DNA of 64,000 nucleotides from Janthinobacterium lividum (lineage in GTDB: Bacteria > Pseudomonadota > Gammaproteobacteria > Burkholderiales > Burkholderiaceae_D): assembly GCF_034424625.1 (NCBI RefSeq), contig NZ_CP139976.1, positions 3,968,001 through 4,032,000 on the forward strand, read 5' to 3'. The position numbers and the translations under genes were made by a program. Of this stretch, positions 1-64,000 are shown one piece after another. The notes beneath the pieces are model-generated. The model was not told the DNA's origin. It worked only from the letters and a program-made list of their open reading frames with translations, and made no database searches. Every line of letters starts with the position of its first letter. Within the stretch, counting starts at the first letter, position 1.

Positions 1-649
1 GCGCGCCCAGGATATTGCACACAGCCATCGGTGCGGCCACGGCGTACACCACGTGGCCGGCAGGGATGAAGAAGGCCAGCGCGGCCACGTTGGTGGCGAT
101 ATTCACCAGTTTCGAGCAGGCCGAGGCGAGGATGAAATCGAAGCCGAAGACGCGGATAAACAGGAAAATCAGGAAGCTGCCCGTGCCCGGCCCGAACAGG
201 CCGTCATAAAAGCCGATGGCGCCGCCGATGACGATGGCGAGGATACGTTCGCGCGATCCGATGGGGCGCGCTTCGCGCGTCGTGCCGAAATCCTTCTTGA
301 TGAAGGTGTAGATGGCCATGATGATGATCAATACCAGCACCATGGGGCGCACCACCTGTTGCGGCACGTAGGACACGGCGGCCGCGCCGATGAAGGACAT
401 GACGAAGGCGCTGGCCACGGCCGGCAACACCAGCAGCCACGGGATGTGCACCTTGCCGACAAACGAGCGGGCGGCAAACGTGGTGCCGCAGGCGGACGCC
501 AGCTTGTTCGTGCCCAGCAAGGAGGTCGAGGCCATGTTCGGCATCAGGTTGAACAGGGCCGGCAGCTGTATCAGCCCGCCCCCGCCCACGGCGGCATCGA
601 TCAGGCCGGCAAAGAAGGCAAATAAACACAGCAGCGAGATGGTCAGCAT
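1..649 (-). CDS. TauE/SafE family sulfite/anion exporter (partial, C-terminus outside window)
   Basis: Polytopic inner-membrane protein of the TauE/SafE family, which exports sulfite, sulfoacetate or related anions. The visible 216 residues begin MLTISLLCLFAFFAGL and contain the family glycine cluster DAAVGGGGLIQLP near residue 17, followed by several hydrophobic helices. The start ATG (revcomp at 647-649) puts a membrane segment right at the N-terminus, as usual in the family. The gene runs off the left edge, so the C-terminal helices are missing. It is divergent from the LysR gene at 801, which may control it. The substrate cannot be told from sequence. Confidence 0.85.
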   Translation of the reverse strand, partial: MLTISLLCLFAFFAGLIDAAVGGGGLIQLPALFNLMPNMASTSLLGTNKLASACGTTFAARSFVGKVHIPWLLVLPAVASAFVMSFIGAAAVSYVPQQVVRPMVLVLIIIMAIYTFIKKDFGTTREARPIGSRERILAIVIGGAIGFYDGLFGPGTGSFLIFLFIRVFGFDFILASACSKLVNIATNVAALAFFIPAGHVVYAVAAPMAVCNILGA

Positions 650-697
650 GATAGGCAGTAAGGAATGGGCGACAGCGGCAGTATAGGCGCCGTGGAT

Positions 698-728
698 TTT
701 TCCGGATGCAACTTCATATTGCGGAAAA
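698..728. promoter_or_regulatory. Dyad between divergent TauE and LysR genes, candidate LysR operator
   Basis: TTTTCCG (698-704) and CGGAAAA (722-728) form an inverted repeat, with a nested GCAA-N7-TTGC (708-711 and 719-722). LysR-type regulators commonly bind such dyads between themselves and a divergent target. The dyad is seen directly; its use by this LysR is inferred. Confidence 0.4.
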
Positions 729-800
729 CGCAATCAGGCGTAACGCTTGACGGAATGCGCCCCATGCGGTTTACTGGCCTCTTTTGCCAGGAGCCGCGCG

Positions 801-1724
801 ATGTCGATGAAACTGATGTGGGAGATCCGCGCCTTTTGCACCGTCGTGGAAAAGCGCAGCTTCATCCACGCGGCGCGCATGCTGGGACGCTCGCCGTCGG
901 CCGTCACGCGCGCCATCCAGTTCCTCGAAGACGCCATCGGCGCCGAGCTGATCCTGCGCACGCAAAAGCAGTTCACCCTGACGACGGCCGGCGAAACGTA
1001 TTACGCGTCGGCCAAGCACTTGCTGGAAACGCAAGCCGAGGCGGAAGACCAATTGGCGGAATTGAGCAATTCGCCGCAAGGCTGGGTGCGCCTCTCGGCA
1101 CCGGAAATCCTGTCGCTGGGGTTCTTGCCGAAAGTGGTGGCGCAATTTTCGCGCGACTACCCGAATGTGTCGGTGGACATCCATTTCTCGGACAAATCGA
1201 TCGACCCCATCCAGGAAAAGCTGGACTTTGCCATCCGCGGCGCGTTTCCCCAATCCAGCGAGCTGATCGGCTATCCCCTGTGGAATTACCGCCGCTACAT
1301 GTATGCCTCGCCCGACTATATCGAGCGCATGGGCGCGCCCGGGGAACCGGAGGAACTGGCCGGCCACGACATCATCATGCACTCGGCCCCCCGCATTCTG
1401 CGCGACTGGCATTTCGTTTCCAGCGAGCGCAACGTGCGCTACCAGGTGCAACCGCGTTTCCGCTTCACCTCCGGCATCGCCACCTTCCAGGCGGCCCTGG
1501 AAGGCGCCGGCATCGTGCGTCTGGCCAGCTGGCTGGCGGAACCGGCCGTGGCAGCGGGCACCTTGCGGCGGGTCTGCACGGCATACCGTCTCACGTCGTC
1601 GAAGGAGCTGGACCCCAGCATCCACGCCGTGTATGGCACCTCGCGCATGGCCAAGGGGGCGCGGCTGTTTCTGGAGTATGTGCGGCAGCGGGGGCTGGAA
1701 ATACCGGATGAACGTGTAATTTAA
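801..1724 (+). CDS. LysR family transcriptional regulator
   Basis: Cytoplasmic DNA-binding regulator of 307 aa, normal length for LysR proteins. Residues about 5-60 form the winged helix-turn-helix (FCTVVEKRSFIHAARMLG, then SPSAVTRAIQFLE). The rest is a periplasmic-binding-like effector domain with a typical motif near residue 80 (GWVRLSAPEIL). An in-frame ATG exists at 747, but the ATG at 801 has AGGAG 7 nt upstream and starts the HTH at the usual distance, so 801 is preferred. Divergent from the TauE/SafE exporter, its likely target. Effector unknown. Confidence 0.9.
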   Translation: MSMKLMWEIRAFCTVVEKRSFIHAARMLGRSPSAVTRAIQFLEDAIGAELILRTQKQFTLTTAGETYYASAKHLLETQAEAEDQLAELSNSPQGWVRLSAPEILSLGFLPKVVAQFSRDYPNVSVDIHFSDKSIDPIQEKLDFAIRGAFPQSSELIGYPLWNYRRYMYASPDYIERMGAPGEPEELAGHDIIMHSAPRILRDWHFVSSERNVRYQVQPRFRFTSGIATFQAALEGAGIVRLASWLAEPAVAAGTLRRVCTAYRLTSSKELDPSIHAVYGTSRMAKGARLFLEYVRQRGLEIPDERVI

Positions 1725-1727
1725 GGA

Positions 1728-2249
1728 CTATTTCCCGACGATAGCATCGCTATACACGGCGAACTGCGCGCCATCGAAGTCAAAAGCGGCCACCTCATAC
1801 ATGCCCAGCCGTTCATGCGCGCGCAGCGAGCCTGGATTGTCGCGCCGGATGAATAGCACCGCTTCCTTGCCCGCATGCTGCTCGCGCATGGCAGAGTACA
1901 GCAGCGCCAGCAAACCCTGCCCCCGCTCCGAGTCCGCAATGCAGACGGGGCCGTACACATAGGCGTTGCCACTGCCCGCATACGCGGCCAGCATGGCCAA
2001 TACCACGGGCGCCTGCGCAGCGGCTGGCGCCGCGCTGAACAACACGCCAACGACAGGTCCGTCCGCTGCGCGCCGCGCCACGATGACGGGCGACGCGCCA
2101 TCCGCCATGCTGGCCACCTTGTCGCGTGAAAACTCGCCCGTCAGGCTGCCGCCCTGCGAGGGGGAATTGGCTTGCAGCAAGGCTGTGATGGAGTCGATGT
2201 CGGCGGCCTGGGCCGTGCTGACAAGATAAGGGTGGCTGGAATGGCGCAA
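1728..2249 (-). CDS. GNAT family N-acetyltransferase
   Basis: A 173-aa protein with the GNAT fold. The acetyl-CoA pyrophosphate-binding motif A is visible as SERGQGLLALLYSAM around residues 107-121 (R/Q-x-x-G-x-G/A pattern), and a later motif B region reads NPGSLRAHERLGMYE. The start is TTG at 2249, preceded by AGGAG at a good distance. It converges on the LysR gene, whose stop lies 3 nt away, and is transcribed away from comEC. Substrate (protein, amine or antibiotic) cannot be inferred. Confidence 0.85.
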   Translation of the reverse strand: MRHSSHPYLVSTAQAADIDSITALLQANSPSQGGSLTGEFSRDKVASMADGASPVIVARRAADGPVVGVLFSAAPAAAQAPVVLAMLAAYAGSGNAYVYGPVCIADSERGQGLLALLYSAMREQHAGKEAVLFIRRDNPGSLRAHERLGMYEVAAFDFDGAQFAVYSDAIVGK

Positions 2250-2293
2250 TCTGGACTCCTGGAACGATGTTGCGGGAGCGTAGCATGAAAGCG

Positions 2294-4729
2294 CTAGCGC
2301 CCATGCCAGTAACGCGGCCGGCTGGCCCGATACAAGGTCACGCCGATACCGTCGCCAAACGCCAGCACCACCGCTCCTTCCACATCCGTGCGCAGCCGCG
2401 CAATACCCATGTCCCCATAGCGCGCATACACTTGCGCCTTCGGATGCTTATAACGGTTCCTGTGTCCCACCTGGAAAATCGCCAAGGTCGGATGGACGGC
2501 GTTCAGGAACGCCGGCGTCGACGAGGTGCCGCTGCCATGATGGGGCGCCAGCACTACGTCGGCGGCCAGGTCGCCCTCCGCCGAGCGCGCCAGCAATTGC
2601 GCCTCTTGCGCCGCTTCGATGTCGCCAGCCAGCAGGATCGAGTGCTTGCCTGCCGTGATTTTCACGGTGCAACTGCGGGCGTTCGGCGTCAAGCTGATGT
2701 CCGTATGGCTGGCGGGCAGCGGGTGCAGCATGGCGAAGTGCACGCCTTCCCACGTCCAGCTCTGGCCCGCCATGCAGTGCAGATAGGGGTTGTGCAACGC
2801 CCGTCGCGCCTCGACGGCGGGATGGCCATCGAACAGCGACGAGGCCAGCCAGCCCACTTGCACGTTCTCCAACAGAGACATGGCGCCGCCTGCGTGATCG
2901 AGGTCGCTGTGGGAAATGATCACGCCGTCCAGCTTGGCTATGCCGCGTGCGCGCAGATAAGGCACGATGACCCGGCTGGAGCCATCGGAATCGAGGCTGT
3001 AGGCAGGGCCCGTGTCATACAGCAGGCGGTGGCCAGGCGTTTCCACCAGCACGGCCATGCCCTGCCCCACGTCAAAGGCCGTCACCCACATGCCACCTTG
3101 CGGCGGACTGGACGGCAAGGCCGTCAGCAGCGGCAGCCAGCCCAGCATGCCCGCCCAGCGGTGCGGCCAGCCGCGTGGCGCCAGCAGCCAGGCCGTGCCA
3201 AACAATGCCCAGCAAAAACTCCACATTGGCGGCGCGGGCGCCGTCCACACGGCAAAGCGGCGCGCGCCCAGCCATTCGAGCACCTGCGCCAGCATCTGCA
3301 CGATGGTGTGCGCCAGCAGCAGCAATCCGTCAGACAGGGGCGCTGGCAGCAGGCTGCCAGCCAGCGACAAGGGCGTGACGACCAGGCTGATGACAGGAAT
3401 GGCCAGCGCATTGGCGACAGGCGACACGAGCGACACTTGCGAGAACAGCAGCATCGTCAACGGCACCAGCCCCACCGTCACCACATACTGCGTGTGTGCG
3501 CCCAGCGCCACGGCAGCAAGCAAACGGCGCCAGCGTCCGGCCTGCGGCGGCATGGACGCCGTGGTGCGCCCTGCCGTTGCGTACAGCATGGTGGCGACGG
3601 CGCCGAACGACAGCCAGAAGCCGGGCCACAGCACGGCCCACGGATCGAGCAGCACGACCACGCCCAGCGCCAGGCACAGGATATGGACGATGCTGGCGAT
3701 GCGTCCCAGCCACAGGGCCAGCGCCACCACCAGCAACATATACAAGGTGCGCTGCGCGGGCACGCCAAAGCCGGCCAGCAGCACATACAAAAATGCCGCC
3801 AGCGCGCCGGCCAGCGCCGCCACCTTTTGCGCCGGCAGCCGCAGTGGCAACTGCCAGCCGGTAAAAAACGAGCGCCGCCACAACGTGCCGGCACCAAGCG
3901 CAAAGAGTCCCGCGATCATGGTAATGTGCAGACCGGATATCGAAATCAGATGGCTCACGCCAGTGCGGTTGAACACTTGCCAGTCCGACTGGGGAATCGC
4001 CCGCTGGTCGCCCACCACCAGCGCCACGATCACGCCCGCATACTGCTTGCCTTCCAGGCTGCGCACGATGCGCGCGCGCAATGCCGCGCGGCTGGCCTCC
4101 ACCACGTTGCCGAAGCCGGGCACGAAAGCGGTCAGGCGCACGTTCGGCGTATCGGCGCGCGGCTGCGGCCGCACATAGCCCGTGGCGCGCACGCCCTGCT
4201 CCAGCAGCCACGCCTCGTAGTCAAAACCCATCGGGTTCGCATTGCCGTGCGGACGCTGCAAGCGCACCGTCAGGCGCCAGCGTTCGCCAGGCTGCACGTC
4301 GCCCACCTCGTTCGTCACTTCATCACGAAAACCTGCGTACCAGGACAGGGCGATCAGGGGCGGCACCTTCGCCCCAACAGCCTTCTCCACGGAAAAATTG
4401 AAGCGCACGCCCTGCTCGAAGCGGTACGGCAGGCTGGCTACCGTACCCGTGACAACAATGTCCTGGCCTTCATCAGCCAGCGCCAGTTGCGGCGCCATGG
4501 CGGCCTGGGCCAGCCAGGCGGCCCAGTAAAAGCCCAGTCCCACGCCAGCGGCAAGCGCAACAGTGGAACGCCACCAGGAATGCCAGCGCGCATGGCGGCA
4601 CAGCAGCAGTGCCGCCAGCAGCGACACGCCAGCGGTCACCCACAGCAACACGCCCCCATACGGCGGCAAGCTTGCCTGCGTCTGCAACCAGGCGGCGCCA
4701 GCGGCAAAGCCGAGTATCAGGGTGCGCAT
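2294..4729 (-). CDS. comEC: DNA internalization competence protein ComEC/Rec2
   Basis: Inner-membrane channel for single-stranded DNA in natural transformation. The 811-aa protein has the full ComEC order: N-terminal membrane segments with a DUF4131-type soluble domain, the multi-helix Competence domain (RTGVSHLISISGLHITMIAG near residue 260), and a C-terminal metallo-beta-lactamase domain. The last shows FDVGQGMAVLVE, the metal-binding HSDLDH motif and a PHHGS motif. The frame is open further upstream to 4915, but that extension overlaps the divergent methyltransferase promoter and is not hydrophobic, so ATG 4729 (MRTLILGF) is chosen. No other competence genes lie in the window. Confidence 0.93.
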   Translation of the reverse strand: MRTLILGFAAGAAWLQTQASLPPYGGVLLWVTAGVSLLAALLLCRHARWHSWWRSTVALAAGVGLGFYWAAWLAQAAMAPQLALADEGQDIVVTGTVASLPYRFEQGVRFNFSVEKAVGAKVPPLIALSWYAGFRDEVTNEVGDVQPGERWRLTVRLQRPHGNANPMGFDYEAWLLEQGVRATGYVRPQPRADTPNVRLTAFVPGFGNVVEASRAALRARIVRSLEGKQYAGVIVALVVGDQRAIPQSDWQVFNRTGVSHLISISGLHITMIAGLFALGAGTLWRRSFFTGWQLPLRLPAQKVAALAGALAAFLYVLLAGFGVPAQRTLYMLLVVALALWLGRIASIVHILCLALGVVVLLDPWAVLWPGFWLSFGAVATMLYATAGRTTASMPPQAGRWRRLLAAVALGAHTQYVVTVGLVPLTMLLFSQVSLVSPVANALAIPVISLVVTPLSLAGSLLPAPLSDGLLLLAHTIVQMLAQVLEWLGARRFAVWTAPAPPMWSFCWALFGTAWLLAPRGWPHRWAGMLGWLPLLTALPSSPPQGGMWVTAFDVGQGMAVLVETPGHRLLYDTGPAYSLDSDGSSRVIVPYLRARGIAKLDGVIISHSDLDHAGGAMSLLENVQVGWLASSLFDGHPAVEARRALHNPYLHCMAGQSWTWEGVHFAMLHPLPASHTDISLTPNARSCTVKITAGKHSILLAGDIEAAQEAQLLARSAEGDLAADVVLAPHHGSGTSSTPAFLNAVHPTLAIFQVGHRNRYKHPKAQVYARYGDMGIARLRTDVEGAVVLAFGDGIGVTLYRASRPRYWHGR

Positions 4730-4913
4730 GGGAGCTCGCTGCGAAAAGGGCTCAACAACTGTGCCCCCTTTCTCCTCTTTACCGTCTGATCTGGCGCAAT
4801 GGAGCCCTGAATAAGAAGGTTCAGTCACGCCATCCGGCACCACCGCTGGCGGAACTTTCCGCATGCTAAGATGGCCATCCGGCGCAAAGGCGCCACGACT
4901 TTGCGGATCTTGC

Positions 4914-5747
4914 ATGACCCTACTGACAGCGGCCGAAACCTATTTACAGGACTTTCATCAAAGGCAAGTCGGCGTGACCAGCACCGCGTTTGGCCACCTG
5001 CCGGCCAGTTCCCCCGCCGGCAGCTGGGCCTCGTCCTACTACGTGCTGACCAGTCTGGTACCGGCCGTGGACACGCCATCAAGCGTGCTCGACCTGGCCT
5101 GCGGCGACGGCCATCTGCTGGGCTTGCTGGCAGCCAGGCGGCAGCCCCGGCTGCAACTGCTCGGCGTCGACATGAGCCAGGCTGAACTGGCCGCCGCGCG
5201 CGCCGCCCTGCCGCCGTCCGTGCATCTGCTGCAAGGCCGGGGCCAGGCTCTCGACCTGCCATCGGCCAGCGTCGATTATCTCGTCTCGCACATGGCGCTG
5301 ATGCTGATGGACGACATCGAACAAGTCATGCGTGAAATCCGCCGCGTGCTGCGCCCCGGCGGCCAGTTCGCGGCCATCGTCGGCCGGACGTTCTTGCTGG
5401 GCGAAGTGAACGACGTTTTCATGCGCGTGTTCAAGCCGGTCGCCAGCACCGAGCTGCCGCCGCTGCGCTTCGGCGATCGCCGCACGGGCTCAGAAGCGGG
5501 CTGGCGGGAACTGCTCGATGCCGGTTTCGCAGACGTTGAATTCGACGACATCGACGTCCCATGGACGCCCACGCCGGGCGAACTGTGGACGGCCCTGCTG
5601 GACACCTACGATATCGACCGCCTGGACGATGGCGCCAGGCAGCGCCTGCGCGAGGCGTTCCTGGATGCGGCAGCGCATCTGCAAGACAGCGATGGCAAGA
5701 TCGCCACGGGCTGGGGCCTGCGCCTGGTGCGCGCGCGTGCCGCCTGA
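4914..5747 (+). CDS. Class I SAM-dependent methyltransferase
   Basis: A 277-aa cytoplasmic methyltransferase of the Methyltransf_11/25 type. Motif I reads VLDLACGDGHLLGLLA, followed by the acidic ribose-binding strand LLGVDMS and the post-III motif RRVLRPGGQFAAIVG. ATG 4914 is chosen over an upstream in-frame ATG because the residues before it look non-coding and overlap the divergent comEC upstream region. It stands alone between comEC and the SUV3-like helicase. The methyl acceptor is not identifiable. Confidence 0.85.
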   Translation: MTLLTAAETYLQDFHQRQVGVTSTAFGHLPASSPAGSWASSYYVLTSLVPAVDTPSSVLDLACGDGHLLGLLAARRQPRLQLLGVDMSQAELAAARAALPPSVHLLQGRGQALDLPSASVDYLVSHMALMLMDDIEQVMREIRRVLRPGGQFAAIVGRTFLLGEVNDVFMRVFKPVASTELPPLRFGDRRTGSEAGWRELLDAGFADVEFDDIDVPWTPTPGELWTALLDTYDIDRLDDGARQRLREAFLDAAAHLQDSDGKIATGWGLRLVRARAA

Positions 5748-5832
5748 ACATGCAAGCACCAGGCCCGGCCACCACCGGTCGCCCCCATCGACGGTATAAT
5801 CGGCCTCGCTTACTTCAACACCCAGGCACGAC

Positions 5833-7818
5833 ATGACTTCCTCCGCACTTCCTCCCGATACTTCCACCGACATTTCCGACAGCAGCGAAGACAATAACGA
5901 TGCCACCCTGGTCGCGGAACTGGGGGAAGTGGCCGAGCATATCCGCCTCGTGAAGATGGAAGGCCGCGTCTTCGTGCGCTTTTCCGGCGTGGTCAAGGCT
6001 GGCCATCTGGTGGTGCCGTATGCGCTGGTACCAAGCCAGGGCGTGCTGGCGCGGCCTGCCAAGTGGCGCAAGATGGACCGCGAAACCAAGCTGGCATTGG
6101 TGCGCGAACGGGCCAGCGCGGCCGTCTTCGAAGAGCTGCGCCAGCACGTGATCGATTTCGTCGCTGATATCGCGGGCCTGAGCGAAGACGTCGACACGGA
6201 CCCGATGGTTTTCCTGCATACCCTGGCCGACATGCAGACGTCGGAGCCGGCCGGCATGGTGTTCGACCGCATCCGCCAGCGTTTCAATCACGCCATCGAG
6301 CGCCAGCAGGAAGAACAGCACGCGGCGCGCACGCGCCAGAGCATCAACCTGGCCGAGTATCCAGCCTCGTTCGAGATGGCGCGCCGCCTGCCGCGCCGCT
6401 TCATCGCCCTGCTGGGCCCCACCAATTCCGGCAAGACGCACCGCGCCATGGAAGCGCTGGTGAAGGCAAAGAGCGGCATCTATCTGGCGCCATTGCGCCT
6501 GCTGGCCCTGGAAAACTACGAACGCCTGCAGGAAGCCGCGCCGCATGGCAAGCCGCTGGCCGTGAGCCTGATCACGGGCGAGGAGCGCAGGGTCGTCGAC
6601 GGCGCCACGCACGTGGCCAGCACAGTGGAAATGCTGGACACGAAAACCGTCGTGGAAGTGGCCGTCATCGATGAAATCCAGATGCTGGCCGACCCGGACC
6701 GGGGCGCCGCGTGGACGGCCGCCGTCTGCGGCGCGCCCGCCCACACGGTCTACCTGGTGGGGGCACCCGAAGCGCGGCGCGCCATCGAGGCGCTGGCGGA
6801 GCGCCTGGACTGCCCGCTGGAAGTGCACGTACTCAAACGCATGGCGCCCCTGTCGATGGAGCCGACGGCCGTGCGCAAGGTGCGCAACCTGCGCCGCGGC
6901 GACGCCGTCATCGCCTTTTCGCGCCGAGAAGTGCTGATGTGGCGCGACATGATCACGGAAACGGGGCTGTCAGTGGCCACCGTCTACGGCAACCTGTCGC
7001 CGGAAGTGCGGCGCGCGCAGGCGCAGCGCTTCCGCGACGGCACGGCCGATATCGTCGTCGGCACGGATGCGCTGGCGATGGGCTTGAACATGCCGATCGC
7101 GCGCATCGTCATGACCACCTGCGTCAAATACAATGGCCGCGAAGAGGAAGAGATTTCAGCCGCGCTGGCGCGCCAGATCGCCGGGCGCGCGGGCCGCTAC
7201 GGCGTGCATGAAGAGGGCCTCGTGGCCGGCTACGACAACGAAACGCATGAAGTGATGCGCGCCCTGCTGAAGGAAAAGCTGCATCCGCTGAACACCAGCG
7301 GCTTTGCCGTGGCGCCCTCGCTCGAACATCTGCACCGCATTTCATCGGTGACGGGCGAACTGTCGCTGTCAAAACTGCTGCGCCGCTTCATCCACAATAT
7401 CGACGTGCCGGACGGCTTTTTCTTCCCCCGCATCACGGAAGACCAGAAGGAACGGGCCGTCTGGCTCGACACCCTGCCCCTGTCCGTGGCCGACAAGTTC
7501 ACCCTGTCGCTGGTGCCGATATCGAGCAAGGTGCCGTCCCTGCAAACGGCGTGGGAGCACTGGGCGAAGAATCTGTCGCAGGGAAAAACGAGCACCTTGC
7601 GCCAGCACGCGTACGGCGGCGGCACGCAGAATCTGCAGCAGGTGGAAGACACCTGCCGCTACTATTCCGCGTATGCCTGGCTCAGCTACCGCCTGCCCGA
7701 GTTCTTCCCCGATATCGCCGTCGCGCAAAACCTGTCGCGCGATGCGTCGGAACGGGTCGACTCCATCCTGCGCGCGCACAATGCGGCTTCGCGCGGACGG
7801 TCGAAGAAGTTCAAATAA
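5833..7818 (+). CDS. SUV3-like ATP-dependent RNA helicase
   Basis: A 661-aa superfamily 2 helicase resembling the mitochondrial/alphaproteobacterial SUV3 family. After a charged N-terminal region of about 185 residues come Walker A (LLGPTNSGKTHRAMEAL), the unusual motif II DEIQM typical of SUV3 instead of DEAD/DEAH, and motif VI QIAGRAGRYG. A C-terminal part follows with a SUV3-like helical region and a basic tail (RGRSKKFK). By family knowledge it unwinds dsRNA or RNA-DNA hybrids and assists RNA turnover. It is monocistronic and converges on the Tae4-like gene only 3 nt away. Confidence 0.85.
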   Translation: MTSSALPPDTSTDISDSSEDNNDATLVAELGEVAEHIRLVKMEGRVFVRFSGVVKAGHLVVPYALVPSQGVLARPAKWRKMDRETKLALVRERASAAVFEELRQHVIDFVADIAGLSEDVDTDPMVFLHTLADMQTSEPAGMVFDRIRQRFNHAIERQQEEQHAARTRQSINLAEYPASFEMARRLPRRFIALLGPTNSGKTHRAMEALVKAKSGIYLAPLRLLALENYERLQEAAPHGKPLAVSLITGEERRVVDGATHVASTVEMLDTKTVVEVAVIDEIQMLADPDRGAAWTAAVCGAPAHTVYLVGAPEARRAIEALAERLDCPLEVHVLKRMAPLSMEPTAVRKVRNLRRGDAVIAFSRREVLMWRDMITETGLSVATVYGNLSPEVRRAQAQRFRDGTADIVVGTDALAMGLNMPIARIVMTTCVKYNGREEEEISAALARQIAGRAGRYGVHEEGLVAGYDNETHEVMRALLKEKLHPLNTSGFAVAPSLEHLHRISSVTGELSLSKLLRRFIHNIDVPDGFFFPRITEDQKERAVWLDTLPLSVADKFTLSLVPISSKVPSLQTAWEHWAKNLSQGKTSTLRQHAYGGGTQNLQQVEDTCRYYSAYAWLSYRLPEFFPDIAVAQNLSRDASERVDSILRAHNAASRGRSKKFK

Positions 7819-7821
7819 GCC

Positions 7822-8295
7822 TCAACCGAGCGGCCAGAACCAGACCTCGCCACAATCCCAGTAGCATTCGGTGCCGCACACCTTCACGCCGATGGACGGC
7901 AGCAGGATGTCGATATGGCCGCCCGCGCCGCCCAGGTAGCCGGGAATGCGGAAGAAGGCGACCAGGCCCTGGCGCTGGCCGATGCCGGCCATGGCGGCAT
8001 CCCGGCTGAATTTTTCGGGCGCGCCGAACATCGAGGGGCTGGCCAGCATGTGCGCCAGCTTGGCCTGTCCCGGTTCGATCAGCGCGCCCCTGAACGGTCC
8101 CTTGCGGATGGCCATGCGGCCTCTGACCTGGACGCCGGCCTTGATCAGGGCCAGGCTGACGCGGATGGCGCAGGTGTTGGCAAAGCTGTCCTTGCCGATC
8201 AAGTCTTCCCAGCCGATTTCGCGGAACAGGGCTGCCTGGTCGACGGCCGCCACGCTCGAGTAATTTTCACGCAGATTGATGAATGCAGGTTTCAC
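7822..8295 (-). CDS. Type VI secretion amidase effector, Tae4 family
   Basis: A 157-aa NlpC/P60-like amidase of the Tae4 family, which cleaves the gamma-D-Glu-mDAP bond of peptidoglycan when injected into rivals. Catalytic Cys42 sits in FANTCAIRVS, His127 in GGHIDI with a nearby Asp, and the chain ends with the family WFWPL motif. No signal peptide is visible, as expected for T6SS delivery. The start is GTG at 8295 with GGGAGG just upstream. No Tai4-type immunity gene is adjacent: upstream is the sugar dehydrogenase and downstream the convergent helicase. It is an orphan effector or a repurposed amidase. Confidence 0.85.
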   Translation of the reverse strand: MKPAFINLRENYSSVAAVDQAALFREIGWEDLIGKDSFANTCAIRVSLALIKAGVQVRGRMAIRKGPFRGALIEPGQAKLAHMLASPSMFGAPEKFSRDAAMAGIGQRQGLVAFFRIPGYLGGAGGHIDILLPSIGVKVCGTECYWDCGEVWFWPLG

Positions 8296-8388
8296 GCCGA
8301 CCTCCCGTTGCCCCTGGTGCCAGGGGACATCAGGCAGATTGTAGGAGGATGCCGCAGCCCCGCACTGAGCGAAGTCAAGCGATCTGCA

Positions 8389-9630
8389 TTACGGCTTGGC
8401 CACCTCGTAATGCAGTTTCAGCACCAGCCCATTATGGTCGTCGGCCATATAGATATCGCCATCCTGGCCCTGCTTCACGTCGACGGGCGCGCCCCTGCCC
8501 TGTTTGCCCTTGCGTTCCCAGTTGCTGATCAAGTCGACGGACTTGCCCATAGGCGCACCGGCCTTGTCGGGCAGCAGGGCCACCAGGCGGTGGCCGTTGC
8601 TGCGGTAGCCGTGGTAACCGATGATCAGGCTATTTTTGTACAACGCAGGGAAGCGGCTGGCCGTGTAAAAAGTCATGCCCAGCGGGGCGGCATGGCCGGG
8701 CAGCAAACGCTCCGGCGCCGCATATTGGGCGTCGCAAGCCGTCTTCGGATATTCGGGACTGGCCACATTGTCGTCGTAGCAGTACGGCCAGCCGTAGTGC
8801 CGGTCTGCCTTGATCAAATTCAGTTCTTCGTGCGGCAGGTTCTCGTCGCTTTTCAGTTGCGGCATGGCGGCCTGGATGGCGTCGCGCGAGTTTTCCGCCT
8901 GCCACAGCTCGCCCGTCGCAGGGTGAAAAGCCAGCGCCATCGAATTGCGCAAGCCGCGCGCATGCGTGCGCCAGCTCGTCACCGTGCCGGCCGGCCAGGC
9001 CATCGTGTATTCGCGGATGGCTCCCAGCGCTTCCAGGCCTTCCGCCGAAGGACAAGCCTTGGCCGGGTCGGGCGCCTTGCCATCATTCTCGCAATGGTCG
9101 GTGCTGGAACCCACGTTCACATACAGGTCGCCCTTGGGGCTGAAGCGCATGTTCGTCAGGAGGTGCAAACCGAGGCCCGGCAGGCGCGGCGTCTTGGCCT
9201 TGCCGCCGATCACGTCGGTGAGGGTGCGCGTGGTGTCGCGCAGGTCGAAGCGGAAGATACGCCCCACCTCGCCCACGTAGACCATGCCGTCCGGCCCCTG
9301 CACGATGCCGTTCGGCCGATCGAGCTTGTCGAGCAGCAGCTTGCGCTCGTAGCCGCCACCGGCCGCCTTGGGCTGCAACAGCCACAATTTACCCTGCTTC
9401 GGCGCCCATCCCGTCATATCCGTGACGAGGATGTCGCCATTCGTCAGCGGCAGCACGCCACGGGGAAATTTCAGGCCGTCGGCCAGCACGGCCACGCAAA
9501 AGCCGGCCGGCGTGGTGACGTCGAGGCGCGGCATGCCGTCGCACTGGGCGCTGGCCGTCGCCGCCATGGCGGGCGCCAACACGGTGGACATACAGGCTGC
9601 CAGGGCGCCCGCAAGCATTTTCTTGTTCAT
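8389..9630 (-). CDS. PQQ-dependent sugar dehydrogenase-like beta-propeller protein (sorbosone dehydrogenase family)
   Basis: A 413-aa exported protein with an N-terminal signal peptide (MNKKMLAGALAACMSTVLAPAMA, cut near residue 24). The body is a six-bladed beta-propeller of the soluble glucose/sorbosone dehydrogenase type, with FPRGVLPLTNGDILVTDM, a RPNGIVQGPDGMVYVGE blade and HYGWPYCYDD, all common in this family. It would oxidise aldoses or sorbosone in the periplasm with bound PQQ. No PQQ synthesis gene is nearby and the real substrate is unknown. It lies 4 nt downstream of tatD at the end of the lol-tatD run. Confidence 0.8.
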   Translation of the reverse strand: MNKKMLAGALAACMSTVLAPAMAATASAQCDGMPRLDVTTPAGFCVAVLADGLKFPRGVLPLTNGDILVTDMTGWAPKQGKLWLLQPKAAGGGYERKLLLDKLDRPNGIVQGPDGMVYVGEVGRIFRFDLRDTTRTLTDVIGGKAKTPRLPGLGLHLLTNMRFSPKGDLYVNVGSSTDHCENDGKAPDPAKACPSAEGLEALGAIREYTMAWPAGTVTSWRTHARGLRNSMALAFHPATGELWQAENSRDAIQAAMPQLKSDENLPHEELNLIKADRHYGWPYCYDDNVASPEYPKTACDAQYAAPERLLPGHAAPLGMTFYTASRFPALYKNSLIIGYHGYRSNGHRLVALLPDKAGAPMGKSVDLISNWERKGKQGRGAPVDVKQGQDGDIYMADDHNGLVLKLHYEVAKP

Positions 9631-9634
9631 GGTC

Positions 9635-10435
9635 TCACTCCATCAGGGGTAGTCGGGGCATCACGGCGCGCGCATTGGCGCTGGTGGCAACGGCCACGTC
9701 GGCCAATGCCAGGCCGCGCAGCTCGGCCAGCACGGCGCCAATGCGCGGCAATTCTTCGGGGCTGTTGCGGCCCGGGTGGACCCAGCTGGGGGAAATGTCG
9801 GGTGCATCCGTCTCCAGCACGATGGACGCCAAAGGCAAGTCGGCGGCCATGCGGCGTATCTGCAAGGCGCGGGTAAACGTCATGGCGCCGCCGAATCCGA
9901 GCTTGAAACCGAGGTCGATATAGCCCTGCGCCTGCTGGAAGCTGCCGTTGAACGCGTGCGCGATGCCGCCGTTCGGGCGGATCTGGCGCGCGTGTTTGAG
10001 GACGATGTCCTGCGAGCGGCGCACGTGCGTCAAGACAGGCAAATCGAAGTCGCGGGCGATCTTCAGCTGCTCGCGCAGGAAATGCTCCTGCTTGGCGCGC
10101 ATGGCCGGCTCGCACAGCATGGGGATGAAGAAGTCGAGGCCGATTTCGCCGATGGCGACAAAGCGCGGGTCGTTCATCGCCAGGGCCACGGCCTCGCGCA
10201 GGGCGATCAAATCATCTTCCGTGGCGTGCGGCACGTAGATCGGGTGGATGCCCAGCGCATAGCAGGCGTTGGGCGCCGCAGCCGCCAGGTCGCGCACGAT
10301 GGCGAAATTGGCCCGTTCGACGGCGGGAATGACGATCATCGCCACGTCCTGCTGCTGCGCGCGCGCCGCCACCTGCAGCGATTCGCTGCCGAATTCATGC
10401 GCGTCGAGGTGGCAGTGCGTGTCGATCCACAGCAT
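9635..10435 (-). CDS. TatD family metal-dependent hydrolase (DNase)
   Basis: A 266-aa TIM-barrel hydrolase. Metal ligands typical of TatD are visible: the N-terminal HxH in DTHCHLD, the Glu of IGEIGLDF, His in LPVLTHVRR and in IAHAFNGS, and the Asp in VLETDAPD. TatD proteins have 3'-5' exonuclease activity linked to DNA repair. The gene follows lolD with a 9-nt gap and precedes the sugar dehydrogenase by 4 nt, so it is co-transcribed with the lipoprotein-release genes, a common beta-proteobacterial order. Confidence 0.92.
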   Translation of the reverse strand: MLWIDTHCHLDAHEFGSESLQVAARAQQQDVAMIVIPAVERANFAIVRDLAAAAPNACYALGIHPIYVPHATEDDLIALREAVALAMNDPRFVAIGEIGLDFFIPMLCEPAMRAKQEHFLREQLKIARDFDLPVLTHVRRSQDIVLKHARQIRPNGGIAHAFNGSFQQAQGYIDLGFKLGFGGAMTFTRALQIRRMAADLPLASIVLETDAPDISPSWVHPGRNSPEELPRIGAVLAELRGLALADVAVATSANARAVMPRLPLME

Positions 10436-10444
10436 GGCGGCTCC

Positions 10445-11194
10445 TTAATATTGATAAGGCTGCAGCCCTTCGTCCGTCAGGCGCAGCACGCGGTCGCAGC
10501 GCTTGGCCAGCTCGATATCGTGCGTGACAATGACGAAGGCCGTGCCCAGGGTGCGCGACAATTCCAGCATCAGGTCGAAAATCTGTTCGGCCGTGGCGTG
10601 ATCGAGGTTGCCCGTCGGTTCGTCAGCCAGCACGCAGGCCGGCTGCGTGACAAGGGCGCGGGCCAGGGCCACGCGCTGGCGCTCGCCGCCCGACAACTCG
10701 CCCGGCGTGTGCGTGACGCGCTTGGCCAGGTTCACGCGCGTGAGGATCTGCTGCGCCAGCTCGGTGGCCGGCGCGCGCTTCATGCGCCGTATCATCAAAG
10801 GCATGGCGACGTTGTCCAGCGCGGAAAACTCGGGCAGCAGGTGGTGGAACTGGTAGACGAAACCCAGCGAGGCGTTGCGCAAGTCGCCGCGTGCCTTTTC
10901 GCTGAGGTTAGCGAAGTCCTTGCCCAGCAGGGTCACCTTGCCGCTGGTGGGCGTATCGAGGCCGCCCAGCAGGTGCAGCAGGGTCGATTTGCCGGAACCC
11001 GAGGCGCCGACGATGGCGACCCGCTCGCCGCGGTGGACGTCGATGTCGATGCCGGCCAGCACCTGCACCTTGTAGCTGCCCTGCGTAAAAGTCTTGCCCA
11101 GGCCGCGGCAGGAAAGCACGGCAGAATCGGCGGAAGCGCCATTGGAGGCAGGTTTGTTCAGATCGGTCATGGTCGTAGTCAGTGGTTTATTCAT
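10445..11194 (-). CDS. lolD: Lipoprotein-releasing ABC transporter ATP-binding protein LolD
   Basis: A 249-aa ATPase that powers extraction of mature outer-membrane lipoproteins from the inner membrane. Walker A is GASGSGKST, the ABC signature [15 protein letters not shown] and Walker [12 protein letters not shown]. The LolD-type sequence [22 protein letters not shown] covers the Q-loop region. The first ATG (11194) lies inside the upstream permease gene, overlapping it by 8 nt; ATG 11170 is an alternative start. Two permease genes precede it. Confidence 0.95.
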
Positions 11195-12452
11195 AGCGCA
11201 GGGCTTCCGCAGGTTTGACGCGGGCAGCCCACCAGCTTGGGTACAGGGTCGCCAAAAAGGCGAGGATCACGGCCAGCACGCCGATCTTGGTGACGTCGGG
11301 CCAGCGCAGGTCGGACGGCACGGTGCTGATGAAATAGATGTCCTTGGAGAGGAACTGCACCCCCAGCAGATGCTCGATGAAGGGCACGATGACGTCGATG
11401 TTCATGGCCACCAGCACGCCGCCGCACACGCCCAGAATTGTGCCCAGGATGCCCACCAGCGCGCCCTGGATCATGAAGATCTTCATGATGGAACGGGGAG
11501 AAGCGCCCAGGGTGCGCAAAATCGCGATATCGGCCTGCTTGTCCGTCACCGTCATCACCAGGGTCGAGACCAGGTTGAAGGCGGCCACCGCGATGATCAG
11601 GGTCAGGATGATGAACATCATGCGCTTTTCCGTCTGCACGGCAGCGAACCAGTTGGCATTGAGCTTGGACCAGTCGCGCAGCCACAGGTCGCCCGGCATG
11701 GTTTTTTTCAGTTCCGCCGCCACTTGCGGCGCCTGGTTCATGTCGGCCAGGCGCAAACGCAGGCCGGACGGGCCATCGAGACGCAGCAGGCGCTGGCCGT
11801 CTTCGATATTGATGAAAGCCAGACCGGCGTCGAATTCATTGTGGCCCGCCTGGAAGATGCCGCTGACGGTAAAGCTGCGCATGCGCGGCAGCACGCCGGC
11901 CGGCGTGACCTGGCCTTGCGCCAGCATCAGCGTCACTTTTTCGCCGAGGTTGACGCGCAGGGCGCGCGCCAGCTCGATGCCCAGCACGATATTGAAGGTG
12001 CCAGGCTGCAGGGCCTTGAAGCTGCCCATGCGCGTCTGGCCGGCCACGTCGGAAACGTTCGGCTCTTCCTCGGGCAGCACGCCGCGCACGATGGCGGGGC
12101 GCAGCGCATCGTCGCGCAGCAGCATGCCCTGCGTTTCCACGAACGGCGCGGCGCCCTTCACGGCCGGGTTTTTAAAAGCTTGCGCCGCTTCCGCGCGCCA
12201 GTCCGGCATGCTGCCGCTATTGTCGAACACTTCCACGTGGGCCAGCACGGACAGCATGCGGTCCGTCACCTCCTTCTGGAAACCATTCATCACGGACAGC
12301 ACGACGATCAGCGCCGCCACGCCCAGGCCGATGCCGGCCATGGAAATGAGGGAGATGAAGGAGATAAAACTGTTGCGGCCACTGCGCTTGCCGGCCCGCG
12401 TGTAGCGCAAGCCGACCAGCCATTCGAAGGGCAGATTCTTGAAAATACTCAT
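11187..12452 (-). CDS. Lipoprotein-releasing ABC transporter permease, LolC/LolE family (copy 2)
   Basis: A 421-aa inner-membrane permease with the LolC/E layout: one N-terminal helix (around residues 27-48), a large periplasmic MacB-like domain, then three C-terminal helices. The N-terminus ([16 protein letters not shown]) is nearly identical to the gene just upstream, so the two form a tandem paralogous pair and probably a LolC-LolE style heterodimer with LolD. The ends [16 protein letters not shown] and PAEALRYE are family typical. Which copy plays LolC and which LolE cannot be decided by eye. Confidence 0.92.
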
Positions 12453-12484
12453 TGTTCAGGCGGTCTTTATCGTTTCTTGATGTG

Positions 12485-13762
12485 TTATTCGTAGCGCAAT
12501 GCCTCGGCCGGCTTGACCCGCGCGGCGCGCCAGCTCGGGTAGATGGTCGCCACCAGCGCCAGGCCAAAGGCGATCAGGCCGATCTGCGCCACGTCCAGCC
12601 AATGCACGTCGGACGGCACGGCGCTGATCTGGTAGATTTCCTTCGAGATGAAGTGCAGGCCGAAGATGCCTTCGATGAAGGGCACGATGACGCCCACGTT
12701 CAGCGCCAGCACGACGCCGCCGATCACGCCCAAAGCACTTCCCAGCAAGCCCACCAGCGCGCCCTGGATCATGAAGATCTTCATGATGGAGAATGGCGAG
12801 GCGCCCAGGGTGCGCAGAATGGCGATGTCGGCCTGCTTGTCGGTGACCGACATCACCAGGGTCGAGACGAGGTTGAACGCGGCCACGGCGATGATCATGC
12901 TGAGGATGATGAACATCATGTTCTTCTGGCTTTGCACCAGCGCATACCAGCTGGCGCTGGCGCGCGACCAGTCGCGCATCCACAGCTGGCCCGGCATCGA
13001 GGCTTTCAGTTCGCGCGCCACCTGCGGCGCCTGGTTCATGTCATGCAGACGCAGGCGCAGGCCGGACGGGCCATCGAGCTGCAGCAGCTGCTCGGCGTCC
13101 TGCATGTTGACGAAGGCCAGGCTGCCATCGAGTTCATTGTGACCGGCCTCGAAGATGCCGGCGACCTTGAGCGCGCGCATGCGCGGCATGACGATGCCAT
13201 TGGCCGGGTCGCCCGCCCTCGGCTCGCGCTCCAGCATCAGCGTGACGTTCTGCCCCACTTTTACGTCGAGGGCCTTGGCCAGGTCGATGCCCAGCACGAT
13301 GTTATAGGAACCTGGCGTGAGATCCTTGAAACTGCCCTGCTTCATCTGGGAGGCCACGCTTGAGACGGTGGCTTCCTGCTGCGGCAGCACGCCGCGCACG
13401 ACGGACGGGCGCATGGTTTCGTCGTTGAGCAGCATGCCCTGGGTTTCCACGAACGGCGACACGGCCTTCACTTGCGGGTTGGCGTAGGCGGCGCGCTCCT
13501 GCGCCTGCCAGTTCGGCATGGAGCCGCTGGTATCGAACACCTCGACATGGGCCAGCACCGACATCAGGCGGTCCGTGACTTCCTTCTGGAAGCCGTTCAT
13601 GACGGACAGGACGACGATCAGGGCGGCCACGCCCAGGCCGATGCCGGCCACGGAAATGAGGGAGATGAAGGAAATGAAGCTGTTGCGGCCACTGCGTTTC
13701 CCGGCGCGCGTATAGCGCACGCCGACCTGCCACTCGAAGGGAAATTGTTTGATGATGCTCAT
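12485..13762 (-). CDS. Lipoprotein-releasing ABC transporter permease, LolC/LolE family (copy 1)
   Basis: A 425-aa paralogue of the next gene, 32 nt upstream of it, with the same architecture: helix near residues 27-48, periplasmic domain, three C-terminal helices, end PAEALRYE. Start ATG 13762 (MSIIKQFPFEW) aligns with the start of copy 2; an open upstream extension to 13822 is rejected for that reason. Differences cluster in the periplasmic domain, for example an ERAAYANPQVKAVSPFVE segment against [18 protein letters not shown]. It is the first gene of the lol operon. Confidence 0.92.
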   Translation of the reverse strand: MSIIKQFPFEWQVGVRYTRAGKRSGRNSFISFISLISVAGIGLGVAALIVVLSVMNGFQKEVTDRLMSVLAHVEVFDTSGSMPNWQAQERAAYANPQVKAVSPFVETQGMLLNDETMRPSVVRGVLPQQEATVSSVASQMKQGSFKDLTPGSYNIVLGIDLAKALDVKVGQNVTLMLEREPRAGDPANGIVMPRMRALKVAGIFEAGHNELDGSLAFVNMQDAEQLLQLDGPSGLRLRLHDMNQAPQVARELKASMPGQLWMRDWSRASASWYALVQSQKNMMFIILSMIIAVAAFNLVSTLVMSVTDKQADIAILRTLGASPFSIMKIFMIQGALVGLLGSALGVIGGVVLALNVGVIVPFIEGIFGLHFISKEIYQISAVPSDVHWLDVAQIGLIAFGLALVATIYPSWRAARVKPAEALRYE

Positions 13763-13856
13763 GCGCTCCCGCGACAACGATGATATGCGAGCGCGCAGTG
13801 TGCCACACAATGGGCATTTCATGCATCAAGTCTGCGTGAAACAGCGCACGCCGGCC

Positions 13857-15149
13857 CTATTTTTCCTCCTGCGCCAGGCCGAACACGGCCAGCAGCTGCC
13901 CCGCCAGCGCATATTGGCGCATCTGCGCCAGGGTCAGACGGTGCAGCTGGTCGATGCGCCGCTGCTGCACCGTGAAATAGCTGTCGCGCGTCTGGATGAC
14001 CTGCTGCAGGTTGCGCCGTCCCGCCTCATACTGGATGGTGCCGCCGCGCACGACGAAGGCCAACTTCCTTTCCTGCTCGTCGAGCAGGGCCAGGGTGCGC
14101 TGCGCATTGGCGATGCGCGGCAGCATGCTGGCCAGGTCGGCGCGCGTGCCCTGCTCGGCGCGCGCCACGTCCGCATCGGCCGCCTGGGCGCGGCTGATGC
14201 TCTCGTCGCGCTGCGCCAGGCTGCCGCCGCCGAGCGGGAATTCCCAGCTCACGCCGACCGACCAGCCCCGCTGCTGGATGGTCGAGGGCGGCGGCGTGGT
14301 CTTGTTATTGAGCAGATGGCTGACGTTCAGGTCCACTTTCGGCGCCAGGGTGGCCGCCACGCCGCGCACGCGCAGCTGGGCCGCCGCCGCCCGCTCGCGC
14401 GCGGCGCGCAACTGCGCCTGCTGCGTATCGGCGTTTTCCAGGGCTTGCGCCGGCAGCGGCGCAAAGGCGAAATCGGCAAACTGCGCCACCGGCTCGAAGG
14501 CCAGCGCCTCGAGCTTGATGCGCGCCGCCTGCTGGTCCGTCAGCAAGCCGTCGTGCACCAGTTCCGCGTCCAGCTGCGAACTTTGCGCCAGTTCGCGGTC
14601 CACTTCCGATGATTTGCCCAGTTCCGCCTGGCGCGTCACCTGCCGCACCAGCTGCGTCACATCGCGCAGGCGTTCCTGCGATTGCATCAGGCTGCGTTCC
14701 AGGCGCTGCATGTCGAAATACGCTTCGGCCAGTTTTTCCGCGCTTTCCGCGCGTGCCCGCTCCACGTCGAAGGCGGCGCCCGCCATTTCGCGCTCGGCCG
14801 CATCGAGTTCGGCGCGGTCGGCGCCGCCGTTGTACACATTCCAGCGCACGCTCGCTTCCACCTGGTGCGTGCGCCGTTCCACGTCCAGCGCGCCATCGAG
14901 GTCATTGCTGCGCCCCCGCGTCGCCTGCAGCGCCGCAGTCGGGAACAGCCGCGAGCGGGCCTGCTTGTAGCGCGCTTCGGTGGTGGCCAGCGCCGCCTGC
15001 GCCGCGATCACCTGCGGGTCGCGCGGCACGGCGCGCGCCAGCAAGGCGGGCAAGCCGCGCGTGGACTGCGCCTGGAAAGTGGCCGGCGGTGCCGGCTGGG
15101 CCACCGCGTTTGCGCAGGCGAATGCCATGCAAAGTAAAAAAGCACGCAT
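13857..15149 (-). CDS. TolC family outer-membrane protein of a type I secretion system
   Basis: A 430-aa outer-membrane channel component. A signal peptide (MRAFLLCMAFACANAVA) is followed by long alpha-helical heptad-rich stretches and two repeated OEP domains, as in TolC/LapE. It is the last of three genes (ABC, HlyD, TolC) encoding a complete export channel. Its ATG overlaps the stop of the HlyD gene by 1 nt (TGATG). Likely partner cargo is the SdrD-repeat protein encoded upstream at 19604-23116. Confidence 0.92.
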   Translation of the reverse strand: MRAFLLCMAFACANAVAQPAPPATFQAQSTRGLPALLARAVPRDPQVIAAQAALATTEARYKQARSRLFPTAALQATRGRSNDLDGALDVERRTHQVEASVRWNVYNGGADRAELDAAEREMAGAAFDVERARAESAEKLAEAYFDMQRLERSLMQSQERLRDVTQLVRQVTRQAELGKSSEVDRELAQSSQLDAELVHDGLLTDQQAARIKLEALAFEPVAQFADFAFAPLPAQALENADTQQAQLRAARERAAAAQLRVRGVAATLAPKVDLNVSHLLNNKTTPPPSTIQQRGWSVGVSWEFPLGGGSLAQRDESISRAQAADADVARAEQGTRADLASMLPRIANAQRTLALLDEQERKLAFVVRGGTIQYEAGRRNLQQVIQTRDSYFTVQQRRIDQLHRLTLAQMRQYALAGQLLAVFGLAQEEK

Positions 15150-16462
15150 CAGCGCTCCTGCAGGGAAGACTGCAAGCCGCGCAGCACGGGCTTGAACACA
15201 TATTGCAGCACCGAGCGGCGCCCCGTCAGGATGCCCACGTCGACGGGCATGCCAGGCGTAATCGGCAGCACCTTGCCGTGCGCCGTCAACTGGCTGCGGT
15301 CGGTACTCAGCTGCACCTCGAAATACGGCTCGTTGCGTTCATCGGGAATCGCATCGGCGCCCACGCGCACCACCTGCGCCTGCATGCGTCCATAGGTGGT
15401 GGCGTCATACGCCAGCACATTCGCCGAAGCGCGCTGCCCCACGTGGATAAAACCGATGTCCGACGGTTTCACGCGCACGGAAATCAGCATTTCCGAATCG
15501 GCGGGCACGATTTCCAGGATAGGTTTGCCCGGCTGCGCCACGCCGCCGACCGTCGCCACCAGCACGCGGTTGACGACGCCGTCGACGGGCGCCGTCACAT
15601 CGCGCCGGCTCACCTGGTCCTGCTGACCTTTCACGGTGCTGGCCAGGGCTCCCGCCTTGGTTTCATATTCGCTGCGCTGGGCGCCCCACTGGCCGCGCAT
15701 GCGCGCTTCCACTTCGCCGGCCTGCGCCTGCGCCTCGGCCAGGGTGGCCGCCAGGCGCGGCACGGAAGCGCGCAGGCTGTCGAGTTCCGTGCGCTGCTGC
15801 TGCACGCGCTGCTGCGCATTCAGGTAGTCGCCGCGCGAACCGGCGCCCTCCTTGAACAGGCGTTCCTCGATCGACAGGCTTTCCAGCGCGATCTTCAGGC
15901 CCGTATCAAGTTGCGCGATGCGGCTGTGCGCCTCGGCCAGCTCGCCGCGCCGCCGCGTCACGCCTTCGCGCGCGGCCGCCGTGGCCGACGCGAACTCGCG
16001 CTGGCCATCGCGCCACAACTGCGTTTCCTTGGCGATCAGCTCGGGCGCCTCTTTCTGCCATTCCGGCGCAAACCGGGGAGTACCACCGGACAGCAGCGCA
16101 TCGAGGCGCGCCCTGCCCGCCAGCGCGGCCAGGCGATTCTGCACGCTGGCGCCCAGGTTGGCCTCGTACTGGGCCGTGTCCAGGCGCAGCAGCAAGTCGC
16201 CGCGGCGCACCCGCTGGCCCGGCTTCACCAGCATTTCGCGCACGATGCCCCCTTCCAGGCTTTGCACTTCCTGCAGGTGCGACGGCGGCGTGATGGCGCC
16301 GCGTCCATTCACGGACACGTCGAGCTGGGCGAAGGTGGCCCAGGCCAGCACCAGCACCAGCAATACGGCGATCAGCGCCAGCATGCGCATGACGATGCGC
16401 TGCGGTTCGCGTTCCGGGTCCGGGTGGGCCGCCGGCAGCGGACGGGCGTTCAGGGCGCTCAT
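15149..16462 (-). CDS. HlyD family membrane-fusion protein of a type I secretion system
   Basis: A 437-aa periplasmic adaptor. It has one N-terminal transmembrane helix (about residues 25-46, MLALIAVLLVLVLAWATFAQ), a lipoyl/biotinyl-like half around ITPPSHLQEVQSLEGGIV, a long coiled coil (residues about 100-280) and a C-terminal beta-barrel with the family motif GMPVDVGILTG. It bridges the inner-membrane ABC exporter and TolC. The ATG overlaps the ABC gene stop by 4 nt and the stop overlaps tolC by 1 nt, so the three are translationally coupled. Confidence 0.93.
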   Translation of the reverse strand: MSALNARPLPAAHPDPEREPQRIVMRMLALIAVLLVLVLAWATFAQLDVSVNGRGAITPPSHLQEVQSLEGGIVREMLVKPGQRVRRGDLLLRLDTAQYEANLGASVQNRLAALAGRARLDALLSGGTPRFAPEWQKEAPELIAKETQLWRDGQREFASATAAAREGVTRRRGELAEAHSRIAQLDTGLKIALESLSIEERLFKEGAGSRGDYLNAQQRVQQQRTELDSLRASVPRLAATLAEAQAQAGEVEARMRGQWGAQRSEYETKAGALASTVKGQQDQVSRRDVTAPVDGVVNRVLVATVGGVAQPGKPILEIVPADSEMLISVRVKPSDIGFIHVGQRASANVLAYDATTYGRMQAQVVRVGADAIPDERNEPYFEVQLSTDRSQLTAHGKVLPITPGMPVDVGILTGRRSVLQYVFKPVLRGLQSSLQER

Positions 16463-18624
16463 GCCGTGGCTCCCTGTTCCACCACAGGCTTGGCTGCCTG
16501 GCTATTGAGCACGCGCATGACCTCATCGCGCGGGCCGTCGGCCACGATGCGCCCCTTGTCGAAGACGATCAGGCGGTCCACCAGCGCCAGCATGGCCATG
16601 CGGTGCGTGACGAGCACGATGGTCGTATCCTTTAATGTACGCAGGCGGGCGATCAGGCGCTGCTCGGTGGCCGGGTCGAACATGCTGCTCGGCTCATCGA
16701 GCAGCAGCATGGGCGGTTTCACGAGCAAGGCGCGGGCCATGGCCACGGCTTGGCGCTGGCCGCCGGACAGGCGTTCGCCCCGTTCGCCCACTTCCGTCGC
16801 CACGCCGTTGGGCAGCTGGGTGATGATGTCATCGAGGCAGGCCAGGCGGATGGCATCGAGCAGGGCCGCATCGTCGGGCTGGCTGCGTCCCAGTTCGATG
16901 TTTTCGCGCAGGGTGCCGTGGAACAGGGTCACGTCCTGCGGCACGTAGCCGATCTGGCGGCGCAGGCTCAAAGGCTCCAGCTGGGTGCTGGACAGGTCGT
17001 CGAACAGTACGCTGCCGCTTTGCGGACCATACTGGTTCAGCAGCAAGCGCAGCAAGGTGCTCTTGCCGGAACCGAGCTTGCCGATCACGCCGACCCGTTC
17101 GCCGGGACGGATGTGCAGATTCAGTTTATCCAGCAGCGGCGGCGAATTCGGGTAGGCAAAGCCCACGTCGCGGAACTCGATGCGCCCCGACAGCGGGGGC
17201 GCCTGCAGGCTGGCCAAGTCATCATCGGTCGGCGCTTCCATGATCTTGTTCAGTGCGTGGTAGGACAGCTTGGTCTGTTCCCAGCGGATGATCAGGCCCG
17301 CGATCTGGCTCACGGGCGCCAGGGCGCGTCCCGTCAGCATGCTCACGGCGATGATCTGGCCCAGGGTCAGCAGGTGTTCTCCCATCAGCAAGGCGCCCGT
17401 GGCCACCACGGCCACGCCGGACAGGGCCAGCACGGCCGTGTTGATGTAGTTGACGCGACTGACGATTTCGCGCGTCTCGACGCTGTTGGCGGCGATGGCC
17501 ACCGTCAGGCTTTCCCATTTGCGCCGGCTCCACGCTTCGGCGCCCAGCGCCTTGATGGTGTCGAGGCCATTCATGGTTTCAAACAGGTGTGCCGTGCGCT
17601 GCGCGCTTTCCTGCATCGAGGCGGCCACGTGGCGCGCCAGGGCCGCGCGCGAGGCAAAGGCCACCAGCAGCAGGATCGGAATGACGGCCAGCGGGACGAG
17701 CACCAGCCAGCCGCCGACAAAGGCGATGACCAGCAGGAACAGCAACAGGAACGGCAAGTCGCCCAGGGTCGTCAGGGTGGTCGAGGCAAAGAATTCGCGC
17801 ACGGATTCGAAATCGCGCACGGTATTGGCCAACGTCCCCCCGGAGGCGGGACGGCTGGCCGCGCGCAGGCGCAGACACTGGGCGAAGATGTTCGACGAGA
17901 GCGCCACGTCCATGCGGCGCGACGCCGTTTCCACCAGTTCGCCGCGCAGCAGGCGCAGAGCCAGTTCGAAGCCCGTCAGCACCACCACGGCAATGGTCAG
18001 CACCCACAGGCTGGACGTGGCATTGTTCGGGATCACGCGGTCATACACGGCCATCGCATAGAATGGCACCAGCGCGCCGATGACGTTCAGCACCAGCGTG
18101 CCCAGCAGGGCCCAGCGAAATACCCAGCGGTTGCGGTTGAAGACATCCCAGAACCAGCGTCCCGCCACGGGCATGCTGTAGAGCAAGCTGCGCTGGTCGA
18201 AAAACATCACGGGCCGCACGGCCACCCAGCGCCCGGCGGGCACTTCCCGGGCCAGCGCGGCCGCATCGAGCCAGGAGGTGCCGGCGATGCCGGGCACGTG
18301 GCATTCATATTTACCATCGGCAATGCTCAGCACCACCAGCGCCTGCCCTTCCCCATTGAGCAGCAAGGCCGGCATTTCCGTCGGACGGCGCGGCTTGTCC
18401 ATGGGTAGCGCGGTGCCGGCCAGGCTGGCATGGCTGAGCACCTGGTCGAGAAAATCGGCGGCGGCCGGGTCGCCATGCGCGGTCACGCTGGCGCGCAGAC
18501 GCTCGGCTTGCACGCCGGTGCCAAGAAGGCAGGCCAGGAAGACGATGGCGTCGGCAAGCGTGTCAGCGCAGGCGGTGGATGGGGAAGCGTCGACGGCGGC
18601 GTGCGCGGCAGAAGGTGGCGTCAT
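16459..18624 (-). CDS. Type I secretion ABC transporter (permease/ATPase, LapB-like)
   Basis: A 721-aa exporter. Residues about 1-150 form a C39-peptidase-like domain without a clear catalytic Cys-His pair, as in LapB/HlyB exporters whose substrates are not N-terminally cleaved. Six transmembrane helices follow (about 165-440), then the nucleotide-binding domain with Walker A GKLGSGKST, signature LSGGQRQAVAMARAL and Walker B MLLLDEPSSMFD. ATG 18624 (MTPPSAAH) is preferred to the in-frame ATG at 18681 because the extra residues look non-coding. First gene of the exporter operon. Confidence 0.92.
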   Translation of the reverse strand: MTPPSAAHAAVDASPSTACADTLADAIVFLACLLGTGVQAERLRASVTAHGDPAAADFLDQVLSHASLAGTALPMDKPRRPTEMPALLLNGEGQALVVLSIADGKYECHVPGIAGTSWLDAAALAREVPAGRWVAVRPVMFFDQRSLLYSMPVAGRWFWDVFNRNRWVFRWALLGTLVLNVIGALVPFYAMAVYDRVIPNNATSSLWVLTIAVVVLTGFELALRLLRGELVETASRRMDVALSSNIFAQCLRLRAASRPASGGTLANTVRDFESVREFFASTTLTTLGDLPFLLLFLLVIAFVGGWLVLVPLAVIPILLLVAFASRAALARHVAASMQESAQRTAHLFETMNGLDTIKALGAEAWSRRKWESLTVAIAANSVETREIVSRVNYINTAVLALSGVAVVATGALLMGEHLLTLGQIIAVSMLTGRALAPVSQIAGLIIRWEQTKLSYHALNKIMEAPTDDDLASLQAPPLSGRIEFRDVGFAYPNSPPLLDKLNLHIRPGERVGVIGKLGSGKSTLLRLLLNQYGPQSGSVLFDDLSSTQLEPLSLRRQIGYVPQDVTLFHGTLRENIELGRSQPDDAALLDAIRLACLDDIITQLPNGVATEVGERGERLSGGQRQAVAMARALLVKPPMLLLDEPSSMFDPATEQRLIARLRTLKDTTIVLVTHRMAMLALVDRLIVFDKGRIVADGPRDEVMRVLNSQAAKPVVEQGATA

Positions 18625-18749
18625 GATGAGCTCAAATCCGATCTCAGACAGTTGCAATGAACAGTGAGGAACTATTGTCAAGGTCGCGCAGTGGTGGTTT
18701 GCAGAAACATTGTGCCATAGTAATAACAGCTATTCAGAATGATGTTGTG

Positions 18750-18791
18750 AAAAAATAAAAACTGCGGTGCGTCTTGACGGACGCACCGCAG
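18750..18791 (-). terminator. Rho-independent terminator of the PEP-CTERM gene
   Basis: A perfect 12-bp stem CTGCGGTGCGTC (18762-18773) pairs with GACGCACCGCAG (18780-18791). Read on the minus strand the stem is followed by a T-rich run (complement of the A-rich 18750-18761). It sits just after the stop of the PEP-CTERM gene, separating it from the exporter operon. Confidence 0.85.
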
Positions 18792-18825
18792 CAGAAACTA
18801 CCAAGTCAATACCACTGCTGCCGAT

Positions 18826-19491
18826 TTATACTGCGCCAGCCTTGCGACGGCGCGCCATGAAGCCCAGCAGGCCCAGGCCCGCGACCAGCATGGCCCAGGT
18901 TTGCGCTTCCGGCACCGGCGACACGCTGAGCAAGGTTTGCGAAGCCGGGTTGACGCTCGTCAAGCTCGTGTAGCTGTACAGGTTCTGGATGGCGCCATTG
19001 CCCGTGGCCACGCCCAGCATGGCGTTGGCCTGGCTGACGACGGCATTGCTCAGGTTTTTGAAGCGCAGGTCGCCCGTCAGCAGGTTCGTGTTGTCGTTAT
19101 TCAATTCCCACAGGGCCAGCTGGAAGGCGGCGGCGCTGTTGGCGCTGGTCGACACATTCGCGATGGACGAGGCGTAATACCCTTCATACAGGCGCTTGAC
19201 GGAATCGCTGGCGGCAAAGGCGCCGCTGCTGTAGCTGTTCGAACTATTGCTCAGTGCGACATGGGGATCGAGGCAAAACGCCAGGAAAGTGTTGCTGTCG
19301 TATTTGACTTCCCACAAGGTCGGCGAGATGGCGTTGCCCGAGCCGAAGGCGCCGCCGGCAGCCGTAAACAGGCTGACGCTGTGCGAATCGACGACTTGCA
19401 GGTTGGAGGCAGCCAGGGCGCTGCCGCTGGCGAGGGCGAACGTGGCTGCGGCGATGGCGCCGCGAACGAGCAGGTGCATGGATTGTTTCAT
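18826..19491 (-). CDS. PEP-CTERM sorting domain protein with thioester-like Cys/Gln motifs
   Basis: A 221-aa exported protein. An N-terminal signal peptide (LLVRGAIAAATFALASGSALA) is followed by an approximately 165-residue extracellular domain and a classic C-terminal PEP-CTERM signal: VPEAQTW, hydrophobic helix, then ARRRK (residues about 193-217), the recognition site for exosortase. The domain holds FCLDP (Cys73) and FQLALWEL (Gln124, Trp128), resembling the Cys and Gln motifs of thioester domains in Gram-positive adhesins. Start ATG 19491 has GGGA upstream; longer frames overlap the neighbouring gene. Followed by a strong terminator. No exosortase in the window. Function unknown, probably surface or matrix. 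Confidence 0.85.
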   Translation of the reverse strand: MKQSMHLLVRGAIAAATFALASGSALAASNLQVVDSHSVSLFTAAGGAFGSGNAISPTLWEVKYDSNTFLAFCLDPHVALSNSSNSYSSGAFAASDSVKRLYEGYYASSIANVSTSANSAAAFQLALWELNNDNTNLLTGDLRFKNLSNAVVSQANAMLGVATGNGAIQNLYSYTSLTSVNPASQTLLSVSPVPEAQTWAMLVAGLGLLGFMARRRKAGAV

Positions 19492-19537
19492 GGTGGTTTC
19501 CCTATTTCTGTTATGTAAGATGTAAGTGTGGAAAGCG

Positions 19538-19597
19538 CCGGCGCCCCGTGACGGGTGCGCCGGTACGGCATTGCCGGGCAGGATTACGGCCCGGCAA
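19538..19597. other. Two adjacent hairpins between the SdrD-repeat and PEP-CTERM genes
   Basis: Hairpin 1 pairs CCGGCGC (19538-19544) with GCGCCGG (19557-19563). Hairpin 2 pairs TTGCCGGGC (19571-19579) with GCCCGGCAA (19589-19597). They follow the stop of the SdrD-repeat gene on the minus strand but lack a T-run, so they may slow or partly stop transcription or stabilise the mRNA 3' end. Confidence 0.5.
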
Positions 19598-19603
19598 GGG
19601 ACA

Positions 19604-22600
19604 TCAGGCAGCCATTTCCTGGGGCTGGGCATTCGCATGGGCCATGGCGCGGCGCAAGGCTTCGGCCATCTCGCACTGGGCCTGGGCTTCGGCGGCCGGA
19701 GCCGCCGGGGCGGCAGCGACCGTGTTGACCGTGCCGTCCTGGCCCAGCACCACGTCGAGCGTGCTGTCGTCGCGCAGCAGGTCGGCCATGCTCGGCAAGG
19801 TGATGCCGGCCTTGGCCGCATCCTTGGCATCGACGTTGAAATACACGTCCGTCATGTCGACCGTCTTGCCGTCGGCCAGGGTGGCGCTGCTGCGCTCGAG
19901 GTGCAGATTACTGTTGGCGTCGAGGAACGGCAGTTCCGTGTAGCTCACCGTCAGGCTGGCCACGCCGGCGTCGTGCAGCGACATCAGCTCGCCATCGTCC
20001 GTCACGCCATTGCTGTTGGCGTCGCGCCAGATGCGCAATTCGGCAAACTTGTCATCGTGCGCATCGACCACGCCGTCGCCGTTCGAGTCATAGCTGGACA
20101 GCTTGGCAAAGCCCGTGCCCTTCTCGTTGCCGCCGAACAGTTCCGAGATATTGTCGATCTTGCCATTGCCATTGCTGTCGATGGCCAGCAAGCCGTCCTG
20201 GGCCGAGACCCAGCCCGTCTGGATGGCACTGCCCGTGCCCAGCAAGTCGAAGCTGCCGTGGAAGTCGGCGCGGGCGATCGTGTGCACGCCGTCACCGTTG
20301 AGGTCGATCACGATGGGCGTGATGGCCGCATCCCAGCTCATGTCGTTCTGGCCCGAGGCCAGTTTCAGGATGTCCGTGTAGACCACGTTGGCCAGGGTGC
20401 CGTTGCTGTTGACGTCCGAATCGATGTTGTCGTTCGTGCCCACGTTCTTTGCGCCCCAGCGCCACGTATCCATGGCGTAGCCGGCGTGATACACGCCCGA
20501 CTTGTCGAACTTGAGCGAATAGCTGCCCGGATCGAGGTTGCTGAACAGATAGTTGCCGCTGGCATTCGTGTAGGTGGTAGCCAGCAAAGCGCCGCTGCCG
20601 GAGTACAGCTGCACCTTGATGTTGGCGATGCCCGCCTCGTTGTAGTCCTGCACGCCATCATGGTCGGCGTCGCGCCATACCTTGTCGCCCAGGCTGGCCT
20701 TGCGGTAGATGCCCGCATCCCAGCTCATGTCGTTCTGGCCGGCGGCCAGGTTGATCAGGCCGGAACGCCCCGTGCTCGTATCGACGTCGGAATCGGCCGT
20801 GTCGCTGCCCACATTGGCCTTGGTGTAATAGAAACCCGATGGACGGACGACTTCCACCTTGTAGCCGCCGGCGACCAGCTTGTCGAACAGATAATTGCCA
20901 CTGGCATTCGTCGTTGTCGTGGCGATGATCTGGTTACTGGCATTGAGCAGGTTGACCTTCACGCCCGCCACGCCCAGTTCGCCCGCATCCTGCACGCCGT
21001 TGTAGTTATTGTCTTCCCACACGCGGTCGCCGATGCTGCCGGTGACAGGCGCGCATTTGACCAGGCCGGCATCCCATTCCAGCTGGACATCGCCCGATTT
21101 CAGCGCGATCCAGGTAGTCGTGAGGCCGGTGGCCGGATTGACATCCGAATCGGTGGCGTAGCCGCCCACATCCGCCTTGGTGAAGGTATAGCCGGCCGGT
21201 GGCACGAAGCCCAGATAGTAATTGCCGGGGACCAGGTTGCTGAACAGGTAGTTGCCGCTGGCATCCGTGGTGGCGCTGGCCACCACGGCGCCTTGCGCGT
21301 TGTACAGGTTGACTTTCACGCCGCCGACACCCGCTTCGCCCGCATCCTGCGTGCCGTTGCCGTTGGCGTCAAACCACACGCGGTCGCCAATGGCAGCCGT
21401 TTTGTACAAGCCCGCATCCAGGTCCTTGTAGTTCTGGCCGGCGGCAACCGTCACCAGGCCGCTCTGGCCTGCGGCATTGATGTCGCTGTCGAGCGCATCA
21501 TTGCCGCCCGCATCCTTGACCGTGGTCAAATAACCTGGCGGCGCGACGACGGCGATCGAATACGTACCCGGATCGACATTGAAGTTGTAATAGCCGGTGG
21601 CGTCCGTCAAGGTCGAGCCGATCACGCTGCCGGCCGCGTTTTTCAGCTGCACCGTGACGCCGCCGATGCCGGCTTCGCCCGCATCCTGCACGCCGTTCAA
21701 GTTGGCATCATGCCAGACGCGATCGCCCAGGGAGGCCGGCAGCGCAACGATGCCCGCATCCAGGCTATGGTTGCTGTCACCGGAAGCAAGCAGCACTTGC
21801 GCCGTCTTGCCATCGATGGCGCTGGCATCGGAATCGCGCTGGTCGTCGCCGCCCTGGTCCTGGCCCGTAAAAGCGTAGCCGGCTGGCAAGGTGGTTTTAT
21901 CGAACTGCACGCTGTAGGCGCCCGGCTTCAGATTCGTGAACAAATAGTTGCCATTCGCATCCGTCACCAGCGGGCTGCCGACGGCGTTGCCCGACGCATC
22001 GAGCAAGGTTACTTTCACACCTGCGGCGCCCGCTTCACCCGCATCCTGCACGCCATTCTTGTTGGTATCGAACCAGACCCGGTCGCCCAACTCGGCCGCG
22101 CGGTACAGGCCCGCATCGAGGGTCAGGTTGGTCTCGCCCGGCGCCAGGGTGACGGGCGCCATCTTGCCGCTGGCATCGATATTGCTGTCCTTGCCCGTAT
22201 CGCCGCCCTGGTTCGCTGCCGTCGGCACATAGCCGGCGGGCGCCACCACGGTCACCGAATAGGTGCCCGGATTGACGTCGAAGTGGTAGCCGCCGGTCGC
22301 GTCCGTCGTGGTGGAGGCCACCACATTGCCGGCCGTATCCTTGAGTTGCACGACTACATTGGCGATGCCCGCCTCGCCCGCATCCTGCACGCCGTTGGCA
22401 TTCTTGTCTTCCCACACGAAATCGCCCAGGTGCGCCATCGGCACCTTGAAGGTCAGGTAATGGGGCGCCAGGCTCAGGTCTTGCGCATTGCAGCCTTCCG
22501 TGCCGCCATCATCGCGCACCTTGAAACCGAGGTCGAAGTCGCCGGCGACGGTCTGGCTCGGCACGAAGACCAGGTGGCCCGCGCGGATATCGTCGATGGA

Positions 22601-23116
22601 AATTTCCGTGCCCACCGCGACGGCCACGCCATTCAGCAAGACCTGGCCCGCCGTGGTGGTATTGGTGATGACGACGGACTTGAAACCGTTGTTCTCGACA
22701 TCGTCGTGGAAGCCGAAATCGCTTTCGCTCAGCACGACGCTGGCGCCGTCGACCAGGGTGAAGGTCTTGTCGGCCGCATCGGGCGCGTCATTGACGGGAT
22801 CGATGATGACTTGCAGGCTCAGCTGGACGATGTCGCCATTGCCCTTGTCGATCGTTACCTGGATGGTCGAGAAGTTGCCGTTGTAGTTGGCGGCCCAGTC
22901 GCCGGGGCGCACGTACACGGTGTCCGCGTCGAGCATGCCGAACAGCGGCGTGTTCTCCGTCGATTCCGTATCGTCCGGCAACAAAACCGTAAAATTCTTG
23001 ATATTCAGTTCGCCTTGCACCGAGTAGCCGGCCTGGATCAGCAGGTCGCGGATATCGAAATTCTTGTTGATGTCTTCGCAGACGTGGACCGTGGTCGACA
23101 GGTTGTACGTAGTCAT
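19604..23116 (-). CDS. Large SdrD B-like repeat surface/secreted protein, probable type I secretion substrate
   Basis: A 1170-aa acidic protein. Residues 1-105: unrecognised domain. About 106-210: cadherin-like domain (DPVNDAPDAADKTFTL, ESDFGF). Then six SdrD B-like repeats of about 113 residues starting near 230, 343, 463, 576, 695 and 809, each opening with a G-D-x-V-W motif and a calcium-type D-x-N-x-N-G-x-Q-D loop. About 935-1050: EF-hand/dockerin-like loops (DLNGDGVHT, DSNGNGKID, DSNGDGVVD). Last 40 residues: Ala-rich tail. No Sec signal and no RTX nonapeptides. ATG 23116 is preceded by AGGAGG. Placed upstream of the type I exporter genes on the same strand, so export by it is likely but inferred. 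Confidence 0.82.
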   Translation of the reverse strand: MTTYNLSTTVHVCEDINKNFDIRDLLIQAGYSVQGELNIKNFTVLLPDDTESTENTPLFGMLDADTVYVRPGDWAANYNGNFSTIQVTIDKGNGDIVQLSLQVIIDPVNDAPDAADKTFTLVDGASVVLSESDFGFHDDVENNGFKSVVITNTTTAGQVLLNGVAVAVGTEISIDDIRAGHLVFVPSQTVAGDFDLGFKVRDDGGTEGCNAQDLSLAPHYLTFKVPMAHLGDFVWEDKNANGVQDAGEAGIANVVVQLKDTAGNVVASTTTDATGGYHFDVNPGTYSVTVVAPAGYVPTAANQGGDTGKDSNIDASGKMAPVTLAPGETNLTLDAGLYRAAELGDRVWFDTNKNGVQDAGEAGAAGVKVTLLDASGNAVGSPLVTDANGNYLFTNLKPGAYSVQFDKTTLPAGYAFTGQDQGGDDQRDSDASAIDGKTAQVLLASGDSNHSLDAGIVALPASLGDRVWHDANLNGVQDAGEAGIGGVTVQLKNAAGSVIGSTLTDATGYYNFNVDPGTYSIAVVAPPGYLTTVKDAGGNDALDSDINAAGQSGLVTVAAGQNYKDLDAGLYKTAAIGDRVWFDANGNGTQDAGEAGVGGVKVNLYNAQGAVVASATTDASGNYLFSNLVPGNYYLGFVPPAGYTFTKADVGGYATDSDVNPATGLTTTWIALKSGDVQLEWDAGLVKCAPVTGSIGDRVWEDNNYNGVQDAGELGVAGVKVNLLNASNQIIATTTTNASGNYLFDKLVAGGYKVEVVRPSGFYYTKANVGSDTADSDVDTSTGRSGLINLAAGQNDMSWDAGIYRKASLGDKVWRDADHDGVQDYNEAGIANIKVQLYSGSGALLATTYTNASGNYLFSNLDPGSYSLKFDKSGVYHAGYAMDTWRWGAKNVGTNDNIDSDVNSNGTLANVVYTDILKLASGQNDMSWDAAITPIVIDLNGDGVHTIARADFHGSFDLLGTGSAIQTGWVSAQDGLLAIDSNGNGKIDNISELFGGNEKGTGFAKLSSYDSNGDGVVDAHDDKFAELRIWRDANSNGVTDDGELMSLHDAGVASLTVSYTELPFLDANSNLHLERSSATLADGKTVDMTDVYFNVDAKDAAKAGITLPSMADLLRDDSTLDVVLGQDGTVNTVAAAPAAPAAEAQAQCEMAEALRRAMAHANAQPQEMAA

Positions 23117-23509
23117 GCGGCCTCCTGACGGCATGCCACGGCGGCGGCAGGAGCGGAAATACGAGGGGCCAGGGCGCGATCAGCCTGGCCGCGCAAAGCG
23201 GCGAATGTATACATAGGTGGGCTTCCAAGAAAGGACTTGTTTAAAAAATGAAGCCGGCAGATCTTGTATACAGTTTCGAGGGACACAGGAGCCAGACGAC
23301 GCAACCACGCAGCAGGGGGGTGATTGTATTTCTGATATTTAAGTTGTCGCAATTATATCCAATATATTTTCAAAAGCAAATTGATTTCTACCAGTATCAA
23401 TAAAATTTTTATAATTTTTTTGCATTCCCAGCACCGCCGGTGTTGCCATCGCGGGCCTGAAAATACATGCGCCTTTTCGGCCCACGCCACAATCGCCTAC
23501 AATCTCGGG
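23117..23509. other. Divergent intergenic region with an AT-rich core
   Basis: A 393-bp stretch between the SdrD-repeat gene (minus) and the recJ-linked gene (plus). Roughly 23330-23425 is strikingly AT-rich for this genome, with A/T tracts such as ATAATTTTTTTGC. It must hold the promoters of both transcription units. No convincing ORF, RNA gene or clear sigma-70 pair was identified. Confidence 0.5.
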
Positions 23510-24574
23510 ATGAATCAACTTATCCTCGTCCTGCCCTTCGCCTTGCCCAATGCCGAACTGGCTGCCGACCTGCTCAAGGTACTGCAGGCACCCGCCCTGG
23601 CGGCCCTGCTGTCGCGCACCTCTACTTGCAATTTGGAAACCTTTGACAACGCCAACCGCCTGCTGCCGCATGAAGCGTGGCTGGCGCACGCCTTGGGCCT
23701 GGCGTCCGCGCCCAACGGCGAAGCAGCGCAGGCGGCCTTTGCCGCCCAGGCCATGCGCGGCTATGGTCTGACGCCGGAACCTGGCGCGCGTTACTTCCTG
23801 CTGCATCCGGCCCACCTGGCCATCGCCCGCAGCCATATCAGCCTGGAAGACTTGCGCCAGCTCAAGCTGAGCGAGGCCGATGGCCGCACGCTGTTCGACA
23901 CGGCGCGTCCGTATTTCGACGAGATCGGCCAGCCCCTGTCATATGGCGACGCGGGCACCTGGTTCATGCGCGCCGATGGCTGGAGCGACTTGCAGTGCGC
24001 CACGCCGGATGCCGCCACCACGCAAGACCTGTCCGTGTGGATGCCGGAAGGCGAGCATGCGCGCGCCGCGCGCCGCCTGCAGAACGAAGTGCAGATGCTG
24101 TGGCATGAACATCCCGTCAATGCGGCGCGCGAAGAACGGGGCTTGAAAGCCATCAACTCGTTCTGGATCTGGGGCGGGAGCCTGGCCACGGCCGCATCTG
24201 CAACTGCATCGGCGCGCTGCGCGGCCAGCCTGCATACGAAGGACGCGCCCGGCTGGCTGGCTGCGCTGGCGGAACCGGCGCAGCGCGATGCCAGTCCAAG
24301 CAGTGTATTGGCAAGCAAACAGGACGCGATCGTCGTGCTCGGCGGCCTGATCGAAGCGGCGCAGGCCCAGGAATGGGGCATGTGGCTGCAGCAGTTGCAA
24401 GCGCTGGAAGCCGACTGGTTTGCGCCCCTGCTGGCCGCCCTGAAAGATGGCCGCCTGGACCAGCTGCGCCTGGTGCTGAGCCACCGCGACGCCTGGCTAG
24501 CCAGCAACACCAGCAAGCATGCGCAGCGCAAATTCTGGCGCGCGATTACCCTGAGCAAGTTGAAAGCATCATGA
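23510..24574 (+). CDS. Conserved hypothetical protein translationally coupled to recJ
   Basis: A 354-aa protein beginning MNQLILVLPFALP. Visible segments are EPGARYFLLHPAHLAIARSH, a WSDLQCATPDA region, and LKAINSFWIWGGS followed by a low-complexity Ala/Ser stretch. Proteins of this kind are common directly before recJ in Burkholderiales; some databases label them as phosphoglycerate-mutase-like, but no catalytic motif of that superfamily is evident here. ATG 23510 is chosen over 23381 because the upstream part is AT-rich non-coding-looking sequence. Its stop overlaps the recJ ATG (ATGA). Function unknown. Confidence 0.8.
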   Translation: MNQLILVLPFALPNAELAADLLKVLQAPALAALLSRTSTCNLETFDNANRLLPHEAWLAHALGLASAPNGEAAQAAFAAQAMRGYGLTPEPGARYFLLHPAHLAIARSHISLEDLRQLKLSEADGRTLFDTARPYFDEIGQPLSYGDAGTWFMRADGWSDLQCATPDAATTQDLSVWMPEGEHARAARRLQNEVQMLWHEHPVNAAREERGLKAINSFWIWGGSLATAASATASARCAASLHTKDAPGWLAALAEPAQRDASPSSVLASKQDAIVVLGGLIEAAQAQEWGMWLQQLQALEADWFAPLLAALKDGRLDQLRLVLSHRDAWLASNTSKHAQRKFWRAITLSKLKAS

Positions 24575-26271
24575 CCCGTACCCGCATCGCCACCCGCCCC
24601 TGCCCTTACCGCGAATCCGAACTGCTGCGCCAGGGCGGCATCCATCCCGTGCTGGCCCGCCTGTACGCGTCGCGCGGCCTGTCCGACGCGGCAGAACTGT
24701 CGAGCGAACTGGCGGCCCTGATTCCGCCGTCCGGCTTGCTGCACATCGGCGCGGCCGGCGTCTTCCTGGCCGACGCGATTGCTGCCAAGAAACGCATGGT
24801 CATCGTCGCCGACTATGACTGCGACGGCGCCACCGCCTGCGCCGTGGCCATCCGCGGCTTGCGCGCCATGGGCGCCGACGTCGATTTCATCGTGCCCAAC
24901 CGTTTTGAGTACGGCTATGGCCTGACGCCGGAAATCGTCGAGCTCACTGCCCGCGAAAAGTCGCCCGACATCATCATCACCGTCGACAACGGCATCGCCA
25001 GCATCGACGGCGTGGCCGAGGCAAACCGGCGCGGCATCCAGGTGGTTGTCACCGACCACCATTTGCCAGCCGACACCCTGCCCGACGCGGCCGTCATCGT
25101 CAACCCGAACCAGCCCGCCTGCGGTTTCCCCAGCAAACATCTGGCCGGCGTGGGCGTCGTGTTCTACGTGCTGCTGGCCCTGCGCGCGGAGCTGCGCCGG
25201 CGCGGCATCTTTGATGCGCAAACGCAACCCAAGCTCGATAACCTGCTCGACCTGGTGGCCCTGGGCACGGTGGCCGATGTCGTGCGCCTCGATACGAACA
25301 ACCGCATCCTCGTCGCGCAAGGCTTGAAACGCATGCGCAAAGGCAATATGCACGCAGGCGTGGCGGCGCTCTTTCGCGTGGCGGGCCGCGAAGCGCGCAG
25401 CGCCACGCCCTTCGACCTGGGATTTGCGCTGGGACCGCGCCTGAATGCGGCCGGGCGCCTGCAAGACATGTCACTGGGTATCGAATGCCTGATCACGGAC
25501 GACGAAGGCCGCGCCTGGGCGCTGGCGCAGCAGTTGAACGAGATTAACCTGAAGCGCCGCGAAATCGAGGCGGAAATGCAGGATACGGCCCTGCTGCACC
25601 TCGATGATTTCGAACCGGCCAACAGCAGCACCATCAGCGTGTTCGATGAATCCTGGCACCAGGGCGTGATCGGCATCGTCGCCTCGCGCCTGAAGGAAAA
25701 GTTTTATCGCCCGACCATCACGTTTGCGCCCGGCGCGGACGGCTGGATCAAGGGTTCGGGCCGCTCGATTCCCGGCTTCCACTTGCGCGACGCGCTCGAC
25801 CTCGTGTCGAAACGGGCACCCAGCCTGATCGACAAGTTCGGCGGCCACGCCATGGCGGCGGGCTTGACCATCCGCGCCGACGCCTTCGACGCATTTTCCC
25901 AGGCCTTCGAAGCCGTGGGGCAAGCCTGGCTCAGCCAGCAACAACTGGAAAGAGTGGTGGAAACGGACGGTCCGCTGGAAGACGCCTACTACACGACAGC
26001 CTTCATCGAGCTGATGGATGGCCAGGTGTGGGGCCAGGGCTTCGCCCCGCCCGTCTTCTGCGATGAATTCCGCGTCGTCAGCCAGCGCATCTTAAAAGAG
26101 CGCCATTTGAAACTGCTGCTGGAAAAGAACGGCGTGCGCTTCGATGCCATCTGGTTCGGGCATACGGACGCACTGGGCGAACGCACGCGGGTCGCGTTCA
26201 GGCTCGATGCGAATGAATACAATGGCACGACCAAAGTACAACTTATGGTGGAGCACGCCGAGCCTGTGTAG
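24571..26271 (+). CDS. recJ: Single-stranded-DNA-specific 5'-3' exonuclease RecJ
   Basis: A 566-aa DHH-superfamily exonuclease for recombination and mismatch/base-excision repair. The metal-binding DHH motifs are visible (VADYDCDGATACA, ITVDNGIAS, VVTDHHLPA). So are the DHHA1 motif KFGGHAMAAGLTI and the C-terminal OB-fold end (VQLMVEHAEPV). Length matches E. coli RecJ (577 aa). ATG 24571 overlaps the previous stop by 4 nt; an in-frame upstream extension inside that gene is spurious. The structured repeat element starts 2 nt after its stop. Confidence 0.96.
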   Translation: MTRTRIATRPCPYRESELLRQGGIHPVLARLYASRGLSDAAELSSELAALIPPSGLLHIGAAGVFLADAIAAKKRMVIVADYDCDGATACAVAIRGLRAMGADVDFIVPNRFEYGYGLTPEIVELTAREKSPDIIITVDNGIASIDGVAEANRRGIQVVVTDHHLPADTLPDAAVIVNPNQPACGFPSKHLAGVGVVFYVLLALRAELRRRGIFDAQTQPKLDNLLDLVALGTVADVVRLDTNNRILVAQGLKRMRKGNMHAGVAALFRVAGREARSATPFDLGFALGPRLNAAGRLQDMSLGIECLITDDEGRAWALAQQLNEINLKRREIEAEMQDTALLHLDDFEPANSSTISVFDESWHQGVIGIVASRLKEKFYRPTITFAPGADGWIKGSGRSIPGFHLRDALDLVSKRAPSLIDKFGGHAMAAGLTIRADAFDAFSQAFEAVGQAWLSQQQLERVVETDGPLEDAYYTTAFIELMDGQVWGQGFAPPVFCDEFRVVSQRILKERHLKLLLEKNGVRFDAIWFGHTDALGERTRVAFRLDANEYNGTTKVQLMVEHAEPV

Positions 26272-26273
26272 TG

Positions 26274-26392
26274 ACACCTGACACAACCTGCTGCGCGTCG
26301 GCATAGGTCGCCTGCGATGCTCACCGTACTGGAAGTACGGTTGCGCTTCTCGACCACCTCTTCCTTCCGCTCGCTACGGTTGTGTCAGGTGT
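26274..26392. repeat. Structured dispersed repeat element, copy A (after recJ)
   Basis: A 119-bp element bounded by a perfect 15-bp inverted repeat: ACACCTGACACAACC (26274-26288) and its complement (26378-26392). Internal stems: GGTCG (26306-26310) with CGACC (26351-26355), and CCGTACT-gga-AGTACGG (26324-26340). It shares the blocks CTGCGCGTCG, CCTGCGATGCTCAC, GTTGCGCTTCT and TCCGCTCGCTACG with copy B at 44933-45063, while the paired segments differ between copies. It begins 2 nt after the recJ stop. May act as a terminator, 3'-end stabiliser or mobile palindromic repeat. Confidence 0.8.
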
Positions 26393-26503
26393 TGCGACGT
26401 TTGTGGCCTTATTGCTGTATCTCAAACTTCTGTGGAACAAAGTGATATCAAATCACGGCGATAACCGACACATGCCTTCCCCATCGGAAAGCTATACAGT
26501 CCC

Positions 26504-26917
26504 ATGTTGACCGGCCTGAACCACCTCACCCTGTCCGTGCGCGACCTGGCGCGCAGCGTGGCCTTTTACCGCGACACCTTGGGTCTGCGCCTGCATGCGC
26601 GCTGGGACAGGGGCGCGTATCTGTCGGCCGGGGATTTGTGGCTGTGCCTGTCGCTGGATGGACAGGATACGGCCGCGCTGGCCAGCCCGGCCTATACGCA
26701 CTACGCGTTTTCCATCGAGCCCACCGACTTCGCTCCGTTTGCCGCCCGCCTGCGCGCCGCCGGCGTGCCCGAATGGCAGCAAAACCGCAGCGCCGGCGAT
26801 TCCCTGTATTTTCTCGACCCGGACGGCCACCGGCTGGAAGCCCATGCTGGCAGCCTTGCGCAGCGGCTGGCGGCCTGCCGCGCAGCGCCGTATCAGGGCA
26901 TGGTGTTCGAGGATTGA
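26504..26917 (+). CDS. fosA: FosA-like fosfomycin glutathione transferase homologue (VOC superfamily)
   Basis: A 137-aa glyoxalase/VOC-fold protein closely resembling FosA, which adds glutathione to fosfomycin using Mn2+ and K+. Metal ligands expected for FosA are present: His7 (GLNHLTL), His66 (YTHYAFS) and Glu112 (HRLEAH). The potassium-loop region reads NRSAGDS, with Tyr102 and Arg121 kept. The position of the FosA lysine before that loop (EWKQN in FosA) is Gln92 here (EWQQN). Stand-alone gene, ATG 26504. It may be an intrinsic resistance gene, possibly of altered activity. Confidence 0.85.
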
Positions 26918-27197
26918 GACCGGCAAGATCGCACATTCAGTAAATTCGTTAAATTCGTTATAAAACAAAAAATGCAAGCGCCGTTGCTGTAAAAAACACC
27001 GTCACGCCTCGATACACCTCTGATAACCTTGCTTTTAAGACTTAATCAGGCTGACAAGGTTCCATCCATCCATAGGCAAATTTGCCACATTTTATTGCAT
27101 AAATAAAAATATTGATTGAAAATAGTTAACATTTATTTGGCAAATTCACTAAAATCGATGACGCATCAGGAAATTCCCAATGATGCATGATCAGTTT
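26918..27197. other. AT-rich promoter region upstream of the riboswitch
   Basis: About 280 bp, unusually AT-rich, with a direct repeat AAATTCGTTAAATTCGTTA near 26942-26960, a perfect palindrome GGCAAATTTGCC (27075-27086) and a second GGCAAATT at 27140-27147. It precedes the cyclic-di-GMP riboswitch and must contain its promoter; TAAAAT at 27151-27156 is a possible -10. No gene seen. Confidence 0.5.
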
Positions 27198-27277
27198 TGA
27201 GGGCAAACCCGTCGAAAGGCGGGGACGCAAAGCCACCGGCCTACCGCGCGCAAGCGCCACGGCAGCGGGGCTGCCAA
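27198..27277 (+). promoter_or_regulatory. Cyclic-di-GMP-I (GEMM-I) riboswitch
   Basis: The GEMM-I consensus is clear: GGGCAAACC (27201-27209), a GAAA tetraloop (27214-27217), GGGACGCAAAGCC (27221-27233), then CCGGCCTA (27236-27243) and the P3 hairpin GGCAGCGGGGCTGCC (27261-27275). Such aptamers bind c-di-GMP between the two helices. It lies about 85 nt before the ATG of the sedolisin-like lipoprotein, whose expression it should switch. An ORF starting with TTG inside the aptamer is an artefact. Confidence 0.93.
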
Positions 27278-27361
27278 TGCAGGGCCGGGACCGCCAGCGC
27301 GCGGCGCCAGCTTGGAAGCATTGTCGAGATGTGGCCCTCGCCCAACTCGGAGAGTTTCGCC

Positions 27362-29980
27362 ATGAAAAAAAACATTCCCCCGCATCACCGTCACGGGCGC
27401 CTGCTGCTGGGCGCCACAGCCGCCCTCCTGCTGGCCGCTTGCGGTCCCGGCCAGGAAACATCGACACCGCCTGCCGCCATCGCCACGGCCGCGACACAGT
27501 TCACTGTCGAGGTGCCCGTCATCCCTCCCGCCGTCGGCGCGCTGGTGGTGCAACCGATGTTCCATGCGGCCCCGGCCCTGCTCGATGCGCCTGACGGGCG
27601 CGACAGTGCCAACAGCAGCGGCTCGGCCCACTGGCGGCCGCACTTGCAAAACGTGCCCGGCGCCATGCGGGAAATGACCACGCGCCGCCTGACGGCACAA
27701 AAAATCGCCGCCTCGGAACAGGCGGCACAGGATATCGCCCCCTTGCTGGACGGCGGCGCCAGCGACATCGCCGCGCCCATGGCCGGCAGCAGCGTGGTGG
27801 CGACCTATTCTCCCGCGCAAATCCGCGCCGCCTACGACTTGCCCGCCCTGCCGGCGGCCGGCACGGCGCTGACGCCAGCCCAGGCGGCCCAGCTGGGCGC
27901 GGGACAGACGATCTACATCGTCGACGCCATGCACAACCCGAACGCGGCGGCCGAACTGGCCATCTTCAACCAGAAGTTCGGCTTGCCCGGCTGCACCACC
28001 AAGGCTATCGCCACGAATGCCACCCTGCCCCTGCCGCCCGCCCCGGCCAGCGGCTGTGAATTTTCTGTTGTCTACAACACGCCATCGAGCACCATGACGG
28101 CCACTGCGCCCGCCTATAACTCGGGCTGGGCCATGGAAATCGCGCTCGACGTGCAGTGGGCGCATGCCACGGCGCCGCTGGCGCGCATCGTGCTGATCGA
28201 GGCGCCCGACGCTTCCATCAACAGCCTGCTGGGCGCCGTGCGCCTGGCCAACCAGATGGGGCCTGGCGTCGTGTCGATGAGCTTTGGCGCCGCCGAAGGC
28301 AACTGGACAGCTTCCGTCGACAGCGCCTTCACGGGCAAGAACATGAGCTACCTGGCCGCCACGGGCGATTCGGGCAGCGGCGTGTCCTGGCCGTCCGTGT
28401 CGTCCAACGTGCTGGCCGTGGGCGGCACCACGCTCAGCTACAGCGGCAGCGGCGTGCGCAGCGAAACGGCCTGGTCCGGCACGGGCGGCGGCATCAGCGC
28501 CTATACGGCACTGCCCACCTACCAGACGGCCAGCGTGCCCGGCCTGACCAACTTGCTGCGCCGCAACGTGGCCGACGTGGCCTTCAATGCCGACCCCGCC
28601 ACGGGCCAGTACACGGCCGTGATGACACCCGGCAGCAGCACCGCCAGCTGGCTCAGCATCGGCGGCACCAGCCTGTCCACGCCGCAATGGGCCGGCCTGG
28701 TCGCCATCACCAACGCCAGCCGCGCGCTGCAAGCGAAGACGGCGCTCGGCTTGCCGCACAGCATCTTGTACGGCCAGATCGCCAGCGTGCCCGGCACTTT
28801 CGCCAGCAGCTTTGCCGACATCACGCGCGGCAGCAACGGCACGTGCAGCGTGTGCACGGCCAGGGTCGGCTATGACCCGCTGGGCGGCCTGGGCACGCCG
28901 AACGTGAAAAGCCTGCTGGCCGGCCTGTCGGGCATGCAGACGGCACCGGCCGCGCCCGTGGTGGCGCCGGCCAGCATCAGCGGCGCGGCCGGCAAGCCGC
29001 TGTCGTTCACCGTCTCGGCCAGCGCTTCGAATCCACTCAGCTATACCATGCTGGGCGCGCCGGCCGGCATGAGCATCGCCGCCACGGGCGTGGTCAGCTG
29101 GGCCGCCCCCACCGCGGGCACGTATGCCGTGACCATGGTGGCCAAGGATACCGTCAGCGGCCTCAGTGGCCAGGGCGTGTACGCCATCGTCATTACCCCC
29201 GTCGCGCCGCCCGTCGTGGGCGCCGGCGCCATCACGGGCAAGGTTGGCACGGCCCTGGCGTTCAATGTCAGCGTCTCCGCCCCCAATCCCGTCAGCTACA
29301 CGCTGGGCGGCGCGCCGGCCGGCATGACGATCAGCAGCGCCGGACTGGTGAGCTGGGCCGCCCCGACGGCCGGCACCTACGCCGTCACCGTGACCGCCAC
29401 GGACGGCAAGACTGGCCTGAGCGGCAAAGGCATCTATACGGTGGCCATCGCCGCCCCGCTGCCCCCCGTCGTGACCGTGGCCAGCGTGAGCGGCAAGCCG
29501 GGCGTGGCCCTGTCGTTCGCCGCCACGACGGTGGCGCCCAACCCCGTCACCTACAGCCTGTCGGGCGCGCCATCCGGCATGGCCGTCAGCGCCGCCGGCG
29601 TCGTCAGCTGGGCCAGCCCCGTGCTGGGCAGCTACAGCGTGGCCATCATCGCCAAAGATACCAGGACGGGCTTGACGGGCCAGGCCGTGGCCGCAGTGAA
29701 AATCGCCGCCGCCGGTCCCACGATCAGCGCCGCCGCCATGACGGGCGTGGCCGGCAAGGCCATGAGCGGCAGCATCGTGCTGACGGCGCCCGGCGCGAAC
29801 GCCCTGTGGATCTCCATCCTCGGTGCGCCGCTGGGCATGCAGTTTTCCATGAGCGGCATGACCATCACGGCCCGCTGGCCCCTGCCGGTGACCGGCAGCT
29901 ATGCACTGAGGGTCGTGGCGCTGGACAGTAACGGCTTGACGGCGCAGCTCAACGTACCCATCACCGTCACGGCCAGATAA
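27362..29980 (+). CDS. Lipoprotein S53 (sedolisin-like) peptidase with Ig-like repeats
   Basis: An 872-aa surface-type protein. The signal peptide ends in a lipobox (LLLAAC, Cys27), so it should be lipid-anchored. The S53 catalytic set is visible: Glu259 and Asp263 in GWAMEIALDVQ, oxyanion Asp336 in AATGDSGSG and nucleophile Ser437 in GGTSLSTPQWAG, plus a YDPLGGLGTPN motif near the calcium site. The N-terminal region (28-140) is shorter than usual sedolisin pro-domains. From about residue 545 come four putative Ig (He_PIG-like) repeats of about 85 residues with the pattern GAPAGM...GVVSWAAPTAGTYAV. Controlled by the upstream c-di-GMP riboswitch. Sedolisins act at acidic pH; the substrate is unknown. 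Confidence 0.85.
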   Translation: MKKNIPPHHRHGRLLLGATAALLLAACGPGQETSTPPAAIATAATQFTVEVPVIPPAVGALVVQPMFHAAPALLDAPDGRDSANSSGSAHWRPHLQNVPGAMREMTTRRLTAQKIAASEQAAQDIAPLLDGGASDIAAPMAGSSVVATYSPAQIRAAYDLPALPAAGTALTPAQAAQLGAGQTIYIVDAMHNPNAAAELAIFNQKFGLPGCTTKAIATNATLPLPPAPASGCEFSVVYNTPSSTMTATAPAYNSGWAMEIALDVQWAHATAPLARIVLIEAPDASINSLLGAVRLANQMGPGVVSMSFGAAEGNWTASVDSAFTGKNMSYLAATGDSGSGVSWPSVSSNVLAVGGTTLSYSGSGVRSETAWSGTGGGISAYTALPTYQTASVPGLTNLLRRNVADVAFNADPATGQYTAVMTPGSSTASWLSIGGTSLSTPQWAGLVAITNASRALQAKTALGLPHSILYGQIASVPGTFASSFADITRGSNGTCSVCTARVGYDPLGGLGTPNVKSLLAGLSGMQTAPAAPVVAPASISGAAGKPLSFTVSASASNPLSYTMLGAPAGMSIAATGVVSWAAPTAGTYAVTMVAKDTVSGLSGQGVYAIVITPVAPPVVGAGAITGKVGTALAFNVSVSAPNPVSYTLGGAPAGMTISSAGLVSWAAPTAGTYAVTVTATDGKTGLSGKGIYTVAIAAPLPPVVTVASVSGKPGVALSFAATTVAPNPVTYSLSGAPSGMAVSAAGVVSWASPVLGSYSVAIIAKDTRTGLTGQAVAAVKIAAAGPTISAAAMTGVAGKAMSGSIVLTAPGANALWISILGAPLGMQFSMSGMTITARWPLPVTGSYALRVVALDSNGLTAQLNVPITVTAR

Positions 29981-29997
29981 GCGAACGCGGCCTGCCA

Positions 29998-30038
29998 ACG
30001 GGGCGCACCGGGACACCTGTCCAGGCGCGCCCCGTTTT
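29998..30038 (+). terminator. Rho-independent terminator after the sedolisin gene
   Basis: Stem AACGGGGCGC (29998-30007) pairs with GCGCCCCGTT (30027-30036) and ends in a short T-run. The loop holds a further GGACA-cc-TGTCC hairpin. It lies 17 nt after the peptidase stop. Confidence 0.8.
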
Positions 30039-30075
30039 GCATGCGCGCGGCCGTTGCGAAAAATCCGGAAAAGGA

Positions 30076-30094
30076 GTATAAATAGTCCATATAC
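30076..30094. promoter_or_regulatory. Dyad at the Xre/RES toxin-antitoxin promoter
   Basis: GTATA (30076-30080) and TATAC (30090-30094) form an inverted repeat overlapping a TATAAAT -10-like sequence, 24 nt before the antitoxin ATG. Antitoxins of this class autorepress by binding such dyads; binding here is inferred. Confidence 0.4.
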
Positions 30095-30117
30095 AGAGTT
30101 TTAACGAAGGACATGCC

Positions 30118-30555
30118 ATGAATCTCGCCTACGCCTACCCCAAGAGCCGCTTCGAACCGGCCGTACTCGTCGACCTGAATGCCAAAGCCGAGCGCGAGCG
30201 ATTGTCGCAGGCGGCATTGAAGGGTTTTTTCAAGCTGGCCGCCGCCTGGAAACTGCGCGATGACGATGCGCGCGAATTGCTGGGCGGCCTGTCCAGCAGC
30301 GCCTGGTACGAGTGGAAGAAGCACCCGGACCGCGTGCTGGAAGTGGACCGCATCACACGCATTTCCTACTTGTTGGGCATCTACAAGGCCTTGCACATCC
30401 TGTATGGCGACAAGCTGGCCGACGAATGGGTGAGTTTGCCCAACAAGAATCCCGTGTTTGGCGGCCGCACGCCCCTGTCGCAGATGCTGGCCGGCGGCTT
30501 GCTGGCCATGCAGACGGTGCGCAAGCTGCTCGATGCGCGCCGCGGAGGGTTGTAA
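30118..30555 (+). CDS. Xre/MbcA/ParS-type antitoxin of a RES toxin-antitoxin system
   Basis: A 145-aa antitoxin. The first part is an HTH-like N-terminal domain (ALKGFFKLAAAWKLRDDDARELLGG, then SSSAWYEWKK). The C-terminal MbcA/ParS domain has the family pattern RITRISYLLGIYKALHILYG and ends in NPVFGGRTPLSQMLAGG, the part that inserts into the RES toxin active site. GAAGGA lies upstream of ATG 30118. The stop overlaps the toxin start by one base (TAATG), so production is coupled. Confidence 0.9.
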   Translation: MNLAYAYPKSRFEPAVLVDLNAKAERERLSQAALKGFFKLAAAWKLRDDDARELLGGLSSSAWYEWKKHPDRVLEVDRITRISYLLGIYKALHILYGDKLADEWVSLPNKNPVFGGRTPLSQMLAGGLLAMQTVRKLLDARRGGL

Positions 30556-31256
30556 TGGTGGCGACCGTCCCGCATACACAGCTGCCGCCGCTGGCCGCCT
30601 TGCGCCAGATCGACACTTGCCGTTTGATCCCCTCGCGCTTCGCCGACATGGAAGACTCCGTGCTGGCGCCCCTGGCCGAGGACGACGCGCACCTGCGCGA
30701 GCTGTTCGAACTCGATAACGCGACGAATGCGCGCCTGGTGGCGGAATACGGCGGCGCGCCAGGAATTGGCGTGGACGAGCTGGTTTTTGGCGTGCCGCAC
30801 TTTCGCATCATCAACGCCGCCTACACCTATGCCCGGCCGGAAGGGGCGCGTTTCAACGATGGCGAACGGGGCGCCTGGTATTGTGCCTTCGACATGAAAA
30901 CGGCGCTGGCCGAGATCATTTTCCACAAGACCGTGGAATACCAGGAAATCGACTATTTCGACGACAGCGTCAATTACCAGTCGCTGCTGGCCGATTTTTC
31001 CGCCAGCTTCCACGACTTGCGCGGCCAGCAGCACTATGCGGCCTGCCTCGATCCGGCCAGCTACATCGCTTCGCAAGACCTGGCCGCCATCCTGCTCGAA
31101 GCCGGCTCCATGGGCGTCATCTTCCCCAGCACCCGGCTGGCGGGCGGCACCAACCTGGCCTGCTTCCGCCCTGCCCTCGTGGGCAATGTTCGCAAAGGCG
31201 CCGCCTATCGGTTAACATGGCGGGGTACGCCGACGCCGCAGGTGGAAGCCCTGTAA
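30555..31256 (+). CDS. RES domain toxin (NAD+-degrading family)
   Basis: A 233-aa RES family toxin, a fold related to ADP-ribosyltransferases; characterised members deplete NAD+. The family signature is visible: ARPEGARFNDGERGAWYCAF (Arg and Tyr), then the TALAEIIFH helix with its Glu, and a late PSTRLAGGTNLACF segment. ATG 30555 follows GGAGG and overlaps the antitoxin stop, so the longer frame starting at 30312 is discarded. Confidence 0.9.
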   Translation: MVATVPHTQLPPLAALRQIDTCRLIPSRFADMEDSVLAPLAEDDAHLRELFELDNATNARLVAEYGGAPGIGVDELVFGVPHFRIINAAYTYARPEGARFNDGERGAWYCAFDMKTALAEIIFHKTVEYQEIDYFDDSVNYQSLLADFSASFHDLRGQQHYAACLDPASYIASQDLAAILLEAGSMGVIFPSTRLAGGTNLACFRPALVGNVRKGAAYRLTWRGTPTPQVEAL

Positions 31257-31307
31257 GGCAACGCAAGCGCGCAACGGCACCCGACTCACCGCAACCTGAT
31301 ATCTCGC

Positions 31308-31628
31308 ATGCAAACCAATCCTGAAAAAGACACCGAACTGCGCCTCAAAGTGAACAGCGAAACGGCCCGCCTGGCCTGGAGCGAACTGGAAAAGCACTTC
31401 GCCCAGGGCAATGTCGTCTGGGTCGCCAATGAGCTGGATCTGGTCGAAGTGGCCGTGCGCATCTCGCACGACGACAAGGCCACCATCACGCAATGGATGG
31501 CCGACGGCAAGGTTGCCAAGGTGTCGGACCAGCAGGCGCTGGACTGGCAGGCGGCCGACGCCGCGCTGTGGGCCGTCGTCGTCAGCCCCTTCATTCTGGT
31601 GCAGCAGGAAAAGCCCACCAGACATTGA
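31308..31628 (+). CDS. DUF2288 domain protein
   Basis: A 106-aa cytoplasmic protein matching the DUF2288 pattern: ELRLKVNSETARLAWSELEK, then VWVANELDLVEVAVRISHDD, KVAKVSDQQALDWQAAD and LWAVVVSPFILVQ. The family is widespread in beta- and gammaproteobacteria and has no known function. It sits between two toxin-antitoxin modules, but nothing suggests it is part of either. Confidence 0.8.
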   Translation: MQTNPEKDTELRLKVNSETARLAWSELEKHFAQGNVVWVANELDLVEVAVRISHDDKATITQWMADGKVAKVSDQQALDWQAADAALWAVVVSPFILVQQEKPTRH

Positions 31629-31670
31629 TGCGTGCACGCTGCGCTCGACGTAAGGAAAATGTGCAGCCAA

Positions 31671-31692
31671 CTAAATTTGGTACTTAATTTAG
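31671..31692. promoter_or_regulatory. Palindrome upstream of the Phd-like antitoxin, candidate operator
   Basis: CTAAATT (31671-31677) and AATTTAG (31686-31692) make a perfect 7-bp dyad with an 8-nt spacer, 44 nt before the antitoxin ATG. Phd/YefM antitoxins autoregulate through palindromes at this distance; binding is inferred. Confidence 0.55.
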
Positions 31693-31735
31693 TCATCCGA
31701 TGCTATCATCAGTTTGCCTACTTATGGAGGGCGGC

Positions 31736-32008
31736 ATGAACTTTATCAATATTCAACCAATTAGCTACTTGAAGACGAACACCAGCGACGTGGTCAAACA
31801 GGTGCTTGAGACGCATGACCCGGTAGCCATCACGGTGAACGGCAGAGTTCAGGCCATTGTTCAAGACCCTGTCAGCTATCAAAAGACTCAAGATCAGCTT
31901 ACCATGCTCCGCATCCTTGCTCTCGGCCGTAAGCAGATTGAGGAAGGTAAAATCATTGACCATGATGACGTTGTGGCCCTTCTGGAAGCTGAAGACGGCG
32001 ACAACTGA
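31736..32008 (+). CDS. Phd/YefM family antitoxin
   Basis: A 90-aa antitoxin. The N-terminal Phd fold is visible (IQPISYLKTNTSDVVKQVLE, then DPVAITVNGRVQAIVQDP), followed by an acidic C-terminal segment that would wrap the toxin (EGKIIDHDDVVALLEAEDGDN). GGAGG 6 nt before ATG 31736 decides the start against an in-frame ATG at 31700. This pair is more AT-rich than its surroundings, suggesting acquisition by transfer. The partner toxin begins 8 nt after its stop. Confidence 0.9.
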   Translation: MNFINIQPISYLKTNTSDVVKQVLETHDPVAITVNGRVQAIVQDPVSYQKTQDQLTMLRILALGRKQIEEGKIIDHDDVVALLEAEDGDN

Positions 32009-32016
32009 TTACACAA

Positions 32017-32340
32017 ATGAAAATCATTTGGACGCAGTACGCCTTAAACGATTTGCAAGATATTCGCTCCTATCTGAAGCAGAACGAATCCCTTGCTTTT
32101 ACCAGGAAGGTGACGCAGGAGATTCTGGCTGAAGTCAATTCTCTCAAAGACTGGAACATGAAAGGTACCTTTGTTCCTGAACTTGAAGACCTTCATTTGA
32201 CGACTCACCGCCAACTGTTGGCCGGCCAGAATCGCATCATCATCGAGTATGGACATAACGATATCGTTTATGTTCATATGATTGCCCATGCCAGCCGTGA
32301 CCTGGAAGCATTGATACGCCGTCGCCTGCTCACTGCGTAA
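32017..32340 (+). CDS. RelE/ParE family toxin
   Basis: A 107-aa toxin of the RelE/ParE superfamily. It shows the N-terminal helix pair (IIWTQYALNDLQDIRSYLKQNES), the central beta hairpin (GTFVPELEDLHLTTHRQLL, NRIIIEYGHNDIVYVHMIAH) and the basic C-terminus (ALIRRRLL). ParE members block gyrase and RelE members cut mRNA on the ribosome; sequence inspection leans to ParE, but the target is unproven. Second gene of a two-gene unit with the Phd-like antitoxin. Confidence 0.9.
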   Translation: MKIIWTQYALNDLQDIRSYLKQNESLAFTRKVTQEILAEVNSLKDWNMKGTFVPELEDLHLTTHRQLLAGQNRIIIEYGHNDIVYVHMIAHASRDLEALIRRRLLTA

Positions 32341-32351
32341 TGCGGAGGATG

Positions 32352-32378
32352 TGACAATGCGCAGCAAGCGCATTGTCA
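32352..32378. terminator. Perfect hairpin between the ParE and livF genes (convergent)
   Basis: TGACAATGCGC (32352-32362) and GCGCATTGTCA (32368-32378) form an 11-bp perfect stem with a 5-nt loop. It lies between convergent genes and could end both transcripts, although no T-run follows in either direction. Confidence 0.5.
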
Positions 32379-32396
32379 GCGCACTCTCAACTTGCC

Positions 32397-33119
32397 TCAG
32401 TGCCCTCCTCCCAGATACGCCGCGATCACCTTCGGATCGGTTTTGAGACTCTCGGCCGGCCCATGCACGGAAATGCTGCCGTTTTCCAGCACATAGCCGT
32501 AATCGGCCACGTTCAGCGCGGCGGCGGCGAATTGCTCGACCAGCAGCATGGTCACGCCTTCCGCCTTCAGGCGCGTGATGATGCGGAAGACTTCTTCCAC
32601 CAAAATCGGCGCCAGGCCCATCGACGGCTCGTCCAGCAGGATCACTTCCGGGTTCAGCATCACGGCGCGGGCCATGGCCAGCATCTGCTGTTCGCCGCCC
32701 GACAAGGTGCCGGCCAGCTGGTCGCGCCGCTCCTTCAGGCGGGGGAACAATTCCAGCGCCTTGTCCAGGTCGCCCTTGATGTCGCCTTTCGGGCGCGAGC
32801 GCGTAAAGCGGGGGAAGGCGCCCAGCAGCAGGTTGTCCGTCACCGACATCGAGGCGAACACGCGCCGGCCTTCCGGCGAATGGGCCAGTCCGGCACGGGC
32901 GATGCGGTGCGAATCGAGGCCCGTGACATCCTTGCCGCCCAGGGTGACGGTGCCGGATTTGGGTTTGAGCATGCCGGAAATGGCGCGCATGGTGGTGGTC
33001 TTGCCGGCCCCGTTCGAGCCGATCAGGGTCACCAGCTTGCCTTTCGGGACGTCGAGCGAAATGCCGTGCAGGACTTCGACTTTGCCGTAGGCGGCGTGCA
33101 GATTGTTAATGGTCAGCAT
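32397..33119 (-). CDS. livF: Branched-chain amino acid ABC transporter ATPase LivF
   Basis: A 240-aa ATPase of the HAAT importer family. Walker A GSNGAGKTT, signature LSGGEQQMLAMARAVM, Walker B ILLDEPSMGLAP, and the LivF-type end KTDPKVIAAYLGGGH. It is the last of four co-directional genes (livK, livH, livMG, livF). The gap to livMG is 10 nt. Imports leucine, isoleucine, valine or related compounds; exact specificity unproven. Confidence 0.93.
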   Translation of the reverse strand: MLTINNLHAAYGKVEVLHGISLDVPKGKLVTLIGSNGAGKTTTMRAISGMLKPKSGTVTLGGKDVTGLDSHRIARAGLAHSPEGRRVFASMSVTDNLLLGAFPRFTRSRPKGDIKGDLDKALELFPRLKERRDQLAGTLSGGEQQMLAMARAVMLNPEVILLDEPSMGLAPILVEEVFRIITRLKAEGVTMLLVEQFAAAALNVADYGYVLENGSISVHGPAESLKTDPKVIAAYLGGGH

Positions 33120-33129
33120 GGTCTTCCTC

Positions 33130-35073
33130 TCAGTGCGCCGCTGGCGCCAGGGTTTCGGCGCTGCCGCCCAAATAGGCTTCGATCACTTTCGGATCGCTCT
33201 GGACAAGCGCGGGTGCGCCTTCGGCGATCTTCTGACCGAAGTCCAGCACCGTCACCACGTCCGACAGGGCCATCACCACATCCATGTGGTGCTCGATCAG
33301 GATGATGGTGATGCCGTGCTCGCGGATCTTGCGGATGATGGCCATCAGCTCCTTGATGTCGGGCGCCGTCAGGCCCGCCGCCGGCTCGTCGAGCAGCAGC
33401 AAACGCGGGTTGAGGCCCAGCGCGCGGCCGATTTCCAGCAGCCGCTGCTTGCCATACGGCAGATTGCGCGCCTCCTCGTTGGCCAGGTCCGCCAGGCCCA
33501 CGAACTCGAGGATGCTGGCGGCCCGCTCGCGCGCAGCCGTCTCTTCGCGCTTGTAGCGGGGCGTATGCAGCATCACGTCCAGCACATTCGACTTGAACGT
33601 GTTGTGCAAGCCCACCAGCACGTTCTCCGTGGCCGTCATCTCGCCAAACAGCTGCACGTTCTGGAAGGTGCGCGCCACGCCGCCCAGGGCGATCTCGGAC
33701 GGCGTGCGGCCGGAGATCACGGCGCCGGCAAATTCCACCTTGCCCGCCGTCGGCTTGTAGATCCCCGTCAGCACGTTCATCATCGTGCTCTTGCCCGAGC
33801 CGTTCGGCCCGATCAAGCCGTGCACGGAACCTTGCGTGACGTTCAAGTCCACCTGGTTCAGGGCTTTCAGGCCGCCGAACTGCATCAGGGCCTGGTCCAC
33901 GCGCAGCAGGGTCGCGCCCTGTTGGCCGCCCTGGGCGTGGTCAAACGGTGCCACGCCGTGCGAAGCGACGGCTTGCACATGGCGCCGGCCCTTGCCGATA
34001 AAGCTCATCAGGAAGCCGACGATGCCGTCCTGCAGGTAGTACACGACAAATAAGGTCATCAGGCCGAAGATGGTCAAACGCCAGTCGACCATGTTTTCCA
34101 GCTTGTACGAATACGCAGCCAGGCCGATGGTGGCCAACAGGGGTACGAGCACGCCGCGCACGGTGGAGCGCTTCTTTGCCAGCATGAAGGCGGAACCGAT
34201 CACGCCCAGCACGGCGGCGGCCACGGCGATCTTGCGGAACAATTCGATGTCCGACAGCAGGCTGGGCAGCATGACGACGATCAGGGCGCCGATCAGGGCG
34301 CCGGAACGCGTCTTGCGCCCGCCCATGATGACGGCCAGCAGGAACAATATCGTCAGCTCGAAGTTGTAGGTATTGGGCGAGATGTATTCTTCCGAATACG
34401 CGTACAGGCTGCCGGCCAGGCCCGCGAAACCGGCGCTGATGACGAAGGCATATACCTTGTAGCGGTACACGGAGACGCCCATGCAGTCCGAGGCGATGGG
34501 GCTGTCGCGCAAGGCTTCGAACGCGCGGCCCAGGTTTGATTTCAGGATGCGGTGCACCACCACCAGCGAGATCACCAGCAGCGCGGCGACCATGTAGTAG
34601 TACTCCACTTCTGTCAGTTTGTGGCCGAACAGGACGGGCTTGTGGATCTTGATGCCCATCGGCCCTTCCGTCAGGAAGCTCATTTCATTGATCAGGATTT
34701 GCACGATGGTGCCGAAGGCCAGGGTCACCATGGCCAGGTAGGGCCCCGTCACGCGCAGGGCCGGCAAGGCCAGGATGGCGCCGAAGACGGCCGCGCCCAG
34801 GATGCTGGCGGGGATGGCCAGCCAGAACGGCGCGCCCAGCTTGAACACCAGCACGCCCGTGGCGTACGAGCCGATGCCGAACAGGCCCGCGTGGCCCAGC
34901 GACACCTGCCCCGTGTAGCCGACGACGATATCGAGACCGAACAGCAGGATGGCATAGATCAATATGGTCTCGGCCAGGTGGATGTAATATGGGTTCGGAA
35001 TGACGATGGGGAACAGCGCGAGCACGGCCAGGCCCGCCGCGCTCAATGCCAGCATGGTGATTTTCTTGTTCAT
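33130..35073 (-). CDS. Fused LivM-LivG: branched-chain amino acid ABC permease/ATPase
   Basis: A 647-aa fusion. Residues about 1-300 form the LivM permease (GYTGQVSLGHAGLFGIGSYA, ALRDSPIASDCMG). After extra hydrophobic segments and a linker around 355-385 comes the LivG ATPase: Walker A GPNGSGKST, signature LPYGKQRLLEIGRAL, Walker B LLLLDEPAAGL, end VIEAYLGG. The fusion makes the permease and one ATPase a single chain, seen in several Burkholderiales. It sits between livH and livF. No frameshift or stop interrupts the junction. Confidence 0.93.
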   Translation of the reverse strand: MNKKITMLALSAAGLAVLALFPIVIPNPYYIHLAETILIYAILLFGLDIVVGYTGQVSLGHAGLFGIGSYATGVLVFKLGAPFWLAIPASILGAAVFGAILALPALRVTGPYLAMVTLAFGTIVQILINEMSFLTEGPMGIKIHKPVLFGHKLTEVEYYYMVAALLVISLVVVHRILKSNLGRAFEALRDSPIASDCMGVSVYRYKVYAFVISAGFAGLAGSLYAYSEEYISPNTYNFELTILFLLAVIMGGRKTRSGALIGALIVVMLPSLLSDIELFRKIAVAAAVLGVIGSAFMLAKKRSTVRGVLVPLLATIGLAAYSYKLENMVDWRLTIFGLMTLFVVYYLQDGIVGFLMSFIGKGRRHVQAVASHGVAPFDHAQGGQQGATLLRVDQALMQFGGLKALNQVDLNVTQGSVHGLIGPNGSGKSTMMNVLTGIYKPTAGKVEFAGAVISGRTPSEIALGGVARTFQNVQLFGEMTATENVLVGLHNTFKSNVLDVMLHTPRYKREETAARERAASILEFVGLADLANEEARNLPYGKQRLLEIGRALGLNPRLLLLDEPAAGLTAPDIKELMAIIRKIREHGITIILIEHHMDVVMALSDVVTVLDFGQKIAEGAPALVQSDPKVIEAYLGGSAETLAPAAH

Positions 35074-35080
35074 GTCGTCC

Positions 35081-35971
35081 TCAGACTTTCTTGATCGCGG
35101 CTTTGCCGAACAGGCCGGACGGCTTGATGGCCAGTACCAGCAGCAGGAGCAGCAGGCCGGGCACTTCCTTGTAGCCGGTGGAGATGTAATAGCCGGTGGT
35201 GGTCTCGGCGATGCCCAGTATCAGCCCTCCGACGATGGCGCCCACGCCCGACGTCAAGCCGCCGATGATGGCCACGGCAAAGGCTTTCAAGCCCAGCGAC
35301 GCGCCCATGGTGGCCCCCGTCAGTGTCAGCGGCGCCACCAGCACGCCGGCAAAGGCGGCCGTGGCCGACGACAGTGCGTAGGAAAACGTGATGACCATGC
35401 CCGTGTTGATGCCCATCAGGCCGGCCGCATCGCGGTCGTTGGCTGTCGCCACGACGGCCTTGCCGTAGATCGATTTGCGGTTGAACACTTCGACGGCCAG
35501 CATGATCGCCAGCGCGCCGACGATGACGGCCACCTGCATCTGCTGCACGTTGGCGCCAAACACCTGGAACGGCGCGGCCGATAGCGGCGACGGGAACATC
35601 AGGTCATCCTTGCCCCAGATATTTTCCGCCACATTCTTGAAGATGATGGCCAGCGCGATGGTCGACATGATCCAGCCGAATTCGGACTTGATCTTGATGG
35701 CGGGCCGCACGCCTATCCATTCGACGAACACGCCCTGCAAGGCGCCGAAGACGATGACGATGGGGATCATCAGCAGATAGCTCATGTACGGCCCGCCGTG
35801 GATGGTGCCCACCAGGGAGAGGCCCACGAGCGCGCCCAGCATCAGGGATTCGCCCTGGCCGAAATTGAGGGTGCCGGAAGTGGCAAAGGTCAGCTGGTAG
35901 CCGAAGGCGATGACGGCATAGATCATGCCCAGCGCGATGCCGCTGAAGACGAGCTGCAGGAAGATTTCCAT
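35081..35971 (-). CDS. livH: Branched-chain amino acid ABC transporter permease LivH
   Basis: A 296-aa inner-membrane permease with about eight helices. Typical LivH segments are visible: GIALGMIYAVIAFGYQLTFATSGTL broken over residues 9-33, AGLMGINTGMVITFSYALSS and GALVGGLILGIAE-like SGVGAIVGGLILG. It partners with the fused LivM-LivG chain starting 7 nt downstream. Confidence 0.94.
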   Translation of the reverse strand: MEIFLQLVFSGIALGMIYAVIAFGYQLTFATSGTLNFGQGESLMLGALVGLSLVGTIHGGPYMSYLLMIPIVIVFGALQGVFVEWIGVRPAIKIKSEFGWIMSTIALAIIFKNVAENIWGKDDLMFPSPLSAAPFQVFGANVQQMQVAVIVGALAIMLAVEVFNRKSIYGKAVVATANDRDAAGLMGINTGMVITFSYALSSATAAFAGVLVAPLTLTGATMGASLGLKAFAVAIIGGLTSGVGAIVGGLILGIAETTTGYYISTGYKEVPGLLLLLLVLAIKPSGLFGKAAIKKV

Positions 35972-36056
35972 GATATTCCCCGGAAGACGAAAGATGAAAA
36001 AATGGCCAGTCCTGATTCCTCAAGGCTGGCCACTGCGCGGCGAATGTCTGCCAGGC

Positions 36057-37220
36057 TTATTTCGCGAGGACGACTTTGCCGTCCTTGACTTCACCGAAGA
36101 CTGTCAGGTCGGCCGTGATCGCCTCATGGTTGGTTTTGCTGAACGGCTTGTTGTAGGTGGTGACGGCGCCTTCCACTTTTTCATTCAGGTTTTCCAGCGC
36201 GGCGCGTACTTTCGGACCATCCGTGCCGCCTGCCTGCTTGAAGGCCGCGGCCAGCAGGTAGATGGAATCGTAGCCTTGCGCGGCCGAGACAGCCGACGGC
36301 ATGCGTCCGCCCGATGGCTTGTAGGCGGCCACGTAGGCATCGATGAAGGCCTTGCGCTTCGGCGTGCTGGCATCCTGGATGAAGGTTTGCGGCATGCGCG
36401 TGCCATTGCCGTTCTTGCCCGCGTTGTCGATGAAGTTACCCATGGCCAGGGTCCAGCTGCCGATCAGCGGCACTTTCCAGCCCAGTTTCTCCATGCCGTT
36501 GGCGATCTGCGCCAGTTCCGGACCGATGCCGTAGGTCAGCACGACTTCCGCGCCCGCCTGCTTGGCTTTCAGCAGCTGGGCCGTCATGTCGACGTCCTTG
36601 ATGTTGTATTTTTCCACAACGACGGGCTTGATACCCTTCTTGTCGAGTGCCTTTTCCAGGTCTTCGCGGCCCAGCTGTCCGTAGTTGGTGGAGTCGGCCA
36701 GGATCGCCACTTTCTTGAACTTGCGGTTCTCGACCGCCTCATGCACGATCATGCCGGACTGGATGGTGTCATTGGCCGCATTGCGGAAAATGTAGTTTTC
36801 CGGCTGGTCGGCGAACTGCTTGGTGACGATGGAGCCCGTCGCCACATTGTTCATGACGGGAATTTTCGCTTCCTGATAGAAGCGCTGCGAAGCCAGGGCC
36901 ACGCCCGTGTTGATGTAGCCGACGGTGGCGGCAACCTTTTCCTTGTTGATGAGCTCCTGCGCGATCTGCACGCCGCGTTCATTCTTCGCTTCATCATCGC
37001 GCTCGATCAGCAGCAGGGAACGGCCCAGTACGCCGCCCTTGGCATTGATCTCAGCAACAGCCAGCTTGACGCCGTCGCGCATCGACACGCCCATTGGCGC
37101 GGAACCGCCCGTAAACGGACCGGACACACCGATCTTGATGGGGTCGGCTGCGACTGCCGCCTGCGAGAAACCCAAAACCAAACTTGCCACGAGCAATTTC
37201 TGTTTCAAATTCATTGTCAT
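36057..37220 (-). CDS. livK: Branched-chain amino acid ABC transporter substrate-binding protein
   Basis: A 387-aa periplasmic binding protein. The signal peptide (MNLKQKLLVASLVLGFSQAAVAA after a leading MT) is followed by the Leu/Ile/Val-binding fold: IKIGVSGPFTGGSAPMG, GVQIAQELINKEKVAATVGY and GYDSIYLLAAAFKQAGG. It is the promoter-proximal gene of the liv operon and is 85 nt from livH, a gap that often lets the binding protein be made in excess. Confidence 0.93.
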   Translation of the reverse strand: MTMNLKQKLLVASLVLGFSQAAVAADPIKIGVSGPFTGGSAPMGVSMRDGVKLAVAEINAKGGVLGRSLLLIERDDEAKNERGVQIAQELINKEKVAATVGYINTGVALASQRFYQEAKIPVMNNVATGSIVTKQFADQPENYIFRNAANDTIQSGMIVHEAVENRKFKKVAILADSTNYGQLGREDLEKALDKKGIKPVVVEKYNIKDVDMTAQLLKAKQAGAEVVLTYGIGPELAQIANGMEKLGWKVPLIGSWTLAMGNFIDNAGKNGNGTRMPQTFIQDASTPKRKAFIDAYVAAYKPSGGRMPSAVSAAQGYDSIYLLAAAFKQAGGTDGPKVRAALENLNEKVEGAVTTYNKPFSKTNHEAITADLTVFGEVKDGKVVLAK

Positions 37221-37547
37221 CTCCTCTGATACAACGTTTTTAATGCCACTTATTTTTATAGTCGTACGCTGGATAACCGCCCCATCGATAAATCATTGTA
37301 GGTGAGTAAACATGCACCAGCAACAACTACATATGACGCGTCGCAACATGCGGAAAAGCCGCAATTGCAGGCCAGTTGTCAGTCTTTTGTAAGGAAAATA
37401 TGACGCAAATTGACACAGGTGCTACACGTTGACACACGGTGCATATGTCTGACCTGCGTCAAAAGTATGGCGATGCAATGGTGATATGGTCATTGAACCA
37501 GGGTCAACCGGCCATGGCGGCAATCCCTTCCCTACCATGGAGACCCT
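37221..37547. other. Divergent promoter region livK / lipoprotein gene
   Basis: 327 bp without a gene. It contains two copies of TTGACACA (37410-37417 and 37429-37436) inside longer imperfect direct repeats ending in GGTGC, spaced 19 nt. They could be tandem -35 elements or a regulator site. No matching strong -10 is obvious. GGAG at 37539-37542 is the ribosome site for the ATG at 37548. Confidence 0.45.
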
Positions 37548-38435
37548 ATGCGCCAGCCCATGACAAGCATCTGCGCCTGCCTGCTGATCGCCGGCATGAG
37601 TAGCGCCTGCAAGAACTTCACGCCGGTCGACAAGTTCGCGGGACAGACGGTGGCGATAACGGAAGTATTCAAACCCATGCTGACGCACTCCATGAGCAGT
37701 TGCACCAATAATGTACGGCGCAACAGCATCATCACCGACCGCCCCTACGTTGCGCAGGAAACGGAACAGGACATGCTCCGGCGCTGCAAGGACTATGCGG
37801 CGCAATTGGCGGGTACAGCCGAACTGAACGATGTATTGAAGCGCTACGCGGAAGTACTTGCCGCGCTGGCCAACGACAAGCTGGCGAACTACAAGGATGA
37901 GATCGGCGCCCTTGGCGGTTCGCTGGGCGCCTTGCAGCAGTCGGGCGGCATGGCGCCGGTGCTCGACGCCGACCAGCTGGACAAAGTCACGCGCCTGAGC
38001 GTACTGATCAGCCAGATCGTCACGCAGCAAAGACAGCAGTCGGGAATCAACGAACTGCTGGCGCGCGAGGACGATATTTATATCATCAGCAATGCGCTGA
38101 AAAAATATGCGCAGCAAAACTACCAGGCCAATCTGCACGACGAGAGCCTGACGCTGGCATCCCTGAATCGCTCGCTCGACAACGCCGCCGGCAGGGAACC
38201 CGTGACCAGCAACTATCTGAAGGCCAAGCTCTACCTGGATGGGCGGCAATTGCAGGAGCGTGGCAAGGTCATCGAGGCCTATCTTGCCGCCATGACCGAA
38301 TTGCAAAACAGTCTCAGCACCTTGCGCGCCAAGCCCATGCAAGACCCGGCAGTGGAGCGTCAACTGGACACTTTTGCCAGGCAAGTCGATACCCTGCAAA
38401 AGCAGGCCGCCAATTATTCACCATCCCCTTGGTAG
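37548..38435 (+). CDS. Predicted helical lipoprotein of unknown function
   Basis: A 295-aa protein with a lipoprotein signal peptide (lipobox MSSAC, Cys21) and an otherwise soluble, strongly alpha-helical body rich in Gln, Asp and Lys. Heptad-like stretches are TDKVTRLSVLISQIVTQQ-like (DKVTRLSVLISQIVTQQRQQ) and KPMQDPAVERQLDTFARQVD. Two cysteines near residues 52 and 80 could pair. It is not recognised as a known family. GGAG precedes ATG 37548. The next gene starts 9 nt after its stop, so the two form a small operon. Confidence 0.7.
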   Translation: MRQPMTSICACLLIAGMSSACKNFTPVDKFAGQTVAITEVFKPMLTHSMSSCTNNVRRNSIITDRPYVAQETEQDMLRRCKDYAAQLAGTAELNDVLKRYAEVLAALANDKLANYKDEIGALGGSLGALQQSGGMAPVLDADQLDKVTRLSVLISQIVTQQRQQSGINELLAREDDIYIISNALKKYAQQNYQANLHDESLTLASLNRSLDNAAGREPVTSNYLKAKLYLDGRQLQERGKVIEAYLAAMTELQNSLSTLRAKPMQDPAVERQLDTFARQVDTLQKQAANYSPSPW

Positions 38436-38444
38436 GAGCCGGAC

Positions 38445-38843
38445 ATGGGCAACGCTATCGCACTCGATGAAAAACAAACCACGGAAATCGCCGACAAGCT
38501 GGCACAGGCCTCGAACCAGGTACTGGAGCTGCGCATCGCGCTGACCGACCGCACGCCGCCAACGCCGTCAGCCGTGCTGCATGATCTCAAGCAATATGAA
38601 AGCCACCTGGATCAGATGGTGTCTTTTTTCCGCGCCCACGGCATCTACCTGATCAACCAGGGTGCGCAGCAGGCATTGGCCAATGTGAACACAGCCATCG
38701 ACCAAGGCAGGAAAACCGTGGCCGACATCGGGCACACGCACGCGGCCATCAAGGCAGCGGCAGGCCTGCTGGACTTGGCTGCCGCCCTGCTGTCGCGCAA
38801 CCCGCTGGCCATTGCCGAGGCTGCGAATAGCCTGCGGGCCTGA
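38445..38843 (+). CDS. Small helical protein of unknown function, partner of the preceding lipoprotein
   Basis: A 132-aa protein, mostly alpha-helical by composition (DEKQTTEIADKLAQASNQVL, VLHDLKQYESHLDQMVSFFR) with a hydrophobic Ala/Leu-rich C-terminus (AAAGLLDLAAALLSRNPLAIAE) that could be membrane-associating. No signal peptide and no recognised domain. Co-transcribed with the lipoprotein 9 nt upstream, hinting at a joint envelope role, but this is inference. Confidence 0.65.
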   Translation: MGNAIALDEKQTTEIADKLAQASNQVLELRIALTDRTPPTPSAVLHDLKQYESHLDQMVSFFRAHGIYLINQGAQQALANVNTAIDQGRKTVADIGHTHAAIKAAAGLLDLAAALLSRNPLAIAEAANSLRA

Positions 38844-38855
38844 CCTGGCGGACAA

Positions 38856-39347
38856 TCACGGCTCTTCCGCCCTGTGCCCCATCGCGTGCATCGCCATCTT
38901 CAGGTACAGGAAGGACTGCTCCTCATTGTGCGCATAGCCCATGCGGCCCTCCGCCAGGGCGACGGACTTCTGCTGCAGCGCTTCCGGGTATTCGAGGTCG
39001 CAGGCAGCGTCGAGCCAGTAGCGCGCCCTGGCTTCGTCGCTGTCCTGCAGCAGGTTCGCCACGATGAACATGGCCGGCGCCACGCCGCGTTGCGCGGCCA
39101 GTTCCAGCCAGCGCAACGCGGCGGCACTGTCCTGCGGGCCGCCCATACCGTTCTTGTGCATCAAGCCCAGGTAGTATGCGGCAGGCCCGCTGCCCTGCAC
39201 CGCCGCCTGTTCGAACAGGGCGCGCGCCTGCGGCTGGGTCGCCTCGCCCGCGCGCATCAAGACCTTGGCCTGGGCCGTGGCATCGGGCGCCGCGGCTGCC
39301 ACGGGGGACGCCAGCGCGGCGGCCAGCAGCAAATTTACCAGCGTCAT
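38856..39347 (-). CDS. Sel1-like repeat protein
   Basis: A 163-aa exported protein: signal peptide (MTLVNLLLAAALASPVAAAA) then Sel1/TPR-like helical repeats, visible as AAYYLGLMHKNGMGGPQDSAAALRWLELAA and the shorter AMFIVANLLQDS...ARYWLDAAC units broken by loops. Such solenoids mediate protein-protein contacts. Its ATG overlaps the stop of the cpdB-like gene by 4 nt, so it is translated with it. Exact partner unknown. Confidence 0.8.
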   Translation of the reverse strand: MTLVNLLLAAALASPVAAAAPDATAQAKVLMRAGEATQPQARALFEQAAVQGSGPAAYYLGLMHKNGMGGPQDSAAALRWLELAAQRGVAPAMFIVANLLQDSDEARARYWLDAACDLEYPEALQQKSVALAEGRMGYAHNEEQSFLYLKMAMHAMGHRAEEP

Positions 39348-41377
39348 TTCGACAAATCGAGCTGGTACAGCGCAAAGCCCTTGCCCGCACCATCATCAGG
39401 CTTCAGCTGCGTGACGTTATCGATGCCGGCCGCTTTCGCCAGCTCGATCACGTTCGGCGCCGAATGGAAGACCACCGGGCCTTGCGTGGCAATCTTGGCA
39501 AAGCGCCAGCTGCGCGCCGAGCCGTTTTTCGCGCGCGTCAGGTTTTTCTGCTGCGTGACATAGGCGATCAGCAGTTCGCGGTTGTTGTCGGGCGAGGCCA
39601 CCACCGTCTTGCTGCCATCGAGGCCAGGGAAATTGCCGCCACCGCTGGCGCGGTAGTTATTCGTCGCAATCAAAAATTCCTGGCTGGCTTCCACCGGTTT
39701 TCCCTGGTACGTCAGGCCCTGGATGCGCTGGCCCGGCGGCTGCGTGACGTCGATCTGGTAGCGCACGTCAGCGCTGGTGATGGCGTCGAAGTTGTAGCTC
39801 GGATGGGCCGTGTTGACCAGTTCCTGCGCTTCCAGCTTGTTCGGATCGATGGTGTTGAAGCGCTGCGCCGACTGTTCCAGCCAGGCTTTCAGCTCCGCGC
39901 CATTCATCTTCACGCCGTACAGCGCGTTCGGATACAAATACAGGTCGGCCGCGTTGTTCAGCGCCACATTGCCCGTCTTGACGTCCGTGTAGTCGGACAC
40001 GCCGGCCGAGCCGCTCTTGAACGGGGACGACATCGACAGCACCGGCAGGTCGGCATACTGCGGCAAGTTCGCCTTGACGTAGGCGGCCAGATAGCCCGCC
40101 TGCGCCTGGTTCACCACTTCGATGGCGCTGACGTCGCCCACGTCGGCAAAATACGTCGACATGCGGAAGTCCGTGGCGCCGACGGGCGTCTGCACGTAGG
40201 CAATCGTCGCTGCGTGTTCTTCCGCCACCAGCCTGGCGATGGCCGGGTCAGGCTGGACGTAGCTCTTGTCCGCGTTCTGGATGCCGCGCGCTTCCACCGT
40301 GGTGGCGCTCTTGTCGACGACCCACTGCTTGCCGTCGTGGCGCAGGCGCAAACCGATCACGCCCAGATGCTTGCCCCACAAATTGGCCATCACGGTGGGC
40401 ACGCCATTGACCAGGCCCTTGACCTTGTCGACGCCGGGCAGATTGAACTGCGGCACCGTGCTGGCCGCGTTCGGGAACAGCTGGTGCGAGTGGCCGATCA
40501 GCATGGCGTCCACGCCCGGCACTTGCGACAGGTAGTAATTGCCGTTTTCCATGGTCGGCGAATACGGGCTGCTATCCAAGCCGCCGTGCGAAATGGCCAC
40601 CACCAGCTCGGCGCCCTTGGCGCGCATCTCGGGAATGAATTTTTCCGCCGTCTCGCGCACGCCCTGCGTATAGACGCGGCCTTCGAGCCAGCGCTTGTCC
40701 CAGGCCATGATGGTGGGCGGCGCAAAGCTGATGATGCCGACCTTCACGCTGCTCGTGATTGGCTGCCCATCGGGGCCGGTGGCCGTGATCTGCTTGGCGA
40801 TGATGTGGTATGGCGCAAACAGGGGCTTGCCCGTCTTGACGCTGTAGACGTTGGCCAGCACTTGCGGGAACGCGGGACCGGCACAGCGCGGCTTGCCGGC
40901 GTCGACGCTGTCGACGTCGAATTGATTGCCCGTCACCTGGCTCAAAAACGCCAGGCCGTAGTTGAATTCGTGGTTGCCGATGCCGCCGCCATCGACCTTC
41001 AGCAGATTCATGGCCTTGTAGATCGCCAGGGTCTGGTCGCAGGCCAGCGGTTTCACGAGGGCCTGGTAGTCGGCCAGGGCCGTGCCCTGGATGGTGTCGC
41101 CGTTGTCGAGCAGAAGATTGTTCGGGAACTGCGCGCGCGCCTGCGCGATCAGTGCCGCCGTGCGTTCCAGGCCGATCGAGGGTTCCGCCTGCAGCTTGTA
41201 GTAATCATAACTGAGCACATTCGCGTGCAAGTCCGTCGTCTCCAGCAGGGCCAGGGTGGCGCTGCTGCCCACAGGCGCGGCGGCCGGCGGCTGGGCGGGT
41301 CCGTGGGCGGCTGGCGGCAAGGCGCCACAGCCGGCCAGCAGCAGCGGTAACAGGGCGAGACGGGGAGATTGAAGCAT
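39344..41377 (-). CDS. cpdB: 2',3'-cyclic-nucleotide 2'-phosphodiesterase/3'-nucleotidase (CpdB-like lipoprotein)
   Basis: A 677-aa metallophosphoesterase plus 5'-nucleotidase C-terminal domain. Metal ligands appear in LLETTDLHANVLSYDYY, GNHEFNYGLAF and AISHGG, with the histidine loop GHSHQLFPN. The C-terminal substrate-binding part includes NNYRASGGGNFPG. It hydrolyses 2',3'-cyclic nucleotides and 3'-nucleotides outside the cytoplasm to scavenge phosphate and nucleosides. Unlike E. coli CpdB it starts with a lipobox (LLAGC), so it is probably membrane-anchored. ATG 41377 begins the signal peptide; longer frames overlap the prfB promoter. Confidence 0.92.
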   Translation of the reverse strand: MLQSPRLALLPLLLAGCGALPPAAHGPAQPPAAAPVGSSATLALLETTDLHANVLSYDYYKLQAEPSIGLERTAALIAQARAQFPNNLLLDNGDTIQGTALADYQALVKPLACDQTLAIYKAMNLLKVDGGGIGNHEFNYGLAFLSQVTGNQFDVDSVDAGKPRCAGPAFPQVLANVYSVKTGKPLFAPYHIIAKQITATGPDGQPITSSVKVGIISFAPPTIMAWDKRWLEGRVYTQGVRETAEKFIPEMRAKGAELVVAISHGGLDSSPYSPTMENGNYYLSQVPGVDAMLIGHSHQLFPNAASTVPQFNLPGVDKVKGLVNGVPTVMANLWGKHLGVIGLRLRHDGKQWVVDKSATTVEARGIQNADKSYVQPDPAIARLVAEEHAATIAYVQTPVGATDFRMSTYFADVGDVSAIEVVNQAQAGYLAAYVKANLPQYADLPVLSMSSPFKSGSAGVSDYTDVKTGNVALNNAADLYLYPNALYGVKMNGAELKAWLEQSAQRFNTIDPNKLEAQELVNTAHPSYNFDAITSADVRYQIDVTQPPGQRIQGLTYQGKPVEASQEFLIATNNYRASGGGNFPGLDGSKTVVASPDNNRELLIAYVTQQKNLTRAKNGSARSWRFAKIATQGPVVFHSAPNVIELAKAAGIDNVTQLKPDDGAGKGFALYQLDLSK

Positions 41378-41579
41378 GATGTATTCCTGTGGAAAGACAA
41401 TATCGCCAGCATCATACGCAGCACGGTAGCCATCATCAAGGCAAAAATATTGTCGCAAATGCAGCAAAATCGTCATTTTATTGCCCCGTGCGGCAGCAAT
41501 TGCGCCGCGGCGGCAGCGGAAACGCGCCGCGCTCGCGTATAATTCAAGGTTTGATTTCACCATAGAAGACCAGAACATT

Positions 41580-42684
41580 ATGGAAGCCGAACGCATCAAT
41601 ATCATCTCCGCCCTGCTCAACGACCTGACGGTCCGCGAAGCCGAACTTCGGAGGTATCTTTGACTTCACTGTCAAGTCGGAGAAACTAGAGCAAGTCAAC
41701 GAAGAACTGGAAGATCCAACCGTCTGGAACGATCCGAAGCGCGCCCAGGACCTCGGTAAAGAAAAGAAGGCGCTGGAAGCCATCGTCTTCACCCTGGCCA
41801 AGGCCGATGCCGACCTGCGCGACACCCGCGACCTGTTCGACATGGCCCGCGAAGAAGGCGACGACGACACGCTCGAAGCGATCGAGCAGGACGTGCAGGA
41901 AATCCGCAAGGTCATCGAAAGCATGGAATTCCGCCGGATGTTCAACAATCCGATGGACCCGAACAACTGCTTCATCGACATCCAGGCCGGTGCCGGCGGC
42001 ACGGAAGCCCAGGACTGGGCCTCGATGCTGCTGCGCCAGTACCTGCGCTATTGCGAACGCAAGGGCTTCAAGGTCGAAATCCTGGAGCAGTCCGACGGCG
42101 AGGTCGCCGGCATCAAGACGGCCACCCTGAAGGTCGAGGGCGATCACGCCTATGGTTTCCTGCGCACGGAAACGGGTGTACACCGCCTGGTGCGCAAGTC
42201 GCCATTCGACTCGGCCAACGGACGCCACACCTCGTTTACGTCGCTGTTCGTGTATCCGGAAGTCGACGATTCGATCGAGATCGACGTCAACCCGGCCGAT
42301 ATCCGCGTCGATACCTACCGCGCGTCGGGTGCCGGCGGTCAGCACATCAACAAGACCGACTCCGCCGTCCGCATGACCCATGCGCCGACCGGCATCGTGG
42401 TGCAGTGCCAGAACGACCGTTCGCAGCACCGCAACCGCGCCGAAGCGATGGAAATGCTGAAAGCGAAACTGTACGAGCATGAACTGCGCAAGCGCATGAG
42501 CGAGCAGCAAAAGCTGGAAGACTCGAAGACGGACGTGGGCTGGGGTCACCAGATCCGCTCCTACGTGCTGGACCAGTCCCGCATCAAGGACTTGCGCACC
42601 GGTTTCGAGACGGGCAATACCAAGGGCGTGCTCGATGGCGACATCGACGACTTCATTTCCGCCTCGCTCAAGCAAGGCGTATAA
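41580..42684 (+). CDS. prfB: Peptide chain release factor 2 (programmed +1 frameshift)
   Basis: RF2, which ends translation at UGA and UAA. Codons 1-27 run from ATG 41580 to CTT 41658-41660, then an in-frame TGA (41661-41663). A +1 shift at CTT-T continues in the next frame (GAC at 41662) for 340 more residues, total 367 aa (E. coli 365). The anticodon-like SPF tripeptide is in [14 protein letters not shown] and the catalytic GGQ in [14 protein letters not shown]. The HAD gene follows after 2 nt. The frameshift autoregulates RF2 level: scarcity of RF2 at the TGA favours the shift. Confidence 0.97.
41650..41663 (+). promoter_or_regulatory. RF2 programmed +1 frameshift site
   Basis: GGAGG (41650-41654) acts as an internal Shine-Dalgarno-like element three bases before the slippery CTT (41658-41660) and the stop TGA followed by C (41661-41664). 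This is the classical prfB arrangement, also known from E. coli. Confidence 0.97.
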
Positions 42685-42686
42685 GG

Positions 42687-43382
42687 ATGAACGCATCCGC
42701 TCCGGCGCAGCGCGCCTTCCTGTTCGACATGGATGGCACGATTGTCGACAACATGGCCTTCCACACGAAATCGTGGCTGGCGTTCTTTGAACGCCACGGC
42801 CATGCGCTGGACGCGGACGTTTTTTTCCGCGACACGGCAGGACGGCAGGGACACGAAATCATCGCCAAGTACCTGGGCGAGGAAGCCGACCACGTCACCC
42901 TGCTGGCTGAAAAGGAAGTCGTCTACCGCGAACTGTATGGCCCGCACCTGGCCACGGTGCTTGGCTTCGACCGGCTGATCGCCAGCGCGCGCCAGGCTGG
43001 CGTGGGACTGGTGGTGGGCACGGCCGCGCCGGACGAGAACATCGCGTTCACGCTCGACGGCCTGGACCTGCGCCACCGCTTCGACGCCATCGTCGGCGCC
43101 GCCGACGTGGAACGGGGCAAGCCTCACCCGGACGTTTTCCTGAAAGGCGCGCTGCTGGCCGGCGCGCTGCCGCACAACTGCATCGTTTTTGAGGACGCGC
43201 CCCTGGGCGTGGAAGCGGCGCGCCGTGCCGGCATGCGGGTTGTGGTGCTCACCACCACCCTGCCGGCCGAAGCGTTTGCCGCCTTCGACAACGTCATTGC
43301 CATCGTGCCGGATTTCTCCTCGCTCGACGTCGACGCACTGTTTGCCAGCGTGGCGCCAGCGCTGGCACCACATCATCAATAA
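42687..43382 (+). CDS. HAD family phosphatase (beta-phosphoglucomutase-like)
   Basis: A 231-aa haloacid dehalogenase superfamily enzyme. Motif I is FLFDMDGTIVD with the nucleophile and acid Asp residues; motif II is VVGTAAPD; motif III/IV is RGKPHPDVFLKGA and IVFEDAPLGVEAARRAGM. The cap is a helical C1 type, as in beta-phosphoglucomutase and phosphoglycolate phosphatases. It lies between prfB (2 nt) and lysS (18 nt) and is likely co-transcribed. Substrate unknown. Confidence 0.88.
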   Translation: MNASAPAQRAFLFDMDGTIVDNMAFHTKSWLAFFERHGHALDADVFFRDTAGRQGHEIIAKYLGEEADHVTLLAEKEVVYRELYGPHLATVLGFDRLIASARQAGVGLVVGTAAPDENIAFTLDGLDLRHRFDAIVGAADVERGKPHPDVFLKGALLAGALPHNCIVFEDAPLGVEAARRAGMRVVVLTTTLPAEAFAAFDNVIAIVPDFSSLDVDALFASVAPALAPHHQ

Positions 43383-43400
43383 TCACCAACGAAGAACACC

Positions 43401-44930
43401 ATGACTACGGATATCCAAGAACAAGCCGCCGCCCCCGATGAAAACAAGATCATCGCCGAGCGCCGCGTCAAGCTGGCAGCACTGCGCGAACAAGGCGTCG
43501 CCTTCCCGAACGATTTCCGCCCCGAGCACAAGGCGGCAGATCTGCATGCACAATACGGCAGCAAGACGCGCGAAGAGCTGGAAGCCGAACCTGTCACCGT
43601 GGTGCTGGCCGGCCGCATGATGCTCAAGCGCGAAGCGGGCAAGAAAGCCGCTTTCGCCACCCTGCAGGACGCCTCCGGCCCGAAAGCCGACGGCCGCATC
43701 CAGATCTACGCCACGCTGGATCTCACCGGCGAAGCGGCCATGGCCGCCCTGCACCACTATGACCTGGGCGATATCCTGGGCGTGACGGGCACGCTGTTCA
43801 AGACCAAGACGGACGAACTGACCATCAAGGTCACGGAACTGCGTCTGATCACCAAGTCGCTGCGCCCGCTGCCGGACAAATTCCACGGCCTGGCCGACCA
43901 GGAAACGAAGTACCGCCAGCGCTATGTCGACCTGATCATGAACGAAGAGACGCGCCGCACCTTCAAGGCGCGCACCGCCGCCATCTCGTCGATCCGCCGC
44001 TTCATGGAAAAGAACGAGTTCATGGAAGTGGAAACGCCGATGCTGCACACGATCCCGGGCGGCGCGGCGGCAAAGCCGTTCATCACGCACCACAATGCGC
44101 TGGACATGCAAATGTTCCTGCGCATCGCGCCCGAGCTGTACCTGAAGCGCCTGGTCGTGGGCGGCTTCGACCGCGTGTTCGAGATCAACCGCAACTTCCG
44201 CAACGAAGGCGTGTCGATCCGTCACAACCCTGAATTCACGATGATGGAATTCTACGCGGCCTACACCGACTACAAATGGCTGATGGACTTCACGGAAGCC
44301 GTCATCCGCCAGGCAGCCATTGACGCGCACGGCACCGCCACCCTGACCTACGGCGGCCGCGAGCTGGACCTGGCCAAGCCGTTCCACCGCCTGACCATCG
44401 TCGAAGCGATCAACAAGTACGCGCCGGGCTACACGCCGGAGCAGTTGAACGATGCGGAATTCATCAAGGAAGAGCTGAAAAAATTCGGCGTCAAGCCGTT
44501 CGCCACGGCCGGCCTGGGCGCGCTGCAACTGGCGCTGTTCGAAGAAACGGCTGAAGCGCAGCTGTGGGAACCGACCTACATCATCGACTACCCGGTCGAA
44601 GTGTCGCCACTGGCGCGCGCTTCCGACACGGTGGCCGGCATCACCGAGCGCTTCGAGCTGTTCATGGTGGGCCGCGAAATCGCCAACGGCTTCTCCGAGT
44701 TGAACGACGCGGAAGACCAGTCGGCCCGCTTCCTGGCGCAAGTAGCCGCCAAGGACGCCGGCGATGAAGAGGCGATGTTCTACGACGCCGACTACATCCG
44801 CGCGCTGGAATACGGCATGCCGCCAGCCGGCGGCTGCGGCATCGGCATCGACCGCCTGATGATGATCATCACGGATTCGCCGAACATCCGCGACGTCCTG
44901 CTGTTCCCGCACCTCCGCCGCGAAGAGTGA
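43401..44930 (+). CDS. lysS: Lysyl-tRNA synthetase, class II
   Basis: A 509-aa enzyme that charges tRNA-Lys. It has the N-terminal OB-fold anticodon-binding domain ([32 protein letters not shown]) and the class II core: motif 2 [20 protein letters not shown] and motif 3 [12 protein letters not shown]. Length equals the bacterial norm (505 in E. coli). It directly follows prfB and the HAD gene, an arrangement that recalls the prfB-lysS order of many proteobacteria. A structured repeat and a terminator follow. Confidence 0.97.
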
Positions 44931-44932
44931 TG

Positions 44933-45063
44933 AACACCTGAAAAATCTACTGCGCGTCGCGATTTGCGGCCTGCGATGCTCACTGCCTCGGCGGCCCCGT
45001 GCCTAGCACAGTTGCGCTTCTTAGCCGCAACTCCCATCCGCTCGCTACGATTTTTCAGGCGTT
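44933..45063. repeat. Structured dispersed repeat element, copy B (after lysS)
   Basis: A 131-bp element related to 26274-26392. The terminal arms AACACCTGAAAAATC (44933-44947) and GATTTTTCAGGCGTT (45049-45063) pair at 14 of 15 positions, the exception being a possible G-U pair. A second stem is TTGCGGC (44964-44970) with GCCGCAA (45024-45030); a small GTGC-cta-GCAC hairpin lies near 45000. The arms differ from copy A but pair equally well, and four unpaired blocks are identical in both. It starts 2 nt after the lysS stop. Confidence 0.8.
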
Positions 45064-45077
45064 CGATGCTTCAAGGC

Positions 45078-45117
45078 AAAAAAAAGCCGCCTGGTCTCGC
45101 GATCAGGCGGCTTTTTT
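45078..45117. terminator. Bidirectional Rho-independent terminator between lysS and the sugar-acid operon
   Basis: AAGCCGCCTG (45084-45093) pairs with CAGGCGGCTT (45104-45113). An A-run precedes and a T-run follows, so it can stop lysS transcription (plus) and the oxidoreductase operon (minus). Confidence 0.92.
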
Positions 45118-45134
45118 ACATCTGCCGCAGGCCG

Positions 45135-46136
45135 TCAGCCGGCCAGGGTCACGCGCTGGTGGCTGCGGCTGGCCTGCTGCGCCGCCAATGCCGTGGCCAG
45201 CGCGCGCATGCCGTCGTCGCCGGTGGCGGCAGGCTGCCCTTCGCCGCGCATGGCGCGCTGGAAGGCGCGCACCGAGCGCACGTACAGGTTTTCATGCTCG
45301 ACGGGGATGTCGACGCTGCCGCCGTCGCGCGTCAGGGTAATGCTGCCGACGGGGCGCTGCGTCATCACGCCGGTGGCGAAGATGGTGCCCTTGCTGCCGA
45401 TGATTTCCACGCCGGACAGCGAATGCGGCGCGTTGAACGCGTCGTGCACCTGCACCAGGGTGCCGTTGTCGAACTCGATGACGGCCATCAGGCCCTCTTC
45501 CAGCCCGGCCACCGTCATGCCGCCGCTGGTGGCGCAGGCCGTCACGTGGCGCGGCTCCGAGTCCAGCAGGAAGCGCAGGGTGTCGACATCGTGCACGAAC
45601 ATGTCGAGCGTGACGCCGCCCGACTCCGGCGCGTCCAGGCGCCAGCCACGCAGGTGCTGCGGCAGGTTGTTCGCGTGCAGCACGCGGCAATACAGGGGCT
45701 GGCCGATCTCGCCCGCGCGTATCAGCTCGCGCACCTTGCCGTGGCTGGCGGCGTTGCGCAGGTGGTGGTTAATCCCCAGCACCACGCCCGCCTCAACGCA
45801 GCCGTCCACCATGCGGCGGGCGTCGTCCAGGTTCAGCGCCAGCGGCTTCTCGCACAGCACGTGCTTGCCGGCGCGCGCTGCTTGCAAGGTTTGCGCCATG
45901 TGCAACTCGTTGGTGGTGCTGATGTACACGGCGTCCGCGCCCGGATGGGCCAGCGCCGCATCCAGGTCCGTGTAGCTGGCGCCGATGCCGAACCGCGCGG
46001 CAAAGGCGGCGCCGCGCGCGGCGTCCCGGCTGACCACGGCCAGCACTTCGGCATCGTCCTGCTGGCGGATCGCGTCGACCATCCATTCGCGCGCCACGGT
46101 GCTGGCGCCAACCAAAATCCATCCGATCTTCTTCAT
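45135..46136 (-). CDS. Gfo/Idh/MocA family oxidoreductase
   Basis: A 333-aa NAD(P)-dependent sugar dehydrogenase-type enzyme. The N-terminal Rossmann fold has ILVGASTVAREWMVDAI, and the family EKP motif is seen in HVLCEKPLALNLDDARRM (catalytic Lys). A C-terminal alpha/beta domain carries GGVTLDMFVHDVDTLRFLL with the conserved Asp-His pair. Last gene of the predicted 2-ketogluconate operon, 12 nt after the porin gene. It may reduce or oxidise a related sugar acid or inositol-like compound; its step in the pathway is not clear. Confidence 0.88.
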   Translation of the reverse strand: MKKIGWILVGASTVAREWMVDAIRQQDDAEVLAVVSRDAARGAAFAARFGIGASYTDLDAALAHPGADAVYISTTNELHMAQTLQAARAGKHVLCEKPLALNLDDARRMVDGCVEAGVVLGINHHLRNAASHGKVRELIRAGEIGQPLYCRVLHANNLPQHLRGWRLDAPESGGVTLDMFVHDVDTLRFLLDSEPRHVTACATSGGMTVAGLEEGLMAVIEFDNGTLVQVHDAFNAPHSLSGVEIIGSKGTIFATGVMTQRPVGSITLTRDGGSVDIPVEHENLYVRSVRAFQRAMRGEGQPAATGDDGMRALATALAAQQASRSHQRVTLAG

Positions 46137-46148
46137 TCGATTCTCCCG

Positions 46149-47165
46149 TTAAAAAGTGTGGCGCAGGCCGAGGTTCCAGGCCTGGTTGCCGGTGCCGTTG
46201 TCGGTGGCGTTGCCCACCACATAGGCGGCGCCGTTGCGGTTGTCGATATGCGCGTAGGCGGCATACAAGGTGCTGCGCTTCGACAGCGCATAGGTGTAGC
46301 CGATGCCGACCTGGGAAGCGTCGCCGTTGGCGGCGCGCCGGTCGTCGCGCCGTACGTACGAGAACAGGACGCGGTGCGGGCCCACCGGCAAGGTGGCGCC
46401 CAGCATCAGGTCCGCGCTGTCGACCGTGGTGGCGGCGCCCGCCGTGCTCTTGCTGAAGGCGACGGCGCCATGCGCCTTGAGCACGCCAAAGTCCCAGGTG
46501 GCGCCCAGCACCGTGTTGCGCGCCCTGCCCGCCACCTGCACGCTGGATACGGTGTTGGCATCCTGGTGCGCCAGGCGCACGTACAGCGGCCCGCTGGCAT
46601 AGGTGGCCGCAGCGCCCGTGTAGCGCCTGGCCGCCGCGTCACCGGGCACTTCGCCGAAGCCGTACGCCAGTTCTCCTGAAAGGCCGCCGCGCACGGGCGA
46701 GCTGTAGGTGATGCTGTTGTCGACCCGGCTGATGTAGCCGGCCGTGAAGACATTGCTCATCCTGCCAGCAAAACCCAGGTAAAACGGGTCCAGCGCCCCC
46801 AGGCTGCTATCGATGAAGGTGTACTGGCGGCCCAGCCGCAGCGTGCCAGCCGCGCCGCCCAGGCCGACGAAGGCCTGGCGCCCGAACAGCAGGCCGCCCT
46901 GGGCCGAAGCGCCCGTGTCGGCCAGGATGCCCGCATCCATCGTAAACAGCGCCGTCATGCCGCCGCCCAGGTCTTCGCTGCCCTTGAAACCGAGCCGCGA
47001 GCCGTTGGCGATGCCGCTCGTCAGCTTGAGCACCCTGCCCCCGGGGCCACCGCTCTCGGACACCACGCCCATGTCCATGATGCCGTACACGGCCACGTTC
47101 GACTGCGCGCAACACAGGCCGCTGCCGGCGCCGATGATCATTGCCCCTACTACCTTCTTCTTCAT
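46149..47165 (-). CDS. Gram-negative porin (Porin_4/OmpC-like) in sugar-acid operon
   Basis: A 338-aa outer-membrane beta-barrel. The signal peptide (MKKKVVGAMIIGAGSGLCCAQ) is followed by SNVAVYGIMDMGVV, GSRLGFKGSEDLGGGMTALF and GRQAFVGLGGAAGTLRLGRQ, all hallmark segments of betaproteobacterial trimeric porins, ending in the C-terminal Phe (LGLRHTF). Its place inside the kgu-like operon, 27 nt from kguD, suggests an outer-membrane route for the same substrate. Specificity cannot be read from sequence. Confidence 0.9.
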   Translation of the reverse strand: MKKKVVGAMIIGAGSGLCCAQSNVAVYGIMDMGVVSESGGPGGRVLKLTSGIANGSRLGFKGSEDLGGGMTALFTMDAGILADTGASAQGGLLFGRQAFVGLGGAAGTLRLGRQYTFIDSSLGALDPFYLGFAGRMSNVFTAGYISRVDNSITYSSPVRGGLSGELAYGFGEVPGDAAARRYTGAAATYASGPLYVRLAHQDANTVSSVQVAGRARNTVLGATWDFGVLKAHGAVAFSKSTAGAATTVDSADLMLGATLPVGPHRVLFSYVRRDDRRAANGDASQVGIGYTYALSKRSTLYAAYAHIDNRNGAAYVVGNATDNGTGNQAWNLGLRHTF

Positions 47166-47192
47166 CTCTTTCCCTGTCTGTGGATACTGCGC

Positions 47193-48152
47193 TTAGCTCA
47201 CCAGATGGCGCGGATGCTCGCCGCGCAAGCCTGCCAGCAGGTTGTCCACTGCCTGCTGCGCCATGGCGTAGCGCGTTTCGTGCGTGGCCGAGCCGATGTG
47301 CGGCAGCGCCACCACGTTGGCCATGCCCGGCAGCGGATTGTCCGGCGCCAGCGGTTCGCGCTCGAACACGTCGAGACCGGCGCCGTGGATGGTGCCCTGC
47401 TGCAGCGCCTCGATCAGCGCCGCCTCGTCGACGATGCGCCCGCGCGAACCGTTGATGAAGATGGCGCCGGGGCGCATCAGCGCGAACTCGCGCCGGCCCA
47501 TCATGCGTTCCGTCTGCGCCGTCAGCGGCAGCACCACGCAGACGAAGTCCGACCCGGCCAGCAAGTCGTCGAGCGCCACCTGGCGCGCGCCCAGCGCTGC
47601 CTCCACCTCGGGCACCGCTTCACCGTTCACGTACAGCACCTGCATGCCGAAGCCCAGCGCGGCGCGGCGGGCGACGGCTCGGCCGATGCGGCCCATGCCC
47701 AGCATGCCGATGGTCTTGCCATGCACATTGACGCCGTACTGGCTTTCGCCCACGCTGCGCGTCCAGCGTCCGGCCTTGACGAATTCGGCCAGTTCGACGA
47801 CACGCCGCGCGCTGGCGAGGATCAGCGCGAAGATCGTGTCCGCCGTCGTCTCCGTCAGCACATCCGGCGTATTGGCCAGCAAGATGCCCCGCTCGCGCAG
47901 GTAATCCACGTCGAACTGGTCGACACCCACGGAAATGGTGGAAATGATGCGCAGGTCAAAGGCCGGGTCCAGCAGTTCACGGTCCAGGCGCACGCTGGCG
48001 CCCAGCAAGCCGTGCGCGCCGCGGATGGCGGCCGCGAACGCGGCGCGGTTGCCCGCATCGATCGCCTCAAAATACGTCACCTCGCATTCGGCACGCAGGC
48101 GCGCCAGCAGCGGCTCGGCCAGCTTTTTATACACAACCACATGTTTTTTCAC
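47193..48152 (-). CDS. kguD: 2-ketogluconate-6-phosphate reductase, KguD/GhrB family
   Basis: A 319-aa D-isomer-specific 2-hydroxyacid dehydrogenase. The NAD(P) motif is GMLGMGRIGRAVARRA; the catalytic Arg, Glu and His sit in STISVGVD/INGSRGRIVDE, GLDVFEREPL and PHIGSATHETR. Sequence style matches KguD and E. coli GhrB. In the Kgu pathway it reduces 2-keto-6-phosphogluconate to 6-phosphogluconate. The start is GTG 48152, preceded by AGGGGA; the frame open to 48599 runs inside kguK and is spurious. Lies 20 nt after kguK. Confidence 0.87.
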   Translation of the reverse strand: MKKHVVVYKKLAEPLLARLRAECEVTYFEAIDAGNRAAFAAAIRGAHGLLGASVRLDRELLDPAFDLRIISTISVGVDQFDVDYLRERGILLANTPDVLTETTADTIFALILASARRVVELAEFVKAGRWTRSVGESQYGVNVHGKTIGMLGMGRIGRAVARRAALGFGMQVLYVNGEAVPEVEAALGARQVALDDLLAGSDFVCVVLPLTAQTERMMGRREFALMRPGAIFINGSRGRIVDEAALIEALQQGTIHGAGLDVFEREPLAPDNPLPGMANVVALPHIGSATHETRYAMAQQAVDNLLAGLRGEHPRHLVS

Positions 48153-48172
48153 GATTATTTCCCCTGTACGGT

Positions 48173-49147
48173 TCAAGATGGGACCAGCGCGTCGAGCTGG
48201 GCGCGGGTCGGCAAGCCTTCCATGTCGCCGGCCACCTGGATGGCGAAGGCGCCGACCCGGTTGCCGCGCCCTACCGCCTGCGCCAGCGGCAAGCCTTCCA
48301 GCAAGGCGCTGACCAGGCCGGCCGCGAAGCCGTCGCCGGCGCCCACCGTGTCGACCACGTTGGCCACGCGCTCGCCCGGCACCATGCCGCTGTCGCCATC
48401 GGCCGTGCGGTAATAGGCACCCTCGGCGCCCAGCTTGATGACCACCAGCCGCGCGCCCTGCTGCAGGTAAAAGCCGGCGACATCGTGCGGCAGGTCGTGG
48501 CCGGTGAGGATTTTCCCCTCCCCCAGGCCAGGCAGCACCCAGTCCGCCTTGGCGGCGAGGCGGTTGATCTGTTCGACCATCACGGCTTGCGACGGCCACA
48601 GCGAGGGCCGCAGATTCGGGTCGAACGATACGCTACGGCCGTTGGCGCGCATGAAGTCGAGGGCCTGGCCGGCGAACGCCAGGCTGGTCCCGGACAGCGC
48701 CGCGGCCACGCCCGTGGCGTGCAGGTGGCGCGCGGACAAGAAATAGGCGGGGTCGAAGTGCTCGGGCGCCAGCCGGCTGGCGGCGGAACCCTTGCGGAAG
48801 TATTCGACCAGCGGATCGGCGCCGTTCTCGGCCTTCTCCTTGAGCAGGAAGGCGCTGGACTGGCCGGCGACGGTGACGACCCGGCTGCAATCGACGCCTT
48901 CGGCCTGCACGCTGGCGCGGATGAAGCGGCCGAACGAGTCGTCGCCCACCCGGCTCAGCCAGCCGACGCGCAAGCCCAGGCGCGCCAGGCCGATGGCGAC
49001 ATTCGTCTCGGCGCCGGCCAGGCGGCGCGTGAAATGCGCCACGGCTGCCAGATCGCCCGTTTCCTCGGCAACGAACATCGCCATCGCCTCGCCGTAGGTG
49101 ACGACATCGAGCGCGTGCTCCCCTTGCAGCATTTCGTGTTTGATCAT
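48173..49147 (-). CDS. kguK: 2-ketogluconate kinase-like PfkB family sugar kinase
   Basis: A 324-aa ribokinase-fold kinase. PfkB signature 1 region: FTRRLAGAETNVAIGLARLG; signature 2 with the catalytic Asp: DTVGAGDGFAAGLVSALL. The N-terminus VVTYGEAMAMFVAEETGDLA and the segment VEYFRKGSAASRLAP resemble pseudomonad KguK and KDG kinases. It would phosphorylate 2-ketogluconate at C6 with ATP. KDG kinase is the alternative, but the kguE and kguD neighbours and a PtxS-like repressor favour KguK. Overlaps kguE by 4 nt. Confidence 0.85.
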   Translation of the reverse strand: MIKHEMLQGEHALDVVTYGEAMAMFVAEETGDLAAVAHFTRRLAGAETNVAIGLARLGLRVGWLSRVGDDSFGRFIRASVQAEGVDCSRVVTVAGQSSAFLLKEKAENGADPLVEYFRKGSAASRLAPEHFDPAYFLSARHLHATGVAAALSGTSLAFAGQALDFMRANGRSVSFDPNLRPSLWPSQAVMVEQINRLAAKADWVLPGLGEGKILTGHDLPHDVAGFYLQQGARLVVIKLGAEGAYYRTADGDSGMVPGERVANVVDTVGAGDGFAAGLVSALLEGLPLAQAVGRGNRVGAFAIQVAGDMEGLPTRAQLDALVPS

Positions 49148-49890
49148 GCGGCCTCCAGGATTTGAATGTAGCGACCCGTTTCGGCCACCAGGTCGGCGCC
49201 CTCGAGCGGGAATTCGATGGCCCGCTGCACGCCCGGCGCAAAGTGCGCGAAGACGGCGCGCCAGGCCGGATCGGCCTCGGAAACGGCGCAGGCGGACAAC
49301 CTTCCCCCGTCATCGATGACAGCCTTGCAGTGCACATAGCGCACGTACGGCGCCAGCAGGCGCGCCGCCTGCTGCGCATCCTCGCCCACCCAGCGCCAGT
49401 TGCCGATGTCGAAGGTCAGCCCCACCGGCAGCCCGCCTTCGCGCGCCGCCGCCAGGAAGCGCGCCATCGTCGCCAGCTTGCCGCCGTGGGCCGTCTGGTC
49501 GTTTTCCACCAGCAGCGCCACGGGCGCGGCCGCCAGCCGGGCGTGCAAGGCCGCCAGGTCCGGCGCGGCCGGGTAATGACCGAGCGACACCTTCAGGTAG
49601 CGTGCACCCAGGCGCGCCGCCTCGTCCAGCATCTGCTGCAGCAGCTCATGCTGCAGCAATCCGTCCGCGCCCCACAATTCGATGGGCGTGGAATACACGC
49701 AGTACAGGCCCCGCGCGGCCACCGCCGCGCCCATGCGCGCCAGGTCCGGCAAGTCGGACGTAAACAATTCGCGGCGGATCTCGATGCCGGCGCCGCCCGC
49801 ATCGGCCACCACGTCGATGAAATGGCTTTGCCCCAATTGCCGTACCCTGCTTGCGCCATAGGCCGACGCCGCCACCAGGACGGGGCTCAC
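49144..49890 (-). CDS. kguE: KguE-like sugar phosphate isomerase/epimerase
   Basis: A 248-aa TIM-barrel protein of the xylose-isomerase-like superfamily. Typical metal-site segments are LLVENDQTAHG (Glu), LTFDIGNWRWVGE (Asp/Asn) and YVHCKAV (His). KguE has this fold and is encoded at the head of the pseudomonad kgu operon; its reaction is not well defined. The start is GTG 49890, overlapping the ATPase gene stop (GTGA); the longer frame to 49974 lies inside that gene. Coupled by 4-nt overlaps on both sides. Confidence 0.8.
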   Translation of the reverse strand: MSPVLVAASAYGASRVRQLGQSHFIDVVADAGGAGIEIRRELFTSDLPDLARMGAAVAARGLYCVYSTPIELWGADGLLQHELLQQMLDEAARLGARYLKVSLGHYPAAPDLAALHARLAAAPVALLVENDQTAHGGKLATMARFLAAAREGGLPVGLTFDIGNWRWVGEDAQQAARLLAPYVRYVHCKAVIDDGGRLSACAVSEADPAWRAVFAHFAPGVQRAIEFPLEGADLVAETGRYIQILEAA

Positions 49891-50621
49891 TTGATCGCTC
49901 CCGCGCCGACGAACTGGCGCGCTTCGGGCGTTTGCGGGTTGCTGAAGAAGGCCTCCGAAGGCCCGCTCTCCCACACCGTTCCCTGGTGCATGAAGACGGT
50001 GACGTCGGCCATGCGCCGCGCGAACTCCATCTCGTGCGTCACCAGCAGCATCGTCATGCCAGCCTGCGCCAGCTCCTCCATCACCTTGAGCACTTCCTGC
50101 GTCAGCTCGGGGTCGAGCGCCGACGTCACTTCGTCGAACAGCATCACTTGCGGCTCCATCGCCAGCGAACGGGCGATCGCCACGCGCTGCTGCTGGCCGC
50201 CCGACAGCTGCTCGGGATAGGCTTCGCGCTTGTGGTCCAAGCCCACCTGCTTGAGCACGCGCAGCGCCGTGGCGCGGCCCTGGGCGTCAGGCACTTTCTT
50301 GACGATGCGCGGCGCCAGCATGACGTTTTCTTCCACGGTCAGGTGGGGGAACAGGTTGTAGCTCTGGAAGACCATGCCGACATCCTTGCGCAAGTCGAGC
50401 AGATGCTCCTGGCGCGCCGTCAGCGTATGGCCCGCCACGACGATGCTGCCGCTGTCGATGGTTTCCAGGCCGTTGATACAGCGCAGCATGGTGCTCTTGC
50501 CGGAGCCGCTGCGGCCGATCACGGCGATCACCTGGCCCCGCTCGACGGCGAATGACACGCCCTTGAGCACATGGTTGGCGCCGAAGCTCTTGCTGATATG
50601 GTCGATTTCAACGATGGGCAT
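49887..50621 (-). CDS. Polar amino acid-type ABC transporter ATP-binding protein
   Basis: A 244-aa ATPase of the HisP/GlnQ class. Walker A GRSGSGKST, signature LSGGQQQRVAIARSL, Walker B MLFDEVTSALDPEL, and the class-typical MVFQSYNLFPHLTVEENV Q-loop. It powers the two permeases encoded just upstream. Start overlaps the preceding permease by 14 nt and its stop overlaps kguE, so the transporter and catabolic genes are one translationally coupled unit. Confidence 0.93.
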   Translation of the reverse strand: MPIVEIDHISKSFGANHVLKGVSFAVERGQVIAVIGRSGSGKSTMLRCINGLETIDSGSIVVAGHTLTARQEHLLDLRKDVGMVFQSYNLFPHLTVEENVMLAPRIVKKVPDAQGRATALRVLKQVGLDHKREAYPEQLSGGQQQRVAIARSLAMEPQVMLFDEVTSALDPELTQEVLKVMEELAQAGMTMLLVTHEMEFARRMADVTVFMHQGTVWESGPSEAFFSNPQTPEARQFVGAGAIK

Positions 50622-51258
50622 GGAATTTCCTTTCCAGTGAATGGCTGTAGCGCGACAGCGGATAGCACAGCGCGAAGTAGATCAGGGCGACGACGGGGAA
50701 GACGATGAAAGGCAGGAAGGTCGCGTTGCTGACCAGTTGCCCTGCCCGCGTCAGTTCCACCACGCCGATGATCGAGGTGATCGAAGTGTTCTTGATGATC
50801 TGCACCATGAAGCCCACCGTCGGCGGCAGCGAATGGCGCAGCGCCTGCGGCAGGATGACGTAGCGCAGCTGCTGGTAGCGGTTCAGCGCCAACGCGGCCG
50901 ATGCTTCCCACTGCTGCCGCTGCACGCCTTCGATACAGCCGCGCCAGATCTCGCCCAGGTAGGCGCTGGCAAAGATCGTCATCGCCGCCCCAGCCGCGAT
51001 GATTGGCGACAGCTTGTAGCCGAACAGGGCCAGGCCGTAATAGGTGAGAAACAGCACGATCAGCACGGGCGTGCCCTGGATCAGCTGGATGTACAGGGCG
51101 CTGATGCAGCGCAGGACGGGACTGCGCGCCGTGCGCAGCAGCGCCACGGCGAAGCCGGCGATGCCGCCCGTGATGAAGACGATCAGCGACAGGCCGATGG
51201 TCCAGCGCGTGGCCTCGAGCAGGAATTGCAGGTTATCCCAGGAAAAGTCACTGATCAT
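50608..51258 (-). CDS. Polar amino acid-type ABC transporter permease (second)
   Basis: A 216-aa inner-membrane permease of the His/Glu/Gln/Arg/opine family. It has about five helices and the EAA loop WEASAALALNRYQQLRYVILPQA, which couples to the ATPase. The segment YIQLIQGTPVLIVLFLTYYG is diagnostic for this class. Pairs with the permease 1 nt upstream. Confidence 0.93.
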   Translation of the reverse strand: MISDFSWDNLQFLLEATRWTIGLSLIVFITGGIAGFAVALLRTARSPVLRCISALYIQLIQGTPVLIVLFLTYYGLALFGYKLSPIIAAGAAMTIFASAYLGEIWRGCIEGVQRQQWEASAALALNRYQQLRYVILPQALRHSLPPTVGFMVQIIKNTSITSIIGVVELTRAGQLVSNATFLPFIVFPVVALIYFALCYPLSRYSHSLERKFHAHR

Positions 51259-51259
51259 G

Positions 51260-51952
51260 TCATGCTCCCATGCGCACCGCGCCCAGACGACGGCGGCGTT
51301 TGAAGACGATCTGGCCCAGCACCCAGAAACCGAAGCGGAACAGCAGGGCCAGCAGGATGTACAGCACCATCACGACGATGTAGATCTCGAAGCTGCGGAA
51401 GGTTTCCGCGTCGAGCAGGTGGGCCGCGGCGGTCAGCTCTTCGGCGGAAATGGCCGACACGACGCTCGAGGCAAGCATCATCAGCGTGAACTGGCTAGCC
51501 AGCGCCGGATACACTTTTTCCAGCGCTGGCAGCAGCACTACGTGGCGCATCACCTGCCAGCGCGTCATGCCCAGCGCCTGCGCCGCCTCCAGCTGCGACG
51601 GATGCACGGCGCCGATACCGGCGCGCACGATTTCCGCCGCATACGCGCCCAGGTTGACCGTCATGGCGACCAGCGCGGCGCCGTTCGCGTCGAGCTGCAG
51701 GCCCAGCGACGGCAAGCCGAAGTAAATGATAAACAGCTGCACCAGGAACGGCGTGCTGCGGATGATCTCGACATAGGCGCGTACGGCCGCGCGGGCATAG
51801 GTGGGACCATTCTTCAGGATGACGGCGGCGCAGACGCCCACCGCCAGCCCCAGCACCATAGCCAAGGCGCTCAGGCGTATCGTCAGCGCCGCACCCCACA
51901 ACAGGCGATCCAGCGATTGCATGACGAGTTCGAAATGAAATTCATACGGCAT
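51260..51952 (-). CDS. Polar amino acid-type ABC transporter permease (first)
   Basis: A 230-aa permease of the same class, with VRAYVEIIRSTPFLVQLFII and the EAA loop LEAAQALGMTRWQVMRHVVLLPAL. ATG 51952 (MPYEFHFELVM) has AGGAG at a good distance; the longer frame to 52021 is rejected. Lies 90 nt after the binding-protein gene. Forms a heterodimer with the next permease. Confidence 0.93.
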   Translation of the reverse strand: MPYEFHFELVMQSLDRLLWGAALTIRLSALAMVLGLAVGVCAAVILKNGPTYARAAVRAYVEIIRSTPFLVQLFIIYFGLPSLGLQLDANGAALVAMTVNLGAYAAEIVRAGIGAVHPSQLEAAQALGMTRWQVMRHVVLLPALEKVYPALASQFTLMMLASSVVSAISAEELTAAAHLLDAETFRSFEIYIVVMVLYILLALLFRFGFWVLGQIVFKRRRRLGAVRMGA

Positions 51953-52042
51953 ACTCAACTCCTTTTCTACGTGCGCATCCCCGGCGACGCCACCATGGCG
52001 GCGCGCCGTGCGGACGGGCACTTTCCTATGCGGCTGGCGGTA

Positions 52043-52849
52043 TCAGAAGGTCGGCAACGCTGGCAGCGGCGCGCCGCTCCACTTGCGCGCGATGGCGTCG
52101 AGTTCGCCGTTCAGCTTGACGTAGTAGATGAAGTTGTTGAGCCACTGGTGCAGCTCGAAGTCGCCGCGGCGCACCGCCATCGAGTTCGGCTGCAGCGAGT
52201 AGGCGAAGCGGACCTCGATCTTGCCCGCGCCGCGCGTCTTGATGATGTCGAGCGCCATCGTGCTGGGGATCGAGACGGCATCGACCTGCTTGCTGAGCAA
52301 GGCCTGGGTAACGGTGGCATCATCCTCGAAACGCACGATGCTGGTGCCGGGCGGCGCCATGCGGCTCAGCGCCGTGTCATTCGTGGTGCCGCGCGTCACG
52401 CCCACCTTCTTGCCTTTCAGGTCAGCCAGGGCCTTGAGTTTACCGCCGACCGGCGCGACGATCGCCAACTCAAACGCGCTGTAGGGCATGGTAAACATCA
52501 GTGTCTTGGCCCGCTCCGGCGTGGGCGCCAGGGTCGCCACGAGAAAATCGACCTTGCCAGATTCCAGCGACGGCACGCGCGACGGCGCCGTCAGGGGCAC
52601 CACTTCCACGGGCAGGTTCAGGTATTTGCCGATCAGGTTGGCGACGTCGACGTCATAGCCGACGGGCACGCCCTTGGCGTCGATGCTGCCAAACGGCGGC
52701 GTGCCGCTGACCACGCCGATGGTCAGCTTGCCTTTTTTGATCAGGTCGCCAAGCGTCTGGGCGCCGGCGTCGGCGGCCGCGCCCAGGGCGCACGTGGCTG
52801 CCAGTGCGCAAGCCAGTATTTTCGAATAGAACAGTGTGGTCATCTTCAT
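52043..52849 (-). CDS. Polar amino acid-type ABC transporter substrate-binding protein
   Basis: A 268-aa periplasmic binding protein (SBP_bac_3). The signal peptide (KILACALAATCALGAAADAGA) is followed by GKLTIGVVSGTPPFGSID, GYDVDVANLIGKYLNLPVEV and FLVATLAPTPERAKTLMFTM; the Arg of the last motif binds the substrate carboxylate in family members. First structural gene after the PtxS-like operator. Because the downstream genes handle a sugar acid, the ligand may be 2-ketogluconate rather than an amino acid. That is an inference. Confidence 0.9.
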   Translation of the reverse strand: MKMTTLFYSKILACALAATCALGAAADAGAQTLGDLIKKGKLTIGVVSGTPPFGSIDAKGVPVGYDVDVANLIGKYLNLPVEVVPLTAPSRVPSLESGKVDFLVATLAPTPERAKTLMFTMPYSAFELAIVAPVGGKLKALADLKGKKVGVTRGTTNDTALSRMAPPGTSIVRFEDDATVTQALLSKQVDAVSIPSTMALDIIKTRGAGKIEVRFAYSLQPNSMAVRRGDFELHQWLNNFIYYVKLNGELDAIARKWSGAPLPALPTF

Positions 52850-53007
52850 GTTTCCGTCTCCTGTGATCCCGGTACCGGCCTCGTCGAGGCGCTTCCGGGA
52901 ATATTGTCAAATGGACGATTCAGATCGTCTCTTGCCGTGTTGTACCAACCTCCTGCCATTGCCCTGCCTTGCCGATTCATGCCCCTTTCCAGTGAGAACA
53001 TCTTTTA

Positions 53008-53021
53008 TGAAACCGGTTCCA
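53008..53021. promoter_or_regulatory. PtxS-like operator upstream of the transporter/kgu operon
   Basis: TGAAACCGGTTCCA differs at one base from the palindrome TGAAACCGGTTTCA known as the binding site of Pseudomonas PtxS. It lies about 160 nt before the binding-protein ATG, next to the regulator gene terminator. Confidence 0.8.
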
Positions 53022-53031
53022 TTGCTTACTC

Positions 53032-53052
53032 AAAAAAAAGGGCAAGCGCCCT
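53032..53052 (-). terminator. Rho-independent terminator of the LacI/PtxS-type gene
   Basis: On the minus strand, AGGGC-gctt-GCCCT is followed by eight T residues (A-run 53032-53039 on plus), starting about 8 nt after the regulator stop. It separates the regulator from the operon it should control. Confidence 0.8.
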
Positions 53053-53059
53053 CTTCCCG

Positions 53060-54127
53060 TCAATCGCCGTCCTTACGCACTTCGCTACCCTGGGTAGAAT
53101 TGCGCACAATCAACTTGCCTGGCAACAGCACCTCGCGCGGCGGGCACCGATCGCCCTGCAGGCGCGACAGCATGCACGTCATCGCCGAAAAGCCGATTTC
53201 ATAGGTCTGCTGTTCGATCGTGCTCAGGCCAGCCAGCGGCGACCATGGCAATTCGTCAAAGCCCAGCAAACCCACGTCTTGCGGCATGCGCAATGCAAGG
53301 CGTTGCAGCATCAACGCCAGTTCCAGCGCGACCATGCCGTTCGATGCCAGGAGCGCCACGCGGCGGCCGCGCCACCGCGCCAGGCATTGCCGCACCTGCG
53401 CGTCGATGGAAGGCCGGTCGTCCAGGTCCACCGCCAGCACTTCGCCCACGCAGCCCGGATGCTCGGCCATCACGGACTGGAAACCGTCGGCGCGCATCAG
53501 GCGCGAACTGACGCCCGTCAAGGGCGGCGCGACAAAGGCGATGGCGTCGAAACCCTGCCCGATCAGATGCGCCGTGGCCAGCCGGCCCGCCTGCACATTG
53601 TCCAGGCCCACCAGGTCGAAATCGACGCCCTCGATGCGGCGGTCAACCAGCACGATGGGCATGCCCGCCTGCTGCAAGTCGGACGACTCGATATTGCGCC
53701 CCTGCGTGTTGACGATCAGCCCTTCCACGCTGTACGAGCGCAGCGCGGCAAGCGACTGGCGCTCGCGCAGTTCGTCATTGCCGGTATTACACAGAATCAA
53801 GGTATAGCCATGCTGCTGGCAAGCCGCCTCCACGCCTTGCAGCACGGCCACCGTGTAGGGATTGAGCATGTCCGCCACGACCATGCCGATCAGGCGCGTG
53901 CGTCCGCGCTTGAGGCCGCGCGCCATCTGGTTCGGCTGGTAGCCGAGGCGCGCGATGGTGCTGGTGATCTGCTGGCGGATGTTCTCGGACAGGGCATCGA
54001 GTTCGCCGCCGAGAAAGCGCGACACGCTCGTCTTCGACACGCCCGCCTCGCGCGCCACCTGGGCGATGGTCACGGGCCGGGCCGGCTCGCCGGAGACTGT
54101 TTTTTTGCTGCCGCGTACTGAATCCAA
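53060..54127 (-). CDS. ptxS: LacI family regulator, PtxS-like repressor of 2-ketogluconate use
   Basis: A LacI/GalR regulator, 355 aa from the chosen start. The N-terminal HTH is VTIAQVAREAGVSKTSVSRFL followed by the hinge GYQPNQMARGLKRGRT; the effector domain has IGMVVADMLNPYTVAVLQGV and GLLGFDELPWSPLAG. TTG 54127 is chosen because GGAGAG lies 5 nt upstream; ATG 54157 (10 residues longer) has no ribosome site. Two palindromes close to the PtxS site flank the gene, one just before its start (autoregulation). Assignment as PtxS rests on these sites plus the kguEKD genes downstream. Confidence 0.82.
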   Translation of the reverse strand: MDSVRGSKKTVSGEPARPVTIAQVAREAGVSKTSVSRFLGGELDALSENIRQQITSTIARLGYQPNQMARGLKRGRTRLIGMVVADMLNPYTVAVLQGVEAACQQHGYTLILCNTGNDELRERQSLAALRSYSVEGLIVNTQGRNIESSDLQQAGMPIVLVDRRIEGVDFDLVGLDNVQAGRLATAHLIGQGFDAIAFVAPPLTGVSSRLMRADGFQSVMAEHPGCVGEVLAVDLDDRPSIDAQVRQCLARWRGRRVALLASNGMVALELALMLQRLALRMPQDVGLLGFDELPWSPLAGLSTIEQQTYEIGFSAMTCMLSRLQGDRCPPREVLLPGKLIVRNSTQGSEVRKDGD

Positions 54128-54165
54128 GGTTGCTCTCCACTGCCTGTTGATATGCATATTTTTAT

Positions 54166-54183
54166 TTTGGAACCGGTTCCAAA
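54166..54183. promoter_or_regulatory. PtxS-like operator at the regulator promoter
   Basis: An 18-bp perfect palindrome, TTTGGAACCGGTTCCAAA, whose centre (TGGAACCGGTTCCA) differs from the PtxS consensus at two symmetric positions. It is immediately upstream of the regulator gene, consistent with autorepression. Confidence 0.8.
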
Positions 54184-54330
54184 GATAGCACCCACGAATC
54201 GATGACGCAAGCGATTTGATTGCCTGTGGCGGCGAAGGAACACGATGGGGGCATGGCTGGGAACGCGGATGAAAGGCCCCGCCCTCCCCTTGCACACGCA
54301 GGGGGCGGGCGGCGCTGCTTGAAAAACGAC

Positions 54331-55701
54331 TTACTGGACCACGGTATAGCAAGGCACGTATGCCGTGCCCGCCAGTTTCATGCGGTGCTGCGCCACGAAG
54401 GAAGCGAGCAGCGCGTCCATCGGGCCGGCGATGGATTTGTCGCCGTGGATCTCGAAATTGCCGTGCTTTTCGATCGAGCGGATGCCGTCATCCTTGACGT
54501 TGCCCGCCACCACGCCCGAGAACGCGCGTCGCAGCTGGGCCGCCAGCAAGTGCGTGGGCTGGTTCTTGTGCAGGCTCAGGTTGCGCATGTTTTCATGCGT
54601 GGGCTGGAACGGCTTCTGGAATTCGTGGTCGATCTTCAGCAGCCAATTGAAGTAATACGCGTCGCTGTGCGCCTTGCGGAATTCGCGCACCTGGCGTATG
54701 CCTTCGAGCATTTCGCGCGCCACCAGTTCCGGGTCGTCGATGATGATCTTGTAGCGCTGCTGCGCTTCCGGGCCCAGGGTGTCGCTGATGAACTGGTTGA
54801 TCTGCACGAAGTACTCGCGCGAGGTTTCCGGGCCCGTGAAGATCAGCGGGAAAGGAATCTCGGCATTGTCCGGGTGCAGCAGGATGCCGAGGATATACAA
54901 AATCTCTTCGGCCGTGCCGGCGCCGCCGGGGAACACGACGATGCCGTGGCCCGCGCGCACGAACGCTTCCAGGCGCTTCTCGATGTCCGGCATGATGACG
55001 AGGTCATTGACGATGGGGTTCGGCGATTCGGCCGCGATGATGCCCGGCTCGGTGATGCCAAGGTAACGGCCATTGTGCAGGCGCTGCTTGGCGTGGCCGA
55101 TGGTGGCGCCCTTCATGGGGCCCTTCATGGCGCCGGGGCCGCAACCGGTGCAGATATCGAGGCCGCGCAAGCCCAGCTGGTAGCCCACTTCCTTCGAATA
55201 ATTGTATTCGGCGCGGTTGATCGAGTGGCCGCCCCAGCACACGACCAGGTTTGGGTTGAGCTGGGTTTGCAGCACGTTGGCATTGCGCAGGATGTGGAAG
55301 ACGGCGTCCGTCACGCCTTCTGTGCTCTGCAAGTCGAATTTCGGGTTGCCCGTCACTTCATCGCTGACGAAGATGATGTCGCGCAGCACGGCAAACAGGT
55401 GCTCGTGGATGCCCTTGATCATCTTGCCGTCGACAAAGGCGATGGCCGGCGCGCCCTTGATGTCGAGCTTGATGCCGCGCTCGCGCTGGATGATGGAGAT
55501 TTCAAACGACTGGTAGCGCTCCAGCAGGGCGCGGCCATCGTCGATGGTGCTGCCGCAATTGAGCACTGCCAGCGCGCAGCGGCGGAAAGTGTTGTACAGG
55601 CCGCCCTGGCTGGTGTCGAGCAGTTTGTTGACTTCAGTCTTGGAGAGCACGTCCAGGCGGCCTTCCGGTGAAACCAGAGTATCGATAACGTCGTGTTCCA
55701 T
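54331..55701 (-). CDS. ppnN: Pyrimidine/purine nucleotide 5'-monophosphate nucleosidase PpnN
   Basis: A 456-aa enzyme that hydrolyses nucleotide monophosphates to base and ribose 5-phosphate. The central LOG-like Rossmann domain has CWGGHSINRAEYNYSKEVGY, ICTGCGPGAMKGPMKGA and the signature VVFPGGAGTAEEILYILG. N- and C-terminal extensions match PpnN, and length agrees with E. coli PpnN (454). In E. coli (p)ppGpp activates it. ATG 55701 (MEHDVIDTLVSPEGRL) is chosen over the in-frame extension to 55818. Monocistronic. Confidence 0.93.
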   Translation of the reverse strand: MEHDVIDTLVSPEGRLDVLSKTEVNKLLDTSQGGLYNTFRRCALAVLNCGSTIDDGRALLERYQSFEISIIQRERGIKLDIKGAPAIAFVDGKMIKGIHEHLFAVLRDIIFVSDEVTGNPKFDLQSTEGVTDAVFHILRNANVLQTQLNPNLVVCWGGHSINRAEYNYSKEVGYQLGLRGLDICTGCGPGAMKGPMKGATIGHAKQRLHNGRYLGITEPGIIAAESPNPIVNDLVIMPDIEKRLEAFVRAGHGIVVFPGGAGTAEEILYILGILLHPDNAEIPFPLIFTGPETSREYFVQINQFISDTLGPEAQQRYKIIIDDPELVAREMLEGIRQVREFRKAHSDAYYFNWLLKIDHEFQKPFQPTHENMRNLSLHKNQPTHLLAAQLRRAFSGVVAGNVKDDGIRSIEKHGNFEIHGDKSIAGPMDALLASFVAQHRMKLAGTAYVPCYTVVQ

Positions 55702-56012
55702 AATGCGAAAAATCCCTTTAAAAATCGATGCTCGAAGGTCTTGCAGCCTTAATATACGACAAGTCAGGCAAGTTGTGCTGTGCCGCCGCAAAATCGCCCG
55801 GGCCGCCCTTGCCTGCAAACCGGTTTGACTAATATGAAACAGTCATTCTTGCTAATGCGAATCGAAATCTTCGCTCAGCGCAATTTGTAGATTAGAATGC
55901 CAGCCTATTGGAATTCCCGTGCGTGAGGTTCTTCATGAGAGTCCCCGCCGCCCGCAGGCTTCCATAAGTTCGTTGTATCGATTGACTATAATAATTTTTC
56001 AGGAGGAACCGC
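55702..56012. other. Divergent intergenic region ppnN / peptide transporter
   Basis: 311 bp without a gene, holding the promoters of ppnN (minus) and the POT transporter (plus). AGGAGG at 56001-56006 is a strong ribosome site for ATG 56013. TAGAAT (55893-55898) could be a -10. No other structure was evident. Confidence 0.45.
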
Positions 56013-57518
56013 ATGAGCGGTGCGACTACGCCCAACAAGGAAGCCGTTATTCCCGAGTTCAAGCAGATTATGGGCCATCCAAGCCCATTGTGGATGTTGT
56101 TCATGACTGAATTCTGGGAACGCTTCGCGTTCTACGGAGTTCGCTGGGCGCTGGTACTGTACATCGTTGCCCAGTTCCACGGCGGCGACGGTTCGGGACA
56201 GGCTGCGGCCAACCTTACCTATGGTTCCTTCCTCGCGCTGGTGTACGCCGGCGCCCTGTTCGGCGGCTACATCGCCGACCGGGTCATCGGTTACCAGCGC
56301 TCCATCCTGCTGGGCGCCGTCTTCATGGCTGCCGGCCTGTTCTGCATCTCGGTACCGAACCAGGACATCTTCAACCTGGGCCTGGCCACCATGATCGTCG
56401 GTAACGGCATGTTCAAGCCAAACATCTCGACCATGGTCGGCAAGCTGTACACGACAGCCGATCCGCGCCGCGACAGTGGCTTCACGATCTTCTACATGGG
56501 TATCAACATGGGCGCCATGGTTGCCCCTGTCTTCACCCAGTGGCTGGCCGAGTCGATCTTCGGCACCAGCGCCATGCCTTCGTACAAGATGGTCTTCATG
56601 GCGTCCGGTTTCGGCATGCTGATCAGCCTGGTATGGTTCGCCATCGGCCGCCGCGCCCTGAAGGGCATCGGCGCTCCGGAAGCCGGCGCAGGCAACCCGA
56701 TGCGCGTCATCTGGGTGGCCGTCGGCTCCCTGTGCGTGATCCCGCTCGTGTACTTCCTGCTGACCGTCGGCGCTGAAAAGCTGCAAATCGTCCTGACCGC
56801 GCTGTTCATCGGCCTGGCCGTGATGCTGATGATCGAAGGCATACGCAACGGTAAAGTTGCGCGTGACCGCGTTATCGCCATGCTGCTGATCTTTGTCTTC
56901 AACATCCTGTTCTGGATGTTCTTCGAACAGGCAGGCAGCTCGTTTACCTTCCTGGCTGACAAGATCGTCAACCGCGACCTGGGCTTCTGGATCTTCCCGA
57001 CCGCCTACTTCCAGACCGTCAACTCGGTCGCCATCATCGTCTTCGCGCCGATCATCGCCGCCGTCTGGGTCTTCCTGGCGCGCCACAACGTCAATCCTTC
57101 GATCCCGCGCAAATTCGGCCTGGGCTTGCTGGGCAATGCCCTGGCCTTCGGTTTGCTGATCTTCGCTCTGTCGAGCCTGGTTGGCGCCGATAACAAGATC
57201 CCGTTCTGGACGCTGGCCACCGTGTACGTGCTGCAATCGATCGGCGAGCTGTGCCTGTCGCCTATCGGCCTGTCGATGGTCACCAAGCTGGCGCCAGTGC
57301 GCCTGGTCGGCCTGGGCATGGGCGGCTGGTTCCTGTCGACCGGTATCGGCAACAACCTGTCGGGCATCTTCGCCAGCCACGTCAGCGGCGAAAGCGGCAT
57401 GTCGGTGCAATCGGCACTGTCCGGCTACACCTTCGGCTTCTGGTCCCTGCTGGGCGCCGGCGTCGTGCTGTTCCTGATCGCACCGCTGATCAACAAACTG
57501 ATGCACGGCGTGAAGTAA
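56013..57518 (+). CDS. Proton-dependent oligopeptide transporter (POT/PTR2 family)
   Basis: A 501-aa MFS-type di/tripeptide-proton symporter. The family ExxERFxYY proton-coupling motif appears as [18 protein letters not shown] in TM1. The PTR2 signatures are [19 protein letters not shown] and [16 protein letters not shown]; about 14 helices are expected. AGGAGG precedes ATG 56013. It is followed by a strong terminator, so it is monocistronic. Closest characterised relatives would be DtpA/DtpB types; substrate range not determined here. Confidence 0.93.
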
Positions 57519-57537
57519 GTTTTCTGCCATAGCTGAC

Positions 57538-57564
57538 AACGGCGGCCTGCGGGCCGCCGTTTTT
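57538..57564 (+). terminator. Rho-independent terminator after the POT transporter
   Basis: AACGGCGGCC-tgcg-GGCCGCCGTT followed by T residues, 20 nt after the stop codon. Confidence 0.92.
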
Positions 57565-57648
57565 CATTCCGGCGCCGTTTTTCCCATTGCCTGGCGGTAC
57601 AATACCGCCAGGGCCAGCGGCCATCCACCCACATTACTGAAAAATCCC

Positions 57649-58341
57649 ATGTCCAGCATCTCCACCACCTCGCCCCTCTCCGACGACGAATACGCCGAAC
57701 TCGACACCCTGCTGGCCGCGCCTGCGCTGGCCGGTCGTGCCATGGACGTGTCGATGCTGGAAGGTTTTCTCACGGCCGTCGCCCTGAGCCCGAAACAGAT
57801 CACGCCGGAACAATGGCTGCCCTGGGTCTGGGACAAGGCTGCCGGCAGCGCCTTGCCGGCACAGGACGAAGCCAGCGAACGGGCGGCCAGCCTGGCGCAG
57901 CGCCACCATGCCTACATGGTCGAATGGCTGGCGAAAGACCCGGACAGTTTCGAGCCCATCTACGTATGCGGCCCCGAATGGAGCGTGCCCGCCTGGTGCG
58001 CCGGTTTTGTCCTAGGCAGCAGCCTGGACAAGCCCCAGTGGGCGGCCCTGGCCGTCAGCCACCCGCAATACCTGGCGCCGTTCCAGCACCTGGCCACGGC
58101 CGGCGAACTCGATGACGATGCGGCCGAAACGGCCATGGATGGCGTGATTCCTTCCGTGATCGCCATCAACGCGGCCTGGGCGCGCCAGCGCCACCTGAAA
58201 AGCCAGGCCCAAAGCCAGCCCGGCGCCACCGTGCTGCGCGAAGTGCCGAAGACGGGCCGCAACGACCCGTGCCACTGCGGCAGCGGCAAGAAATACAAAA
58301 AATGCTGCGCCGACGCCGATAGCGCGGCCAGCCAAGGCTAA
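57649..58341 (+). CDS. YecA/UPF0149 family protein with SEC-C metal-binding motif
   Basis: A 230-aa cytoplasmic protein. The YecA/UPF0149 helical domain covers residues about 10-185 ([39 protein letters not shown]). The C-terminus carries a SEC-C zinc motif, [18 protein letters not shown], as in SecA and YecA. Such proteins can associate with ribosomes or SecA. An unrecognised gene follows after 12 nt. Confidence 0.9.
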
Positions 58342-58353
58342 GGCGACGCCAGC

Positions 58354-60057
58354 TTGCGCCAGCTGCTGACGGCCATCCTGCGCTTCCTGCTGCGCCACGC
58401 GCTGCAGTTCGCCCTGTTCATCGTCATCCTGCTGGCCGGACGCTTGCTGCTGGCCGAATGGCGCGCCTACAGCGCCAGCAGCGAGACCATCGCCGCGCTC
58501 AGGCTGGCCGCCGACGGCGCCGACAAGCATGGCGCTGGCCTGGCCGCTGCGGCCACGGCGCGCGTCAACGCCCTGCAAAAAACCTCACACACGGCCATCA
58601 CGGCCCGCCTGGCGCAAGTCCAGGCGCAATTGGCGGCCTTGCGCGCGCGGCAGCAGCCATCGCTATTTACCCTTCCCCTGCCCGATACGAACACCCTGGC
58701 CCTGCACGCGCAGGAGGAAGCCGCGCGCCGCGTGGAAATCGAAGTGCTGGTACAGGAAGCCCGTTATCTGACCGCCCTGCAAGCGGCCCTGAGCGGCGAA
58801 GATGCGCGGCACACGCTGGCGCGTCTGCACGCGGAACACGTGAGCGCGTATGCGGCGCTGCAGCACAACCTGCGCCAGCGCCGGGAACTGGAAGCGCGGC
58901 ACCCCGTGGCGGCCCGCCTGCCCGGCAGCGACGCTTACGCGCAGCTGTCGCTGCTTGAAGCGCAAGGCCAGCGCCTGCGCGAGATCAATCTGCAAGCCTA
59001 CCAGGCCTGGGCAGCGCAGGGCGCGCGCACCGGCAACGCCACGACCGCCGCCCGCCCCGCCCCATTTGCCATCGACGAGCCAGCGCTGGCCGGCGCGCTG
59101 GCGCCCGTGCAAAAGGCCATCGCGGCGGGCGAAGGACAACTGGCGCGCAACTGGATCGCCCGCTGGCGCGCCCCCGTCTTGGACGTGGCGCCCACGGCCG
59201 CCCTGCTGGTGCTGTCGGCCATCCTGCTGCCCGTCGCCATCAAGGCTTTCTTTTACTTCGTGCTGGCGCCTGTCGCTTCCCGTTTGCCGCCGCTGTCGAT
59301 CGCGCGCGAACTGCAGCTGAATGGCAGCTCCCTGCCCCTGCCGCCGCATGGCGAATCGCGCATCTCCGCCGTGTCGCAGGCATTACAGCTAAAACCTGGG
59401 CAGCAGATGCTGATCCATCCCGAATACCTGCAATCGTCGCCCGTCAGCAGCACCAAGCGCACACAGTGGCTGCTGGACTGGCGCTTCCCGTTCACCAGCC
59501 TGGCCGCCGGCATGGTGGCGCTGACGCGGCTGGAAAGCGAAACGACGGCATCCGTGACGATTTCCGCCAGCGACGACCCGCTGCTGGAAGTGGCCGTCGT
59601 CCACCTGCCTGCCGGCAGCGCTCTCGTGTTCCAGCCACGGGGACTGGTCGGTTTGATCACCGATGCGGGCCAGCCTTTGGCGATCAGCAGCCACTGGCGC
59701 CTGGGCAGTCTGCACGCCTGGCTCACCCTGCAGCTGCGCTTCATCGTCTTTCGCGGCCCCGTCACCCTGATCGTGCGCGGCTGCCGCGGCGTGCGCCTGG
59801 AACGGGCCGGCCAGGGCCGCTCCATCAGCCAGTCCGCCACCCTGGGTTTTACCACCGACGTGCTGTATTCGACCCTGCGCAGCGAAACCTTCATCCCCTA
59901 CCTGCGCGGCCAGCAAGCGTTGCTCAACGACCGCTTCGACGGCGACAACGGCGTCTACCTGTACGAAGAAACCCCGCGCCACGGCAAGCAGCCGGGCAAG
60001 GTGGGCAGCTGGTTCGAGGGTTTTACGGACGCCATATTGAAAGTGTTCGGCATCTAG
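58354..60057 (+). CDS. Membrane-anchored coiled-coil protein of unknown function
   Basis: A 567-aa protein from a TTG start. TM helix 1 is at residues about 10-33 (HALQFALFIVILLAGRLLLA). A long helical, Ala/Gln/Leu-rich region with heptads runs from 40 to 225, TM helix 2 lies at about 282-308 (PTAALLVLSAILLPVAIKAF), then a C-terminal beta-rich domain of about 250 residues with an RGPVTLIVRGCRGVRLERAG segment. The last part loosely recalls AIM24-type beta-roll proteins, but I would not assign it. The helical region should lie in the periplasm. Neighbours (YecA, small ORF) give no clue. Confidence 0.75.
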   Translation: MRQLLTAILRFLLRHALQFALFIVILLAGRLLLAEWRAYSASSETIAALRLAADGADKHGAGLAAAATARVNALQKTSHTAITARLAQVQAQLAALRARQQPSLFTLPLPDTNTLALHAQEEAARRVEIEVLVQEARYLTALQAALSGEDARHTLARLHAEHVSAYAALQHNLRQRRELEARHPVAARLPGSDAYAQLSLLEAQGQRLREINLQAYQAWAAQGARTGNATTAARPAPFAIDEPALAGALAPVQKAIAAGEGQLARNWIARWRAPVLDVAPTAALLVLSAILLPVAIKAFFYFVLAPVASRLPPLSIARELQLNGSSLPLPPHGESRISAVSQALQLKPGQQMLIHPEYLQSSPVSSTKRTQWLLDWRFPFTSLAAGMVALTRLESETTASVTISASDDPLLEVAVVHLPAGSALVFQPRGLVGLITDAGQPLAISSHWRLGSLHAWLTLQLRFIVFRGPVTLIVRGCRGVRLERAGQGRSISQSATLGFTTDVLYSTLRSETFIPYLRGQQALLNDRFDGDNGVYLYEETPRHGKQPGKVGSWFEGFTDAILKVFGI

Positions 60058-60070
60058 CCGAGGAAACCAT

Positions 60071-60451
60071 ATGAACGACTTCCTGTTTGCCGATTTTCTC
60101 GAGGACCAGGCCGCGTATGCGGCGGCAGAGGCCTGGTGGCAGGCACGCCTGGCCTTCCTCGACGGGCAGTGCACGGCTTATCTGCGCACCGCGTTTGCCA
60201 ATGGCCAGCCGTTCCATGACGGCAATCCCATCGTCAACCTGGCGGACAGGAACGCCGGCAAGGCGGCGCGCATCGTGCAGCAATGCCCGCATGAATGCGG
60301 CCACGGCTACACGAGCTTCGAGCAAGCCATCGAGCTGGCCGGCAGCGATGGGCACCGCCCGGCGCAGGAAAAGATCATCGTGCTGACCTTGACGCGGGAG
60401 ACGGCGCAGCGCGCCGAAGATGAATTGCGGGCCTGGTTTGCGCCAGCGTAG
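60071..60451 (+). CDS. Hypothetical protein
   Basis: A 126-aa soluble protein starting 13 nt after the preceding gene, with GAGGAAA before ATG 60071. Visible segments are FLFADFLEDQAAYAAAEAWW and IVQQCPHECGHGYTSFEQAI, then EKIIVLTLTRETAQRAEDEL. One Cys-x-x-x-Cys pair lies near residue 71. Not recognised as a known family. Confidence 0.65.
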   Translation: MNDFLFADFLEDQAAYAAAEAWWQARLAFLDGQCTAYLRTAFANGQPFHDGNPIVNLADRNAGKAARIVQQCPHECGHGYTSFEQAIELAGSDGHRPAQEKIIVLTLTRETAQRAEDELRAWFAPA

Positions 60452-60460
60452 GACTGACGG

Positions 60461-60688
60461 CTACGCCGCAATCGAATGCGACACCGTCAGCCACTCGCCC
60501 GGCTGCAGATTCGCCGCCGCCTCGCGCGTGGCCAGCACGCTGTCCGGGTCCAGGTCGGAGCGTTTCAGCTTGTAGGAATAGGCGAAATCGTCGGCATCGA
60601 ATGCCTGTCCCGCCTTGACGTAGTACTTGAAGCCGACAAAGGAGTCGGGATTGGTGACGACCGAGTACTCAAGCGTGACATTGTTCAT
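60461..60688 (-). CDS. Small hypothetical protein
   Basis: A 75-aa protein with start ATG 60688 (MNNVTLEYSVVTNPDSF); it is acidic and beta-rich by eye (FVGFKYYVKAGQAFDADDFA, ATREAAANLQPGEWLTVSHS). It converges with the previous gene, 9 nt away. Codon use looks coding, but there is no recognised domain. Confidence 0.55.
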   Translation of the reverse strand: MNNVTLEYSVVTNPDSFVGFKYYVKAGQAFDADDFAYSYKLKRSDLDPDSVLATREAAANLQPGEWLTVSHSIAA

Positions 60689-60834
60689 GGCGGGCCTCGT
60701 CAACGGTGGTGAGGCATCCATTATGCGTCAATTCCGGCCGCAGCGATGCGACGACAAAACCTTGCGGCAAGTCAATCGGCAAACCAGCTGCCGGCGCTAC
60801 AGTAGCCGGAGCCAACCACCACGCCATCGCTGCC

Positions 60835-62028
60835 ATGCGCACCTTGCTCACGAAGATCCGGAATACACTGGCGCCGCAGGCGAGCCTGCCGGCAGCGGCG
60901 CGCATGGAGCGCCTGTCGGACTGGCGCGGCTTGCCTGCCTTCGACCCCGGCCCGCAAGCCGTCGTCAAGGCCTGCACGGCCTGGCTATGCGCAGCGCAGG
61001 ACAATTCCAGATCAAACGACGGCGGCGTCGCGCGCGACTACAGCCTGCTGACAGGCTGGTCGAGCTCCTACCCGGAAACCACCGGCTACATCATCCCCAC
61101 CCTCATCGCCCTGGCGCAGCGCACGGGCGACGAGGGTGGGGATGATGCGCTGCACGGACGCGCGCGGCGCATGCTCGACTGGTGCGTGGCCATCCAGTTC
61201 CCGGAAGGCGGTTACCAGGGCGGGAAGATCGATTCCACGCCGCGCGTGCCCGTCACCTTCAACACGGGCCAGATCCTGCTTGGCCTGGCCGCCGGCGTGC
61301 AAGCGTACGGCGCGGCATACCAGGACGCCATGCACCGCGCGGCAAGGTGGCTGCGCGACAGCCAGGATGCCGATGGCTGCTGGCGCAGGCATCCGACCCC
61401 GTTCGCCAGCGCCGGCGACAAGGCCTATGAAACGCACGTGGCGTGGGGCCTGTTCGAAGCGGACCGTGTCGCACCGGGCCACGGCTATGGCGCGGCCGGC
61501 CTGCGCCAGGTCGACTGGGCGCTGACCAAACAGCGTCCCAACGGCTGGTTCGCCTCGAATTGCCTGGACAACCCGCTGCTGCCCCTGACCCATACCATCG
61601 GCTACGCCTTGCGCGGCCTGCTCGAAGCGCACCGCTTTTCGGCGCGCGCCGACCTGCTGGACGCCGCCGCGCGCACCGGAACGAGCGTCGCCAGGGCCGT
61701 GGCGGCCGACGGCCACCTGGCCGGCCGCCTCGGTCCCGACTTCCAGCCAGGGGCTAGCTACGCCTGCCTCACGGGTTCCGCGCAAAACGCGCATTGTCTG
61801 TTCCTGCTGTACCAGATCACGGGCGAACGGCGCTACCTCGATGCGGCGCGACGCCTGAATAGTTTCGTGCGGCGCTCGGTCAGCATCGACGGTCCCGCGC
61901 ACGCGCGCGGCGGCGTCAAGGGCTCGTTTCCCGTCGATGGCGATTACGGTACCTGGGCTTACCTGAACTGGGCCGCCAAATTCTGCATCGATGCCAACCT
62001 GCTGGAAATGGACATCGGCGATGCTTGA
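60835..62028 (+). CDS. Alpha/alpha-toroid protein (prenyltransferase/terpene-cyclase or glycan-lyase-like fold)
   Basis: A 397-aa cytoplasmic-type protein with repeated alpha-helical segments carrying QDADGCWRRHP, PEGGYQGGKIDST and RPNGWFASNCLD motifs, which recall the QW/GGF repeats of squalene-hopene-cyclase-like toroids. The late part YACLTGSAQNAHCLFLLYQI resembles polysaccharide-locus proteins. The start is uncertain: ATG 60835 is taken, and an upstream open frame lacks a ribosome site. Its last 8 nt overlap the AAC(3)-family gene, so the pair acts together, possibly on a glycan. Reaction unknown. Confidence 0.7.
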   Translation: MRTLLTKIRNTLAPQASLPAAARMERLSDWRGLPAFDPGPQAVVKACTAWLCAAQDNSRSNDGGVARDYSLLTGWSSSYPETTGYIIPTLIALAQRTGDEGGDDALHGRARRMLDWCVAIQFPEGGYQGGKIDSTPRVPVTFNTGQILLGLAAGVQAYGAAYQDAMHRAARWLRDSQDADGCWRRHPTPFASAGDKAYETHVAWGLFEADRVAPGHGYGAAGLRQVDWALTKQRPNGWFASNCLDNPLLPLTHTIGYALRGLLEAHRFSARADLLDAAARTGTSVARAVAADGHLAGRLGPDFQPGASYACLTGSAQNAHCLFLLYQITGERRYLDAARRLNSFVRRSVSIDGPAHARGGVKGSFPVDGDYGTWAYLNWAAKFCIDANLLEMDIGDA

Positions 62029-62950
62029 ACATGCAAGAAACGCCATCCACGCCGCGCTGGAAGCATGGCGCCGCGCCGCCAGCGCCCGGCATGTGCGCCA
62101 CAGCGCGCCCCACGTGACGCGCCCGGGGTTGGCCGCCGGCCTGGCGCGGCTCGGCGTGGCGCCAGGCGATACGCTGTTCGTGCATTCATCGCTGAAAAGC
62201 CTCGGCTACGTGGAAGGCGGCGCGCTGGCCGTGATAGGCGCCCTGCAGGACGCCGTCGGCCCGCAAGGCACCCTGCTGCTGCCCACCTACTATCTGCCGG
62301 GCGGCACGCTGCGCGCCACCTGCGCCATGCCAGGCTATGTGTTCGACCCGCGCCGCCATGGCACGCACATGGGGCGCCTGCCGGAAGCCTTCCTGGCCAG
62401 TGGCGCAATCCATCGCAGCATCCACCCGACCCACTCCGTGTCCGCGTGGGGCCGCCATGCCTCCGAGCTCACCGAGGCGCATCACCGCGCGCCCTCGATC
62501 TTCGGCATGGGTTCTCCCTGGCAGCGTTTCATCGGCTGCGACCACGCAAAAGTCCTGGGCCTCGGCATTTCCATGGGACCGGTGACGTTCTATCACGCGC
62601 TGGAAGACGCCATGGGCGACACCTTTCCCGTGCCCGTATGGGAAGACGATACAAAGCTGCTGGCTTGCCTGGACCACGCGGGCCGTCGCTGGGAAGTGCC
62701 CGTGCGCCCTTTCGAGCCGGCAGTCGCGCAGCGCCGCATCGACCAGCCCGGCCGCGGCGACCTGCGCGATTACTTTCACCGGGAATTTGATGCCGCCGGG
62801 CTGCGCGTCAACGGGCAAGTGGGCGATGCGGCGTCGTGGTGCATTCCGGCGCAGGCGTTCTATGCGCACCTGCACCGGCTGGCCATTGAGCACGTGACGA
62901 TCTACGCGAGCGCGGCGCAACTGGCGGCGCGGCCCATCGGGCGCGCATAA
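62021..62950 (+). CDS. AAC(3) family N-acetyltransferase
   Basis: A 309-aa acetyl-CoA-dependent enzyme of the antibiotic N-acetyltransferase (AAC(3)/YokD) family. Typical motifs are GDTLFVHSSLKSLGYVEGG, the TLLLPTYY strand, PEAFLASGAIHRSIHPTHSV with the catalytic His region, and LGLGISMGPVTFYHALED. It may acetylate aminoglycosides, but many chromosomal members act on sugars in polysaccharide synthesis. Overlap with the toroid gene favours the latter. ATG 62021 overlaps the upstream stop. A strong terminator follows. Confidence 0.88.
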   Translation: MLEHARNAIHAALEAWRRAASARHVRHSAPHVTRPGLAAGLARLGVAPGDTLFVHSSLKSLGYVEGGALAVIGALQDAVGPQGTLLLPTYYLPGGTLRATCAMPGYVFDPRRHGTHMGRLPEAFLASGAIHRSIHPTHSVSAWGRHASELTEAHHRAPSIFGMGSPWQRFIGCDHAKVLGLGISMGPVTFYHALEDAMGDTFPVPVWEDDTKLLACLDHAGRRWEVPVRPFEPAVAQRRIDQPGRGDLRDYFHREFDAAGLRVNGQVGDAASWCIPAQAFYAHLHRLAIEHVTIYASAAQLAARPIGRA

Positions 62951-62951
62951 A

Positions 62952-62987
62952 AAAACCGCCCGGATCGTCATGACGCCGGGCGGTTTT
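62952..62987. terminator. Bidirectional Rho-independent terminator
   Basis: AAAACCGCCCGG (62952-62963) pairs with CCGGGCGGTTTT (62976-62987), with a CGTCATGACG-type palindrome in the loop. It serves the AAC(3) gene (plus) and the OPT transporter gene (minus). Confidence 0.92.
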
Positions 62988-63006
62988 CCTTGGGTTGGCT
63001 ACAACA

Positions 63007-64000
63007 TCAAGCCTGCGAACTGCCCGCTTTCTTCTCGCGCGCCACGATATACAGCAGCACGATGATGGCCGCATACGGCAGCAGGGACAGCGCGTCCGAG
63101 TGCAGGCCCGCGTAGAACGGGTTGCCGTGCTCGGCCCAGTCGGCCATCATCTGGTCGAAGTGCGTCAGCACGCCGGCCGTGATCGCGATGATGATGCCAG
63201 CCAGCGCACCGCCAGCGATGTAGCCGGAAGCGAGCAGCACGCCCGAACTGCGGTCGCCCGCCAGCTGGCGCTCTTCCTCGTTCAGTTTCGCGTTGTGTTC
63301 CAGCTTGTTGTTGCGGCGGTCCGCCAGCCAGCGCACCAGGCCGCCGACGAAGATCGGCAGGGTGGACGACAGCGGCAGGTACACGCCGACGGAAAACGCC
63401 AGCGACGGGATGCCGGCCATTTCCAGCACCACGGCGATCATCACGCCGAACAGCACCAGGGTCCACGGCAGTTGCTGGTCGAGGATGCCCTTGATGATGT
63501 AGGACATCAGCACGGCCTTAGGCGCATCATATTTCTTCACTTCCGAACCGTCAGGGCGCTTGCTGTAATGGCCATTGATGCCCGGATCGACCAGGTACGC
63601 CAGCTGGCCGTCTTCCTTGACAAAATACTTGCCGGCCGGGCCGCCCACGGTGTCCGTCTTTTGCCAGACTTTATACGTGTTGTGGTCCGTCTCGGCTTGC
63701 GGGCCATGCAGTTCGCCCGTCACCGTCAGCTTCGACGCATCGACCGTCAGGCCAGGCGCCACTTGCGCCGCCGGCACGTAGACGGTGCTCGCTTCGTTCA
63801 GTTTCAGCAAAATCGGGCCCAGGATCAGGGCCGACGACAGCGCGCCCGCCAGAATCGCGTACTGCTGCAGGCGCGGCGTGGCGCCCACCAGGTAGCCGGT
63901 TTTCAAGTCTTGCGAGGTGGTGCCCGCATTGCTGGCGGCGATACAGACGATGGCGCCCACCGACAGGGCCGTCACATAGTAACGCCCGCCCGTCCAGCCC
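63007..64000 (-). CDS. OPT family oligopeptide transporter (partial, N-terminal part outside window)
   Basis: The C-terminal part of an OPT superfamily transporter; the frame continues through the right edge. Visible are TTSQDLKTGYLVGATPRLQQ (the conserved OPT motif with QDLKTG), a long soluble insertion of about 100 residues (HNTYKVWQKTDTVGGPAGKY), then IPSLAFSVGVYLPLSSTLPI and SGYIAGGALAGIIIA helices. OPT proteins import oligopeptides or metal chelates; the bacterial branch is poorly characterised. The insertion is not typical of short members. Confidence 0.88.
   Translation of the reverse strand, partial: GWTGGRYYVTALSVGAIVCIAASNAGTTSQDLKTGYLVGATPRLQQYAILAGALSSALILGPILLKLNEASTVYVPAAQVAPGLTVDASKLTVTGELHGPQAETDHNTYKVWQKTDTVGGPAGKYFVKEDGQLAYLVDPGINGHYSKRPDGSEVKKYDAPKAVLMSYIIKGILDQQLPWTLVLFGVMIAVVLEMAGIPSLAFSVGVYLPLSSTLPIFVGGLVRWLADRRNNKLEHNAKLNEEERQLAGDRSSGVLLASGYIAGGALAGIIIAITAGVLTHFDQMMADWAEHGNPFYAGLHSDALSLLPYAAIIVLLYIVAREKKAGSSQA

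Follow-up and report, generated by a model that had tools for sequence, protein, structure and literature searches.

A dispersed hairpin element next to stop codons in Janthinobacterium lividum, probably a small mobile element defined by its fold

Within a stretch of 64,000 nucleotides of the Janthinobacterium lividum chromosome (NZ_CP139976.1, positions 3,968,001 to 4,032,000; hereafter the window), two similar hairpins follow the genes recJ and lysS. This raises the question of what kind of element comes to lie directly behind two unrelated genes with its fold preserved and its arms different. The sequence-only reading had offered three guesses: an RNA element of the 3' untranslated region (3'-UTR), an unusual terminator or a REP/MITE-like family. 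Re-reading the sequence confirmed both copies at the positions given in Table 1, each with four shared blocks between its arms, and both directly behind the stop codon of a plus-strand gene. Pfam supports the identity of the two genes, with the DHH, DHHA1 and RecJ_OB domains in recJ and tRNA-synt_2 in lysS. As also claimed, the outer arms differ between the copies yet stay complementary within each (ACACCTGACACAACC with GGTTGTGTCAGGTGT against ACACCTGAAAAATC with GATTTTTCAGGCGTT). The covariance-model match of copy 1 spans window positions 26273-26396. The folds are more stable than those of all 200 shuffled sequences, with z-scores of -5.1 for copy 1 and -4.7 for copy 2, whose hairpin tip is extended by an optional insert of about 14 nt. 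Rfam gave no match for either copy in the window.

Table 1. The two element copies, their parts and the neighbouring features, in window positions.
Feature	Position	Strand	Pairing and evidence
recJ, gene start uncertain	24571..26271	+	stop TAG 26269-26271; gene caller and Pfam
Element copy 1, 3' of recJ	26273..26393	+	about 120 nt, one long hairpin; 29-copy and multi-genus model matches
Copy 1, 5' outer arm ACACCTGACACAACC	26274..26288	+	pairs with 26378-26392
Copy 1, core strand CCTGCTGCGCG	26287..26297	+	conserved alignment columns
Copy 1, core strand CCTGCGATGCTCAC	26311..26324	+	conserved alignment columns
Copy 1, variable tip hairpin CCGTACTGGAAGTACGG	26324..26340	+	fold and alignment
Copy 1, core strand GTTGCGCTTCTC	26340..26351	+	conserved alignment columns
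Copy 1, core strand CCGCTCGCTACGG	26367..26379	+	conserved alignment columns
Copy 1, 3' outer arm GGTTGTGTCAGGTGT	26378..26392	+	pairs with 26274-26288
lysS, lysyl-tRNA synthetase	43401..44930	+	stop TGA 44928-44930; gene caller and Pfam tRNA-synt_2
Element copy 2, 3' of lysS	44932..45067	+	29-copy and multi-genus model matches
Copy 2, 5' outer arm ACACCTGAAAAATC	44934..44947	+	pairs with 45049-45063
Copy 2, core strand CCTGCGATGCTCAC	44970..44983	+	alignment
Copy 2, core strand GTTGCGCTTCT	45011..45021	+	alignment
Copy 2, core strand CCGCTCGCTACG	45038..45049	+	alignment
Copy 2, 3' outer arm GATTTTTCAGGCGTT	45049..45063	+	sequence
Ordinary intrinsic terminator of lysS, 3' of copy 2	45078..45117	+	sequence, terminator test

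From the outside inwards the hairpin is built of the arm, a first core segment, an inner stem, a second core segment and the tip. The outer arm of about 15 bp differs from copy to copy: among 201 copies from three genomes we counted 149 distinct 5' arms, and at the ends only about seven bases (GRACRCC) recur within the genus, each at 40-80%. The outer conserved core segment (CCTACTGCGCG opposite CGCTCGCTACGG) and the second one (CTGCGATGCTCAC opposite TGCGCTTCTC) are separated by a variable inner stem. Within the core segments, short paired runs alternate with nearly invariant pyrimidine-pyrimidine mismatches. In the same 201 copies the five mismatch positions hold a standard pair in 0, 0, 3, 17 and 2 of about 199 cases, and the fixed mismatches are C.C in 197 of 199 and C.T in 199 of 199. 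The tip is variable and carries the insert of about 14 nt in some copies. Inserts similar to GCCTCGGCGGCCCC, again of about 14 nt, were noted in the loci L003, L015, L019, L021 and L027, in the copy at G000:C1:1746478-1746613 (G000 being the genome of the window) and in L232 at 4071-4206. In that G000 copy, and likewise in the copy next to recJ in Janthinobacterium sp. FT68W, the 3' side of the inner stem contains an insert-like segment in inverted orientation.

A covariance-model search, which had been recommended on the basis of the two copies, showed that they belong to a large family. The model was built from an alignment of 29 out of 30 loci, with L022, whose tip is deleted, left out. It matched at least 84 places in this chromosome, a lower bound because scoring covered 150 of the 4636 first-look candidates; the search gave 114 rows, from which 30 reverse-strand self-matches of the palindrome were removed. 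One 14-base block alone, with at most one mismatch allowed, has 64 occurrences in the genome, and its reversed control has none. Within the genus, 24 of 25 genomes (including this one) have matches, with 1 to at least 87 listed for each, among which reverse-strand self-matches are possible. Of the 195 genomes sampled across the family, at least 107 have matches; they represent 32 of 44 genera, and up to 18 candidates were scored per genome. With a second model, made from 43 chosen copies of several genera, we searched 368 other genomes of the class and obtained distant forms in 36 (E <= 1e-3, nine candidates per genome); the weakest of these may be chance matches. Several genome searches scored part of their candidates (150, 87, 18, 9 and 16), so copy numbers are lower bounds.

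All 84 copies detected in this genome lie on its large contig. On the second contig, C2, none was found, with about 5.8 expected from its length (Poisson 0.003). The densest cluster in the genome comprises four copies in about 8 kb (G000:C1:5106743-5114995), and in another genus two copies adjoin each other directly, head to tail (G080:C12:447395-447638). The two halves of the chromosome gave copies in ratios of 19:18 and 30:17, no clear signal of a replication-strand bias when the origin is assumed at base 1. No DNA-level match to copy 1 was found in plasmid and phage records; the distant homologue L414 has partial matches in two plasmid records.

The complementarity of the arms, first described for the two window copies, holds across the family. 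In the 43-sequence alignment of several genera, 93.5% of the pair cells pair. Changes on both sides occur in 26 of the 42 pairs and amount to 278 double-changed cells, a number that no shuffle reached and that compares with 44-74 for slid partners. The inner stems covary as well. At orthologous sites the picture is looser. Among 24 orthologous pairs between G000 and the related genome G015, 22 double changes kept the pair (0-5 for slid partners), as did 27 single changes. Pairs were broken or restored by a further 57 single and 10 double changes. These broken and restored pairs indicate that pairing is a property of the family which is loosely enforced at each site. Some orthologous sites bear different core types, and mechanical processes, or replacement of a core by the core of another copy, may explain part of the covariation. 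The compensatory changes had been taken as a sign of selection for a folded structure; we retain the structured family with compensatory change, whereas covariation alone is no proof of selection on RNA, given the pair-breaking changes at shared sites and the many sites that are not shared at all.

A comparison between relatives shows how often sites are occupied in one genome and empty in another. An orthologous element was found for 24 of the 84 copies in G015 and for 15 in a second relative, G004, with flanks about 94-96% identical, and 52 of the 84 lack an orthologous element in both. The lysS comparison covered 17 loci, one of them ending at a contig edge; the element is present in 3 of 16 Janthinobacterium genomes, and most of the others keep the terminator of lysS (Table 1) alone. 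At recJ, for which 16 Janthinobacterium loci were compared, 6 of 16 genomes have the full element. In a separate set of recJ 3' ends, 5 of 80 loci have a full match, all in Janthinobacterium. Decayed remnants, some of them hairpins of the arms only, were seen at recJ in other Janthinobacterium (37 of the 80 loci were inspected, in addition to the 16). In J. psychrotolerans and J. lividum HSC-65S10 (L240, L239), a short outer-arm hairpin follows recJ and the core is missing.

To read the target site, we joined the flanks of 17 sites without the element and searched for them in eight relatives; the 17 had been picked with a preference for TNA at the ends. Nine empty sites were readable. In three of these a TNA trinucleotide is single in the relatives and doubled around the element (TAA, TAA and TTA); in two more the difference is exactly three bases and the second copy is altered (TCA/TTG and TGA/GAT); four are disturbed. 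Around the two window copies no clear target duplication was seen. Over the whole of G000, TNA flanks the ends in a fixed register in 30 of 80 copies at each end; both ends have it in 13 copies, hardly more than the 11.2 expected under independence. Exact three-base repeats exceed their shuffled expectation in G015 (11 of 70 versus 3.6, p < 0.0005) and G004 (5 of 47 versus 2.1, p 0.03), and the excess is not significant in G000 (7 of 80 versus 3.9, p 0.09). Among distant homologues, 8 of 46 have an identical CTAG or CTNAG at both ends, compared with 1.0 in shuffled data (maximum 5), although four of these eight read CTAG, a self-complementary sequence that could belong to the arm rather than to a duplication. 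Copies shorter than 119 nt (4 of 84 in G000) were left out of the end, repeat, TNA-null, fold and in-frame-stop counts. Insertion, three-base duplication and placement are thus visible at the level of sequence comparison.

The placement itself is strongly skewed. We counted a copy as stop-adjacent if it starts between -10 and +12 nt of a stop codon, using a gene caller seeded with recJ and lysS. This applies to 65 of 84 copies in G000, 59 of 70 in G015 and 31 of 47 in G004, compared with 18.8 of 83, 17.4 of 69 and 9.3 of 44 expected under uniform placement in the same gaps with random orientation. The most common gap between stop codon and element start in G000 is 2-3 nt. This null and the TNA null below are restricted to copies flanked on either side by a called gene. 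Stop adjacency does not hold everywhere: among the best-scoring copies of four other genera it varies from 11 of 20 (g34), 4 of 7 (g56) and 1 of 3 (g44) to 0 of 11 (g27). Of the distant homologues, 12 of 30 begin 1-3 nt downstream of a putatively coding open frame of 78 codons or more.

TAA and TGA are themselves TNA trinucleotides, so a stop codon of either kind fits the target. The 5' TNA in register is the in-frame stop itself in 15 of 80 copies in G000, 12 of 70 in G015 and 10 of 47 in G004, and the others lie a few bases off. Placement at random TNA sites predicts equal numbers of 5' and 3' ends at stops, namely 8.2 of 78 for each end in G000, 7.7 of 64 in G015 and 5.7 of 43 in G004. Observed were 43 5' ends and 3 3' ends in G000, 38 and 0 in G015, and 21 and 1 in G004, where copies with stops at both ends were entered under the 5' end only. 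When such copies are counted twice in G000, the numbers are 44 versus 4 (1 with both) within a narrow range around the stop and 65 versus 9 (7 with both) within a wide one. With a symmetric target, the one-way orientation has to be due either to selection or to an insertion process that distinguishes the strands. We rejected fold energy as its cause: in 78 of 80 copies the sense strand folds less stably than its complement, and the bias therefore does not serve the strongest hairpin in the mRNA.

We conclude that the element is probably a small non-autonomous transposable element which is defined by its fold, inserts at TNA with doubling of this trinucleotide and often does so at stop codons. 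It carries no gene of its own and consists of variable complementary arms around constant core strands. Insertion at TNA duplicates the trinucleotide, as several of the sites compared with element-free relatives show. Where the 5' end points towards the gene, the stop codon would survive and the element would form the beginning of the 3' untranslated region, presumably transcribed within the mRNA tail. The arms may stay complementary because the folded strand is recognised by a mobilising enzyme or by an RNA-binding factor, and mechanical template switching could contribute. Insertion at a stop trinucleotide would thus give one physical explanation for a placement that looks regulatory. The one-way orientation would reflect either strand-aware insertion or selection against reverse insertions through an effect of the hairpin in the mRNA. 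Against a transposable element stand the transposase search, which covered Y1_Tnp and found no mobilising enzyme, and the diversity of the 5' arms, whereas the ends of classical transposons are constant in sequence. The non-significant three-base repeats of G000, the disturbed empty sites, the missing clear duplication at the window copies, the ambiguous CTAG ends and the genera with less stop adjacency also weigh against it.

Of the three earlier guesses, REP/MITE-like family came closest. Like a MITE, the element is dispersed, has a length of about 120 nt with inverted repeat ends and no gene, is flanked by a three-base duplication and has been gained or lost between species. This genome holds at least 84 copies, and the duplication of TNA was found, exact or altered, in five of the nine readable empty sites. 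Constant terminal inverted repeats were not found in the element, as its arms are complementary only within a copy. It further differs from MITEs in that its constant parts are internal, in its one-way preference for stop codons and in that the search for Y1_Tnp found no autonomous partner. Duplications of TNA or TA are typical of IS5-family transposases. Integron attC sites are folded sites with an imperfect stem after a stop codon. The element resembles them in these respects, but its copies are scattered singly, also at recJ and lysS, and do not lie in cassette arrays. The REP part of the guess, that the copies are REP/REPIN-type repeats moved by a RAYT (Y1) transposase, is very unlikely. 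Its appeal lies in the dispersed extragenic palindromes, a likeness shared with REPs, BIMEs and REPINs, in two Y1_Tnp matches in the genome and in a GTAG within the complementary strand; some E. coli REPs also lie within 15 nt of stop codons and are reported to affect translation (PMC12306157). However, both Y1_Tnp genes are more than 30 kb from any copy, one has an internal stop codon, and their 1.5-kb flanks contain no similar inverted repeat, so that no RAYT gene flanked by the element was found among these two. REPs are described in PMC3733652 as palindromes of 20-40 bp with an unpaired GTAG or CGTC at one end, while the element measures about 120 nt, has a three-base duplication and lacks an association with a transposase. 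Its GTAG is not at an unpaired end but inside the stem (alignment pairs 18-128 and 19-127). The guess of an unusual terminator is not supported and is likewise very unlikely. A strong hairpin directly after genes, with 32 of 84 copies between convergent genes, does fit a terminator, but the T tract is absent: in the 15 nt beyond the arm the longest T run is 1-3 nt in 83 of 84 copies. The element is therefore not an intrinsic terminator. Moreover, an ordinary terminator-like site lies 30-88 nt beyond 12 of the 65 stop-adjacent copies, the lysS copy among them, compared with 0 of 65 in a control stretch. In these 12 cases the element is presumably located within the mRNA.

This location also bears on the remaining guess, a 3'-UTR RNA element kept for a host function such as slowing of the ribosome at the stop codon or protection of the mRNA end, its mobility being secondary or ancient. 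We regard it as possible, though doubtful. It would explain why stop adjacency is one-way beyond what the TNA target predicts, why the core mismatches are conserved and why covariation is strong. Some precedents are reported: in E. coli, REPs located up to 15 nt from a stop codon are said to stall ribosomes (PMC12306157), and by analogy it is plausible that a stop-adjacent element would do the same; several sX9 genes are upregulated under copper in X. campestris, as described in PMC10924375. On the other hand, most sites are not shared between species, the host genes are unrelated to each other, pairs at orthologous sites were broken or restored at least about as often as they were kept, and the sense strand is nearly always the less stable fold. 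The complementary arms could also arise without any structural selection if template switching in the quasi-palindrome rewrote one arm from its partner. This would produce arms that are long, nearly perfect and very variable, as observed, and the many single changes that break pairs at orthologous sites agree with it. Repeated correction of the palindrome should, however, erase the core mismatches, and their persistence in nearly all copies, together with the covariation of the inner stems, makes it unlikely that the process accounts for the fold.

The favoured reading of a mobile element can be extended through its distant homologues, which connect it to a known small RNA family, the Xanthomonas sRNA sX9 (Rfam: RF02228). 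The sX9 model has no match in the genome of the window, and the window copies remain below its gathering cut-off of 44 bits. Two distant homologues, L413 and L414, exceed this cut-off. Among 274 genomes, 9 gave a total of 25 sX9 matches, 8 of them exceeding the cut-off. On the same strand, 23 of these 25 coincide with or partly cover a match of the multi-genus model (20 at E < 1e-6), so sX9 and the element are related via intermediates. The 76 positions of the sX9 model correspond to the 3' half of the hairpin of the distant homologues; unlike the element, sX9 as modelled thus covers half of a hairpin. As the distant homologues contain sX9, whose expression is known from the literature, some members of the family are transcribed. 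According to PMC9029176, sX9 ranks among the most abundant sRNA annotations of bacteria, and our results suggest that sX9 is part of a mobile element, which would change how such annotations are read. Among the open PMC papers listed for the core motifs, REP, REPIN, MITE and sX9, none describes the element, which may be described elsewhere.

More speculatively, there could be a superfamily of mobile 3'-UTR hairpins across the Gammaproteobacteria (as defined by GTDB), of which sX9 is a fragment and which lands in sense orientation at stop codons. Its machinery might read folded strands in which pyrimidine mismatches recur at regular intervals and might be coupled to transcription or translation. 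Unrelated genes would in this way receive 3' ends that need no further evolution, and sX9-like sRNAs could arise from them. We regard this broader idea as possible, though doubtful.

A few further observations concern single loci. L083 and L084, from two genomes with one match each (G001 and G022), have the same 5' flank and quite different but complementary arms. The weakest class-wide matches, L430-L441, have mainly an apical motif in common, ATGCTCA[stem]CTGCGCTT, which is located in palindromes with other ends such as GGCTGTTGAAAAA; a still wider superfamily or chance similarity are both possible. In the window itself, Rfam detected a c-di-GMP-I riboswitch on the plus strand at 27192-27278 (85.6 bits), upstream of a predicted protein of 883 amino acids with Ig-like domains at 27329-29980.
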